Shown here in pieces: positions 1-42,911 of a stretch of 42,911 bases of DNA (its first letter is position 1; each line of letters opens with the position of its first letter). A program made the position numbers and the translations under genes. The notes beneath the pieces are model-generated. The model was not told where the DNA came from and did no database searches. It saw only the letters and a list, made by a program, of their open reading frames with translations. The stretch comes from a virus. The stretch lies in IMG/VR virus record IMGVR_UViG_3300007754_000018, positions 1 through 42,911 of that record. One strand, given 5' to 3'.

Positions 1-268
1 GTTCTTCTAATGCATCTTCTACCATACGATGAAGTGAATGTAACATTTCTTTAACTTCTTTATTATCATCCACAACAGTAACCATATCTTTTACAATTTC
101 AGTTTGTTGAACTCGCATTATAGCGATTTCCTTTTCATTCTCAATAACCTGTTCTATCACTGTGGTATTATTATTTACTTGACTATCAGTGCCTGAGGCC
201 CACCATACGGCTGCGCCTGCTTGAGCAATTATAAAAACACCTAATCCGGTACCTACCCAGTCGTTCAT
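1..268 (-). CDS. Small membrane-anchored coiled-coil protein (3' end outside window)
   Basis: I do not recognise this gene. It reads leftward off the window edge, so only the first 89 codons are visible. The ATG at 266-268 follows a GAGG ribosome-binding sequence six bases upstream, which supports this start. Residues about 4-26 form one hydrophobic segment rich in Gly, Ala and Trp and look like a membrane anchor without a cleavage site. The rest is polar and charged (Glu, Val, Lys, Asp, Met rich) with a heptad-like pattern that suggests a coiled coil. Small proteins with one membrane segment plus a coiled coil occur in phages as spanins, holin-like proteins or cyanophage structural proteins, but nothing here decides among these. 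It follows the 290-1525 gene by 21 bases and probably shares its late transcript. Confidence 0.7.
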   Translation of the reverse strand, partial: MNDWVGTGLGVFIIAQAGAAVWWASGTDSQVNNNTTVIEQVIENEKEIAIMRVQQTEIVKDMVTVVDDNKEVKEMLHSLHRMVEDALEE

Positions 269-289
269 ATGAACCTCTTTTTGATTTTA

Positions 290-1525
290 TTATGTCCAAT
301 TCTTGGCCACCGTGAAGTTGGCCCTACTAAATTCCATCCTATCAACCAACTTCAATGCATTGCCGACATGATCTATGGCCACGAACCCCTCAGGTGCAGT
401 AACCTTATATCCGTCAGACGTTTTTATAAATGATGCTACAGAACTTTTAATTTTTTCAAGTTTTTTTACCATATAATCTTTCGCAACTCTTAATGTTATG
501 TATGATGCGAATACAAAATAAATAGATGTCTTATATTTAGTTAATTCTTTTCGTCCATCATCTAATATTTTTTGATATTGTTTCTTAGCAGCATCACTTC
601 TTACACTATTAATCTTTTTCTCTAACTTATCTACATAAAACTGTTCAAACTCTCCAGCTAATCGTTTGGTGTCTTGAATACCTGCACCAGAACGAATTTG
701 AGAATTGAAAAATATTTTTAAAGATGAACCTACTTCCCAAGGATCATCCTTAGGATTGATTGGTTCTAAAATCTTTAAATAAGATTTGGCCTTCTTCAAA
801 GAACCTCGGGCTATATTCAAAACTCTATTAAACTTATCAACTTCATCAGTAGTCATGGTTACAGTACCCGACTCATCTTGGAAGGTGGCATCAGTAGACC
901 ATACCGCAGTATTCTGTTTCAGTTTAGAACTATCAACACCAAACGATGCGGACAAGGCCGACATAGTATCGCCTGAATAGGTTGTATGCCACACCACACC
1001 TATCCTTGCCCGAGACATAGATTTTTCTAGTTTACTACCTTCTGGTACTGCATAAGTAATCGTATTTGGTGTGAAGGTAATCATACTCTCACCATCAATA
1101 GTTTGAGAAGTCAAATCATCTTTAATAAAGAGTATATCGCCCTGCCATATGCCGGGTATTTTTAATTTCTTAAAATGATCCAAAGCAACATGAAGTTTTG
1201 GTCCGGGGCCACTAGGATGATTCTTATCTATATCTGCATGGGTATAATTTATTTTAGGTGTCTTATTGAAAATAGACTTTGTACCCACAAAAAACTTACC
1301 GTTCTCCGGATTAGTGCCAGCAAAGATGGCAGGTGCACCATCCCATTTCACCGTAACACTAACAGACTTGCCGGTGTGACCCGCCAACATATCCCGCAGA
1401 CTTTCTAGAAAATGAATGGCATTCTCACCACCGACGATACCATTATCTATGATATCATCTTCAAGATGTTCCAGATGAGTATTCCTATCTTCTATTAAAA
1501 AATCTTGAAAATTAAAAGATTTCAT
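290..1525 (-). CDS. Putative nucleotidyltransferase (ligase-like KWDG motif) with a possible capsid-targeting N-terminus
   Basis: The 411-residue protein carries K60-W-D-G63 in the setting VTVKWDGAPAIF, the form of motif I (KxDG) of ATP-dependent DNA/RNA ligases and capping enzymes, where the Lys is adenylylated. GIWQGDILF (125-133) could be motif III. Near the C-terminus, EGFV (379-382) and LKLVD (391-395) resemble motifs IV and V. The spacing between motif III and IV is longer than usual, with a charged helical insertion around 230-365. The N-terminus MKSFNFQDFLIE resembles the T4 capsid-targeting sequence and ends in an L-x-E site of the type cut by the gp21 protease, so it may be packaged in the head. 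The ATG shares one base with the upstream stop (TAATG). Homologues in marine T4-like phages are, as far as I recall, of unknown function, so the enzymatic call is an inference from motifs. Confidence 0.55.
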   Translation of the reverse strand: MKSFNFQDFLIEDRNTHLEHLEDDIIDNGIVGGENAIHFLESLRDMLAGHTGKSVSVTVKWDGAPAIFAGTNPENGKFFVGTKSIFNKTPKINYTHADIDKNHPSGPGPKLHVALDHFKKLKIPGIWQGDILFIKDDLTSQTIDGESMITFTPNTITYAVPEGSKLEKSMSRARIGVVWHTTYSGDTMSALSASFGVDSSKLKQNTAVWSTDATFQDESGTVTMTTDEVDKFNRVLNIARGSLKKAKSYLKILEPINPKDDPWEVGSSLKIFFNSQIRSGAGIQDTKRLAGEFEQFYVDKLEKKINSVRSDAAKKQYQKILDDGRKELTKYKTSIYFVFASYITLRVAKDYMVKKLEKIKSSVASFIKTSDGYKVTAPEGFVAIDHVGNALKLVDRMEFSRANFTVAKNWT

Positions 1526-1941
1526 TATCTTCTTCTAGTTTTAGCCTTAAACCGAGCAGTATCATAATCTATATTTTTTTGATATGTGTCTTGCTGTTTC
1601 TTTTTCATCAAGGTTAGTTTGCGTTTTACTTTAGATGAGTTCAATTGCTGTTTTACATCCATGTATGCTTTTACTTTATACATGAACGCACTTTTCTCAT
1701 CAAGTAAAAAATGATTTGCTACAATATCTAATCCACCGGACTTTGTTTTCTTTGACAGATCAGCTAACTCGTTAGCAATGTTCTGTTGTAAAAAATCAAT
1801 AGACATTGTACCGTAGCCACGAATTGCTACTGTAGGATTCTCTGGATCAAAATCGGGAGCATCCCAATAAATTTCACCAGCACCATATCCTTTAGCTTCG
1901 CCTAATACTCGTTTAATTGCATCTCTTTCTGTTCTATACAT
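1525..1941 (-). CDS. Hypothetical basic protein, late gene
   Basis: This 138-residue protein is not recognised. The ATG at 1939-1941 is preceded by AGGA at a suitable distance. The N-terminal half holds aromatic and acidic residues (IYWDAPDFDPENP) and the C-terminal third is strongly basic with many Lys, Arg and Gln, ending in KAKTRRR, which would suit binding to DNA, RNA or an acidic head core. An L-G-E followed by Ala at residues 13-16 fits the L/I-x-E consensus of T4 gp21 protease cleavage, as in both neighbours. It is translationally coupled to the 290-1525 gene (TAATG overlap) and lies 9 bases after the 1951-3516 gene, so the three form one late unit. Function cannot be given. Confidence 0.75.
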   Translation of the reverse strand: MYRTERDAIKRVLGEAKGYGAGEIYWDAPDFDPENPTVAIRGYGTMSIDFLQQNIANELADLSKKTKSGGLDIVANHFLLDEKSAFMYKVKAYMDVKQQLNSSKVKRKLTLMKKKQQDTYQKNIDYDTARFKAKTRRR

Positions 1942-1950
1942 TTTATGTTC

Positions 1951-3516
1951 CTAAATTCTTACAGTTTGATTCAATAGGGTATCATTGACAATCATTTCAT
2001 ATCCAAAAACAGCTCCTAAAGCTTGAATTCCATCTCTAGCAGCATCTTTAATTTTCTCAATCGCTTCTGTAAAGAAACTTGCAAGTTTAGCACCAAGTTC
2101 TTTAATTTTTGCTACAAAATTACCAGTCAACTCTTTAACTTTATCAAAAAATTTCCATTCAGAAAGATAACCTTCATCTAACTGTTCGTCAAGTTTATTA
2201 TATTCTTCATACAGCATATTTTCAGCATGATCCATTTCTTCCATAAGTTTTCCCACACCAATACGAATAGTCTGAAAAACATTATAACCCTTATGTTTGT
2301 GTGTTGAAGATGATTTCCAACTAACATCTAAATTCATTGTTTTAGCATATTTTCCAACAATACTAGAAGAAGATGATGCTAAATCATAGATTTGAATTTT
2401 AAAGTCTGCAACATTATCAGCCGGTACCCAAGATAACATATAGTGTGCTGCTTGTTTTGAACTTTTACCGAATTTATAATTTCCAGTAGATGCTTCATAT
2501 ACAAATTCTAATTTATATTGATCCGAGGACTTGAAAAGATTATTCAAAGCATCACCTACAGCAGTTGAATTTCTTTTAAATGCTCCATCAACATAACGAG
2601 TAAATTTTTGATTAGTTGCAGATAATGTAGTTTGCAGTTCTTTAGGTTGTGGACCTTTGGCTAATACTTTAGGTAAATCTCGTCCTAAAGTAGGTCTACC
2701 AGTAGTACCTAATTCTCCCACACCGGACCAACCCCTTTTTACTTTCTTGACGGCTTTATATTTTCCTTTTCCACCAACAGCTCCGGGAGGCCAGCGTTTA
2801 GCAAAGTCATCTTCTAATTTTTTAATTTTAGCCTTATCTCTACTTACTTTCTTTTTAGCCTTTTTCAGTTCTTCAAATTCTATATCAAATTTTTCTAATT
2901 CTTTTTTAGAAGCCACAGCTAAATCATATAAAGTTTTATGTCTTCCAGCATCATCTTTTAATCTTTGTAAATTTCCAGCTGATGCATAATATCCTTCAGT
3001 CGTAACTTGACTTAATTTATCTATACTAGAAATAAGTATTTGAACAAGTTCCGAATTTTCAAAATTAGGATTAACTTCTCTAGCCGCCGCAACAGCTGTT
3101 GCTGTAGATTCACCTTTCTTACCGCTCATTAGTTGAGCACCGTCAGCATTCTTTACAGAGTATTGATGTCCACCTAATGTAATATCTGTTTTTGATGTTA
3201 CATTACTACCACCATTCTCTTTCCAAAATGAAGTAAGGGAACCCTTTTCTTGAAAATCAAAGCCACCGCCCTTAGGAGCTCCAGCATTAATTATATTTTG
3301 ACCAAATATTTGTAAATTCTTTAGGTCTGCTGTAGGATTACCAGTATTCCAATATTTTTTTGCCTTTTTAAAATTTCCATCATCGGCCATTGCATCTTTT
3401 AGGATTTTAGGTTTACCTTTAGATACTGATTCATACGCAACACCCAATACAGTTTCTAATGCTGTAGAAACTTCTGTAGATTCCTCATACAGCATATGTT
3501 GTTTAAAAGATTTCAT
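1951..3516 (-). CDS. Large late protein with possible nuclease-like motif and capsid-targeting-like N-terminus
   Basis: The ATG at 3514-3516 is chosen over an upstream in-frame TTG at 3528 because GGAG lies six bases before it and the sequence then begins MKSFKQHMLYE, parallel to the start of the 290-1525 protein. L-Y-E fits the gp21 protease site. About 110-135 residues in, a segment SKTDITLGG followed by YSVKN and QLMSG has the D-x(n)-x-x-K spacing of PD-(D/E)XK nucleases, followed by a Gly/Ser patch, but the intermediate acidic residue is not obvious. The middle is highly charged with a Lys-rich coiled-coil stretch (about residues 205-245), then a basic Gly-rich region, and the C-terminus has a hydrophobic/amphipathic segment. 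A late promoter lies 23 bases upstream. I cannot assign a function; packaging into the head is an inference. Confidence 0.7.
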   Translation of the reverse strand: MKSFKQHMLYEESTEVSTALETVLGVAYESVSKGKPKILKDAMADDGNFKKAKKYWNTGNPTADLKNLQIFGQNIINAGAPKGGGFDFQEKGSLTSFWKENGGSNVTSKTDITLGGHQYSVKNADGAQLMSGKKGESTATAVAAAREVNPNFENSELVQILISSIDKLSQVTTEGYYASAGNLQRLKDDAGRHKTLYDLAVASKKELEKFDIEFEELKKAKKKVSRDKAKIKKLEDDFAKRWPPGAVGGKGKYKAVKKVKRGWSGVGELGTTGRPTLGRDLPKVLAKGPQPKELQTTLSATNQKFTRYVDGAFKRNSTAVGDALNNLFKSSDQYKLEFVYEASTGNYKFGKSSKQAAHYMLSWVPADNVADFKIQIYDLASSSSSIVGKYAKTMNLDVSWKSSSTHKHKGYNVFQTIRIGVGKLMEEMDHAENMLYEEYNKLDEQLDEGYLSEWKFFDKVKELTGNFVAKIKELGAKLASFFTEAIEKIKDAARDGIQALGAVFGYEMIVNDTLLNQTVRI

Positions 3517-3538
3517 ATAGAACTCCAATAGTTTATAA

Positions 3539-3546
3539 TATTTATA
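3539..3546 (-). promoter_or_regulatory. T4-type late promoter
   Basis: TATAAATA on the minus strand, the exact late consensus recognised by the phage sigma factor gp55. It sits in the 35-base gap between the stop of gene 41 and the start of the 1951-3516 gene, with the ribosome-binding GGAG and the ATG downstream, so it should start the late unit running from 3516 to beyond position 1. Confidence 0.8.
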
Positions 3547-3551
3547 TGTTC

Positions 3552-4904
3552 TTATACCTTGAAGTCTTTGAACCTATCAATAATTTCTTCTTCATCCTGG
3601 CCAGTATCAACCAAACCTTCTTGTGCTGATTGTTCAACATCATATAATTTCATTTTTGCTCTATCTACACCTATAACGAATCTCTTATTGATAGTTGGAT
3701 CATTATATCTATTCTTCAACTGCTTAACCAACATCTGGTTTAGTTTCTCCAACTCCTCTGTAGATATCAATGCAAACATCAAGTCTGCTGTTGCTGGTAG
3801 GCCAAAGGACTCTGATGTATCTTCCAAACCAATGTCTGTAGACACAAACCCAGTTCTGGTTGTCTGTGTTGCAGACATAATCGGAATATTAAATTCTACT
3901 GCAAGGCCTCTCAACTCCTCTGCAATACTTTTGATATATGAATACGAATTTATATTGGCACCCATCTTGAATCTTGCAGATGCACAGATATTCAGATAAT
4001 CTATAATGACAATATCGGGTCTAAAGTTTTTCTTTATGATAAGTTCATTCATCAATGCCCGGAAGTGCCCTGTATGTGCTGATGCAGTAGGATACTCTTT
4101 GACAATCAATTTACCTTTTGTCTTTTTATCTATTCGTTTGATTTTATCATCAAACATCTTTTTAGGTAGTGTAGCCAAATCATCCAAAGAAATATTCATT
4201 AGATTTGCATCAATACGTTCTGCAATCTTTTTGTCAGACATTTCTAATGTGATGTATAATACATTCTTACTCTGCATCAATGTAGCCGCTGCTACATGAC
4301 ACATGAATAATGATTTACCCACACCTGTACCTGCAAGACAAATATTCAATGTCTTGTTAGGCATACCGCCCTTGGTAATACGATTGAAAAAATCTAAATC
4401 GAATGGAATCTTTTCCTCGACTGTATGATAAAAATCATAACGGTCGGGAGACTGTTCGATATAATCATGTCCAATATGACTATCAAACGATACGCCTAAC
4501 GCATCTGACAGAATGCCCGGAATTGCTTCTGCGGACTCATCAGTCTTACCATCAATAATTTGAATGCCTTTGAATATGGCATTGTAAATGGCTCTATCCT
4601 TACACCATTTTTCGGTTTCGTTTATTACCCACTCTAAATCAACATCTGACTTTTCTATATGGGTATCAATATATTCTTTGACCTGACCAAACTGCTGTTC
4701 GGTCAAACTGACTTTTTGAACATCTATCAGTAATGCTTCTACCGCAGGCGGGTCATTATACTTATCAACATATTTTTGGATAGTTTCAAATATAGTTCTC
4801 TCTGTAAAGTCAGTAAAATATTCGGATTCAATAAAGGGAATACACTTGCGGATATATTCCTCATTGTGAAGTAGGTTGTTCAGTATCGTCGTTTCTATTC
4901 TCAT
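3552..4904 (-). CDS. 41: Replicative DNA helicase (DnaB-like, T4 gp41)
   Basis: The protein unwinds the duplex ahead of the leading-strand polymerase and works with the primase on the lagging strand. Its 450 residues are close to T4 gp41. Residues 1-150 are the N-terminal helical hexamerisation domain. The RecA-like domain starts near 165 with Walker A AGTGVGKS (191-198), then ITLEMS (218-223), Walker B DIVIIDYLN (297-305) and SATQTTRTG, the DnaB-type sensor and arginine-finger region. The ATG follows AGGTTAGATA and overlaps the end of the preceding small gene by 44 bases. It closes the replication operon and is followed by a late promoter. Confidence 0.96.
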   Translation of the reverse strand: MRIETTILNNLLHNEEYIRKCIPFIESEYFTDFTERTIFETIQKYVDKYNDPPAVEALLIDVQKVSLTEQQFGQVKEYIDTHIEKSDVDLEWVINETEKWCKDRAIYNAIFKGIQIIDGKTDESAEAIPGILSDALGVSFDSHIGHDYIEQSPDRYDFYHTVEEKIPFDLDFFNRITKGGMPNKTLNICLAGTGVGKSLFMCHVAAATLMQSKNVLYITLEMSDKKIAERIDANLMNISLDDLATLPKKMFDDKIKRIDKKTKGKLIVKEYPTASAHTGHFRALMNELIIKKNFRPDIVIIDYLNICASARFKMGANINSYSYIKSIAEELRGLAVEFNIPIMSATQTTRTGFVSTDIGLEDTSESFGLPATADLMFALISTEELEKLNQMLVKQLKNRYNDPTINKRFVIGVDRAKMKLYDVEQSAQEGLVDTGQDEEEIIDRFKDFKV

Positions 4905-5199
4905 TATCTAACCTATAGTTTCCGGTGTTTACACTTTCATACATAAGAGTCATAAAGATATCACCGAGAAAATCTTTAAACTTCTTATCAAAAATATTCT
5001 TATCATTAGGATTATACAGTACTTCGTAATCAAAGTCAATAGGAATTGCGTCTACGGCATCGAGGTCTAAAGCCTCACCAAACTCATCTGTCAGTTTGAC
5101 CTTTCCATCTATAAACTTAAAGACAAGTCCATCATACTCGCCTTCGTTTATCATCAAGGCACTCTCGCCCGTTTCTTTGTGTTCTACAAATTCAAACAT
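4861..5199 (-). CDS. Conserved hypothetical protein between uvsX region and gene 41
   Basis: Unrecognised acidic protein of 112 residues. I use the ATG at 5197-5199, which overlaps the stop of the preceding oxygenase gene, rather than an upstream in-frame start at 5220 that would lie inside that gene. The N-terminal half is predicted beta-rich (short hydrophobic stretches such as LVFKFIDGKVKL), the middle holds an Asp-rich loop and a Phe/Lys/Asp segment (NIFDKKFKDFLGDIFM), and the tail is polar. A small unassigned gene is commonly found between uvsX and 41 in marine T4-like phages, so a role near the helicase or recombinase is plausible but unproven. Confidence 0.75.
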   Translation of the reverse strand: MFEFVEHKETGESALMINEGEYDGLVFKFIDGKVKLTDEFGEALDLDAVDAIPIDFDYEVLYNPNDKNIFDKKFKDFLGDIFMTLMYESVNTGNYRLDNENRNDDTEQPTSQ

Positions 5200-5776
5200 A
5201 ATGTAAATACGAATGGACAAAATACTTCGGGCCCGATACTGGTTTTCTACCAGCGTGTAACCAAGGCCACATCGGAGGAAATATTACCATCGTTCCTGCT
5301 TTTGGTTTTACTGATAACGGCATATATGTTCCTGGGGTATATATCTGAGGAAATTCTGTTTCACCGCCTTCTTCAACATCATTCAAATAGATAAGAAAAT
5401 TTAAAAATCTCTTATGGCAACCCCCAACTTGATTAGAGTCAACATGCTCATCAAATCTATCGTAGTCATTAGGAAGATATCTTTTCATTCTTATGGCCTC
5501 ATAACCATATTCCTTCGGCCACATTAAACCATCAATAATATTACACTCTTTTTTGTAAAGTTTAATAAAGTGTAGCATCGCCTTGATAATTTGTTCTCGT
5601 ATACCTGCCCAACTATCGTGATTATACATATTGATTTGTTTGAAACAATATACTAAATCAGAATTTGTTTCGTGAATATCCTCGTATTCATGCTCGGAAG
5701 TATCAAACTTCTCAATAAGAAACTGACAAGCTTCTTCATCTAAAACATTACTGTATGTGCGAATATAATTATCCAT
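5192..5776 (-). CDS. 2OG-Fe(II) oxygenase, prolyl-4-hydroxylase-like
   Basis: A 194-residue member of the 2-oxoglutarate and Fe(II)-dependent dioxygenase superfamily. The metal ligands are visible: H111-x-D113 in RFDEHVDSN, and H174 in [10 protein letters not shown]; a basic residue (K184) lies where the family binds the 2OG carboxylate. [17 protein letters not shown] (127-143) is typical of the prolyl-4-hydroxylase group. The ATG at 5774-5776 overlaps the uvsX stop (ATGGATAA), which argues for translational coupling and against the upstream in-frame start at 5806. Substrate is unknown. Such genes are common in marine T4-like phages; protein hydroxylation is the family default, and oxidation of a modified base cannot be excluded here. 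Confidence 0.88.
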
Positions 5777-6773
5777 AAGTAAATTTCTCCTTAGCAAAGG
5801 CATCAAGTTTTTCCATTACCTCTGGTGTGTAATATTTTCCTGGATCATTGTTTATAGTTTTACCAAATGTCTTTGTGCCATCAGGCAACTCGACTCGGGT
5901 TGATACAGACTTAAATATACCTGCTTCAATAGCAAGTTCCAATAGACCATAATATCTGTCAAGGCCTTTAGTATATGACAAACGAACATCTACCATTTGG
6001 TTTTCTTTTGTCAGGCGTGATTTGTATGTCTTACAGTGAATAATGTTGCCGACAACCTCTGTGCCGTCTTTGTCTTTTTTCTTTGACAGATAGATGATAC
6101 TCGATGCGGCATACTTGAGGCCACTGCCACCACCCATCTCTTTGGTTGGGAACATTGAACCAATAACATCATAGGTGTGATTGGTCATCAGCATTGGTAC
6201 TTTTAGTTTGCCGAGTTTCAATGTCAGGACACGGAAGGTCGACTTGACTATCTGTGAACGGGTCATGTCTCTTGTCTCTTTACCTGCCTCGGTATCTTCC
6301 AACTCTTTGGTTGTTGATAGCATACCGAGACTGTCAAGACAAAGCATCAGTGGTTTGCCTTCACCTTCTTTCTCATACAGGTCTAGTACCTGAAGTGCCT
6401 GATAACGAAACTCTTGTACGGTCGTCACAGGTAGAATAGCCAAACGAGAGGAGTCAATACCTCTCTGTTCTATCATGTCTTTTGTAATAGCAGATTCTGA
6501 TTCAAAGAATACTACATTCGCTTCTGGGTTTTCCAGAAAAGATTTACAAACACCTAATGCGAAAAAGGTTTTACCTGTCGCACTTTCACCAGCAATTGCC
6601 GTAATTTTATTATTGGGTAGACCACCGTATATCGTACCAGATACCAACCCATTAAAAATATAAGAACCAGTATCCACATACCCATCAACATCACTGGCGT
6701 CAATGCCATCCGCAGCGATAACCCCAAATTCGTTTCCGGCATTTTTAATCGCATTTTTCAGAAATCCTGTCAT
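5769..6773 (-). CDS. uvsX: RecA-like recombinase UvsX
   Basis: Strand-exchange protein for recombination-dependent replication and repair. It is 334 residues, somewhat shorter than T4 UvsX. Walker A GESATGKT lies at 62-69, the catalytic Glu region FFESES at 89-94, and Walker [10 protein letters not shown] at 142-150. [24 protein letters not shown] is the L2-like loop and GGG patch of the family. The start ATG lies inside the end of a 59-residue gene. It is followed by a coupled oxygenase gene and then gene 41, placing helicase and recombinase in one operon. Confidence 0.96.
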
Positions 6774-6924
6774 TTATTTCTTCCCTCTCATTTTCTGCAT
6801 AACCGATGCAGTATTCAATAATATTATCTTTATAAGTATACAACATTTTTTTCACTTCGTCAATAGCCTCACTAGGAAGATATATAGTTTTTTTACCTTG
6901 TCTCGTCCATATAGTTAGCATCAT
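6745..6924 (-). CDS. Small overlapping protein between C5 methyltransferase and uvsX
   Basis: A 59-residue reading frame. Its ATG (6922-6924) overlaps the stop of the methyltransferase gene in the ATGA form, and its stop (6745-6747) lies 29 bases inside uvsX. The peptide begins [20 protein letters not shown] and continues with an amphipathic, acidic helix-like segment ([26 protein letters not shown]). The start geometry and the fact that it fills the whole gap between two operon genes support it being real. No family is recognised. Confidence 0.7.
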
Positions 6925-8060
6925 AGTTTAGAAAGTACCTTGTTATAAACTGATTCTGCTATCGCCTTCATCATTAGACTTGGCACCATTCGACCACACC
7001 GTTCGGCCTTCTGATTGAATGTACCGGTCAACTTAAAGTCATCAGGCAAACTTGTAATACGCATCAGTTCCTTGATAGTAAACTTTCTATCTTCACACCA
7101 ATGTACCGCACCCGCTGTAGTCATAGCAGAACCCATGGCCGTAATAGTAGGGGCAGGAACTAAAGCAGAAGTTTTCTTACAACTAAAATGTAAATTCTTT
7201 TTACCAACATTCTCGCCACTAATAACCTTATCCGGATTTTGTGGAAACATATAACCAGTCTTTTTATGAAAGGCTGTATTAGTCCACTTCTCAGTAAGCA
7301 TATTTACTTCTTCTTGATCCAGTTCTAAATTTTCCATAGCCGCCGCAAGAGGAATAATCTCTTTACTCTCTGTAGGGAATACACTGTGAATATTCATAAA
7401 GGACATTCCAACCTTGGCCGTGATGTCTTTTCTCAAAGCAATGAAGATAGTCCTAGTCCTCGACTGTGCAACACCAAAATGTTTTGCATTGAGAACTTTA
7501 GAACAAACATCATAACCGATATTGTCAAACTCGTTTATAATACGATGATAGTATTCCTTCGCCTCTCCAATAGTAAGGCCTTTGACATTTTCACCAACAA
7601 TAACTTTTGGTTGAATGTCTTTGGCAACTCGTAGAAACTCAAAAAACAAATCTTCAATATTTTCTACTTCTTGCTCGTCGGAGTAGTGTTTCTTTTTTCC
7701 AAAGCCAGCCTTATGACTTCCGCCGTGATGTGTAAAGCCCCGTCCCGCAATACTAAATGCTGAACACGGTGGAGACCCATCTAATAGGTCTAACTCCCCT
7801 ACACCTATTCCAGCGACCTCTAGAATGTCCGCTCCTGACAATTTCTTGATATCGTCGGGGATAATAGGGGTACTAGGATAGTTGGCCGCATATGTCTCCC
7901 TCGCCGCTTGGACAAATTCATTTATCGCCAATATCTTTCCACCTGCAAGTCTATAACCTGTAGACGACCCACCACCACCGGCGAATGTAGAAATAACTGA
8001 GAATAAGTTTTTATTCTCTCCCTGGTAGACATCGTTCATTGTATATGGTTTATATTTCAT
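6921..8060 (-). CDS. DNA cytosine-C5 methyltransferase (copy 1)
   Basis: Transfers a methyl group from SAM to carbon 5 of cytosine. Motif I is FAGGGGSSTG (27-36), motif IV GSPPCSAFS with the catalytic C99, motif VI GENVKG with ENV at 157-159, and motif VIII QSRTR (199-203). A target-recognition region of about 110 residues follows, then motif IX/X segments (IKELMRITSLPDDF, GRMVPSLMMKAIAESVYNKVL). All catalytic motifs are intact in 379 residues. Its ATG overlaps the stop of gene 43 (ATGA). It is clearly paralogous to the methyltransferase at 15432-16547. No restriction partner is visible, so protection of phage DNA or a first step to a further modification is more likely than a restriction system. 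Confidence 0.93.
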   Translation of the reverse strand: MKYKPYTMNDVYQGENKNLFSVISTFAGGGGSSTGYRLAGGKILAINEFVQAARETYAANYPSTPIIPDDIKKLSGADILEVAGIGVGELDLLDGSPPCSAFSIAGRGFTHHGGSHKAGFGKKKHYSDEQEVENIEDLFFEFLRVAKDIQPKVIVGENVKGLTIGEAKEYYHRIINEFDNIGYDVCSKVLNAKHFGVAQSRTRTIFIALRKDITAKVGMSFMNIHSVFPTESKEIIPLAAAMENLELDQEEVNMLTEKWTNTAFHKKTGYMFPQNPDKVISGENVGKKNLHFSCKKTSALVPAPTITAMGSAMTTAGAVHWCEDRKFTIKELMRITSLPDDFKLTGTFNQKAERCGRMVPSLMMKAIAESVYNKVLSKL

Positions 8061-10555
8061 CCAAATAATCCTTCAAGTGTTCTGCGTGTGCCGTAACTTC
8101 TATCTATATTCCAACCGATACTATCCAAAATAAATGTCAATGGTTCAACAAAACTTTTGTCAAACATAATATCATAATCAATCGTATCTTTTAGATCAAA
8201 CTCCCTCGGTAATGTAGTCATAAACGATATCACGTTTGACTGCATTTTATTTGGTTTTCTCAACTGAAGAAATTTTATCTTATCACCTTCCTGTATCATT
8301 GGAAACTTATTTGTAATTCTATTTTGTTTCAACAAATGATTATATAACAAGGCACCCTTGACGTGCATCGGTGTTCCTTTCTTGAATACACTGGAACTGT
8401 CTGACCATTTCTTCACACCATTACACGACCTGGGATATGCTATACTCTCAGGATCCATTTCCATAAAGTCCTTACGAAAATCTTGTATAAACTTATTTAG
8501 CTCTGCTTCATCACTGTTGATAATAACTCGTAGAGCTTCTTTAATTTTATCACGACACGGCTCTGGCGTTGAGGACTTCACAGCCTCAATGCCCATAATT
8601 TTTAGTTGTGGTTCTTTATACCTAACACCCTCATTGTCATGCACATTGAGAATGTATCTTTTCTTTGCTGTCCATATGCCCTTGTCCGCAATTATCTCAC
8701 GTTTCATTTCCATCTTTTGGGCATAGGCTTTTACATAACTTGCAAGGTCCTTATAAGACTTATCAATAAACGGTTCCAACTTCTTTTTAGCCACGCTATC
8801 GAGAAAATTGATAACCTTTTCGGTTGGGACAGTTCTTCCATTAAAAGACTTGCGTACCAATTCGTCAAAAGTAACGTATATTGAGTCTGTATCTGATGCA
8901 ATGATATAATCTTCATTTTCTGTTTCCAATATCTTGTTTAGATATTCGTTCACCTTTCCTTCTATCCAACGAATAGATAACTGTCCAGACGTTGTAATTG
9001 CTATCGCCACCCTTTCATCATAATATCTAAAAAACTGATTACCCATCGCACCATAAGCACTATTCAAGGCAATCTTACGAGCCATCTGGATATTGTTGAA
9101 CTTTGAAATATCCTTTAAATATTTAGGCTCTTTAGTATCTTCGTATTTTTGTTTTGCTTCTAAAGATAACTTTTTAAATTTCACTCGGTCTGTATAAAAC
9201 TTTTCCATAAGTGCTGGAAGGAAACCTTGATATCGTTTTGTAAAACGTGCACCATTTGGCGTCACTGTGAATCCGTCGTCAGGAATATCTACTTCCTGTT
9301 CCAATAATTTATTTACATTGATATTTGGAAAACTCTCTTTTGTAATAGTTTCTGGTGAAATATTATATTGCATGATAAGATGTGGATACAGACTATTCAA
9401 GTCAAACCCTACAACGTGTTTATGCAAACCGGTCTGTGGTTCTTTTACATAGGCACCTTCATAACGACTGGACTTATTGCCCTCACGTTTCATTGGTACA
9501 ACTACATTTCTTTCACGGAGAAAATTAAATATAATAGAATCCCACATACGAACCTGTGAGAAAACATCGTTATAGTTTATCTTTGCCTCATAGGCCATTG
9601 TCACCTGTAGTTCGATCAATTTCATCTTGTCTTCCAATCTATCGACAAGTTCCACATCACGAATATTGTATTCTACAAACGACTGAAAATCTTTTTCATA
9701 CCATTCTCTATATGTTTCAAATGGATTTTTTAGTTTACGTTCTCCCAACTCAACATATGCGATATGATCTAATCTATAGGACTCTTGATTTGTGTAAACA
9801 TATTTTTTATACAGGTCCAAGTAATCCAACACAGTAACGCCAAACAATTCATACATCAAAAGGGAACGACCCATCATATTACTATAACGACTGTGAACAA
9901 CCTTCCACGGGGACAATCTTTGTACATCATTCTCAGACAATAATTGTTCTATTCTTCGGCAGATATATGGAATATCAAAAAACTTACAGTTCCAACCTGT
10001 AACAATATCTACATCATACTTGTTCCAAAAGTCTAAAAACTTATCCAGCATCTGTGTTTCGTTTGCACATCGAATATAATGAACGTCATCCCGATCATTT
10101 TCAAATTCATCTACACCCCAAACAATAATGCGTTTGTTATTATAGTTCTTGACTGTGATACACAGTATTTCTTCTTCGGCTTTCTCTACATCGGGAAATC
10201 CGTTATCACAACGAACCTCAATATCAATAGATAAAATATTCAATCGTTCAAAGTCCCAATCAATCAGGCCTTTATAGTTATCGGATATCCAAGTGTAATG
10301 AAAACGCTCAAGACCATTGACCAACTCTGGTTGATCTTCATATTGGTCTATGAATTCTTTTGCTTTTGAAATGCCTGCACATTTATGGGGAGCAACATAC
10401 TTCCCATCTAGTGTACGGTATTTCGTTTTCTTTGCTGCAGGAACAAACAAAGTGGGTTCATAACGAACCCGATACTTTATTCTTTCACCATTAGCAATCT
10501 CACGGACAAGGAGTTGATTACCCCTTTGCAATACATTGATATAAAAATTTGCCAT
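8057..10555 (-). CDS. 43: Family B DNA polymerase (T4 gp43)
   Basis: Replicative polymerase with 3'-5' proofreading exonuclease; 832 residues, slightly shorter than T4 gp43. Exo I is SIDIEV (D111, E113), Exo II falls in NCKFFDIPYI (189-197), Exo III in YNIRDVELVD (296-305). Polymerase motif A is FDLNSLYPHLI (384-394), motif B KIALNSAYGAMG (494-505), motif C SDTDSIYV (554-561). The C-terminus LEGLFG would suit clamp binding. The N-terminus MANFYINVLQRGN aligns with MKEFYISIETVGN of T4 gp43, fixing the start. No ribosome-binding sequence precedes the ATG, and a host-type promoter ends six bases upstream, so a leaderless mRNA is likely. Confidence 0.97.
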   Translation of the reverse strand: MANFYINVLQRGNQLLVREIANGERIKYRVRYEPTLFVPAAKKTKYRTLDGKYVAPHKCAGISKAKEFIDQYEDQPELVNGLERFHYTWISDNYKGLIDWDFERLNILSIDIEVRCDNGFPDVEKAEEEILCITVKNYNNKRIIVWGVDEFENDRDDVHYIRCANETQMLDKFLDFWNKYDVDIVTGWNCKFFDIPYICRRIEQLLSENDVQRLSPWKVVHSRYSNMMGRSLLMYELFGVTVLDYLDLYKKYVYTNQESYRLDHIAYVELGERKLKNPFETYREWYEKDFQSFVEYNIRDVELVDRLEDKMKLIELQVTMAYEAKINYNDVFSQVRMWDSIIFNFLRERNVVVPMKREGNKSSRYEGAYVKEPQTGLHKHVVGFDLNSLYPHLIMQYNISPETITKESFPNINVNKLLEQEVDIPDDGFTVTPNGARFTKRYQGFLPALMEKFYTDRVKFKKLSLEAKQKYEDTKEPKYLKDISKFNNIQMARKIALNSAYGAMGNQFFRYYDERVAIAITTSGQLSIRWIEGKVNEYLNKILETENEDYIIASDTDSIYVTFDELVRKSFNGRTVPTEKVINFLDSVAKKKLEPFIDKSYKDLASYVKAYAQKMEMKREIIADKGIWTAKKRYILNVHDNEGVRYKEPQLKIMGIEAVKSSTPEPCRDKIKEALRVIINSDEAELNKFIQDFRKDFMEMDPESIAYPRSCNGVKKWSDSSSVFKKGTPMHVKGALLYNHLLKQNRITNKFPMIQEGDKIKFLQLRKPNKMQSNVISFMTTLPREFDLKDTIDYDIMFDKSFVEPLTFILDSIGWNIDRSYGTRRTLEGLFG

Positions 10556-10561
10556 ACATTA

Positions 10562-10590
10562 AGTATATCAAATATTTTTCTTTTTGTCAA
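10562..10590 (-). promoter_or_regulatory. Host sigma70-type promoter for gene 43
   Basis: Minus strand TTGACA (10590-10585), a 17-base spacer and TATACT (10567-10562). It lies in the last codons of the RimK-RimB gene. The gene 43 ATG begins six bases after the -10 box, so transcription should start at or next to the A of the start codon. Confidence 0.75.
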
Positions 10591-12058
10591 TGGTACCAGA
10601 GGGCATCTTATCGCGAGAAGTCCAATCGGAAAGTATAAATTTTTTATTTGGATTTACAGATACTTTGAAACGTATTAGCAAATCTCTGTTCACCAACATT
10701 TCACTAAAACTATCTTCGGTTGTCAAACCAAAAAGAACATTATCGTAAACCCTATTGTTAAAAGTAATAGATAATTCTATTATAGGTCGTTCTTCTATCT
10801 TTTTAGCAAAGGCTCGTTCTGGTTTACTTATACCCTTCAAATCAGAAACAAAAGTTTTTTTATTTTTCTTCCAATGAACCTTATCTTTTTTTATTTCAAA
10901 ATCATCTACATGAAACATTGTTGCATCTGTTCCATTACCCGTATCCATTTTTGCCCGAATAAGATCCGGTATACCATCAACAGATATAGACTCTATAAAT
11001 CCACACTCTTGAGAAAATCTATTTGTTCTGTGCTGGGTATATTGTAAATACTCAAGAACTATTTTGAAGATTTCTTTATCCGTTTTTGCACCAGCCGGTT
11101 TCTGCGGCCATTCTGTAACATCATAAGACATAAACTTGGAACGTATACCAGGAGAACCATTGACTTCCAAAATAACAGGTTCACCTTTTATAACACAATG
11201 GTCAACACCTACCATATATCCGCCAGTAGTTCGTGATGCGGCCAAAACAATATTCTTCTCCACATCAGTTAAAGAATATGGTTCTGTCTCTGCTCCCATG
11301 TGAACATTACTTCTAAACTCTTCCTTGTCGGTAATTCGTTTAGCAGAACCAATAATACGATTATTCAATACCAAAGTTCTAACATCAAAATCTATATCCA
11401 ACCATTCCTGTAAAAGTATAGCTGCATCATATTTCCAAAGAGCCTCACAAACAGAAACTAAAGATTCCATGCTATCTACTTTAGAAACACCAATGCCTTG
11501 TGTACCAGTTAGAGTTTTTATAATTACTGGGAACTTACCACCAATTCGGTTATGAGTATCCTCGATGGACTTTCTACTGTTCACAATAGAAGTACTGGGA
11601 ATAGCTACATTATGCTTCATCAACTGAATTGCTGATGCCATTTTGTTATCACACAGCAACATAGATTCCAAATCGTTTATCATAAAACAACCAGCACTTT
11701 CAAACGTACTTGTTAGTGCTTGACCACTCATGGTCATAATTGCTCCACGTCTTGCAAATACAACTGCAGACTTGGTTGTGACTTTTTCTTTAGAATCTTC
11801 GCCATCATAATTAGAAACAGTCAAAGTACCCATTTCAACATCCTGATCCGATATCCAGGCTTCTTCAACATTTACAGAAATTTGCTTTATACCCAAATCT
11901 TCACAAACTTCAGAAATAATTTTATTAACTGTATTCTCACCTTGATCTATACCCAGGACAACAACTTCTATCTTGGACTTTTTATCAGGTAATTCATGCT
12001 TTTCTTCCCGCACAACTTGCCGGGCCCGACGAATCATCGAAAAGGTTTTTGTAGTCAT
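10568..12058 (-). CDS. RimK-like ATP-grasp ligase fused to a RimB-like aspartic protease domain
   Basis: A 496-residue two-domain protein. Residues about 95-340 are a RimK-type ATP-grasp carboxylate-amine ligase: an ATP-binding segment PVIIKTLTGTQGIGV (177-191), LLQEWL (215-220) and the Mg-binding VILEVNGSPG (295-304). RimK adds glutamates to ribosomal protein S6. Residues about 350-480 resemble the RimB/DUF785 retropepsin-like family: RAKMDTGNGTDA (368-379) holds the D-T-G catalytic signature, and NRDLLIRFKVSVNPNKKF resembles the family's C-terminal strand. A short basic region precedes the ligase domain. The ATG at 12056-12058 has no ribosome-binding sequence. It lies between the Sm-like gene and gene 43. 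Modification of a host ribosomal or other protein tail is the likeliest job; use of another acceptor is open. Confidence 0.85.
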   Translation of the reverse strand: MTTKTFSMIRRARQVVREEKHELPDKKSKIEVVVLGIDQGENTVNKIISEVCEDLGIKQISVNVEEAWISDQDVEMGTLTVSNYDGEDSKEKVTTKSAVVFARRGAIMTMSGQALTSTFESAGCFMINDLESMLLCDNKMASAIQLMKHNVAIPSTSIVNSRKSIEDTHNRIGGKFPVIIKTLTGTQGIGVSKVDSMESLVSVCEALWKYDAAILLQEWLDIDFDVRTLVLNNRIIGSAKRITDKEEFRSNVHMGAETEPYSLTDVEKNIVLAASRTTGGYMVGVDHCVIKGEPVILEVNGSPGIRSKFMSYDVTEWPQKPAGAKTDKEIFKIVLEYLQYTQHRTNRFSQECGFIESISVDGIPDLIRAKMDTGNGTDATMFHVDDFEIKKDKVHWKKNKKTFVSDLKGISKPERAFAKKIEERPIIELSITFNNRVYDNVLFGLTTEDSFSEMLVNRDLLIRFKVSVNPNKKFILSDWTSRDKMPSGTIDKKKNI

Positions 12059-12063
12059 GTGAC

Positions 12064-12071
12064 TATTTATG
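12064..12071 (-). promoter_or_regulatory. Possible variant late promoter ahead of rimK-rimB
   Basis: CATAAATA on the minus strand, one base from the late consensus. It overlaps the stop of the Sm-like gene and lies five bases before the ATG of the ligase gene, the same spacing seen at two exact late promoters in this window. It could be a chance match. Confidence 0.4.
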
Positions 12072-12366
12072 ACAATAACATTGATTGCTTTGGAACTTCA
12101 ATACCAGAACCAAAATTACTTCTCCAACCATCAGCAATATCATCAGCCGGTTCGGTATCAGTCACGATCCAATCCCTTGGTATTTGAAAATCTTTTGATT
12201 TACTAAAAGGTTGCCAAGGTACCATGCCCATCTGAACTGTGCCACCTCGGCCGTCAGGCATGGGCATGAGTACCGCTGGTTTTTCTACATTTATGAATTC
12301 TTGGTTTTCACTTACTACATCACCAATAACATCTTCACCTGATCTCATTCTAAATAATCTAATCAT
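12067..12366 (-). CDS. Small Sm/Hfq-like fold protein (copy 1)
   Basis: A 99-residue protein that starts MIRLFRMRSGEDVIGDVVSE, with a following strand INVEKPAVLMPM. The pattern of a short strand, SGEDVIG, five or six residues, then VEKPAV is shared with the 26033-26530 protein and suggests a small beta-barrel of the Sm/Hfq type, which cyanophage and other marine phage genomes encode. The rest (MVPWQPFSKSKDF, then an acidic C-terminal segment) may pack on the barrel. The ATG overlaps the regA stop (ATGA). RNA binding or a structural role is possible; no direct evidence for either is visible. Confidence 0.6.
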   Translation of the reverse strand: MIRLFRMRSGEDVIGDVVSENQEFINVEKPAVLMPMPDGRGGTVQMGMVPWQPFSKSKDFQIPRDWIVTDTEPADDIADGWRSNFGSGIEVPKQSMLLS

Positions 12367-12767
12367 TCTATTCGTTTCTTCCCAATATTATATTTTGTTT
12401 CCAAAATCCATTCATCTTTTTCTTTAAAACTTAACACCTTTATTTGTGATAATGGTGCTTTAGGTTCATCCATACCGATAATTTCTATCAAGTCCCAATC
12501 AGACAATAGCCCTGCAATAGTATTTCGACGTTCAATATCATTTTGAGATAAGTTGGTAGGTTTACCATCTAACGCAAATAGTTCTTTAAAATGAACAATG
12601 AAATAACGTCCTTGTTTATGTAGGATGTGGCACGACTGATATAGTTTTCTCTCTTTCCTTGAGGCAACGCCTATACGAGATAAAGTTTCACGGACTTTGA
12701 GGAAATCATCAGGATCTTTGAGTTGGACCTCTAGCATTAAGCCAGGATCCCAATCAAGTTTTTCCAT
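12363..12767 (-). CDS. regA: RegA translational repressor
   Basis: RegA binds the start regions of early phage mRNAs and blocks translation. The segment LKDPDDFLKVRETLSRIGVA and YQSCHILHKQGRYFIVHFKELF match T4 RegA closely, as does the end (VLSFKEKDEWILETKYNIG). I use the ATG at 12765-12767, which follows GAGGTGG inside the end of gene 62; a GTG three codons earlier is possible. T4 RegA would begin at the internal Met that opens MLEVQLKDPDDF (12737), so the 10 extra N-terminal residues should be checked. It keeps its T4 place between genes 62 and 43, although two genes now separate it from gene 43. Confidence 0.95.
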   Translation of the reverse strand: MEKLDWDPGLMLEVQLKDPDDFLKVRETLSRIGVASRKERKLYQSCHILHKQGRYFIVHFKELFALDGKPTNLSQNDIERRNTIAGLLSDWDLIEIIGMDEPKAPLSQIKVLSFKEKDEWILETKYNIGKKRIE

Positions 12768-13149
12768 GTTTTCCACCTCGACTTATTATAGTTTTTATTT
12801 CTTCAAGTTGGTCATCGTTTAGAATTTCAAGGGCCTGTTTGGCCTTTTCATTACTATAACCATAGTATTCTTTTACATATTCAAGATTCTTAATCTTGCT
12901 AGACCTGAGCCATTTACTGAATCTCTTTTTTGGTCTTATACTATTTAGAAAAAATTGGAACTGTAACTTCTTGTCGAGGTGGTGCATCTTGTTCATTTCT
13001 TGTACATACAAGATGCAATCAGGAAAAGAAGATAATGCCTTATTTATGATAAAGGCAGGATACTTCTTCTCCCAGAACGTGTCATCCCCATCCATCAAAT
13101 CCACCTTTTCGTGGTTGATGGCATTGAGGTAGTCCTTAAGTTCGTACAT
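12754..13149 (-). CDS. 62: Sliding clamp loader small subunit (T4 gp62)
   Basis: A 131-residue clamp-loader subunit that works with four gp44 subunits to load gp45. The recognisable parts are FIINKALSSFPDCILYVQEMNKMH, parallel to [21 protein letters not shown] of T4 gp62, and IRPKKRFSKWLRSSK, parallel to VPRGKRYGKWAK. It is about 55 residues shorter than T4 gp62, as in marine relatives. The ATG shares a base with the glutamine synthetase stop (TAATG). In T4 gene 62 follows gene 44 directly; here over 4 kb of other genes separates them. Confidence 0.9.
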   Translation of the reverse strand: MYELKDYLNAINHEKVDLMDGDDTFWEKKYPAFIINKALSSFPDCILYVQEMNKMHHLDKKLQFQFFLNSIRPKKRFSKWLRSSKIKNLEYVKEYYGYSNEKAKQALEILNDDQLEEIKTIISRGGKHGKT

Positions 13150-14150
13150 TAGTCAATCAAACTGGAAACAATGTGAGCCATAACACGATACGGATCAGCA
13201 TTTGATGCAGGTCGTCTATCTTCAAGATATCCTAACCACCCATGGTTAACAGTATGAATAGGGATACGGATACTAGCCCCCCTATCACTAACGCCGTAAC
13301 TAAACTTTTTAATTGATTGTGTTTCATGTTTACCTGTCAATCTTTGTTCATTAGATGAACCATATGCCCTGATAGCGCCTGTATGAGTATGTTTCAACTT
13401 TTCACAAGTAGCTTCAAAATAAGGCCGGCCACCTACATTTCTCATATAGTCATTAGAAAAATTCGTGTGCATACCCGATCCATTCCAATCACCTTTTTGT
13501 GGTTTGGGATGAAAATTGATAGTCACATCATGTTTCTCAGCGATACGTTGTAGAATGTAACGTGACATCCACAAGTCATCGCCTGCACGAATACCACTAC
13601 CTAACACTTGATATTCCCACTGGCCTAAGGCAACTTCTGCGTTAGTCCCGGTAATACCAATGTCGGCGTTCATACAGGCCTCAGCATGACGGTCAGCAAT
13701 TTCACGGCCGATTACATTATCAGCACCTACTCCACAATAGTAGTCGCCCTGTGCTCTGGGTTTACCTCTTGCAGGCCAACCCAAAGGACGTCCATCTTTA
13801 TACATGAAATATTCTTGTTCAAAACCAAACCACCATTCGTCACTAATAAGATTCTGACAATGGGTTCTGGTATTTGACTTATGCGGTTCGCCATCAGCAG
13901 TCATCACTTCACACATCACATAAGAACCTTCCAACCCTGGAGCCGTTCGTGTTGCATCTGCCCGAATACGGTCGATAGTTCTATACTCTGCAACCGGCAT
14001 CAAGTTACAATCCGAACTGGATCCTGTTGCCTGTTGTGTAGATGAACCATCAAAGGACCACAAATCAGCATACTCGTCAATCTTCACTTTACTCCGTAGA
14101 GTCGGCTCAGGTTTATAACCATCAAGCCAAACATATTCAAATTTTCTCAT
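13149..14150 (-). CDS. glnII: Class II (eukaryotic-type) glutamine synthetase
   Basis: Makes glutamine from glutamate, ammonia and ATP. The 333 residues are full length for class II. Family motifs: LWSFDGSSTQQA (30-41), the metal-binding FGFEQEYF (108-115, E111/E113), YYCGVGAD (137-144), TGTNAEVALGQWEYQ (167-181), DWNGSGMHTN (221-230, H228), NEQRLTGKHET (267-277), SDRGASIRIP (288-297) and EDRRPASNADPY (310-321). All residues I can place in the active site are present, so it should be active. Class II enzymes are found in eukaryotes and some bacteria such as rhizobia; they lack the Tyr adenylylation loop of class I. Its start overlaps the CmoA-like gene (ATGA, with GGAG before it) and its stop overlaps gene 62 (TAATG). 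It may feed nucleotide synthesis or nitrogen assimilation in the infected cell. Confidence 0.95.
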   Translation of the reverse strand: MRKFEYVWLDGYKPEPTLRSKVKIDEYADLWSFDGSSTQQATGSSSDCNLMPVAEYRTIDRIRADATRTAPGLEGSYVMCEVMTADGEPHKSNTRTHCQNLISDEWWFGFEQEYFMYKDGRPLGWPARGKPRAQGDYYCGVGADNVIGREIADRHAEACMNADIGITGTNAEVALGQWEYQVLGSGIRAGDDLWMSRYILQRIAEKHDVTINFHPKPQKGDWNGSGMHTNFSNDYMRNVGGRPYFEATCEKLKHTHTGAIRAYGSSNEQRLTGKHETQSIKKFSYGVSDRGASIRIPIHTVNHGWLGYLEDRRPASNADPYRVMAHIVSSLID

Positions 14151-14857
14151 TTTGTCTCCGTTGAAAATTTACCTTCTGCTTCCTTGATACAAAGCAAAGC
14201 AACAAAATTAAAGTTTTGCCAAAATGGTTGGACAACTTCAAATCCAGCAGCCCTACACATTCCAACTAATTCATCCATAGTCAGAGGTTTCATCATATGT
14301 CGTAGATTCTGTTCTTTATCTAACAACTCCTCTGCACTATAAAACTGACGTTTGTAATCGTAATAGCAAAACTGCATCATCTCTTGTAACTGCGCATGTT
14401 CACTATATATCTTCTCCGCACATATAAACGCCCCACCCTTTACAAGTGATTCATAGACACGTTGAATAATAATCTGTCTATTTCTTTTCGGCATAAACTG
14501 TAATGAAAATATTGAGGTGGTAAAACAGTTATTCACTGCTCCTGTTACCCATTCAAAAGACCTAACATCTTGTTTATAAAACTTTAGATTCTTTTCCTCT
14601 TTCAAGTCAGGAAAGAAATCTTCTTCAATCTCAATACCCCTATACATTACTTTATCCGCAAAGCAATCATTCTGTGTTTTCATATGTTTCAATAGTTTTC
14701 CTGTAGAACACCCAATGTCAACTACAGTGCAACCATCTTCAACAAAGTATTCTGAAAACTTTAGAACATCTTCCCAAAGGTCAGAATACCCACGGACAGA
14801 CTGGTCGATATGAGAATCGAACCCTTCTTCCGCTTGTGCAAATGTAAATTTAGTCAT
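14147..14857 (-). CDS. CmoA-like SAM-dependent enzyme
   Basis: A 236-residue Rossmann-fold SAM enzyme close to CmoA along its length: IDQSVRGYSDL (17-27), motif I VVDIGCSTG (45-53), FSLQFMPKRNRQ (117-128), GGAFICAEKI (141-150) and WQNFNFVALLCIK (213-225). CmoA makes carboxy-SAM from prephenate and SAM for tRNA wobble-uridine modification with CmoB. From memory of the E. coli sequence, an ungapped alignment of the YSAEELLDKEQNL region puts E182 at the carboxylate-binding Arg199, with the nearest Arg at 186. If correct, the protein may be an ordinary methyltransferase or use another acid. No CmoB is visible. It is coupled to both neighbours by stop/start overlaps. Confidence 0.8.
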   Translation of the reverse strand: MTKFTFAQAEEGFDSHIDQSVRGYSDLWEDVLKFSEYFVEDGCTVVDIGCSTGKLLKHMKTQNDCFADKVMYRGIEIEEDFFPDLKEEKNLKFYKQDVRSFEWVTGAVNNCFTTSIFSLQFMPKRNRQIIIQRVYESLVKGGAFICAEKIYSEHAQLQEMMQFCYYDYKRQFYSAEELLDKEQNLRHMMKPLTMDELVGMCRAAGFEVVQPFWQNFNFVALLCIKEAEGKFSTETK

Positions 14858-15423
14858 TACAAAACCCTCCGTAATTCATCTTCATCCCAATCTCCAAACT
14901 TACGGCATACTGATAAAGGTATTTTACGAATCACACTCGATCCAACCGTTCCTAAATTATGAGTTGTATAGGGATACTGTACAAAATCTTCTTTAGTAGC
15001 TGTTATAAATTTATTGTGTTGCATATTCATAATACAACTTATATAAGGCATATCTGGTTTAAGTATCCAATATTTTTCTTTTCGTTTTAGAACTGTAAAC
15101 CACTTATAATGTACCGGCCATGTTGGATTCCAATCTCTATAAGTTGTAAACTCTATATTACAAACATATTCTTTCTTTTCCAAACAGAAAATTGCACTAT
15201 CAACATCATACTTGCCATAGGGATGATCTTTAAATCTATAAGTTAAATTAGAATCTAAATTAGCATATTCTCCTATATACTGACGTAAAATTTGTCCTCG
15301 GTCAGTTTTAGCCATCAATAAATTCTGAAACCCTCTAATAGATTTACTATCATCATAACCATCTGAACCATGAACCGATTTGGCATGATAAACTATATTT
15401 TCTGGATATTGTTCTGTTCTCAT
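14857..15423 (-). CDS. Hypothetical protein in the cargo cassette
   Basis: Unrecognised 188-residue protein. The ATG at 15421-15423 follows GAGG at about eight bases; an upstream in-frame TTG at 15435 is less likely because it overlaps the methyltransferase stop. The protein has many Tyr and Trp. A central segment KYDVDSAIF, a gap, then CNIEFTTYRDW resembles the acidic core of some PD-(D/E)XK nucleases, but the expected Lys after the Glu is a Thr, so I do not call a nuclease. Several Cys and His residues occur (HNKF, SVCRKFGDW) without a clear zinc motif. Its stop shares a base with the CmoA-like gene start (TAATG), so it probably acts with its neighbours. Confidence 0.75.
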   Translation of the reverse strand: MRTEQYPENIVYHAKSVHGSDGYDDSKSIRGFQNLLMAKTDRGQILRQYIGEYANLDSNLTYRFKDHPYGKYDVDSAIFCLEKKEYVCNIEFTTYRDWNPTWPVHYKWFTVLKRKEKYWILKPDMPYISCIMNMQHNKFITATKEDFVQYPYTTHNLGTVGSSVIRKIPLSVCRKFGDWDEDELRRVL

Positions 15424-15431
15424 AATTAACC

Positions 15432-16547
15432 TCAACTTGATAATAATATCTTATTATACACGGATGTAGCCAAACTTGCAATACATTTTGGAGCGACCAT
15501 CCGTCCAATTCGCTCCGCCTTTTGATTAAATGTACCTTCCAAAATAAAATCATCTGGAAGACCTTGAACTCTTTTTAGTTCTTTGATAGTTAGTTTTCTA
15601 TCTAACTCATAATGTATCACACCAGACAAACCCTTCTGCTGTCCTTGCTGTGTGATAGTGGGACTAGGTAAATTAGGACACGGACGTATCAAATTAAACA
15701 AACTTTGATTAGGATGATACTCCGAACCCTTTACTTGTCTTTCTGGATTCTTTGGCAGTTTAGGTATCCAGTCGTTTAGAAAACCCTTTGCAACTGCCTC
15801 ATACAATTCCTTTTCTTCCTCAGGGTCATTCTCTATATCATGTATCGCTTCATATAATGAAACGTGTTCCCTATGTGTCGGTGTCGGGTAAATACTTTCA
15901 AGCGTCATAAAGTTTAGAGAAGTCTTGGCCAGGATATCATTTCTTATTGCAACAAAGAAACATCTTTCCCGTGCCTGCGGTGTCCCATAGTCGGCCGCAT
16001 TGAGTGACTTACCTACTGCCGTATAACCAATGTCTTGAAACGCATTGATGATACGGTTGAAGTATTCCTTTGCCTTACCAAACATTATTGACTTTACATT
16101 CTCGCCAATAATAACCTTAGGTTGTATATCGTTAGCAACACGGATAAACTCAAAGAACAAATCCTCAACGCCTTTGACCTTTCCCTTGTCACTATAATTC
16201 TTTTCTTGACCCCATCCCTTCTCTCTACGGCCGGCAATACTAAACGCCGAACAGGGTGGAGAACCATCTAATATATCCAGTTCACCTTTGCCCAGTGAAG
16301 TCATATCCAACAGGTCACTGCCAGTCAAATAATTAATGTCACCATCAACAAAGGGTGTGCCTGGGTAGTTGGCCAAATAAGTTTCTTGAGCAGACTCCAC
16401 AAACTCGTTTACACATAGAATGTCTCCACCTGCAAGTTTATAACCTGTAGATGACCCACCGCCACCAGCAAATGTAGAGATAACTGTAAACAGTTTTCTC
16501 TCTGCTGATTGCTTTACATCATTCAATGTGTAGGGTTGATAAATCAA
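15432..16547 (-). CDS. DNA cytosine-C5 methyltransferase (copy 2)
   Basis: Paralogue of the enzyme at 6921-8060, similar from the first residues (PYTLNDV...TVISTFAGGGGSSTGYKLAGG). Motif I FAGGGGSSTG (27-36), motif IV GSPPCSAFS (C99), motif VI GENVKS (ENV 149-151) and motif VIII QARERC are intact. The target-recognition segment between motif VIII and IX differs strongly from copy 1, which predicts a different target sequence. No ATG is available near the expected N-terminus; the start is probably TTG at 16545-16547, so translation may be weak. It lies between the ParB-like gene and the unknown gene, splitting the clamp-loader genes 44 and 62. Confidence 0.92.
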   Translation of the reverse strand: MIYQPYTLNDVKQSAERKLFTVISTFAGGGGSSTGYKLAGGDILCVNEFVESAQETYLANYPGTPFVDGDINYLTGSDLLDMTSLGKGELDILDGSPPCSAFSIAGRREKGWGQEKNYSDKGKVKGVEDLFFEFIRVANDIQPKVIIGENVKSIMFGKAKEYFNRIINAFQDIGYTAVGKSLNAADYGTPQARERCFFVAIRNDILAKTSLNFMTLESIYPTPTHREHVSLYEAIHDIENDPEEEKELYEAVAKGFLNDWIPKLPKNPERQVKGSEYHPNQSLFNLIRPCPNLPSPTITQQGQQKGLSGVIHYELDRKLTIKELKRVQGLPDDFILEGTFNQKAERIGRMVAPKCIASLATSVYNKILLSS

Positions 16548-16562
16548 GTTTTTCTCGCAACC

Positions 16563-17471
16563 TTAATATTCTGGGTTAAGTAATAGTTCCCTATACCACC
16601 CAGTACGTTTCAACCTATCGTGATTGAATTCCCCTATTGTCATTCCAAGTTCAGTTCTACCTTCAATATTCTTTTCCATTTTATCTGAACATACACACAG
16701 TAATTGATAGAAAAAAGTCGCCCTGGCTGCATTAGCCATCTTCCAAGTTTGTTCTGATATCAGAATGAAATCCTCTGTCAATCGTGAAGCGTGACCGTCA
16801 TCCAACATTTCATTTTCTAATAAATCTAAAAATGATGTTACGATATCCGGTCGACCTTTCCAATATAATAATGATGCCCAGGCACCAAACTGTCTACGAT
16901 AGTGGCTATAACTATCAACTCTATCGAAAAACCCATCAATCAATTTGTCGCCTTCTCTAACAATCTCATACCTTTGCTTCCATTTCGCAATAGCATTTTG
17001 CATAGTAAGAGGTTCTTCACCGCGACGTTTTGAAATTTCTCTGACCACAGTAACTTCACTGTCCTTGGCATCTGGATATTTTCTCTGAACCTCATCTGCA
17101 GGTCGTCTTGGTTTTGGTGCGGCCGTTTTAGTAAAACATTCCGGTTCAACTCCAACAACAACTGGGACTTGAGCAGTTATATTCTCTTTGACCATAGCCA
17201 CAAGACGATGTTGAAACTCTGTGATATTACCTTCAACATTAAAAGTAAGAGCCCCACCATCTTGTAAAAATCCATCTTCAACCATACTCTTGGCAATCTT
17301 ATTTACTTGGGATGGCTTAATCTTTCGATTATCTTTGTTATGATAATCAAGAATATATTTTGCCATTTTTGGAGTAAGTGTAATCATAAATGTCTTATAC
17401 TCTTTCCCCTTTGGGTCAAAACCTAATTCTTGAATAGGGTCATCTTCTACTAATTGTACTACATTCCTCAT
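16563..17471 (-). CDS. ParB/sulfiredoxin-fold-like phage protein
   Basis: A 302-residue protein with the layout of phage ParB-like proteins. Residues about 24-110 contain SQVNKIAKSMVEDGFLQDGGALTFN and NITEFQHRLVAMVKENITAQVPVVVGV, corresponding to the usual pattern of a variable-position helix, a Gly-Gly turn, then D-G-Q-H-R-L. Here the usual D-G before QHRL is E-F. The remaining two thirds are helical with basic and aromatic residues (GAWASLLYWKGRPDIV). Start ATG at 17469-17471 follows AAGGAG. Members of this fold include partition proteins, nucleases and, in some phages, enzymes linked to DNA base modification, so with two C5 methyltransferases nearby a role in modification is a reasonable but unproven idea. 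Confidence 0.6.
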   Translation of the reverse strand: MRNVVQLVEDDPIQELGFDPKGKEYKTFMITLTPKMAKYILDYHNKDNRKIKPSQVNKIAKSMVEDGFLQDGGALTFNVEGNITEFQHRLVAMVKENITAQVPVVVGVEPECFTKTAAPKPRRPADEVQRKYPDAKDSEVTVVREISKRRGEEPLTMQNAIAKWKQRYEIVREGDKLIDGFFDRVDSYSHYRRQFGAWASLLYWKGRPDIVTSFLDLLENEMLDDGHASRLTEDFILISEQTWKMANAARATFFYQLLCVCSDKMEKNIEGRTELGMTIGEFNHDRLKRTGWYRELLLNPEY

Positions 17472-17488
17472 TATTAATATTCTCCTTA

Positions 17489-18427
17489 TTATTTGAATTC
17501 ACATTGACTCATTATTTCTGTTAGACAGGCCAATAGATTTACTTCTGCGTCTGCAACAAAGGCACTGTAATACTGATACTTACCCAACACCAATACGGCC
17601 GCAGGAATACTTGCAGGTTTCATTGCCTGATACAAATATTCATATATCTTACGGAATATTTTTGTTGGATCGTTATCAATATTATCAACAACCCATTTAC
17701 GAACTTTACTAAATTCCTTACCTTTCAAATGACCCATCAGTTCCTTCATATTGACTTCTGCAATATTTACAAGGATACCCGAATCAATATTACCACTCAC
17801 ACTATATCGTTGCAGTTCGTTCAATACTCTCCTAAAATCAGGAAAGTGTTTCATTATCAATTCCGCAACGACTTCTTCCTCAAAGCCAATACCTTCTTCT
17901 TTTAGAATCGACTCAACGCGATTCATAAACTGAGATGCCAATATGGCTTTGTTGCCATTTATCTTGAATTCTATAACTGAACATCTGGAGTGCAGAGGTT
18001 CAATAATACGATTACGATAATTGCAAGTAAAAATAAAACGACAGTTTTTATGAAACTCCTCAATGAACCCACGGAGTGCAGGTTGCGTTGACTGAGGATT
18101 GAGGTAATCTGCCTCATCTAAAATAACAACCTTATGTCCAGCATTTTGTAATGATACTGTTGAGGCAAAAGTTTTTATTTTATTTCTGAGAATATCAATA
18201 CCAGATTCTTCCGAACCGTTGATAATGATATAATCACAACCTAGTTCTTCACAAAGAGCTCGGGCAACAGTGGTCTTACCAACACCAGACCCGCCTGCCA
18301 AAAGTAGATTAGGAATCTCTTTTCGGCCAACGAATTCTAGAAATGTATTTTTTATACCTTCTGGTAAGACGCAATCATTTATTTTCTTTGGACGATATTT
18401 CTCTACGAACAGGAAACTCTCTTTCAT
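17489..18427 (-). CDS. 44: Sliding clamp loader large subunit (T4 gp44)
   Basis: AAA+ ATPase that opens and loads the gp45 clamp. Walker A is AGGSGVGKT (44-52), Walker B VVILDEADYL, and HSRCSVIEF is the SRC arginine-finger motif shared with RFC and gp44. With the ATG at 18425-18427 the protein has 312 residues, near T4 gp44 (319), and begins MKESFLFVEKYRPKKIND, parallel to HILEQKYRPSTIDE. A GTG six codons upstream is in frame but gives no better match. The start lies inside the zinc-ribbon gene. In T4 gene 62 comes next; here a cargo cassette does. Confidence 0.95.
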   Translation of the reverse strand: MKESFLFVEKYRPKKINDCVLPEGIKNTFLEFVGRKEIPNLLLAGGSGVGKTTVARALCEELGCDYIIINGSEESGIDILRNKIKTFASTVSLQNAGHKVVILDEADYLNPQSTQPALRGFIEEFHKNCRFIFTCNYRNRIIEPLHSRCSVIEFKINGNKAILASQFMNRVESILKEEGIGFEEEVVAELIMKHFPDFRRVLNELQRYSVSGNIDSGILVNIAEVNMKELMGHLKGKEFSKVRKWVVDNIDNDPTKIFRKIYEYLYQAMKPASIPAAVLVLGKYQYYSAFVADAEVNLLACLTEIMSQCEFK

Positions 18428-18530
18428 CAAATCTTTCTCTCTCACCGCACCAAGGACAGAACCATTCTCTATCCAAAGGTAAATAACTTTCTACTGCTAT
18501 GGACCACCAACCGCTACACTTGTGGCACAT
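18375..18530 (-). CDS. Zinc-ribbon microprotein overlapping gene 44
   Basis: A 51-residue reading frame beginning MCHKCSGWWSIA, with a second pair in WFCPWCGER: two C-x-x-C pairs 24-26 residues apart give a four-Cys zinc ribbon. The tail is charged. It overlaps the first 53 bases of gene 44 in a different frame and follows gene 45 by 22 bases. A TTG at 18570-18572 would add 14 residues but overlaps gene 45. The paired CxxC motifs in a frame that fills the 45-44 gap support a real gene. Zinc ribbons of this kind often contact nucleic acid or polymerase subunits; the function here is unknown. Confidence 0.65.
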   Translation of the reverse strand: MCHKCSGWWSIAVESYLPLDREWFCPWCGERERFDEREFPVRREISSKENK

Positions 18531-18536
18531 AAAATG

Positions 18537-18553
18537 GTACAGTACTTCTGTAC
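18537..18553 (-). promoter_or_regulatory. Small hairpin before the zinc-ribbon/gene 44 starts
   Basis: Perfect 6-base inverted repeat GTACAG / CTGTAC with a 5-base loop, between the gene 45 stop and the zinc-ribbon ATG. Lying just ahead of a start codon with no clear ribosome-binding sequence, it could influence translation of the zinc ribbon or gene 44. Short enough to be chance. Confidence 0.35.
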
Positions 18554-19191
18554 TAATCCGTGGGTTGCTCAAGAGCGATCCAATAAGTTACCTTACTACC
18601 CTTCCAACAAGACACCAGGGCCTGGGATGATACAGAAACATCATACTTACCGGGAATCATTTTGAGATTATCAGCCTTGAAATTGAACTCATAATCTTGA
18701 CCATTATCATCCAACGCAACATCATAATTGTTCGATGTTGAATTTTTCAGATCGGTAACTGTAATCTTTCCTCGGGTCATAACAACATCAGGCAACTGCA
18801 TCACTGCGGATGCTTTCAATACGTTAGCCAATGTTTCTTGTAAAACTTCAAAATGCACATCTGTCTCAGGTGCATTGAATGTATCCGGGGGGGAAATCAG
18901 AATAGATGGATCCGAATAGAAATAACGAATATTTGATCCGCCGCCGTTGACAGTCAAATATTTTTCTTCCATTTTCAAATTCGGGTCTTTCACCAAAGTC
19001 AACACACCAAGAAATTCTGTTAGATCATAGATACCGAATTCCTGTGTGAAGTCCTCTGAAACATCTGCCTCTGCTAAAATATTTTTCATGGTAGACATTG
19101 TTCGCACCTGGCTACCTTCTTTGATTAAAATATTTTGATTGATATTTGAAAAGTTCTTTAGAACTTCAATCGTATCATTACTTAATTTCAT
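18553..19191 (-). CDS. 45: Sliding DNA clamp (T4 gp45)
   Basis: Trimeric clamp that tethers gp43 and, in T4, also activates late transcription through gp33 and gp55. The start MKLSNDTIEVLKNFSNINQNI matches MKLSKDTTALLKNFATINSGI of T4 gp45, which fixes the ATG at 19189-19191; AGGAG lies seven bases before it. An in-frame ATG 18 bases upstream is therefore not used. IYDLTEFLGVLTLV also matches T4. At 212 residues it is slightly shorter than T4 gp45. It overlaps the end of the DUF3310 gene by 14 bases. Confidence 0.95.
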   Translation of the reverse strand: MKLSNDTIEVLKNFSNINQNILIKEGSQVRTMSTMKNILAEADVSEDFTQEFGIYDLTEFLGVLTLVKDPNLKMEEKYLTVNGGGSNIRYFYSDPSILISPPDTFNAPETDVHFEVLQETLANVLKASAVMQLPDVVMTRGKITVTDLKNSTSNNYDVALDDNGQDYEFNFKADNLKMIPGKYDVSVSSQALVSCWKGSKVTYWIALEQPTD

Positions 19192-19480
19192 CTTCACTCT
19201 CCTGCTCATGTATGTGGAGCATCATAATACCATAATGTAAAATCTTCATAAGGTCATCTTTATTCTTGCCGCCTTTACGGCCATATCGTTGAGCATACTT
19301 CAAAATGTTGCCCATACAAAATCCTTCACCATGACCACATTCTTCTATAAACTCCAACGCTTGAAATTTATTTGCTGAATAATGTAACTCGTAGGTTTTA
19401 TCAATATAAGCCCTCAATTCTTTTAGTGATTTGTTTTCACTAAATTTATAAAAATTTTCTGGAATTTTTGTCACTTTCAT
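19178..19480 (-). CDS. DUF3310-family protein
   Basis: About 100 residues. The core FCMGNILKYAQRYGRKGGKNKDDLMKILHYGIMML matches the DUF3310 pattern (G-N-x-x-K-Y-x-x-R, then a Lys/Gly turn and E/D-D-L-x-K), a small helical family common in phages and sometimes named nucleotide kinase without biochemical support. I use the ATG at 19478-19480, which lies seven bases below the -10 box of its promoter; the ATG two codons earlier would lie too close to that box, though it would serve readthrough transcripts and has AAAGG before it. First gene of the 45-44 operon. Confidence 0.75.
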   Translation of the reverse strand: MKVTKIPENFYKFSENKSLKELRAYIDKTYELHYSANKFQALEFIEECGHGEGFCMGNILKYAQRYGRKGGKNKDDLMKILHYGIMMLHIHEQESEDEIK

Positions 19481-19487
19481 ATTCATA

Positions 19488-19516
19488 ATGATAACACCTT
19501 TTTCAGCATTTGTCAA
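19488..19516 (-). promoter_or_regulatory. Host sigma70-type promoter for the DUF3310-45-44 operon
   Basis: Minus strand TTGACA (19516-19511), a 17-base spacer, TATCAT (19493-19488): a near-perfect host promoter. Start of transcription is expected at or next to the ATG at 19480, giving a leaderless or almost leaderless message. Confidence 0.85.
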
Positions 19517-19524
19517 GGGGAAAT

Positions 19525-19625
19525 GGGGGCAGGATAGATGTACCAGTGGCGGCTGGCAGAGCTTTCTTCAAGGGCCTCTCCAAGCATCAGGTGAAGGCTC
19601 CCAGTTACCCAAGAGCCGCACCCCC
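19525..19625 (-). ncRNA. GC-rich structured element, candidate noncoding RNA
   Basis: Between the hsp20 stop and the next promoter lies about 100 bases much richer in G and C than its surroundings. Its ends pair (GGGGG 19525-19529 with CCCCC 19621-19625). Inside are GGCTC/GAGCC (19596-19600 with 19613-19617), CCAG/CTGG (19543-19546 with 19553-19556) and AGAG/CTCT, and an alternative GCGGCT/AGCCGC pairing (19549-19554 with 19614-19619) that would form a competing or pseudoknotted helix. No open frame is plausible. The minus strand is suggested because it would be transcribed from the hsp20 promoters; the plus strand is not excluded. Marine phage RNA motifs such as manA and wcaG are the first comparison to make. 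Identity unknown. Confidence 0.5.
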
Positions 19626-19633
19626 AAATTTAT

Positions 19634-20089
19634 TTAACTAATTTTGATGAGTTTTGGTTTCTTCTCATCAGGTACAATACGTTCAATCTCAACGTATAGC
19701 ATACCATCTTCCATCTTCGCACGATTCACTACTGCATCATCTGCCATAGACCAAGTCCTGGAGAATTTACGTTGTGAGATACCACGATGAACCAGGACAG
19801 CCGAGTTATTGTCATTCGACATTTCATCCTTATCATTATCTTTCGTCGCAACTACCAGTTTTCCTTCGTTAGTTTTGACTTCGATATCCTTCTTGTCATA
19901 TCCTGCCAACGCAACTTCGACCTGCCACTTGTTATCCTCTAACTTACGAATATTGTAAGGCGGGAAATTGGCAGTTGTATGTAGTTGGTAGTGTTCATTC
20001 AGCCTGTCAAAAAGACTGTCAAAACCGACAAAGTGTGGGGCCAGGGTGGCCGTGTCAAAAAGATTTGCTAATGCTTTACTTGTAACCAT
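19634..20089 (-). CDS. Hsp20-family small heat-shock protein
   Basis: Alpha-crystallin chaperone of 151 residues. The crystallin domain runs from about residue 43 (FPPYNIRKLEDNKWQVEVALAGYDKKDIEV) to about 140, with the conserved RGISQRKFSRTWSM segment. The C-terminal KLIKI is an IxI-type tail motif for oligomer assembly. It resembles IbpA and the Hsp20 genes typical of marine T4-like phages, where the gene likewise sits beside gene 45. The ATG is preceded by a strong AGGAGGT. Both an early host-type promoter and a late promoter lie upstream, with a 5' hairpin in the leader, so it is likely expressed through the whole infection. Confidence 0.95.
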   Translation of the reverse strand: MVTSKALANLFDTATLAPHFVGFDSLFDRLNEHYQLHTTANFPPYNIRKLEDNKWQVEVALAGYDKKDIEVKTNEGKLVVATKDNDKDEMSNDNNSAVLVHRGISQRKFSRTWSMADDAVVNRAKMEDGMLYVEIERIVPDEKKPKLIKIS

Positions 20090-20127
20090 TTTATGTTACC
20101 TCCTATTACTGTTTAGCAAGGTTAAAT

Positions 20128-20150
20128 GAGAAACCCCGAAGGCATTTCTC
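20128..20150 (-). promoter_or_regulatory. 5'-leader hairpin of hsp20 with TTCG loop
   Basis: Minus strand GAGAAA...TTTCTC with an inner GCC/GG part and a C(TTCG)G tetraloop, beginning close to the predicted transcription start. A stable hairpin at the very 5' end usually protects an mRNA; it is not followed by a T-run, so it is not a terminator. Confidence 0.55.
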
Positions 20151-20156
20151 AACTAG

Positions 20157-20193
20157 TATTTATAATAATAACAGGAAAAAGATTTCGTGTCAA
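20157..20193 (-). promoter_or_regulatory. Tandem early and late promoters of hsp20
   Basis: Host-type promoter TTGACA (20193-20188), 17-base spacer, TATTAT (20170-20165), directly followed by the late consensus TATAAATA (20164-20157). Both exact or near-exact elements lie between the 20197-20541 stop and the hsp20 leader. Confidence 0.85.
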
Positions 20194-20196
20194 GGG

Positions 20197-20541
20197 TTAT
20201 CTCAATATAAAATATAAAAAAGCAATTACAACTGAAGCATAAATAGACCAACGGAAAAACTTACCCATACCAACATAAAAGCAATGTGCTACTTGCAACT
20301 TCCACATCTTACCCAAATCGTAGTTGATCTTAGCGGCATTCTGTAATTCCAATCGAACTGGTGCAGGCAAAGTCTTTTGAATCTGGGCCCATTGAGGATA
20401 CTCATAAAAAGGATCCATATGTGCCTGCTTATAGGCCATTTTGTATACCTTTTCTGGCTTCCACTTCTCACACCAAGCGACTAGACAAATCAAGTCGTCG
20501 TCACTGATTTCGACATAATTAGGTTCTACATTAATCTTCAC
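20197..20541 (-). CDS. Hypothetical protein with C-terminal membrane anchor
   Basis: A 114-residue protein without a recognised family. The first 80 residues are soluble and rich in aromatic and charged residues (LICLVAWCEKWKPEKVYKMAYKQAHMD, YEYPQWAQIQKTLPAPVR). The last about 20 residues (IYASVVIAFLYFIL) form one hydrophobic segment ending in Arg, so it looks tail-anchored in the inner membrane. The start overlaps the end of the deformylase gene by 11 bases. It is the last gene before the hsp20 promoters. Confidence 0.75.
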   Translation of the reverse strand: MKINVEPNYVEISDDDLICLVAWCEKWKPEKVYKMAYKQAHMDPFYEYPQWAQIQKTLPAPVRLELQNAAKINYDLGKMWKLQVAHCFYVGMGKFFRWSIYASVVIAFLYFILR

Positions 20542-21040
20542 GTTTCTTCATCCGTTCTAATTTCTTTGATTCTTTCTTTGCTTTATTCAAATGATATATA
20601 CTGGCACGTTTGGTAAACACCAAACCATTCAAATGATCTATCTCATGCTGTATGATTCGTGCAGTGATACCAGTAGGTTGATTCTCAACCTTTGTACCAT
20701 CAGAATCATAATATGTAAGTTTTATAGTCTTGGGTCTTTTGATATTAACAAAAAAATGTGGAAAACTCAAACATCCTTCTATCATGTATTCGTCACCATC
20801 TTCTTTGACAACCTCATAAGTGGGATTGATAAATGCGTGCTCAATATCTTCGCCCATGCCCACAACAATAACCCGTGTATTCAAATCAATCTGCGGAGCC
20901 GCTAAACCAATACCGTTATTCTCTTTTCGTATCTTTTGCATACGGTATACTAACTCACCAGCATCCATAAGTGGGTTTTCAAAATCCCAGGGCTCTGCTA
21001 CTTTATACAGTGCTGGGTGTGGGTCGTAAACTAGGTTCAT
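20531..21040 (-). CDS. def: Peptide deformylase
   Basis: Removes the formyl group from the N-terminal Met of new proteins, with a metal held by one Cys and two His. All three motifs are intact: GIGLAAPQ (43-50), EGCLS (88-92) with the Cys ligand, and QHEIDH (131-136) with two His and the catalytic Glu. The 169 residues include a short Lys-rich C-terminal extension typical of bacterial rather than the shortest phage enzymes. The ATG overlaps the stop of gene 46. Deformylases are known in marine T4-like phages and may help the high protein output during infection. Confidence 0.95.
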   Translation of the reverse strand: MNLVYDPHPALYKVAEPWDFENPLMDAGELVYRMQKIRKENNGIGLAAPQIDLNTRVIVVGMGEDIEHAFINPTYEVVKEDGDEYMIEGCLSFPHFFVNIKRPKTIKLTYYDSDGTKVENQPTGITARIIQHEIDHLNGLVFTKRASIYHLNKAKKESKKLERMKKRED

Positions 21041-22710
21041 GATATCATCCTACTAAAGTTGTTTTGTTTAGCGAAACAAATACTGTGCTCAAACTTATCT
21101 ATACTCAAATCTGGTTTATGACTTACCAAAAATACATTCTCGTCTGATAACGATTTCAGTATTTTAAGGAATTCGTCTGTACCATTTGCATCTAATGAAG
21201 AATCAAATATCTCATCCAATATCAAAAGATTCGTATTTGTTGAGTTTTTCATCTTGGCTATTTGTCGCCAAGTAAATAAAAGTGCCAAGTCAATCCGCAT
21301 CTTCTCACCTTCACTAAAATTGGCATAACTAAACTCATCACGATATCGAGAGCGGATTGTCTCATTGAACTCCTCGTCCAATTGAAACTTGACCTGGAAC
21401 TCCAATTTGTTCAAATACATATTGATAAAATCATTCATTACAGGAAGATACTTACGAACTATCTTCGTTTTTATACCAGAGTCCTGCAACAGTTGTTTAG
21501 CTATTATATAATAATTTTGATCCATTGTCAAGGAATTTCTTTCCTTATCCACAGATTTAATTTCTTCTTTATACAATTTCAATTTAGTTTTATCTTCGGC
21601 CAATTCTATTTCTATAGCCGCAAGACTTTCCATTTGTGCAACCAACTCACTGTTGAACTGTTCTAAGGCTTTCATAGAAACCTGTTGTTTGGCAATACCA
21701 ACTTCCATAAGAGTATACTCAGTTTCTTGCTTATCCATGTGAGTCAATCGTTCATTCATTTCTGTTATGGCTTCAGAATTTGTCAGTATCTTATCACTTC
21801 GTTTTCCAATTTCATGTTCTTTGAATGTAGCATCTATATGCTGATGGCAAGTAGGACAATCATCATTATCGTGAAACCATTTTATTTCTGTTCGCATCCT
21901 ACTGGCGTTATGACTCAACTTATCACGAACTCTTATAAACTCCTGTTTCTCGTTATGTAATTTCTGATACTGTGGACTGATATTTTCATTCCAATCAAGT
22001 ATACCTTCATATAAAGATTTTATTTCTTTTGTATTGTCAGCAATCTTCTTCTTGGTTGCATCTTTAGATGTTTTACTCTGACCTTTAATTTTTTCAATAT
22101 GGTCGGTAGTCATTGTAATTTTAGTTTCTAACAAATCTGCTTGATGCACCAACTGATTCTGTCTATCCTTAAGGTCTTTTATTTTCTGTTTCAATATCCA
22201 GTTCATCATAGAGAAAATTTTGATATCTAATATTTCTTCCACGACCTCTCGTCTGGCTCGGGCAGTCAGTTGCATGAATGGAACAAACGATGATGAACCA
22301 AGCATAACTACCTGTGTAAAGGACCTATAATTTAGTTTGAGAATTTGTTCCTCTAACTGTTTTTGATAATCTCTTACAGAGGCATCCTGATTCAACAACC
22401 TACCATTTTGATAAATTTCAAAACGAGTAGGTTTTATACTTCGTTTGATATGATACTTCTTTCTACCAATATTGAAAAACACCTCAACAACACAATCCCG
22501 TTCATTTACAGAATTGACAAGTTGATCCTTTTTGATATTACGAAAAGGTTTACCAAACAATCCAAAAGTCAAAGCATCTAACATGGTTGACTTACCTGAT
22601 CCGTTCTCACCCGTAACGAGTGTGGTGGAGTATTTGTTTAGTTGAATTTCAGTGGGTGTGTTACCAGTAGAAAGAAAATTTTTCCAGCTTACTTTCTCAA
22701 ATACTATCAT
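21037..22710 (-). CDS. 46: Recombination nuclease subunit, SbcC/Rad50-like (T4 gp46)
   Basis: ATPase subunit of the gp46/gp47 complex that resects DNA ends for recombination-dependent replication. Walker A GENGSGKST (34-42) lies at the N-terminus; the middle is two coiled-coil arms around a zinc hook CPTC (285-288); the C-terminal part has the ABC signature FSEGEKMRID and Walker B NLLILDEIFD. The 557 residues are near T4 gp46. The start overlaps the gene 47 stop (ATGA). The hook is CPTC followed by HQH rather than a second CxxC, as usual for this family. Confidence 0.96.
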   Translation of the reverse strand: MIVFEKVSWKNFLSTGNTPTEIQLNKYSTTLVTGENGSGKSTMLDALTFGLFGKPFRNIKKDQLVNSVNERDCVVEVFFNIGRKKYHIKRSIKPTRFEIYQNGRLLNQDASVRDYQKQLEEQILKLNYRSFTQVVMLGSSSFVPFMQLTARARREVVEEILDIKIFSMMNWILKQKIKDLKDRQNQLVHQADLLETKITMTTDHIEKIKGQSKTSKDATKKKIADNTKEIKSLYEGILDWNENISPQYQKLHNEKQEFIRVRDKLSHNASRMRTEIKWFHDNDDCPTCHQHIDATFKEHEIGKRSDKILTNSEAITEMNERLTHMDKQETEYTLMEVGIAKQQVSMKALEQFNSELVAQMESLAAIEIELAEDKTKLKLYKEEIKSVDKERNSLTMDQNYYIIAKQLLQDSGIKTKIVRKYLPVMNDFINMYLNKLEFQVKFQLDEEFNETIRSRYRDEFSYANFSEGEKMRIDLALLFTWRQIAKMKNSTNTNLLILDEIFDSSLDANGTDEFLKILKSLSDENVFLVSHKPDLSIDKFEHSICFAKQNNFSRMIS

Positions 22711-23768
22711 ACTACTTCGTTGGCCTCTACATATAAAGTTTTCAAAAGATTATTTAATTTCTTTTTGTTTAGTCCTTGACTATCAATCTCATCTACATAT
22801 TTCTGTAGTAAACTAATAGTATCTTCCATTTCTTCAAAGTGTTCCTCTGTAAGATTTTCGTGATCTAAATCAGAAAAATCTTCAACTATTTTCAATTCGT
22901 GAAAGTTACCCTCATTATAACAACGATCCACAAAACGATCAAAGTTATAAAAATCTGTTTTGTTTATTACAAATAATTTTACATAGCAACCTTCATACTC
23001 GGACAAATCTGTTTCCAACATATTTTGTTGACTGTCATCATAAAAGATTTTCTTGAACAGTCTATTAGGATTTTGATAAAACTCCAACTCTCTTGTTTCA
23101 GTGTCAAGAATATGAAACCCCTTGGCAGTATTATAATCTGACCAAGTTATTTCGTATGGTGCTCCCAAATATCGTATCTGTCCATCGTCTTGCTGTTGAT
23201 GAAAATGTCCGGAGAATACTCTTTCATATCTTTTGAATATGTCTCTGGAGATTCCATCTTCACAATAAAGGCCTGGGTGCATTTCACTACCGTTTAGAGG
23301 TAGATGTCCAAATGCCCAGTCTGCTTTAGATTTTTGTATCTTGCGAATACTCTCGGCATATTTCTCTGGACATATCCAGGGAGTCATCAATATATCAAGT
23401 CCATCAAAGTTTATAATCTCAGGAGTATCTTTATACAAATGTATAGGATATTCTCCTAGAGTCAACCCTACAGAATTAACATCATTGTTATTCTTGAAAT
23501 AACAATCGTGATTACCTAATAGCATATGTAAGTCAACACCCATTTCATACACTGGGTTGAAAAACATATCTTTTGCTAATTTAAGAGTATGATAGTTAGT
23601 ATACCGACGCCGATCAAAAGCATCGCCCAAATGAACCACCGCATCAATATTTTCCCTTCTACATATTGGGAAAAAAGTTCTTCTGTAGAACTCGGCCTGG
23701 AAGGTCGCAAAGGCCACATTATCGTTTTTACCTCCGAAGTGTGTATCAGTAATTAGTGCCAGCTTCAT
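22707..23768 (-). CDS. 47: Recombination nuclease subunit, SbcD/Mre11-like (T4 gp47)
   Basis: Metallophosphoesterase partner of gp46. Motifs: DTHFG (8-12), LGDAFDRR (47-54), GNHDCY (85-90), FGHLP and SGHFHQ, together giving the two-metal site. With the ATG at 23766-23768, which overlaps the preceding stop in the ATGA form, the protein is 353 residues and begins MKLALITDTHFG as expected for the family. An upstream in-frame start inside the oxygenase gene is rejected. Gene order 47-46 is the T4 order. Confidence 0.96.
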   Translation of the reverse strand: MKLALITDTHFGGKNDNVAFATFQAEFYRRTFFPICRRENIDAVVHLGDAFDRRRYTNYHTLKLAKDMFFNPVYEMGVDLHMLLGNHDCYFKNNNDVNSVGLTLGEYPIHLYKDTPEIINFDGLDILMTPWICPEKYAESIRKIQKSKADWAFGHLPLNGSEMHPGLYCEDGISRDIFKRYERVFSGHFHQQQDDGQIRYLGAPYEITWSDYNTAKGFHILDTETRELEFYQNPNRLFKKIFYDDSQQNMLETDLSEYEGCYVKLFVINKTDFYNFDRFVDRCYNEGNFHELKIVEDFSDLDHENLTEEHFEEMEDTISLLQKYVDEIDSQGLNKKKLNNLLKTLYVEANEVV

Positions 23769-24400
23769 CTCATTGGTGGCCCTAGAAACCAAGTCACCAA
23801 TGAATATCTAACACCCTTTGTCACGGGTGCAACTCTATGTTCCAAACTAGATGGAAACACTATAACGTCACCTTGCGTGTGGCTTTTAAATGGTTTTTCC
23901 ACAGATGACTTGCCTTTATTATAACTCATTACTTCAAATTCTCCACCTTCAAAACTATCATTCAATAATATTGACATACTCAACTTTCTAACTTTGTCAT
24001 GGACAAAAGCATTGCCGGGTTCATTATATTTTGATAAATGGTCATTAAACCCATCCCTATGCCAAGTATAAAATCCACCCTTTTTATATCGGGTTATCTG
24101 TGACGATTCAGCAGATGTAATATCGTAACGCCATCCGGCCTGTTCATTTGCTTCCATCATATATGGCCAAATAAGGTCATACACCCATTGATCGTTTGTC
24201 CATGCTACATCACTGATTCTGGTTTTCTTATCGACAGCCATCTCTGTCTTTCGACCAGATACCCGTTCTTCATCTGAAATATCTTTCTTGGTATCTACAG
24301 AAGAAGGTTCCCACTTCTTAGATGCGTGTCTTTTTAACTTGTTACAAGTTTTGGCATCTATTGAACCATTAAAAATAAACCACTCATTTACAGTATTCAA
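23765..24400 (-). CDS. 2OG-Fe(II) oxygenase, PKHD-like
   Basis: A 211-residue dioxygenase with H114-x-D116 in FYTWHRDGFND, H188 in LEHRVAPVTKGVRYSLVTWF and R198 to hold 2-oxoglutarate. The arrangement SILLNDSFEGGEFEV before GDVIVFPSSLEHRV is that of the PKHD/PiuC-type hydroxylases that T4-like marine phages carry near genes 46 and 47. Substrate unknown. It is distinct from the prolyl-4-hydroxylase-like protein at 5192-5776. It follows gene 55 by two bases and overlaps gene 47, so it belongs to the same operon. Confidence 0.9.
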   Translation of the reverse strand: MNTVNEWFIFNGSIDAKTCNKLKRHASKKWEPSSVDTKKDISDEERVSGRKTEMAVDKKTRISDVAWTNDQWVYDLIWPYMMEANEQAGWRYDITSAESSQITRYKKGGFYTWHRDGFNDHLSKYNEPGNAFVHDKVRKLSMSILLNDSFEGGEFEVMSYNKGKSSVEKPFKSHTQGDVIVFPSSLEHRVAPVTKGVRYSLVTWFLGPPMR

Positions 24401-24402
24401 AA

Positions 24403-24888
24403 CTAATCGTCATCCGAGAAACTATATCTGTCTAAAAATTCTTGATATTGTTGCTGATAAACACTAGAATCATCATGGGCCTGAACCACAATCATTTCTT
24501 CTATATTACTTCGTTTCAACATCTTATCTTTAATTTTAGATTGTTTCTTCTCTTTAGTTATTCTTCTTACAAATGCAAAATAAATTATTTGAGTAAAATA
24601 AGCAAAAGGATTACTTGACTTCTCTGGATTGAAGTTGTTTATATACTGCAAACAATTTTCAATACCATCACTAATCATTTCATCACGATATGTATAGTTG
24701 ATAAAATTAGGACGATACGCTAAATGGTTAGCAATCTTTAAAAAACAACTCCCGATATAATCGGTTACTTGAGGTCTAGGTTCACCTAGTTCTTCTGCTT
24801 CTCTTACCTTTGCCTTCCATTCAATCATGGCGGCTAAGAACGCTTTATTGTTGACGTAATGTGGCTTCTTCTTCTTATCTGTAGCCAT
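24403..24888 (-). CDS. 55: Late sigma factor (T4 gp55)
   Basis: Directs host RNA polymerase to TATAAATA late promoters. The segment RDEMISDGIENCLQYINNF and PFAYFTQIIYFAFVRRI is the sigma region-2 core as found in gp55, followed by a charged KEKKQSKIKDKML stretch. Length is 161 residues (T4 gp55 185). The many late promoters in this window are its expected targets. I see no certain gp33 coactivator; the coiled-coil protein at 25736-25981 is the only nearby candidate by size. Confidence 0.95.
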   Translation of the reverse strand: MATDKKKKPHYVNNKAFLAAMIEWKAKVREAEELGEPRPQVTDYIGSCFLKIANHLAYRPNFINYTYRDEMISDGIENCLQYINNFNPEKSSNPFAYFTQIIYFAFVRRITKEKKQSKIKDKMLKRSNIEEMIVVQAHDDSSVYQQQYQEFLDRYSFSDDD

Positions 24889-24897
24889 AGGAATCTC

Positions 24898-25368
24898 CTA
24901 TGAAACATAATCTCCAAATAGTCCAATGATAACTTCTACAGCCTCGTCCAACTCTTTTAGACGCCATGCTGCGTTACATTTGATTAGTGGGTGTTCCATT
25001 ATTTGTTTATCGTCCGAAACAACTATCAACGGTTTTTTCAAACCAATACTCCAACCTATCTCTATGATAGTCCCAATACTGGGTCTTCGGTCATTCATCT
25101 CTTTGGGAAGATAAGCCAATACTAAGTCTGCACTTTCTGTGTCCAACCAGTTCTTTGCATTGATAGCACGTGGATCACTCCACATCTTATCAGTTGCTCC
25201 ATCATCTGTATAAACCATTCCTGGTCGTAGGGGTTCACACCTCAATGGAGATATGCCAATAATGTTGTCTGGCAACATAAAATTAACATCATGTCTCCAA
25301 GTCGTTGCTTCTTCTTCTGTTAGACCTGCAATAGGTCCTGCCAAATAAACATACTTCTTCATACTCAT
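24898..25368 (-). CDS. Nucleoside 2-deoxyribosyltransferase-like protein
   Basis: About 156 residues beginning MSMKKYVYLAGPIAGL; YLAGPI, the SADLVLAYL segment and GTIIEIGWSIGLKKPLIVV are the marks of the nucleoside 2-deoxyribosyltransferase superfamily, where the Asp and Glu are active-site residues. The family either swaps bases between deoxynucleosides or hydrolyses deoxynucleoside monophosphates, so a role in nucleotide salvage or in clearing unwanted nucleotides fits. I use the ATG at 25366-25368 with AAGG about eight bases upstream; an ATG nine codons earlier (25393-25395) lies right at the predicted transcription start. Confidence 0.8.
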   Translation of the reverse strand: MSMKKYVYLAGPIAGLTEEEATTWRHDVNFMLPDNIIGISPLRCEPLRPGMVYTDDGATDKMWSDPRAINAKNWLDTESADLVLAYLPKEMNDRRPSIGTIIEIGWSIGLKKPLIVVSDDKQIMEHPLIKCNAAWRLKELDEAVEVIIGLFGDYVS

Positions 25369-25400
25369 AATAAATGCCTTTTTTGTTTTAGACATCTATT

Positions 25401-25429
25401 AATATAACAGGTATTCTATATTCTGTCAA
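25401..25429 (-). promoter_or_regulatory. Host sigma70-type promoter ahead of the deoxyribosyltransferase-55-47-46 operon
   Basis: Minus strand TTGACA (25429-25424), 17-base spacer, TATATT (25406-25401). The -35 box overlaps the stop of the 25426-25743 gene. It should drive the deoxyribosyltransferase gene, 55, the oxygenase gene, 47, 46 and the deformylase gene. Confidence 0.8.
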
Positions 25430-25743
25430 CCCCGTATATCTTCCTCGGGTGTAGGTACTTCTATTTCACCACACGGCCAAACATATCCGCACGGCATCTC
25501 TGGTTTCTGAATACAACTCATATAAACTCGCATCTCACCTTCTTCAGAATCTTTTACCAACACTCTATATTTTGAACTATAAAAATTCCAAGTACGATTT
25601 CTTTCTATAAAATCTGGTAAAAAGATTGTTTCCATATAGTTATGGCATCTATCTAAAGAGGGAAAATATTTATCCTCTATTTGCATCCCAATCGTACCAG
25701 ATTGTGTTATTGTCAAATAAATTAAAAAAAATATACTATTCAT
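25426..25743 (-). CDS. Hypothetical protein, possibly exported
   Basis: A 105-residue protein without a recognised family. The first about 18 residues (MNSIFFLIYLTITQSG) are hydrophobic and could be a signal peptide or anchor, though no basic residue precedes them. The rest is polar with four Cys (one in DRCHNY, one in MSCIQK, two in PCGYVWPCGE) that could pair in an oxidising compartment. It ends in an acidic tail. The start overlaps the end of the 25736-25981 gene by eight bases. Confidence 0.65.
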   Translation of the reverse strand: MNSIFFLIYLTITQSGTIGMQIEDKYFPSLDRCHNYMETIFLPDFIERNRTWNFYSSKYRVLVKDSEEGEMRVYMSCIQKPEMPCGYVWPCGEIEVPTPEEDIRG

Positions 25744-25981
25744 CAGGTTCCTCTATCTTACCTAGTTCATAATTGATTAGTTCTTGAACAAACGTCTGTG
25801 GTGATATTTCACTTTGAACTGCGGCAATAATAAATTCAGCCATCTGTATTTCTTTCTCAAGCCAAAACTTCTGTCTTTGTAATTCCTCTAATCGAACATT
25901 GTAATCATCTAATTCTCTTTGCTTACGAACTTTGTTCTCAATAATATCCGTAATAGAAATTATATTTTTACTTTTTGTCAT
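25736..25981 (-). CDS. Small coiled-coil protein
   Basis: An 81-residue, mostly helical protein; residues about 15-50 (NKVRKQRELDDYNVRLEELQ and on) show heptad spacing of Leu and Ile and should form a coiled coil, followed by SEISPQTFVQELINYE. No family is recognised. It sits between the Sm-like protein and the gene 55 operon, and its size would allow a late-transcription coactivator such as gp33, but I see no sequence match to T4 gp33. The ATG at 25979-25981 has no clear ribosome-binding sequence. Confidence 0.65.
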   Translation of the reverse strand: MTKSKNIISITDIIENKVRKQRELDDYNVRLEELQRQKFWLEKEIQMAEFIIAAVQSEISPQTFVQELINYELGKIEEPDE

Positions 25982-25988
25982 TATTGGG

Positions 25989-26016
25989 TTGACAACTTAA
26001 ATATTCATAGTATAAT
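25989..26016 (+). promoter_or_regulatory. Consensus host promoter on the plus strand
   Basis: TTGACA (25989-25994), a 16-base spacer and TATAAT (26011-26016): both boxes are exact sigma70 consensus. It points right, against all neighbouring genes, and should start near 26023, antisense to the Sm-like gene. Confidence 0.75.
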
Positions 26017-26032
26017 TAGCTATGTAGGAGCG

Positions 26033-26530
26033 TTAATGAAGTTTATCTTTATCAGTAGGAGGAAAATAAAGAACATTAGATACATCATCATCAGATAAAG
26101 TTTCTACAGCATCAGCAATATCTTCAATATCAGAGGAGGAATCTGTTAATTCAGAAACTGCTTCTTGAAGATGTCTCATTTTCTCCAAAGCCTCTTCTTC
26201 TGTTTTAACATTATTCTGTTCTTCTATAATCATCTTACTAACTAGATGTTTATAATAAAACCTAACTTCTGGAGCCAAGTTTCCTATTGTTAGAATTTTA
26301 TTTTTATATACAACAAACTCAGGATCATTAGTGAATGAAACCCATTTAGAAAATCCAGTGTGATTTACTACAGTTTCATTATCCTGATCCATCACATTTT
26401 GTTCACGCACAGCAAAAGGACGTTCTATTAATAGAGCATCTGAATATTCTTGCAATACCTTACAGATAATATCCTCTCCAGAATCTAGTTTAATAACTTT
26501 GAATTCTGTCTGTGGTATTTCTTCTGTCAT
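26033..26530 (-). CDS. Sm/Hfq-like fold protein (copy 2) with acidic tail
   Basis: A 165-residue protein. Its N-terminal half, FKVIKLDSGEDIICKVLQEY then ALLIERPFAVRE, follows the same pattern as the 12067-12366 protein (strand, SGED-I, then a strand ending E-K/R-P-x-A/V), which suggests the same small beta-barrel fold. The second half is a helix with many Glu (MIIEEQNNVKTEEEALEKM) and an Asp/Ser-rich acidic tail. A late promoter stops five bases before the ATG, so its mRNA should begin at the start codon. Its 3' end is covered in antisense by a plus-strand promoter transcript. Confidence 0.7.
   Translation of the reverse strand: MTEEIPQTEFKVIKLDSGEDIICKVLQEYSDALLIERPFAVREQNVMDQDNETVVNHTGFSKWVSFTNDPEFVVYKNKILTIGNLAPEVRFYYKHLVSKMIIEEQNNVKTEEEALEKMRHLQEAVSELTDSSSDIEDIADAVETLSDDDVSNVLYFPPTDKDKLH
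26036..26098 (+). CDS. Possible 20-residue cationic peptide under the plus-strand promoter
   Basis: ATG at 26036 follows AGGAG by five bases and lies about 13 bases after the predicted start of the plus-strand promoter. It encodes a 20-residue peptide, MKFIFISRRKIKNIRYIIIR, basic and hydrophobic in alternation. It is wholly antisense to the end of the Sm-like gene. Short frames arise easily by chance, so this rests on the promoter and ribosome-binding site. Confidence 0.3.
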   Translation: MKFIFISRRKIKNIRYIIIR

Positions 26531-26535
26531 ATTAA

Positions 26536-26543
26536 TATTTATA
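26536..26543 (-). promoter_or_regulatory. T4-type late promoter of the Sm-like gene
   Basis: TATAAATA on the minus strand between the uvsW stop and the Sm-like ATG, five bases from that ATG, so the message should be leaderless. Confidence 0.75.
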
Positions 26544-27995
26544 CTACTTCTCTTTCAGTTTGATAGGGACGATATCGTATTGAAAACCTTCTGAGTTATA
26601 AATCTCAATTCTCGGTTTCAGATGATTGAGTGTATAGTTAGGTTTACCTCTTGGGGTAGACATATCGTCCGCGATATCAAATACCTTTAGACCTTCCTTA
26701 TCATCAGCGGTTCTCAAACCTCGTCCAATGCTTTGCAGGATTTTCACTTGACTTTTGTATGGACTACCAAATATAATATTATGTAATCTCTTTATATTGA
26801 TCCCAGTAGAAAATACACCATACGATGCAAGTATAATAACATCATCTTGTTTTTCTACAAGAGAACGAACTTGCTCACGATCATCAGTAGGTGTCTGGCC
26901 ATAGACCAAATGAACAGGTCTACCCATAGGTTCTAACAATTCATGCAAATGTCTCAGTTGAACAATATACCGACAGAGTATTAATGTATTACCTCTTTCC
27001 TGATAAGCAACTTTAGTTATGAAATTATTTCTGGGTGGATACTGAGCAAGAAAATCTATCTCCGCTTGATAATCTCTTTGTATTCTTTGTTTCTTATCGT
27101 GTTCCAATACCAAGCAATGTATATGTAAATTAGATAACTGTTTATCTTCTATCAGTTTAGATGTTGTTGTGACTTGTGTATGCTTGGCAAACAATCCTTC
27201 CAATACTAATCTATGTACCTCTTGTCCGTCCAGAGTACCTGTAGTACCGATACGATATTTACAATCATGTAGTTTAGTCATAATGCCGACTAAAGATTTT
27301 GCTTTTGCCAGATGACATTCATCAACAAAGACAGCACCAAACTGTTTGAAATAACTTTTTGGTAGTTTGTATATAGATTGCCAGGTAGAGATAACAACCT
27401 CTTTGGGGGTATTCTTATCCATACCCGAATATACACGATGGCAAAAGTCCTCGGGGAACCAACCGTAGTCAGCAAAATCAGAAAACAGTTGTTCTACCAG
27501 ACTGGTCGTTGGAACAATGATTAGAACTTTTCGATCTTGCAACAAATCGACATAGTACCTGGCCAAGCAGTAGATGATAAAGGACTTACCTGAACCAGTA
27601 GGAGACAATATTAGACCTCTATTGGTATTGATAATATGATGAATGGCATCTAATTGATACGGACGTACCTTGACTTTAGATTTTAACCCATTTACAAATT
27701 TACGAACAAGTTGTTTGTCTACCCCGTTGTCAACTTCAACAGCACCATTTACTCTGACTCGGTACCCTTGCTTCTTGCAAAACTCCTTGACATAAGGATA
27801 TAGTCCCACATATATTTGACCAGTAGCAGGACTGAATAAATGAATACGACCGGACCAGACACGATTGCGTACCGACGGCATATATCTTGCATTCGGTATT
27901 TCAAACGAGAAGAATTCGTGTAATTCTTTAGCTGCTCCTGCATCAGCTGAAATTCTGAGGTAGACTTCATTAAACTTTTCAATCAATACATCCAT
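26544..27995 (-). CDS. uvsW: Recombination helicase UvsW
   Basis: Superfamily 2 helicase that remodels forks, Holliday junctions and R-loops, and in T4 shuts off origin-dependent replication. Walker A SPTGSGKS (131-138), DEAH-like box VFVDECHLA (222-230), motif III GTTGTL, and motif VI QSIGRGLR are visible. It has 483 residues (T4 502). The ATG at 27993-27995 overlaps the uvsY stop (TGATG) and follows GGTGAG; a GTG one codon earlier is possible. Order uvsY-uvsW is shared with T4-like relatives. Confidence 0.95.
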   Translation of the reverse strand: MDVLIEKFNEVYLRISADAGAAKELHEFFSFEIPNARYMPSVRNRVWSGRIHLFSPATGQIYVGLYPYVKEFCKKQGYRVRVNGAVEVDNGVDKQLVRKFVNGLKSKVKVRPYQLDAIHHIINTNRGLILSPTGSGKSFIIYCLARYYVDLLQDRKVLIIVPTTSLVEQLFSDFADYGWFPEDFCHRVYSGMDKNTPKEVVISTWQSIYKLPKSYFKQFGAVFVDECHLAKAKSLVGIMTKLHDCKYRIGTTGTLDGQEVHRLVLEGLFAKHTQVTTTSKLIEDKQLSNLHIHCLVLEHDKKQRIQRDYQAEIDFLAQYPPRNNFITKVAYQERGNTLILCRYIVQLRHLHELLEPMGRPVHLVYGQTPTDDREQVRSLVEKQDDVIILASYGVFSTGINIKRLHNIIFGSPYKSQVKILQSIGRGLRTADDKEGLKVFDIADDMSTPRGKPNYTLNHLKPRIEIYNSEGFQYDIVPIKLKEK

Positions 27996-28420
27996 CACTC
28001 ACCGTGCAAAAACATTTTCCATTTGATAGCATTGTTAATCGCAAAACTACGATTAGCAATTTGTTGTATAGTTTTCTGTAAGTAATCTACGACAGTATTA
28101 AAATATGCCTCCTTTTGGGTAATTTCTTGATATTCAGGATCAGCCTCGATATACATCTGAACATCATTTTTCAATACTTTCAAGTCAAACGGCTTCTCTA
28201 CATACACCTCTGTAGGAGCCTTACCAGTATAGTATTCCCACTTTTCTTTATATAAAGTTTTTCTCGTATCTTGCGTTTGTTTTAATTTTGAAGAAAATTG
28301 AGCATACAATTTCATATACTTGTTATGTAATTGTGGAGTGCGGAGAGATTCTATATCTAACTCCGTGTCATCAATTTTCAAATCTTCATCGGCCATTGCC
28401 GATATCTCACTAAATTGCAT
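27995..28420 (-). CDS. uvsY: Recombination mediator UvsY
   Basis: Loads UvsX on single-stranded DNA covered by gp32. The 141 residues share with T4 UvsY the pattern LHNKYMKLYAQFSSKLKQ (a Tyr/Trp-Lys helix), KEKWEYYTGKAP (parallel to RLDYYSGRG) and a C-terminal helix with RSFAINNAIKWKMF (parallel to RGFAIKHIQDMRAF). AGGA precedes the ATG. A long leader with a terminator-like hairpin and a late promoter lies upstream, so expression may be attenuated. Confidence 0.85.
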   Translation of the reverse strand: MQFSEISAMADEDLKIDDTELDIESLRTPQLHNKYMKLYAQFSSKLKQTQDTRKTLYKEKWEYYTGKAPTEVYVEKPFDLKVLKNDVQMYIEADPEYQEITQKEAYFNTVVDYLQKTIQQIANRSFAINNAIKWKMFLHGE

Positions 28421-28431
28421 AATAAATTCCT

Positions 28432-28550
28432 AAAAAAAGAGAGGGTAGTTCAAAAGCCTCCCACCCGTATAAAGATATATTGTCTTTTACATTATATTAT
28501 GTGAAAAAGATTGTATAAATTAGGGCTTGCTATTCAAACTATCCTCTCAT
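28432..28550 (-). terminator. Terminator or attenuator-like leader ahead of uvsY
   Basis: On the minus strand GGGAGG (28462-28457) pairs with CCTCTC (28444-28439) and is followed by seven T. A competing long-range helix pairs GAGAGGATAGTTTGAA (28548-28533) with the same 3' strand (28454-28439) with one A-C mismatch and two G-T pairs, enclosing about 80 bases. GGGTGG/CTACCC and AAGCC/GGCTT offer further alternatives. It may simply end the gene 23-3 transcripts or it may attenuate uvsY. The plus strand also shows a short T-run after the repeat. Confidence 0.65.
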
Positions 28551-28553
28551 TTT

Positions 28554-28561
28554 TATTTATA
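28554..28561 (-). promoter_or_regulatory. T4-type late promoter at the head of the uvsY leader
   Basis: TATAAATA on the minus strand, overlapping the stop codon of the 28557-29138 gene. Transcription would start near 28548, at the first strand of the long-range helix of the leader. Confidence 0.65.
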
Positions 28562-29138
28562 TAGTTTTGAATTCGTAGGTCATGTATGTAAAGGTTACAT
28601 CTGCGGTCAAGTATTCAACATCTACACCAGCCTGTGTGTAGGCCAAACCACTCAACGCTATGGGGAATGCTTCTAACATCTTTATGCGGACTACTGGATT
28701 ATTCTTACTGGATAACACTGTAAGCATAATATCATCATATAACATCCTCTCACCCCTTCGTGTATTTACATCATCACGACGATCTACAGATTTGAACTGT
28801 TTGTGATCGTAGGGGAAACCTATACTAACCATCCAGTCATGTATCTCTCTATAGTTCTTCAATTCTTCATCTACCAAAAAGGTCATATCAAAATTATCAT
28901 AAGATATTTGATCGCCAACGATTGGCATATTGGATAACCGAGTACCAACTTCTGCAACACCCAAAGAAATTCCTGGAATAACAGCGGCAGTACAGAAATA
29001 CTCTGCCAAAGGATAGTTGGAGAACGTGACACGGAACTGACTATTCTGAGCATAGTCCATAACGTCCGGTTGTCGTTTGTATGCAGTGACGCGTGCTGTA
29101 TTTAAATTTCCAGCGGTATCATATGTCGGATCGGCCAT
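28557..29138 (-). CDS. Tail-tube-fold protein, probably gp3-like tail completion protein
   Basis: A 193-residue protein with the tail-tube look: SQFRVTFSNYPLAEYFCTAAVIPG near the N-terminus, then MPIVGDQISYDNFDMTFLVDEELKNYREIHDWM, a pattern shared with gp19-type tube proteins. Because the canonical gp19 lies at 34423-35016 after gp18, this second member is more likely gp3 (tail completion) or another tube-fold baseplate protein. Its place between gene 23 and uvsY matches where marine T4-like genomes carry gene 3 as I recall. The ATG at 29136-29138 lies five bases after a late promoter and has no ribosome-binding sequence. Confidence 0.7.
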   Translation of the reverse strand: MADPTYDTAGNLNTARVTAYKRQPDVMDYAQNSQFRVTFSNYPLAEYFCTAAVIPGISLGVAEVGTRLSNMPIVGDQISYDNFDMTFLVDEELKNYREIHDWMVSIGFPYDHKQFKSVDRRDDVNTRRGERMLYDDIMLTVLSSKNNPVVRIKMLEAFPIALSGLAYTQAGVDVEYLTADVTFTYMTYEFKTI

Positions 29139-29143
29139 ACTAC

Positions 29144-29151
29144 TATTTATA
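29144..29151 (-). promoter_or_regulatory. T4-type late promoter of the gp3-like gene
   Basis: TATAAATA on the minus strand, between the terminator after gene 23 and the next ATG. The five-base distance to the ATG predicts a leaderless message. Confidence 0.85.
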
Positions 29152-29162
29152 ATGATTCAACC

Positions 29163-29188
29163 AAAAGAAAACCCCGCCGAAGCGGGGT
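29163..29188 (-). terminator. Intrinsic terminator after gene 23
   Basis: Minus strand ACCCCGC-TTCG-GCGGGGT (29188-29171), a perfect 7-base stem with a stable TTCG loop, followed by TTTCTTTT. It lies 47 bases after the gene 23 stop and should end the abundant capsid transcript. Confidence 0.95.
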
Positions 29189-29234
29189 CTCCAACTATAC
29201 TCTTATAATAGTTATTATGTTGAGTATTTTTATC

Positions 29235-30542
29235 CTACATAAGGTTATTGACCTGGACACGTCTATAATACATATTGCGTGCGCCAGAACCCGGGTTGGT
29301 CAAGTCGATAACGCCGTCGCCATCAGTTGTGGCAAACGGGTTGGCAACCATGCCGTACCGAGTTTTGAAGCCAATCTTCGGCTGAAATGTCTGCTCACCA
29401 ACGGCTCTCACCATTTGCAAGGGGACATACGGGCAATAGAAAAGACCAGCGTCATAAGGCGATGTACCCTTATACCCAACAACAAAGAACTTTGTAGCTG
29501 TGCTGTTGTTCGCATACGGGTCAACATAGACTTTGAAACGACCATTGAGTGTACCAGCAAACGTCGAACCTGTGTCATCAACATTCAAGTTGTTGGACAG
29601 GCCTGTGGCGTTGTCAAGCATACCGGCCATGGAAAGAGCAGAAGCAACGTCCGCATCACAGATGAGGATGTTACCTTTACCGCGACGTGTGTCCTGAGCG
29701 ATGACATTAGCATCACGCTCGATCTGGAACATCATGCCTTTGAACTTCTCAACAGACCAACGACCGTTGGAGTCTGTATCGAGGTCGAAAATACCAGCTG
29801 TCGCTGTATTTGTCTGGGCACCGTTCTTCGAGGACGAATAGATTGTGCGGACCACTTCCCGGTTGATTTCAGCCAGGATCTCAGAACTGAGGATATTCGC
29901 AAGTTCTGTTTCAGCATCCAAACCATGAATGGCTTTAAGATCCTGAGCGAGTTCCATTGAGTACTCAGCTTTCAGTGCACGGGACTTCGCAGTCACGGTC
30001 ACTTTGTCGATGCTGAATGCCATCTCGGCAAACGAGTTAGCTGTCGCATCACCCAAGGCTTCCGCCTGGGCTGTTGTCATTCCACCGCCTGTAACGTGAG
30101 CAGACATATCCGAAAGGACGTCAGCTCCAGTATGGTCGTCAGACTGAAGGTCACCAGCCGCGTCATTGGACGAAAAGTCAGTATCGGCCTCGGACGTGAA
30201 AGCTTCTGTACCGGTCTGGTTGGTGTATCGTGATTTCATCGCAAAGATGAGACCTGTGGGGCCAGACATAGGCTGAACACCGCAGATATCATAAGCGATA
30301 AGGTTAGGCATGGCACGACGGATGAGAGAGATAAGGATCGGGTCCCAGTTATCGACGGCACTACCTGTCGAGTTCGTGGGCGCTGCCTCTCGCAAAAAGG
30401 CTCTATCTTCCGACATCGCACGCTCTTGGTTTTCTAGAATTACAGTTGTGACTGCACGCTTGTAGCTATCTTTAATCTCTGGGAGGTCAGAATGCTCAAG
30501 TACTGGCTGCCATTTTTCCTGTAAATGTTCTGATTGAAACAT
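29235..30542 (-). CDS. 23: Major capsid protein (T4 gp23)
   Basis: Forms the hexamers of the head. The N-terminus SEHLQEKWQPVLEHSDLPEI matches the NKWKPLLEGEGLPEI region of T4 gp23, and AFLREA (49-54) is the site where gp21 protease should cut after E52 to give the mature protein. ENQERAM parallels FENQEKDF. The central and C-terminal parts include KSRALKAEYSMELAQDLKAIHGLDAE and the PYVPLQMVRAVG...FQPKIGFKTRYGMVANPF segment typical of the family. At 435 residues it is shorter than T4 gp23. Codons are noticeably richer in G and C than in neighbouring genes. AGGAG precedes the ATG, a late promoter lies upstream and a strong terminator follows. Confidence 0.97.
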   Translation of the reverse strand: MFQSEHLQEKWQPVLEHSDLPEIKDSYKRAVTTVILENQERAMSEDRAFLREAAPTNSTGSAVDNWDPILISLIRRAMPNLIAYDICGVQPMSGPTGLIFAMKSRYTNQTGTEAFTSEADTDFSSNDAAGDLQSDDHTGADVLSDMSAHVTGGGMTTAQAEALGDATANSFAEMAFSIDKVTVTAKSRALKAEYSMELAQDLKAIHGLDAETELANILSSEILAEINREVVRTIYSSSKNGAQTNTATAGIFDLDTDSNGRWSVEKFKGMMFQIERDANVIAQDTRRGKGNILICDADVASALSMAGMLDNATGLSNNLNVDDTGSTFAGTLNGRFKVYVDPYANNSTATKFFVVGYKGTSPYDAGLFYCPYVPLQMVRAVGEQTFQPKIGFKTRYGMVANPFATTDGDGVIDLTNPGSGARNMYYRRVQVNNLM

Positions 30543-30570
30543 TTTATATTCTCCTAAAATATTTTAGTAC

Positions 30571-30578
30571 TATTTATA
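30571..30578 (-). promoter_or_regulatory. T4-type late promoter of gene 23
   Basis: TATAAATA on the minus strand inside the near-palindrome ACTATAAATAGT, between the gene 22 stop and the gene 23 leader, which carries AGGAG. Confidence 0.85.
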
Positions 30579-30585
30579 GTTTTTG

Positions 30586-31929
30586 TTATTTCTGCGCACC
30601 TACTTTTGAGATTGCAGACATATAAGCAGCCATTCTATCGCTAACGTCACCGTTTTCATTGTAAATAGGTGCTGCCTCCTCTTCGTCTTCCTTTACAGTC
30701 CGTTGAAAATAGCTCTCTTTGATCGTGTTCAACTTACCACGATAATCTTCACTACCTTCGTAACTAACACTTTCTGCTAGACCGACAAATTTTTCCACTT
30801 CCGTATCCGCTAGGTCGGAAGCCACATCAACGAGAATTTCCTGTTGCTCAAGTTCCCCAACACGCTGAGTAAGTTCAACATTCTTCTCTGTCTGCTCGTT
30901 CAGCTTGGCTTCCATTTCGTCAGCCTGCTTCGCAGCAGCGTCAAGAATATCAAATTGCTCATCAGGGATAGCAATGTTGTGTTCTTCAAACAAACCTTTC
31001 AGGCCTGTAATGAAGTTCTCGGTGATTTCTGTTTTAAGTTTATGCTCAATAGCAACTTCGTTCTGCTTCATCCACTCTTCCACAACGTAGTTCAAGTAAG
31101 CATCTACTTTCTCTGTTGTTTCAGCGGTTTTCGCTTCAACTTCGTCAGCTAATTTCTCAGCATATTCTTCTTCGAGCCGTTCAATTTCTGTTTTGACTTT
31201 CTGTTTGACAGCAGCTTCAAAAATAGTTGTAGCTTTGTCTTTGAATTCTTCCGAAAGGCCTTCGCCATCTACGAGGGCGGCAACATCTTCTTTCACAGAA
31301 ATTTTCTTCATACGATCTTCGATTTCTTTCTTTTGAGCTTTGAGTTCTTCAAGTTCCTTATCCGTCTTACCTTCCTCAATTTCTTCACTATCACCCTTAG
31401 CGATTGCAGAGATTTTCTCATGCATAGCTTTAAGATCAGCTTTATTGAGTTTACCAAGACTTTCAAGTTGCTTCGCAAGATCCTCAAGCATACCAGCTTT
31501 GGTCATACGGGCTTCCTCTAGTTGTTCTCCGTCATGTTCGACTTCATCGCCAGCGGCAATCTTCATCGGTTCACCTGGAGTAGCTTCACCAGAACCACCT
31601 TGTTTAACTTTGGACTCCGATCCGGCAGAATTCGTAGGTTTGGCTTTCTTCGCTTTATCAGCGGCTTTACCCATACCAGAATCTTTTGCCTCAGGATCGT
31701 CAACTGCAGGACCAAGGTCTTCCGCATCATTAGACAGATCAGATTTATCTCCACCACCAGCAGAAGGCTTCTTCGCAGCCTTAGCTTTATCAGCGGCCTT
31801 TGAAGGATCACTACCTAAATCATCTGTTTCATCTAATTTTTGGATATCTTGTTCCATTTTTGTAACTTCTTCCTCAGTTAACTCGGCGTCTAGAAGCTCT
31901 TCCAACTTTGTGTTAAGTTCTTCTGACAT
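30586..31929 (-). CDS. 22: Prohead core scaffolding protein (T4 gp22)
   Basis: Inner scaffold around which the head assembles; it is later degraded by gp21. The 447 residues are strongly acidic, with Lys/Ala/Gly-rich low-complexity stretches in the first 140 residues and long coiled-coil helices after that (KAQKKEIEDRMKKIS, AKTAETTEKVDAYLNYVVEEW). The C-terminal part with FDILDAAAKQADEMEAKLNEQ and SYEGSEDYRGKLNTIKESYF is typical of gp22. It is much longer than T4 gp22 (269), as in marine relatives. L-x-E sites for gp21 are frequent. It lies between genes 21 and 23. Confidence 0.92.
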   Translation of the reverse strand: MSEELNTKLEELLDAELTEEEVTKMEQDIQKLDETDDLGSDPSKAADKAKAAKKPSAGGGDKSDLSNDAEDLGPAVDDPEAKDSGMGKAADKAKKAKPTNSAGSESKVKQGGSGEATPGEPMKIAAGDEVEHDGEQLEEARMTKAGMLEDLAKQLESLGKLNKADLKAMHEKISAIAKGDSEEIEEGKTDKELEELKAQKKEIEDRMKKISVKEDVAALVDGEGLSEEFKDKATTIFEAAVKQKVKTEIERLEEEYAEKLADEVEAKTAETTEKVDAYLNYVVEEWMKQNEVAIEHKLKTEITENFITGLKGLFEEHNIAIPDEQFDILDAAAKQADEMEAKLNEQTEKNVELTQRVGELEQQEILVDVASDLADTEVEKFVGLAESVSYEGSEDYRGKLNTIKESYFQRTVKEDEEEAAPIYNENGDVSDRMAAYMSAISKVGAQK

Positions 31930-31959
31930 TTTGGATTGACTCCTATATTCGTTTTTTAT

Positions 31960-31967
31960 TATTTATA
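31960..31967 (-). promoter_or_regulatory. T4-type late promoter of gene 22
   Basis: TATAAATA on the minus strand directly after the gene 21 stop; the gene 22 leader contains AGGAG before the ATG. Confidence 0.85.
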
Positions 31968-31971
31968 AAAA

Positions 31972-32616
31972 TTATAACTTTGAAAGGAAATCTTCCCAGA
32001 CCTTCAACTGCGCAACTGCACGATCTTTACGCTGAGAGTCAATTTCCCTGTAATAATTTTCAATATCTACTTCTTTAACGATACCATTGTCCCAAATCCA
32101 TTCCTTACCTTCCATGATACCTTCCACGAAAGCATTAGGAGCCGATGGGTCTGCTACGATATCAGCAGCCGTTGCGAGATAAAAATCATCTCTTACATAC
32201 TGCGCACCTTTTTTGGGCTCCAGAGAACCCATACCTCTAGAGGAGACACCAAGTTGAGCGCCTTCATCTATAAGATTCTTTACAATCTTTCCATAAGGAG
32301 TATCCATGATTTTAGCTTCGCCCATAAAGTTATTATCATCGGGCCAAAGATTAGTAATCATGTGTGACACTCTTTCAAGATTGACTGTAGGGCCGTCGGG
32401 ATGTCCTAACTCCCCGAAGGCACGTTTTTTCTGAATAAACTCCTTATTATATCGACTTACTTCTTTCTGTAAAACTGGATAAGGATATACTCTACCATTA
32501 CGATTCTTAACATCGGCCTGTAGAAAAACGCCACGGATTTTATAATCCTTACCGCCACCATCTTTAGCTTCAGTAATATATTCAATATTTTCGATATGTT
32601 CGGAAATAAGTTTCAT
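31972..32616 (-). CDS. 21: Prohead core protease (T4 gp21)
   Basis: Serine protease that processes the head proteins after L/I-x-E. The start at 32614-32616 follows GAGGAA; upstream in-frame codons overlap the preceding gene. The 214 residues include GELGHPDGP (68-76, catalytic H72) and GVSSRGMG (123-130, catalytic Ser). LWPDDNNFMGEAKIMDTPYGK is typical of the family. The N-terminus MKLISEHIENIEYITEA holds its own I-T-E site, so self-processing is likely. Two other proteins in this window begin with similar short sequences (see 290-1525 and 1951-3516). Confidence 0.95.
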   Translation of the reverse strand: MKLISEHIENIEYITEAKDGGGKDYKIRGVFLQADVKNRNGRVYPYPVLQKEVSRYNKEFIQKKRAFGELGHPDGPTVNLERVSHMITNLWPDDNNFMGEAKIMDTPYGKIVKNLIDEGAQLGVSSRGMGSLEPKKGAQYVRDDFYLATAADIVADPSAPNAFVEGIMEGKEWIWDNGIVKEVDIENYYREIDSQRKDRAVAQLKVWEDFLSKL

Positions 32617-32617
32617 T

Positions 32618-32854
32618 TTATTCTTCCTCTGGCTGGGGCTCCTCAACCTCAGGCGATGGTTCTTCTACCGGACTAGCAAACATCTGACCAGCAAACTCTT
32701 GTTTGCGTGTGTCCATGATGTCCGCCTGTTTAGTAGACATTACCTGGTCAAAACTTGACCCAGCCTTAACTGTATCACCGCCTGCAATAGCATCAATAAT
32801 ATTCTTGATACTATCATCAGCCGATAATTCGTTTGTTTCTGTCTTATCTGACAT
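32618..32854 (-). CDS. Prohead core protein, gp67/gp68-like
   Basis: A 78-residue acidic protein between the portal gene and gene 21, the place of the small core proteins gp67 and gp68 in T4-like phages. IKNIIDAIAGGDTVKAGSSFDQVMS resembles the conserved start of the gp68 group in marine relatives. The tail, with its Glu and Pro run, resembles the very acidic gp67. It follows a late promoter and a GAGG sequence. Which of the two T4 proteins it replaces, or whether it replaces both, cannot be decided from sequence alone. Confidence 0.75.
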   Translation of the reverse strand: MSDKTETNELSADDSIKNIIDAIAGGDTVKAGSSFDQVMSTKQADIMDTRKQEFAGQMFASPVEEPSPEVEEPQPEEE

Positions 32855-32868
32855 AATTATTCCTCATC

Positions 32869-32876
32869 TATTTATA
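32869..32876 (-). promoter_or_regulatory. T4-type late promoter overlapping the gene 20 stop
   Basis: TATAAATA on the minus strand; the TAA stop of gene 20 lies within it. It should drive the gp67/68-like gene and gene 21. Confidence 0.8.
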
Positions 32877-34377
32877 AAAATGCGTCCGTTCCACCTTCAT
32901 CATCACCCATCTTCTTCTTTTCAGCTTCTATCTCGCCATCCATAACCTCAATTTCTCTATCAGATTGACGCAAAACATTTTTCCGTACCCATTCATGTGA
33001 ATAATACATTCCAATATAATCTGTTAGTCTGTCAAGAATGTCGATACGTTCACCCAGTATTTCTGCATCCTTGAGTTCAGAAAAGTGATTGTCTTGTAGA
33101 AAATCATATGTGATTTGTTCTTTCAATATCTCCCAATCATCAGACGTAATGATACCCTTGAGTATCAGCTGAGTCTTGAGTAGATCGTGAAAAATATCTG
33201 TAAATTTTCGTCGTAGTTTATCTACAAACTTCGTGAACTTTACCTCGTCCCGTGTTATCTCTGTGGATCGACCCAAATTGAACCCTGAGTCTGATTCCAT
33301 TCTGGAAATAGGTACGTTTAGTGCACGGTATAGTTTATTCTGAAAATACTTGACATCTTCCAGTTCGCCAAGATTCTGACCACCAGGCAAAGTAGTAATC
33401 TCTGTGCCTCGCCCGCCTTCTCGTCTTGGTAACCAAAAGTCTTCCAACATTGACATTTTCTGTCTGTCGTCGCGAACTTCACCTGAACTTGAATCGTAAA
33501 CGAGCTTATTACGATAACGGTTCATAATATCTTTTAGATACTGTTCCGCTTTCTGTTTAGGTAAGTTACCAACGTCTATGTAGAAGATACGTCTTTCTGG
33601 AGCCCGTGAAATACGATATATAACAATCGCATCTTCAATCATACGCAACTGATTGACGGGTTTTATAGCTTTATGTAAATAAGAATAAACTTGGTTTGAT
33701 GTGGGTTCAAAGTAACCTGAGGTTACATATACGACAGCATCTTTAGATATTTTGGCACCAGTTCCAGCTCCACCGTGGCCATGAAACGCCGGATAAATTC
33801 CTTCTTCGTTATAAAGAAAAAACTCATTGACATTTTTAACAATATCGACACCCTGTTTGTTTTTTTCCTTTTGTATTTCTCTAACCTTTTTAATATTTCG
33901 AGGATCAATGTATCGTACTTCCCGTATACCTTTTTTGGGATTCTCCATATCCACCATTTTATGAAAGTAAATACGTCCATCGACATACCATCTTCGGAAA
34001 AACTCATGTCCCTTCTGATTCCAATGAAGAAGTTTAAGACAGTGTGAAAACTCGTCCCTAATTTTCTTCTTGATAGAAGTGGAATAGTTTGTGAAGTTTA
34101 AGACTAAAGATACAGAAGGCTCATTAACGGAAGCAAGGATTGCTTCATTCACGATATCTTCTATTGCTTGATCGGCCTCGGGATGCTCCGCTGTCATGCG
34201 GTATTTCTTTACAAGATCAAAATCATTTTTAGGAACAGCTTCTGCTCCATAATATTGACCAAAGAAACCCGCAGCGGCCCCAATGTCTAAAGAACCATCG
34301 TCAGGAGCAGGGGCGACAAAGCTTTTCGCCTTATCGTCCCCGCCCCTTTTGATTGTAAAACCAAATAGTTCTGCCAT
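32872..34377 (-). CDS. 20: Portal protein (T4 gp20)
   Basis: Dodecameric portal through which DNA is packaged and ejected. The 501 residues are close to T4 gp20 (524). Recognisable parts are RMTAEHPEADQAIEDIVNEA near residue 50, GRIYFHKMVDMENPKKGIREVRYIDPR, APERRIFYIDVGNLPKQKAEQY (central), and EDFWLPRREGGRGTEITTLPGG, a family signature. The ATG lies eight bases after a late promoter without a ribosome-binding sequence. The order 18-19-20 is canonical. Confidence 0.97.
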   Translation of the reverse strand: MAELFGFTIKRGGDDKAKSFVAPAPDDGSLDIGAAAGFFGQYYGAEAVPKNDFDLVKKYRMTAEHPEADQAIEDIVNEAILASVNEPSVSLVLNFTNYSTSIKKKIRDEFSHCLKLLHWNQKGHEFFRRWYVDGRIYFHKMVDMENPKKGIREVRYIDPRNIKKVREIQKEKNKQGVDIVKNVNEFFLYNEEGIYPAFHGHGGAGTGAKISKDAVVYVTSGYFEPTSNQVYSYLHKAIKPVNQLRMIEDAIVIYRISRAPERRIFYIDVGNLPKQKAEQYLKDIMNRYRNKLVYDSSSGEVRDDRQKMSMLEDFWLPRREGGRGTEITTLPGGQNLGELEDVKYFQNKLYRALNVPISRMESDSGFNLGRSTEITRDEVKFTKFVDKLRRKFTDIFHDLLKTQLILKGIITSDDWEILKEQITYDFLQDNHFSELKDAEILGERIDILDRLTDYIGMYYSHEWVRKNVLRQSDREIEVMDGEIEAEKKKMGDDEGGTDAFL

Positions 34378-34385
34378 AGTATAAC

Positions 34386-34393
34386 TATTTATA
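34386..34393 (-). promoter_or_regulatory. T4-type late promoter of gene 20
   Basis: TATAAATA on the minus strand between the gene 19 stop and the gene 20 ATG. With eight bases to the ATG, the leader would be two or three bases. Confidence 0.85.
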
Positions 34394-34422
34394 TCACCTA
34401 CAACTGTACTACTCTAAACTTC

Positions 34423-35016
34423 TTATCGAGGCCGTGTATTACCTGCTCCACCGCCTCCACCTGTCGTACCCAACTGACCCGTAGGCGCACCTGAGATTGT
34501 CATGTGGTTGAATCGAAATGTAACACCAAACTCAAGAATCGCATCAGATGTTTCCTGACTAAACTCCATTGCGTCAACCGAAGTCGGCCAAACGTCATAA
34601 AGAGTATATGTCCGGAGTGTCGCATCGTTACGATCTTTTTGTTTGATGAGTGCTGTGCCGTAGTATGAAGCTGGATTCTCACCAATGGCGCTTCGTACTG
34701 TGCTACCACCGATGTCTCCCAAGAATGACTGCCATTGTTCAAAAGCAGACCTCATAATCATACCACGATCACTCATAACGGTTACTGTCCAAGTGTCATA
34801 AGTTCTATCACCAGCGACAAAAATCTGTCGGCCACGATAACCTAGGGTAATTTCACCCATGGTCAAAGCCGGAACAGTTGTGCCTCTGCAAAGGAACTTA
34901 AAGTCTTGAGAAGAAGTCAATAGTCCTGCAGGACCGCCGGTGATGTTTACCTCGAACTGATTAGCTCGTGCACCGCCGTCTTTCAGAGCTCCTACAAATT
35001 CTGATAGTTGTGCCAT
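34423..35016 (-). CDS. 19: Tail tube protein (T4 gp19)
   Basis: Forms the inner tube of the contractile tail. The 197 residues carry NQFEVNITGGPAGLL, FLCRGTTVPALTMGEITLGYRGRQIFVAGDRTYDTW and a C-terminal VTFRFNHMTI strand, all as in marine gp19 proteins. The C-terminal Gly/Thr-rich tail (GTTGGGGGAGNTRPR) is a flexible extension. AAGGAG precedes the ATG. It lies directly after the sheath gene, the T4 position. Confidence 0.93.
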   Translation of the reverse strand: MAQLSEFVGALKDGGARANQFEVNITGGPAGLLTSSQDFKFLCRGTTVPALTMGEITLGYRGRQIFVAGDRTYDTWTVTVMSDRGMIMRSAFEQWQSFLGDIGGSTVRSAIGENPASYYGTALIKQKDRNDATLRTYTLYDVWPTSVDAMEFSQETSDAILEFGVTFRFNHMTISGAPTGQLGTTGGGGGAGNTRPR

Positions 35017-35030
35017 CTGTTATTTTCTCC

Positions 35031-36986
35031 TTAACTTATTACGTCTGCAAAGTCAACGCCTGTCCGTGTTGCCACAAACGTCAATGTGATAAAGTTGATA
35101 GAACGTGCGGGTTTGATATAGATATCAGCCCGAAGTTCATTAGCATCAATGACCTGACCGGTGTTATTTGTTTCATCACAAACAACATGGAAATCAGTGA
35201 TACCTCTACGACCCTGCACATCACGAAGGAAGGGTTCTACCATTCCTACGAACTGCTCTCTTGTAAACTCATCGTTGAATTCAAAGAGGACAGCTTTCGC
35301 AGCACGTTCGATAGCATCTTCAAGATACAGGAAGAGTCGGCGAACATTGATGCGGTTGAATGCACTGTTGCGGGACAGACCAGTTTTATCACCCCAAAGT
35401 AATGTACCTTCACCCGGGAAAGCACAAATGGGATTGATACGATTACGATACAAAGTATCTCGTTGCGACTGCGATGGGTTGTAAGCCAGACCAACTGCGG
35501 AGCGGATATTACCACGATTCAAACCTGCAGGCGAGAACCAAGCATCTGCTACGAGTTCGGCATTTGCAGTACAACCTGCCGTATCACCATTGAGAGGGAT
35601 GTAACGATACTGGTCGTTATATTTGTCGTACATCTTCTTATAACCACTGTCAAACACAGCATAAGATGTACTTGCGATGCCAAGGAAGAAATTACGGACA
35701 TTGTTTGTCTGTGTGAAAGAGTTAGAAACTCCAACAACGTCAGCACGTTCCGGAGAAGCAAAGACCATGAGGTCCTTACGTTTCTCAGCAATGTCAATAA
35801 GATTTGTGACATGAGTTGCATCACCAGGTCCAGCAATCATCAGACTGACGGGTAACTGATCCTGATCGAAAAGATCATAAGCATCTTTCTTTTCACCGTT
35901 TGTCGGTGTATAGTCATCTGTACCACCTGTCAATGAAATTTCACTGGATGGAATAACATCTGTAAATGTTGTTCCAGCCTTTGCATTACCCCAGTTAGTA
36001 CCTGCAGTATTATGCTTCATCCAGAAGATATATTCGGAACTATTATAAAGAACATCACGATAATAATTAGCATCGCCACTATCTGTTCTTGCATCGTTAG
36101 CCTTAGAAACATGCGACCATTTTTCAAGAATCTGATTTGTTGTGCCCGTAAGACCACCATCTTCATCTGTAATAATGATATGCATCTCGTCACCAGAACC
36201 ACTGGCATTTGCTACGTCAGTAGATGTTCCAGGTGCACCAGCGAACTCCTCATACCAACGCCATCGGCGTGTGATGTTAGAGTCATCAGCAACTGTAGCG
36301 GCCAGACCCTTTGTAGAGAATACGCCATGCTGTTTGAAAGTTAGTGTGTTTGTGGTTGTGTTTACTTCTGTAACGATATACTCCACACCTTCGTGACCTG
36401 ACAGAGGTACCTGGCCAGCCGTGTCAGAAGTGAAAGAAATAATATCGTTTACTACGATAGCATAACCAGACGCATCGGCGTCATCAACAACGATAGTTGT
36501 ATCACCTTCAGCTGCCGCCGCGTCGTCCACAAGGTTATTTGTACCCAGATGCTGCTCATAAGTAGAAGCACTAGGACACTGCCATACTTTGAGGTTGTTA
36601 CCCCAAGTGCCAGGGGACCGTCCAGCCCACTGACCTATATTAGCAGAACCATCTGCATAGTTTGCAAGCCAATGTTCAGTATTCTTTACAATAATTGCTG
36701 TACCTGAACTACATGCGTTGACATGGCCTGAGTTGATTCTAACAACTCGAAGCGCACCAGCATACTTCAAAAACGCAGCAGCTGTAAAGAACCATTCAAA
36801 AGTGTCTGCATTAGGCTTTCCAAACTGAGAAACTAGTTCTGATTCATTTCCTACGGTAACGATTTCTTCAACTGGGCCCTTTTCTGCTGTGATAGCAATA
36901 CCACCCATTGTTGAAGCATCACCTGTTACGATACCGGTTAGGTCTTTTTCTTGGACCAGAATTCCGGGGGAAACTAGTGTTGCCAT
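35031..36986 (-). CDS. 18: Tail sheath protein (T4 gp18)
   Basis: Contractile sheath subunit; 651 residues, near T4 gp18. The N-terminus MATLVSPGILVQEKDLTGIV and FGKPNADTFEWFFTAAAFLKY, and the C-terminal region (FLYLEDAIERAAKAVLFEFND, then ADIYIKPARSINFITLTFVA) are typical. Residues about 155-240 look like an inserted beta-rich module (DTTIVVDDADASGYAIVVND, then NTLTFKQHG) of the type also inserted in gp13. A Phe/Thr-rich region ending TGGTDDYTP follows. AGGAGA precedes the ATG. A late promoter lies about 70 bases upstream. Confidence 0.97.
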   Translation of the reverse strand: MATLVSPGILVQEKDLTGIVTGDASTMGGIAITAEKGPVEEIVTVGNESELVSQFGKPNADTFEWFFTAAAFLKYAGALRVVRINSGHVNACSSGTAIIVKNTEHWLANYADGSANIGQWAGRSPGTWGNNLKVWQCPSASTYEQHLGTNNLVDDAAAAEGDTTIVVDDADASGYAIVVNDIISFTSDTAGQVPLSGHEGVEYIVTEVNTTTNTLTFKQHGVFSTKGLAATVADDSNITRRWRWYEEFAGAPGTSTDVANASGSGDEMHIIITDEDGGLTGTTNQILEKWSHVSKANDARTDSGDANYYRDVLYNSSEYIFWMKHNTAGTNWGNAKAGTTFTDVIPSSEISLTGGTDDYTPTNGEKKDAYDLFDQDQLPVSLMIAGPGDATHVTNLIDIAEKRKDLMVFASPERADVVGVSNSFTQTNNVRNFFLGIASTSYAVFDSGYKKMYDKYNDQYRYIPLNGDTAGCTANAELVADAWFSPAGLNRGNIRSAVGLAYNPSQSQRDTLYRNRINPICAFPGEGTLLWGDKTGLSRNSAFNRINVRRLFLYLEDAIERAAKAVLFEFNDEFTREQFVGMVEPFLRDVQGRRGITDFHVVCDETNNTGQVIDANELRADIYIKPARSINFITLTFVATRTGVDFADVIS

Positions 36987-37053
36987 TTGTTTTAATCTCC
37001 TATTAAAATATTATGTAGGGACATAATCACTTGTCGATTTTCTTTTGTACGAT

Positions 37054-37061
37054 TATTTATA
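37054..37061 (-). promoter_or_regulatory. T4-type late promoter of gene 18
   Basis: TATAAATA on the minus strand. It is back to back with the plus-strand late promoter of the HNH-like gene, 35 bases apart; the gene 18 leader of about 65 bases contains AGGAGA. Confidence 0.85.
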
Positions 37062-37084
37062 AAAATAGTGATTTTAGACACATG

Positions 37085-37134
37085 ACGCATGAAGTGTATA
37101 AATAATTGAACGACCTGAGGTACCCATCATGCGT
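37085..37134. repeat. Inverted repeat flanking the plus-strand late promoter
   Basis: ACGCATGA (37085-37092) and its exact complement TCATGCGT (37127-37134). The arms flank the plus-strand late promoter, and the second arm contains the ATG of the HNH-like gene. The first arm lies upstream of the transcript, so the pair works, if at all, as a DNA site rather than as an RNA hairpin. Confidence 0.5.
37097..37104 (+). promoter_or_regulatory. T4-type late promoter on the plus strand
   Basis: TATAAATA on the plus strand, 24 bases before the ATG of the HNH-like gene, with GAGG in between. It makes this the one plus-strand gene with complete expression signals. Confidence 0.85.
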
Positions 37135-37392
37135 GGCAGAATAAGACATAATAAATTTCTAAAAACTTTTAAAAACTTACAATGTGGGTGTGGGGAATCT
37201 GAACCTGAAGTATTAGAATGGTATCCACATCACGATACAATACATTCTCTTTATACTAGATGGGCCCCTAATACAAAACAACGAGAAAAGGCAGATAATC
37301 TTATAGAAGAATCTAAAGTTTTATGTGCTAATTGTGTAAAACGTATAGAGCATGCTCAGATAAACGGAGAAGAATTACCGTTTTATATTTGA
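37129..37392 (+). CDS. Small HNH-like zinc-finger protein
   Basis: An 87-residue protein on the opposite strand to all its neighbours. CGCGESEPEVLEWYPHHD (residues about 19-36) followed by KVLCANCVKRIEHA (62-75) fits the treble-clef HNH pattern: two Cys, an HH in the core, then C-x-x-C. In most HNH nucleases the last part reads C-x-N-C-H; here V replaces that His, so catalysis is uncertain. It starts after GAGG and a plus-strand late promoter, and its stop overlaps the stop of gene 17 by ten bases. Placement between genes 17 and 18 in reverse orientation suggests a homing-type or mobile gene; a structural zinc protein is an alternative. Confidence 0.75.
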   Translation: MRGRIRHNKFLKTFKNLQCGCGESEPEVLEWYPHHDTIHSLYTRWAPNTKQREKADNLIEESKVLCANCVKRIEHAQINGEELPFYI

Positions 37393-39029
37393 CCACCAGG
37401 CAGTTTGTGAGGAGTCCAATAGTCTCCATCAACATCAGTAAAGGGTGCTTCTTCTACCCACTCAATACCGTCATCTATAAAACCAAATGGTGCCATATCT
37501 TCTTCAATCATTTTCTGTTGAGACTGAAATAATCTCCTACGAATATCATCATCTGTAAGTTCCTTGAAGTAGTTTTGGTCTGTCAACCAAGAATATATAA
37601 CAAGACACATTACCAAATCGTCTGTAGCACCTTCTTCTGCTTCAAACGATGCACCTTTAGAAACAAAGTTTGATAACTCTACGATTATATCAAAGTCTGG
37701 TATGATAAGTTTATCACCTTCTATAAGTTGTTTCAAATTTGAACAACCAACCTTTTTGACAGCCTTTGTTGTTCTTACACCTAGGTCAGTTGCCTTATCA
37801 CCAAAACCCGAACCCACTATCTGACCCAGCCGTCCTCGCATCTGTGTCATAATAACATTTTCATATTCCAAGTCGTAATGTAAAGCATCTGCTATCTGTG
37901 CACCAACATCGTTTATCTCTACCATAACGTGAGCATCGTTATATGCCCGACACACCTTATATACAAGTTCTGGTAGTGCTAAAGGTTTTATTTCATTATT
38001 TCTATATTTCGCCACTAACTTGTAAGGTATCTGGCTTATGTCTATAACTACAAATGCAGAATAGTCGTTTGCACCACCTCGTGCAACGTCAACCGTTACA
38101 GCATATTGATGACGTTTTTCCGGGTTAGTATAAACATCCAAACCACCATTACTTGATATGGGATCAGACGTAGGTATCACTTGCAGTTTAGTGGGAGCTA
38201 TAAGAGTATCAATAGACCCTAGGAAACTACACTCAAATTCCTGTAGAAACTGTTGCTCTGAAGTGTTAGCAATAGTTTGTTCTTTCCAGGCCTCATCTCG
38301 ACCCGGTACCTCCGACCAATGAACTTCGATAGCATTGAACTGAGACTTTTGGTTTACAGCATCCATCCACAGTTTATAAAACATATTCATACCGTGGGGT
38401 GTAGATACGATAATTACTTTCGATGTTTGCCCAGCAGAAATTGTAGGATATACCGATGAGAAAAATTGCTCGGCGATATTTTGTGGTACAAATGCAAACT
38501 CATCGAGAAAAATAAGATTATAAGAACCACCACGAACGGCCGAAGCAGAAGTAGAACTAGCAATAATTTTAGATCCGTTTTCTAACTCCAGAGAACCCTT
38601 GTTCCAAGCGATAACGCCTTGTTGCATCCACTCCGGCAGATGCTCGTATGCTAATTGAAATCTCCCTAACAAATCTCTAGCTGTCGCTGCCTTGTTGGCA
38701 AGTATTGCTACGTTTACTGTCTCATTGAAAATTAGGTAATGGACTAGATAAGCAAGCAAGACTGTAGACTTACCAGACTGTCGTGGAAGTTTACATATAG
38801 AAAATCTATTGTTATGAAAAGTTCCTATCATCTCCTTTTGAAAATTATATAAAGCAAAAGGAATAAGGCCCTCGTCAATACTAACAATCTTAACATATTG
38901 CTGTATAAAGTAAATGGGATCTTTACTGCACTTGACGAATTCTTTAACCTGTTCTTCTGTAAAAGAAACTTCAACACCAGCAGATTTTAGATTGGGATTC
39001 CCCTTATAGGCAGGAACTTCGTTACTCAC
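37383..39029 (-). CDS. 17: Terminase large subunit (T4 gp17)
   Basis: Packaging ATPase and nuclease. Walker A RQSGKST (83-89), Walker B LIFLDEFAF (172-180), coupling motif STPHG (209-213), and the RNase H-like nuclease with D314 (VTVDVARGG), E371 (VMVEINDVG) and the D470/D471 pair. At 548 residues it is shorter than T4 gp17 (610). No ATG is available at the expected N-terminus; GTG at 39027-39029 follows AGGAT and is the likely start. It overlaps gene 16 by eight bases. Confidence 0.97.
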   Translation of the reverse strand: MSNEVPAYKGNPNLKSAGVEVSFTEEQVKEFVKCSKDPIYFIQQYVKIVSIDEGLIPFALYNFQKEMIGTFHNNRFSICKLPRQSGKSTVLLAYLVHYLIFNETVNVAILANKAATARDLLGRFQLAYEHLPEWMQQGVIAWNKGSLELENGSKIIASSTSASAVRGGSYNLIFLDEFAFVPQNIAEQFFSSVYPTISAGQTSKVIIVSTPHGMNMFYKLWMDAVNQKSQFNAIEVHWSEVPGRDEAWKEQTIANTSEQQFLQEFECSFLGSIDTLIAPTKLQVIPTSDPISSNGGLDVYTNPEKRHQYAVTVDVARGGANDYSAFVVIDISQIPYKLVAKYRNNEIKPLALPELVYKVCRAYNDAHVMVEINDVGAQIADALHYDLEYENVIMTQMRGRLGQIVGSGFGDKATDLGVRTTKAVKKVGCSNLKQLIEGDKLIIPDFDIIVELSNFVSKGASFEAEEGATDDLVMCLVIYSWLTDQNYFKELTDDDIRRRLFQSQQKMIEEDMAPFGFIDDGIEWVEEAPFTDVDGDYWTPHKLPGGQI

Positions 39030-39441
39030 TTTTATCCTTTAGGAGTTTTTGAAGTTCTGTAGTAGAACCAACAAACAAAGCATTAGTAACACTCTTTGGA
39101 CCTGTTTCGGGAACTTCTTTCAACTTTTTCATTTTATCTTGTAGGTCTGTCAACTTCTCTGTGACTTCCGCCACATTTTTTATAAGTTGACCGGCAACCT
39201 CATAGGCCCTGGGGTGTTCACCCTCTTTGGCAATTTCCAGTATACCATCAATAGCATCTTGCCCACGTTCTATAAGGTTATAAAAATTCTCCCGACTATA
39301 CTTATAGTCAGAATCCATATCCTCAACTTCATCCGGCCGAGGAATAATTTCCTTAGGCTCATACGGATGCAACACATCCTTTACGGCATCTTTATTGATA
39401 ATGCCGAGAGCCTTACTGACATTGATATCTAGATTAGCCAT
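39022..39441 (-). CDS. 16: Terminase small subunit (T4 gp16)
   Basis: DNA-recognition partner of gp17. The 139 residues are mainly helical: NFYNLIERGQDAIDGILEIAKEGEHPRAYEVAGQLIKNVAEVTEKLTDLQDKM is the central coiled-coil and oligomerisation core known in T4 gp16, followed by a C-terminal segment (FVGSTTELQKLLKDK) that contacts the large subunit. It overlaps both gene 15 and gene 17 by eight bases, giving tight translational coupling in the order 15-16-17. Confidence 0.93.
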   Translation of the reverse strand: MANLDINVSKALGIINKDAVKDVLHPYEPKEIIPRPDEVEDMDSDYKYSRENFYNLIERGQDAIDGILEIAKEGEHPRAYEVAGQLIKNVAEVTEKLTDLQDKMKKLKEVPETGPKSVTNALFVGSTTELQKLLKDKSE

Positions 39442-40204
39442 CTACCCATTCACTCAAAGTTTCATTGAAACCAAAGTTGTCATCACTATCAACAGTAGAA
39501 TCCTGTTGTACAGATACAGAATATTGACGTACTCTTGCTGGAGTTTTGTCCGGCAAGTCTGCATACTGATTGACATCCACTTTGGTAATCTGTTCAGACG
39601 TAGTAACCGGACCATACATATATGTTTTTGCAACAAAGGACATTGTATAGATAATAGCTCTACGAGTTACAAAATCACCATCGTAAGTATCCTCGTATGA
39701 TGTTCCTGTTAGAACCATAGGCACATCACGTTTGATATCCATAGAATCCACAGTTTTCAAAGTAACAGTATACTCTGGTTGAAAATACGGAAGTATCTGC
39801 TCAACAATCTGTACACCGTCATCACTGTTCTTAGCCATAATAAACAATTCAAAGTTTATATTGTATGGAACAGGTTGATATGCAGATTCCATCTGTGTGC
39901 CCTTTGTTCCTTTTACTTTACGAACCTTGGCCAGTTTGTTCAATTTTCTATCGGGATCATATTCAATACCGCTCAGTTCAAATCCAATTCTTGGCAACGT
40001 AATTGCAGTAGCCTCATTCAAATTGGGATCATCACGGAGTCTCGCAAGAAACTTCTGTCTCGGACCATAGGCCAAAGGTACTTTCAAAGACTGTGTTTCT
40101 TTACCAGACACGTCCTTCCGTGTAATATGAATATCATTAAAAAGTGTTCCGAAGGCAATAATGCTCCTCCGAATAATATTATGTGAATATGTACTACCAA
40201 ACAT
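39434..40204 (-). CDS. 15: Tail sheath terminator/neck protein (T4 gp15)
   Basis: Caps the sheath and joins tail to head. The 256 residues begin MFGSTYSHNIIRRSIIAFGTLFNDIHI, matching the gp15 N-terminus (strand plus helix pattern), and contain VPLAYGPRQKFLARL and the long central NINFELFIMAKNSDDGVQIVEQILPYFQPEYTVTL, a conserved family segment. The C-terminal part is Val/Asp-rich. The ATG shares a base with the gene 14 stop (TAATG). Confidence 0.93.
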   Translation of the reverse strand: MFGSTYSHNIIRRSIIAFGTLFNDIHITRKDVSGKETQSLKVPLAYGPRQKFLARLRDDPNLNEATAITLPRIGFELSGIEYDPDRKLNKLAKVRKVKGTKGTQMESAYQPVPYNINFELFIMAKNSDDGVQIVEQILPYFQPEYTVTLKTVDSMDIKRDVPMVLTGTSYEDTYDGDFVTRRAIIYTMSFVAKTYMYGPVTTSEQITKVDVNQYADLPDKTPARVRQYSVSVQQDSTVDSDDNFGFNETLSEWVDG

Positions 40205-41058
40205 TAATTAATTCCTCCAAGACTTGATGGCTCACCAAAGGGATTCTTTTCTGTAAAGTCCAGAATCTTATCTGCCTCAAGTTCTATAAACTCATTCTTT
40301 GCTGTCTCATCTATATTTTCAACAACGTATGCTTCACTGATAATATAATCTCCAGTCTCCATAAGTAAAGACCCTCCATTATATGTATCTGTTTCAGAGA
40401 TTAGATTATCGCCGTCAGTTTCTTCTAACAACGTACTCCATGGTGACTGTCCTTCTTCCTGTACCAGATTTTCATTCAACGTGCCATCTTGTTCTAATGT
40501 AAACTGATAGAAGTAAGCATCCAGACTTTCTGTATCTTCTATGTTATCTATTGCGGTAACATCAGTATCAATAACTTCACTTGAATATTCAAATGTCGAA
40601 CAAGATAATTTATAAACAGGCAGATTATCTACCTGATAGAATGGATCATCATGGTCAACAAAATCAATTTGAAACATCTTTGAAATTCGTGGGAAATAAA
40701 TCAAATCACCTTCATTAGGTCGAGTATTGACTATAAGGTTTGAATCTATAGCTACAGTATCTTCCCAAATTCTACGAGAAACAACAAAATTTACCTCATC
40801 CCGTATTTCTAAACCAAACTTCGATATTAGTTCTTTATCTCCACCATACCCCTCAACTTCTTCCATATACATTTCTATCATATAGGCATCATTGAATTCA
40901 GATAAAACATCTTCACCAAATATTTTATCTTCTTTGACTAATGTACGAGGAAGGTAGTAAACATCATGGCCGAACACCTTTAGTTGCTCTATGACTAAAT
41001 CTTCATAGAGTCTTTGTTCGCCTGTTGTTCCTTTTGAGAAATAAACTGAAGTTGCCAT
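40204..41058 (-). CDS. 14: Neck protein (T4 gp14)
   Basis: Part of the head-tail connector with gp13 and gp15. The 284 residues contain the signature EQRLYEDLVIEQLKVFGHDVYYLPRTLV and YMIEMYMEEVEGYGGDKELISKFGLEIRDEVNFVVSRR, and LIYFPRISKMFQIDFVDHDDPFYQV. The C-terminal segment includes an acidic repeat-like stretch (LLEETDGDNLISETDTYNGG). ATG is three bases after the gene 13 stop. Order 13-14-15 is canonical. Confidence 0.95.
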   Translation of the reverse strand: MATSVYFSKGTTGEQRLYEDLVIEQLKVFGHDVYYLPRTLVKEDKIFGEDVLSEFNDAYMIEMYMEEVEGYGGDKELISKFGLEIRDEVNFVVSRRIWEDTVAIDSNLIVNTRPNEGDLIYFPRISKMFQIDFVDHDDPFYQVDNLPVYKLSCSTFEYSSEVIDTDVTAIDNIEDTESLDAYFYQFTLEQDGTLNENLVQEEGQSPWSTLLEETDGDNLISETDTYNGGSLLMETGDYIISEAYVVENIDETAKNEFIELEADKILDFTEKNPFGEPSSLGGIN

Positions 41059-41061
41059 GGT

Positions 41062-42105
41062 TTACCCTACGGCAAAGTCAATAGGCATCTCGTAAGTCAA
41101 ACGCATTTCTTCTTCTAATCTTTGAAGTTCCTCTTGCGCTTGAGAATATATTAACTCACCGTTCATTGTAACCCCGCCCAACATAGTAACGCCGTTGAAT
41201 TTAATCAAATTGGATCCCCACTGTTGTTTTATCAATGCGGTTGCATATCGTTTCAAAAAGAAATCGTTGTAAATATCTGTCCATACTGTAGGATCAAGTT
41301 TACGATAGCATTCTATAACGAGCCATTCATCTACATCCATATCATTATCCCAATCCATATCAATATACAATCTGTTTTGATGTACATTGTAACGAATGGG
41401 TTTCTCGCCTACAAGAATATGATCTAGAAAATCAAGATGGTTCATCGTCATTTCATAGTGAACCACAGATGTGGAAGAAAAATCATATAGATCATTCAAT
41501 CTTAATTGATATCTAACATCAAACATATTCATGCTAGCATTATCACTAAAGGGAAAGACATTCAATACAGACATTACGGAATCAGGTATGGGTATATAAC
41601 CCTGATTCTCTGTCCATGTTCCCTGTACCTTTAGAGTTACTGCTGAACCACTATTATGGGCATTGGCCAATGCAGCCGTAGTTAGAACATTACCAGACTT
41701 TGCTGTATAGGCAACATCTTCAGCAGCATTTGTTCCATCTGTAGCAATAGTGATTGTACCAGTCGTAGGAAAACTAGTAGCATCTGTCAATGTCACACTA
41801 GTTCCTGATGCTAATAAAGCACCACTGGTAGTAGATGTAGGAACATTAGTAGCACCAGTTCCCGCATCTGTTCTTGTCTCAGTCAAATCAACAGTACTCT
41901 TTGCTCTGTTTACTTCGTCCTGAGTTAGTTTATGTTTCAAATAGGTTCTTACAACTCCATCAAAATGAAACTCTGAAAAATATGCCAAGGCCTCATCAAT
42001 ACGATCATCGCATTGATCTTCATCAACATTAATTTCAACGACTGGTTTCCCTAATGCTCGTAAACAATAGGCCTTTAGTGTCGCCTTTGAATTTGGTATA
42101 GCCAT
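41062..42105 (-). CDS. 13: Neck protein (T4 gp13) with inserted beta module
   Basis: Connector protein beside gp14. The start (IPNSKATLKAYCLRALGKPVVEINV then DDRIDEALAYFSEFHFDGV) and the second half (DSVMSVLNVFPFSDN, LDFLDHILVGEKPIRYNVHQNRLYI, NDFFLKRYATALIKQQWGSNLIKF) match gp13. Between them residues about 77-160 are an extra Thr/Ala/Gly-rich segment (GTSVTLTDATSFPTTGTITI, then VAYTAKSGNVLTTAALANAH) that looks like a small beta module of structural proteins, bringing the length to 347 (T4 309). AGGA lies before the ATG. Confidence 0.93.
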   Translation of the reverse strand: MAIPNSKATLKAYCLRALGKPVVEINVDEDQCDDRIDEALAYFSEFHFDGVVRTYLKHKLTQDEVNRAKSTVDLTETRTDAGTGATNVPTSTTSGALLASGTSVTLTDATSFPTTGTITIATDGTNAAEDVAYTAKSGNVLTTAALANAHNSGSAVTLKVQGTWTENQGYIPIPDSVMSVLNVFPFSDNASMNMFDVRYQLRLNDLYDFSSTSVVHYEMTMNHLDFLDHILVGEKPIRYNVHQNRLYIDMDWDNDMDVDEWLVIECYRKLDPTVWTDIYNDFFLKRYATALIKQQWGSNLIKFNGVTMLGGVTMNGELIYSQAQEELQRLEEEMRLTYEMPIDFAVG

Positions 42106-42108
42106 ATA

Positions 42109-42321
42109 TTATCCTAACGCAATAGCCATCGCCATTGCCTTCGCAGTGACTTCAGCCGCAGTCTGTCCTTTATTAGCAACAGTAACTATATTGTTACTAT
42201 CATCACGAACATATATTTTTTGGTCAACTGTATTTACAGCCAACTCACCTGCTATCAGATCACTAGTACTAGGAGCATTACCTGCACTATGAGACCTTTT
42301 AGGCTTTATTGCAACAGCCAT
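42109..42321 (-). CDS. Small structural protein, tail-fibre-associated
   Basis: A 70-residue protein. PKRSHSAGNAPSTSDLIAGELAVNTVDQKIYVRD with the P-x-x-x-D-L-x-x-G-E-L-A-V-N-x-x-D-x-K-I-Y pattern is frequent at the start of phage fibre and receptor-binding proteins, where it serves as an attachment module. Here it stands alone, followed by an Ala/Lys/Met-rich helix. The ATG lies directly after the stop of the fibre-like gene. It could be a stand-alone adaptor or the remnant of a split fibre gene. Confidence 0.65.
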   Translation of the reverse strand: MAVAIKPKRSHSAGNAPSTSDLIAGELAVNTVDQKIYVRDDSNNIVTVANKGQTAAEVTAKAMAMAIALG

Positions 42322-42911
42322 TTAGAATGTTCCACCATCCAATGATGTCGCCCAAGAGATAGTATCAGTTGATGCTGTGTAAAAAGCAACGCCGTCATCA
42401 GACCCACCGCCGTCAAGTGCCGTTAGTGTGTTTATTGTATTAGCAACGAGTAGTGAACCCTTTGCTATTGACGACAGTCCTGTACCACCATCTGCCACTG
42501 GAACATCTGTTCCACCTGCACGATAAACAATGTTACCCTCAACTGAAATATCACCAGCAGAAGCTCTTGCAACTGTTGTGTCTGTTGCATGGCCTACGTT
42601 GACAGCTGTAAACTCCGGTGAGTCACCAGTACCAACACCTAGAGCTGTAGCACCGGCCGCAGCTGTAGAAGCTCCTGTTCCACCAAGAGACACTGGCAAT
42701 GTAGCCGATACACTTGCAGTTCCTGAACTGAGTGAAATAACACCAGTAGATGAACTAAAGTTTTGTCCTGTGCCACCATACTGTGTTCCGACTGCTGTTC
42801 CCTGCCATACACCAGTTCCAATAGTTCCCAAAGTCGTAATACTACCTTGGCCAATCCAGTTAGTTTTTATTCGTAGTGCATCAGATGATACTTCAATAGA
42901 ACTATCATCCA
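42322..42911 (-). CDS. Tail-fibre-like structural protein (5' end outside window)
   Basis: The reading frame stays open to the right edge of the window, so the start is not seen; 196 codons are visible. The sequence is low in charge and rich in Gly, Ser, Thr, Ala and Val. It contains the phage-fibre repeat GGTG three times (YGGTGQN, LGGTGAS, DGGTGLS), each in the Gly/Ala/Leu context usual for trimeric beta-structured fibre shafts. It ends SWATSLDGGTF. It is in line with the head-tail connector genes, so it may be a long fibre or whisker-like structural protein. Trimeric fibre function is inferred. Confidence 0.75.
   Translation of the reverse strand, partial: DDSSIEVSSDALRIKTNWIGQGSITTLGTIGTGVWQGTAVGTQYGGTGQNFSSSTGVISLSSGTASVSATLPVSLGGTGASTAAAGATALGVGTGDSPEFTAVNVGHATDTTVARASAGDISVEGNIVYRAGGTDVPVADGGTGLSSIAKGSLLVANTINTLTALDGGGSDDGVAFYTASTDTISWATSLDGGTF

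What the first reader, a model, noticed from the sequence alone, without database searches (positions are those of the whole stretch)
290..1525. Ligase-like nucleotidyltransferase that may be packaged in the phage head
Seen: KWDG in the context of motif I, with EGFV and LKLVD near the C-terminus resembling motifs IV and V, and a start MKSFNFQDFLIE ending in an L-x-E protease site. Known: T4 packages internal proteins such as Alt and IPIII via a short N-terminal targeting peptide (MKTYQEFIAE in IPIII) removed by gp21. Inference: a covalent nucleotidyltransferase (RNA/DNA ligase, capping-like or other nucleotide-transfer enzyme) made late and injected with the DNA.
Basis: partly seen in the sequence, partly recalled or inferred. 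Interest (0 to 1): 0.8.

Follow-up and report, generated by a model that had tools for sequence, protein, structure and literature searches.

The report
Ligase-like enzyme, probably packaged in phage
A widespread but uncharacterised protein of marine T4-like phages has the shape and active-site layout of enzymes that join nucleic acids, and most of its relatives start with the short address tag that T4 uses to load proteins into the phage head, so it may be injected into the host along with the phage DNA.

Summary
Window 290-1525 (-) encodes 411 aa with KWDG (K60), EGFV (E379) and KLVD (K392), and begins MKSFNFQDFLIE. It is Pfam DUF6267 (PF19782, E 2.7e-117, unknown function; "T4-LIKE GC 71"). 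K60/D62/G63, Q128/D130, E379/G380 and K392 are invariant across 79 homologues. AlphaFold models (pLDDT 87; 92 for a compact homologue) put them in the strand order of covalent nucleotidyltransferases. Foldseek with the compact model returns ligases or capping enzymes in nearly all of the top 50 PDB hits, but none reaches E<0.001. Profile-profile sequence comparison with ligases is not significant. The leader follows the T4 IPIII capsid-targeting rule (residues 4, 7, 8, 10) in about half of 95 distinct leaders, against 0.6 expected by shuffling. The window encodes its own gp21-type protease. Three virion-detected HIGH-type cytidylyltransferases, the conserved downstream neighbour, carry the same leader (MKKFSAFLNEA, MKNFSSFLTEA, MKSFLQFLKEA). 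The upstream slot is hypervariable, often with a PD-(D/E)XK-like motif. I conclude it is a divergent ligase-superfamily enzyme, probably packaged. Its substrate and its own presence in virions are unproven. Cyanophage orthologues and the compact subfamily lack the leader, and one marine clade lacks the cleavage Glu.

The parts
290..1525 (-). DUF6267 protein, 411 aa, candidate covalent nucleotidyltransferase
   Evidence: Pfam PF19782 E 2.7e-117; phrog_455, unknown function; 468 phage records by tblastn
1490..1525 (-). Capsid-targeting-like leader MKSFNFQDFLIE (residues 1-12); predicted cleavage after E12
   Evidence: F6/F9/L10/E12 match the T4 IPIII rule of residues 4/7/8/10 (PMC9026906) with two residues inserted; residues 1-16 have pLDDT <50 in the model; leader survey
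1337..1348 (-). Motif I, KWDG, residues 60-63 (K60 = predicted nucleotidylated lysine)
   Evidence: K60, D62, G63 invariant in A2; K60 ends strand 56-60 and strand 66-71 follows
1136..1144 (-). Motif III-like QGD, residues 128-130
   Evidence: Q128 and D130 invariant, within strand 126-134
455..850 (-). Helical insert, residues about 226-357, between the core strands and motif IV
   Evidence: Helices 226-357 in the model; much shorter in compact homologues
380..391 (-). Motif IV, EGFV, residues 379-382
   Evidence: E379 and G380 invariant, strand 380-384
341..355 (-). Motif V-like LKLVD, residues 391-395
   Evidence: K392 invariant, strand 390-393
1525..1941 (-). Small upstream gene, 138 aa, stop overlaps the start of DUF6267 (TAATG)
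   Evidence: no family match
1951..3516 (-). Upstream variable-slot protein, 521 aa, starts MKSFKQHMLYEE, contains KTDITLGGHQYSVKN (PD-(D/E)XK-like D...xK)
   Evidence: motif-level inference only, no significant Pfam, PHROG, PADLOC or NCBIfam match
1..268 (-). Downstream small membrane protein MNDWVGTGLG... (cut by the window edge); in the identical locus L001 a HIGH-type cytidylyltransferase follows
   Evidence: CTP_transf_like E 5e-6
31975..32616 (-). gp21-type prohead protease, candidate processing enzyme for the leader
   Evidence: Peptidase_S77, E 2.5e-34

Best explanation
The gene encodes a divergent member of the covalent (lysine-NMP) nucleotidyltransferase superfamily, most likely a polynucleotide ligase-type enzyme, with a helical domain inserted between motif III and motif IV and no OB-fold domain. 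In this phage it is made with an N-terminal capsid-targeting leader, loaded into the prohead core, cut after Glu12 by the phage's gp21-type protease, and delivered with the DNA. There it would act early, together with co-packaged neighbours (a variable nuclease-like protein and a HIGH-type adenylyl/cytidylyltransferase). Shown: conserved motifs, confident fold models, leader pattern, presence of the protease, synteny, and virion detection of leader-bearing neighbours in three cyanophages. Inferred: catalysis through K60, substrate, cleavage, packaging of this particular protein, and its role in the host.
For: Invariant KxDG, QGD (D130), EG and K in 79 long and 45 compact homologues. AlphaFold models at pLDDT 87 and 92 put K60 at the end of a strand, followed by a strand, with motifs III, IV and V on strands. 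Foldseek PDB with the compact model: ranks 1-16 are all ATP-dependent DNA ligases (best probability 0.60, E 0.03), and DNA ligases, RNA ligases and capping enzymes make up most of the rest of the top 50. In BFVD, the first annotated hit outside the family is an RNA ligase (probability 0.80, E 0.011). Leader: 51 of 95 distinct leaders match, against 0.59 expected. gp21 protease in the window. The downstream HIGH NTase is conserved in 69 of 80 long-subfamily loci and fused to DUF6267 in S-PM2-type and other phages. Leader-bearing HIGH NTases were detected in virions of S-SM1 (PMC3037559; leader), S-CREM2 (PMC10665884; leader) and S-SCSM1 (PMC9602691; leader). The S-SCSM1 upstream-slot homologue is recorded as a virion protein.
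Against: No PDB Foldseek hit has E<0.001 and TM-scores are low. hhalign to Rnl1, Rnl2, gp30 and PF01068 is not significant and no better than controls. Motif V lacks the second lysine, and motif III has Asp where ligases have Glu. DUF6267 itself was not found in any virion list I could read. Cyanophage and compact homologues lack the leader, and 21 of 107 N-termini (the MFSFKGF clade) lack the cleavage Glu. The leader regular expression also matches UvsX N-termini, so a match alone is not proof. Leader on DUF6267 and leader on the upstream gene are only weakly associated (Fisher p 0.046 with a loose pattern, 0.74 strict).
Confidence: 0.58

Rival explanations
1. It is a ligase-type nucleotidyltransferase that works in the infected cell and is not packaged; the N-terminal peptide does something else, such as binding a clamp or partner.
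For: It lies beside gp41, UvsX and gp43. Cyanophage and compact homologues have no leader. One clade keeps the aromatic residues but loses the Glu. The same pattern matches UvsX N-termini.
Against: The pattern fits the mapped IPIII targeting and processing positions, and three proteins of the same cluster with such leaders were detected in virions.
Confidence: 0.22
2. It has the fold but has been repurposed: a non-catalytic or differently catalytic partner (for example one that binds or modifies the variable upstream protein or the HIGH enzyme), packaged as part of a complex.
For: Motif V lacks its second lysine and motif III has Asp; it is fused to the HIGH NTase in several phages; it sits next to a hypervariable slot; additional invariant His, Asn and Tyr residues are not part of the ligase motifs.
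Against: The lysine, Asp-Gly and motif IV Glu-Gly are strictly invariant across very diverse homologues, which is unusual for a dead enzyme.
Confidence: 0.13
3. It is not a nucleotidyltransferase; the motif resemblance and weak structural matches are superficial.
For: No significant sequence homology and no PDB fold match below E 0.001.
Against: The compact model's top hits are overwhelmingly one superfamily out of 350,542 chains, and the same superfamily appears independently in BFVD.
Confidence: 0.07

Closest known systems
DUF6267 (Pfam PF19782; phrog_455; T4-LIKE GC 71)
   Same: Full-length family match; this protein is a member
   Different: The family has no assigned function; I propose one, and describe a leader that only some lineages carry
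ATP-dependent DNA ligases and RNA ligases (Rnl1, Rnl2, Naegleria type) and mRNA capping guanylyltransferases
   Same: KxDG, EG(F/Y)V and a motif V lysine in the same order on matching strands; closest folds in PDB and among viral models
   Different: No detectable sequence homology; QGD in place of the usual motif III Glu; one motif V lysine; helical insert before motif IV; no OB domain
T4 internal head proteins IPI-IPIII and Alt (capsid-targeting sequence, gp21 cleavage)
   Same: N-terminal leader with aromatic/hydrophobic residues at the targeting positions and LxE at the cleavage position; gp21-type protease encoded in the same window
   Different: Unrelated body; none of those is a ligase; packaging of this protein is not shown
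NMNAT-like/HIGH cytidylyltransferases of cyanophages (T4-GC190)
   Same: Conserved neighbour or fusion partner, same kind of leader, detected in virions
   Different: Different fold and motif (HIGH); a genomic partner, not a homologue

Membership tests
DUF6267 (PF19782) | Profile match over the curated cut-off | tested here: met
   392.8 bits, cut-off 27, positions 1-376 of 376
Covalent nucleotidyltransferase (ligase/capping) superfamily | Motif I KxDG conserved | tested here: met
   invariant
Covalent nucleotidyltransferase (ligase/capping) superfamily | Motif III with acidic residue on a strand | tested here: inconclusive
   QGD, with Asp rather than Glu, D130 invariant on strand 126-134
Covalent nucleotidyltransferase (ligase/capping) superfamily | Motif IV EGxV | tested here: met
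   E379 and G380 invariant, V382 nearly so
Covalent nucleotidyltransferase (ligase/capping) superfamily | Motif V KxK | tested here: inconclusive
   first lysine invariant; second position is Val, with an invariant Arg396 nearby
Covalent nucleotidyltransferase (ligase/capping) superfamily | Shared fold | tested here: inconclusive
   nearly all top-50 PDB hits of the compact model belong to the superfamily, but best E is 0.03 and best probability 0.60; BFVD RNA ligases
Covalent nucleotidyltransferase (ligase/capping) superfamily | Significant sequence or profile homology | tested here: not met
   hhalign local probability at most 1.1% against the four ligase families, like controls; this does not exclude distant homology
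DNA ligase / capping enzyme | C-terminal OB-fold domain | tested here: not met
   only one helix follows motif V in both models
Covalent nucleotidyltransferase (ligase/capping) superfamily | Lysine-NMP intermediate | not testable with these tools
   needs biochemistry
T4-type capsid-targeted internal protein | Leader with determinants at positions 4, 7, 8, 10 and a [LI]xE cleavage site | tested here: met
   in this protein with two inserted residues
T4-type capsid-targeted internal protein | gp21-type protease in the phage | tested here: met
   window 31975-32616, Peptidase_S77
T4-type capsid-targeted internal protein | Presence in virion with processed N-terminus | not testable with these tools
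   only neighbours, three of them with the same leader, are recorded in virions

The most novel reading that the evidence does not exclude
Marine T4-like phages carry a virion-borne cut-and-join kit: a hypervariable PD-(D/E)XK-like nuclease, a new ligase family (DUF6267), a HIGH-type nucleotidyltransferase and sometimes leader-bearing P-loop kinases, addressed to the head by T4-type leaders or by association, and injected at the start of infection to act on host, competitor or damaged phage nucleic acid.
Probability: 0.3. Interest if true: 0.85.

Novelty: new variant of a known kind. Interest (0 to 1): 0.64.

Why it matters
DUF6267 is in at least 468 sequenced phage records and more than 500 viral contigs, with no assigned function and no paper found in the library searched. 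If right, it would be a new, structurally divergent ligase-type family carried inside virions. Known T4 internal proteins include an ADP-ribosyltransferase and a restriction inhibitor, not ligases (from general knowledge). It would also give a simple sequence rule for predicting which enzymes marine T4-like phages inject, testable with existing cyanophage virion proteomes, and would explain why NMNAT/cytidylyltransferases keep appearing in cyanophage virions.

Tried and rejected
Full-length Foldseek was uninformative because the helical insert dominates, so I modelled a compact homologue. phmmer/hmmsearch against PDB gave nothing. hhalign against T4 Rnl1, Rnl2, gp30 and bacterial/archaeal PF01068 ligases was not significant; the best local segments did fall on motif IV (Rnl1) and motif I (PF01068), but with probability near or below 1%. 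The -glob hit to the HIGH control set was set aside as an artefact: the HIGH alignment run did not give a usable local result, and I take the match to reflect DUF6267-derived sequence inside that single-linkage set. An association between the leader on DUF6267 and the leader on its upstream neighbour was tested and is weak. A strict leader scan of HTVC008M found no match at an annotated gene start of this cluster: its DUF6267 starts MYNDLLVED, LxE only, so the full pattern is not present in every relative. PADLOC and NCBIfam gave no informative match. A literature search for DUF6267 found no paper. The kinship search in genomes is not available for a virus record.

Full report
What is there. 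The ORF at window 290-1525 on the minus strand encodes 411 aa. Its ATG overlaps the stop of the gene before it as TAATG, so the start is well supported. It is a full-length member of Pfam DUF6267 (PF19782, E 2.7e-117) and of phrog_455, both of unknown function; cyanophage annotators call it T4-LIKE GC 71. tblastn finds it in 468 phage records, mostly cyanophages but also Pelagibacter, Methylophilales, Vibrio, Pseudoalteromonas and Stenotrophomonas phages. More than 500 viral contigs carry relatives. Hits in genome assemblies are nearly all metagenome-assembled genomes, which I take to be mostly phage contigs.

Motifs. In 79 diverse homologues the invariant residues are H17, H20, K60, D62, G63, P65, K83, Q128, D130, P153, N154, Y158, H180, T181, Y183, N274, K349, E379, G380, K392, R396, F399 and N403. 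A compact subfamily of about 300 aa, with no leader and a much shorter helical part, keeps the same set. In the order of ligase motifs: K60xDG is motif I, QGD 128-130 stands where motif III would be (Asp rather than Glu), EGFV is motif IV, and K392 is the first lysine of motif V; the second lysine is missing.

Fold. AlphaFold on the window protein gives pLDDT 87, with residues 1-16 at low confidence; the compact homologue gives pLDDT 92. K60 ends strand 56-60 and strand 66-71 follows the loop; QGD is on strand 126-134; EGFV leads strand 380-384; K392 is on strand 390-393. A helical insert (226-357) separates the core strands from motif IV, and nothing like an OB domain follows motif V. Foldseek of the full model is dominated by the helices. 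With the compact model, ranks 1-16 in PDB are all ATP-dependent DNA ligases, and most of the top 50 are DNA ligases, RNA ligases and capping enzymes, but the best E-value is 0.03, the best probability 0.60, and TM-scores are low. Among viral models the first annotated hit outside the family is an RNA ligase (probability 0.80). Profile-profile comparison with Rnl1, Rnl2, gp30 and PF01068 ligases is not significant and resembles the controls. I read this as probable distant membership in the covalent nucleotidyltransferase superfamily, supported by motifs plus fold, not by sequence statistics.

Leader. A review of T4 head assembly states that for IPIII targeting lies mainly at residues 4 and 7 and processing at residues 8 and 10 (PMC9026906). 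Homologues show just that layout in great variety: MRTFTTFLTE, MKTFRQYLTE, MNRFAQYISE, MQGFQDYLVE. Of 95 distinct leaders, 51 match the pattern, against 0.59 expected by shuffling within leaders. In an earlier tally of 107 N-termini, 50 had the full pattern, 17 LxE only, 21 aromatic residues without the Glu (the MFSFKGF clade), and 8 no leader. Cyanophage orthologues (S-PM2, P-HM1, S-SM1) and the compact subfamily have none. A caution: the same regular expression matches UvsX N-termini, so a match alone proves little. The window encodes a gp21-type protease at 31975-32616, as well as gp22-like scaffold, gp23 and portal.

Neighbours. The identical locus L001 continues past the window edge with a small membrane protein and then a HIGH-type cytidylyltransferase. 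Such an enzyme lies within 6 kb downstream in 69 of 80 long-subfamily loci, and is fused to DUF6267 in some phages. Three such enzymes detected in virions by mass spectrometry carry the leader: S-SM1 MKKFSAFLNEA (PMC3037559), S-CREM2 MKNFSSFLTEA (PMC10665884), and S-SCSM1 MKSFLQFLKEA (PMC9602691). The authors of the last two note that carry-over during CsCl purification cannot be excluded. In the window's own phage the HIGH enzyme starts MKMTFAFGRF, without a leader, while DUF6267 has one; in S-SM1 it is the reverse. The gene before DUF6267 is a hypervariable slot filled by many unrelated clusters, often with a D...(S/E)xK motif suggestive of PD-(D/E)XK nucleases; in S-SCSM1 its homologue is recorded as a virion protein, although it has no leader. 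The window's own slot protein starts MKSFKQHMLYEE and contains KTDITLGGHQYSVKN.

Conclusion. The most likely account is a divergent ligase-type nucleotidyltransferase that this phage packages through a T4-type leader and injects. I give 0.58 to the combined statement. That it is some member of the covalent nucleotidyltransferase superfamily I would put near 0.8 or a little above; that this protein is packaged near 0.7. Substrate and role are open: sealing of nicks in injected or host nucleic acid, repair after cleavage by the co-packaged nuclease-like protein, or modification of a protein are all possible.

Noticed in passing
window 1951-3516 (-) and the -1/-2 genes of L003-L135: The gene upstream of DUF6267 is a hypervariable slot with many unrelated protein clusters, many having D...(S/E)xK nuclease-like motifs and capsid-targeting-like leaders.
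   Followed up: partly
L102 9655-10920, L133 9194-10471, L039 4815-5399, L127 9484-10089: Capsid-targeting-like leaders also occur on HIGH nucleotidyltransferases (one fused to an AAA_33 kinase, as in NadR), adenylate-kinase-like proteins and a HAD-like protein near DUF6267.
   Followed up: partly
L141 1828-4635, L142 309-3101: A 930-aa phage-like protein in a Firmicutes MAG fuses DUF6267, a HIGH nucleotidyltransferase and a C-terminal PD-(D/E)XK-like stretch (TGGAGDVKIGDYQVEVKSCRR).
   Followed up: no
L146-L225: A compact DUF6267 subfamily (about 300 aa, no leader) is very abundant in viral contigs and is mostly not next to a HIGH nucleotidyltransferase (4 of 33 with enough flank).
   Followed up: partly
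window 6924-8060 (-) and 15435-16532 (-): Two C-5 cytosine DNA methyltransferase genes in one phage fragment, both significant (E about 1e-53).
   Followed up: no
L023 5992-7771 (S-PM2 AJ630128): In the older S-PM2 record DUF6267 is split between p138 and the 'cytitidyltransferase' p139, while a 591-aa S-PM2 protein in BFVD is fused, so the older record may hold a frameshift.
   Followed up: no
BFVD H8ZNG8 (phage metaG-MbCM1): A 728-aa DUF6267-cytidylyltransferase protein is annotated as 'NrdB ribonucleotide reductase', apparently a misannotation.
   Followed up: no
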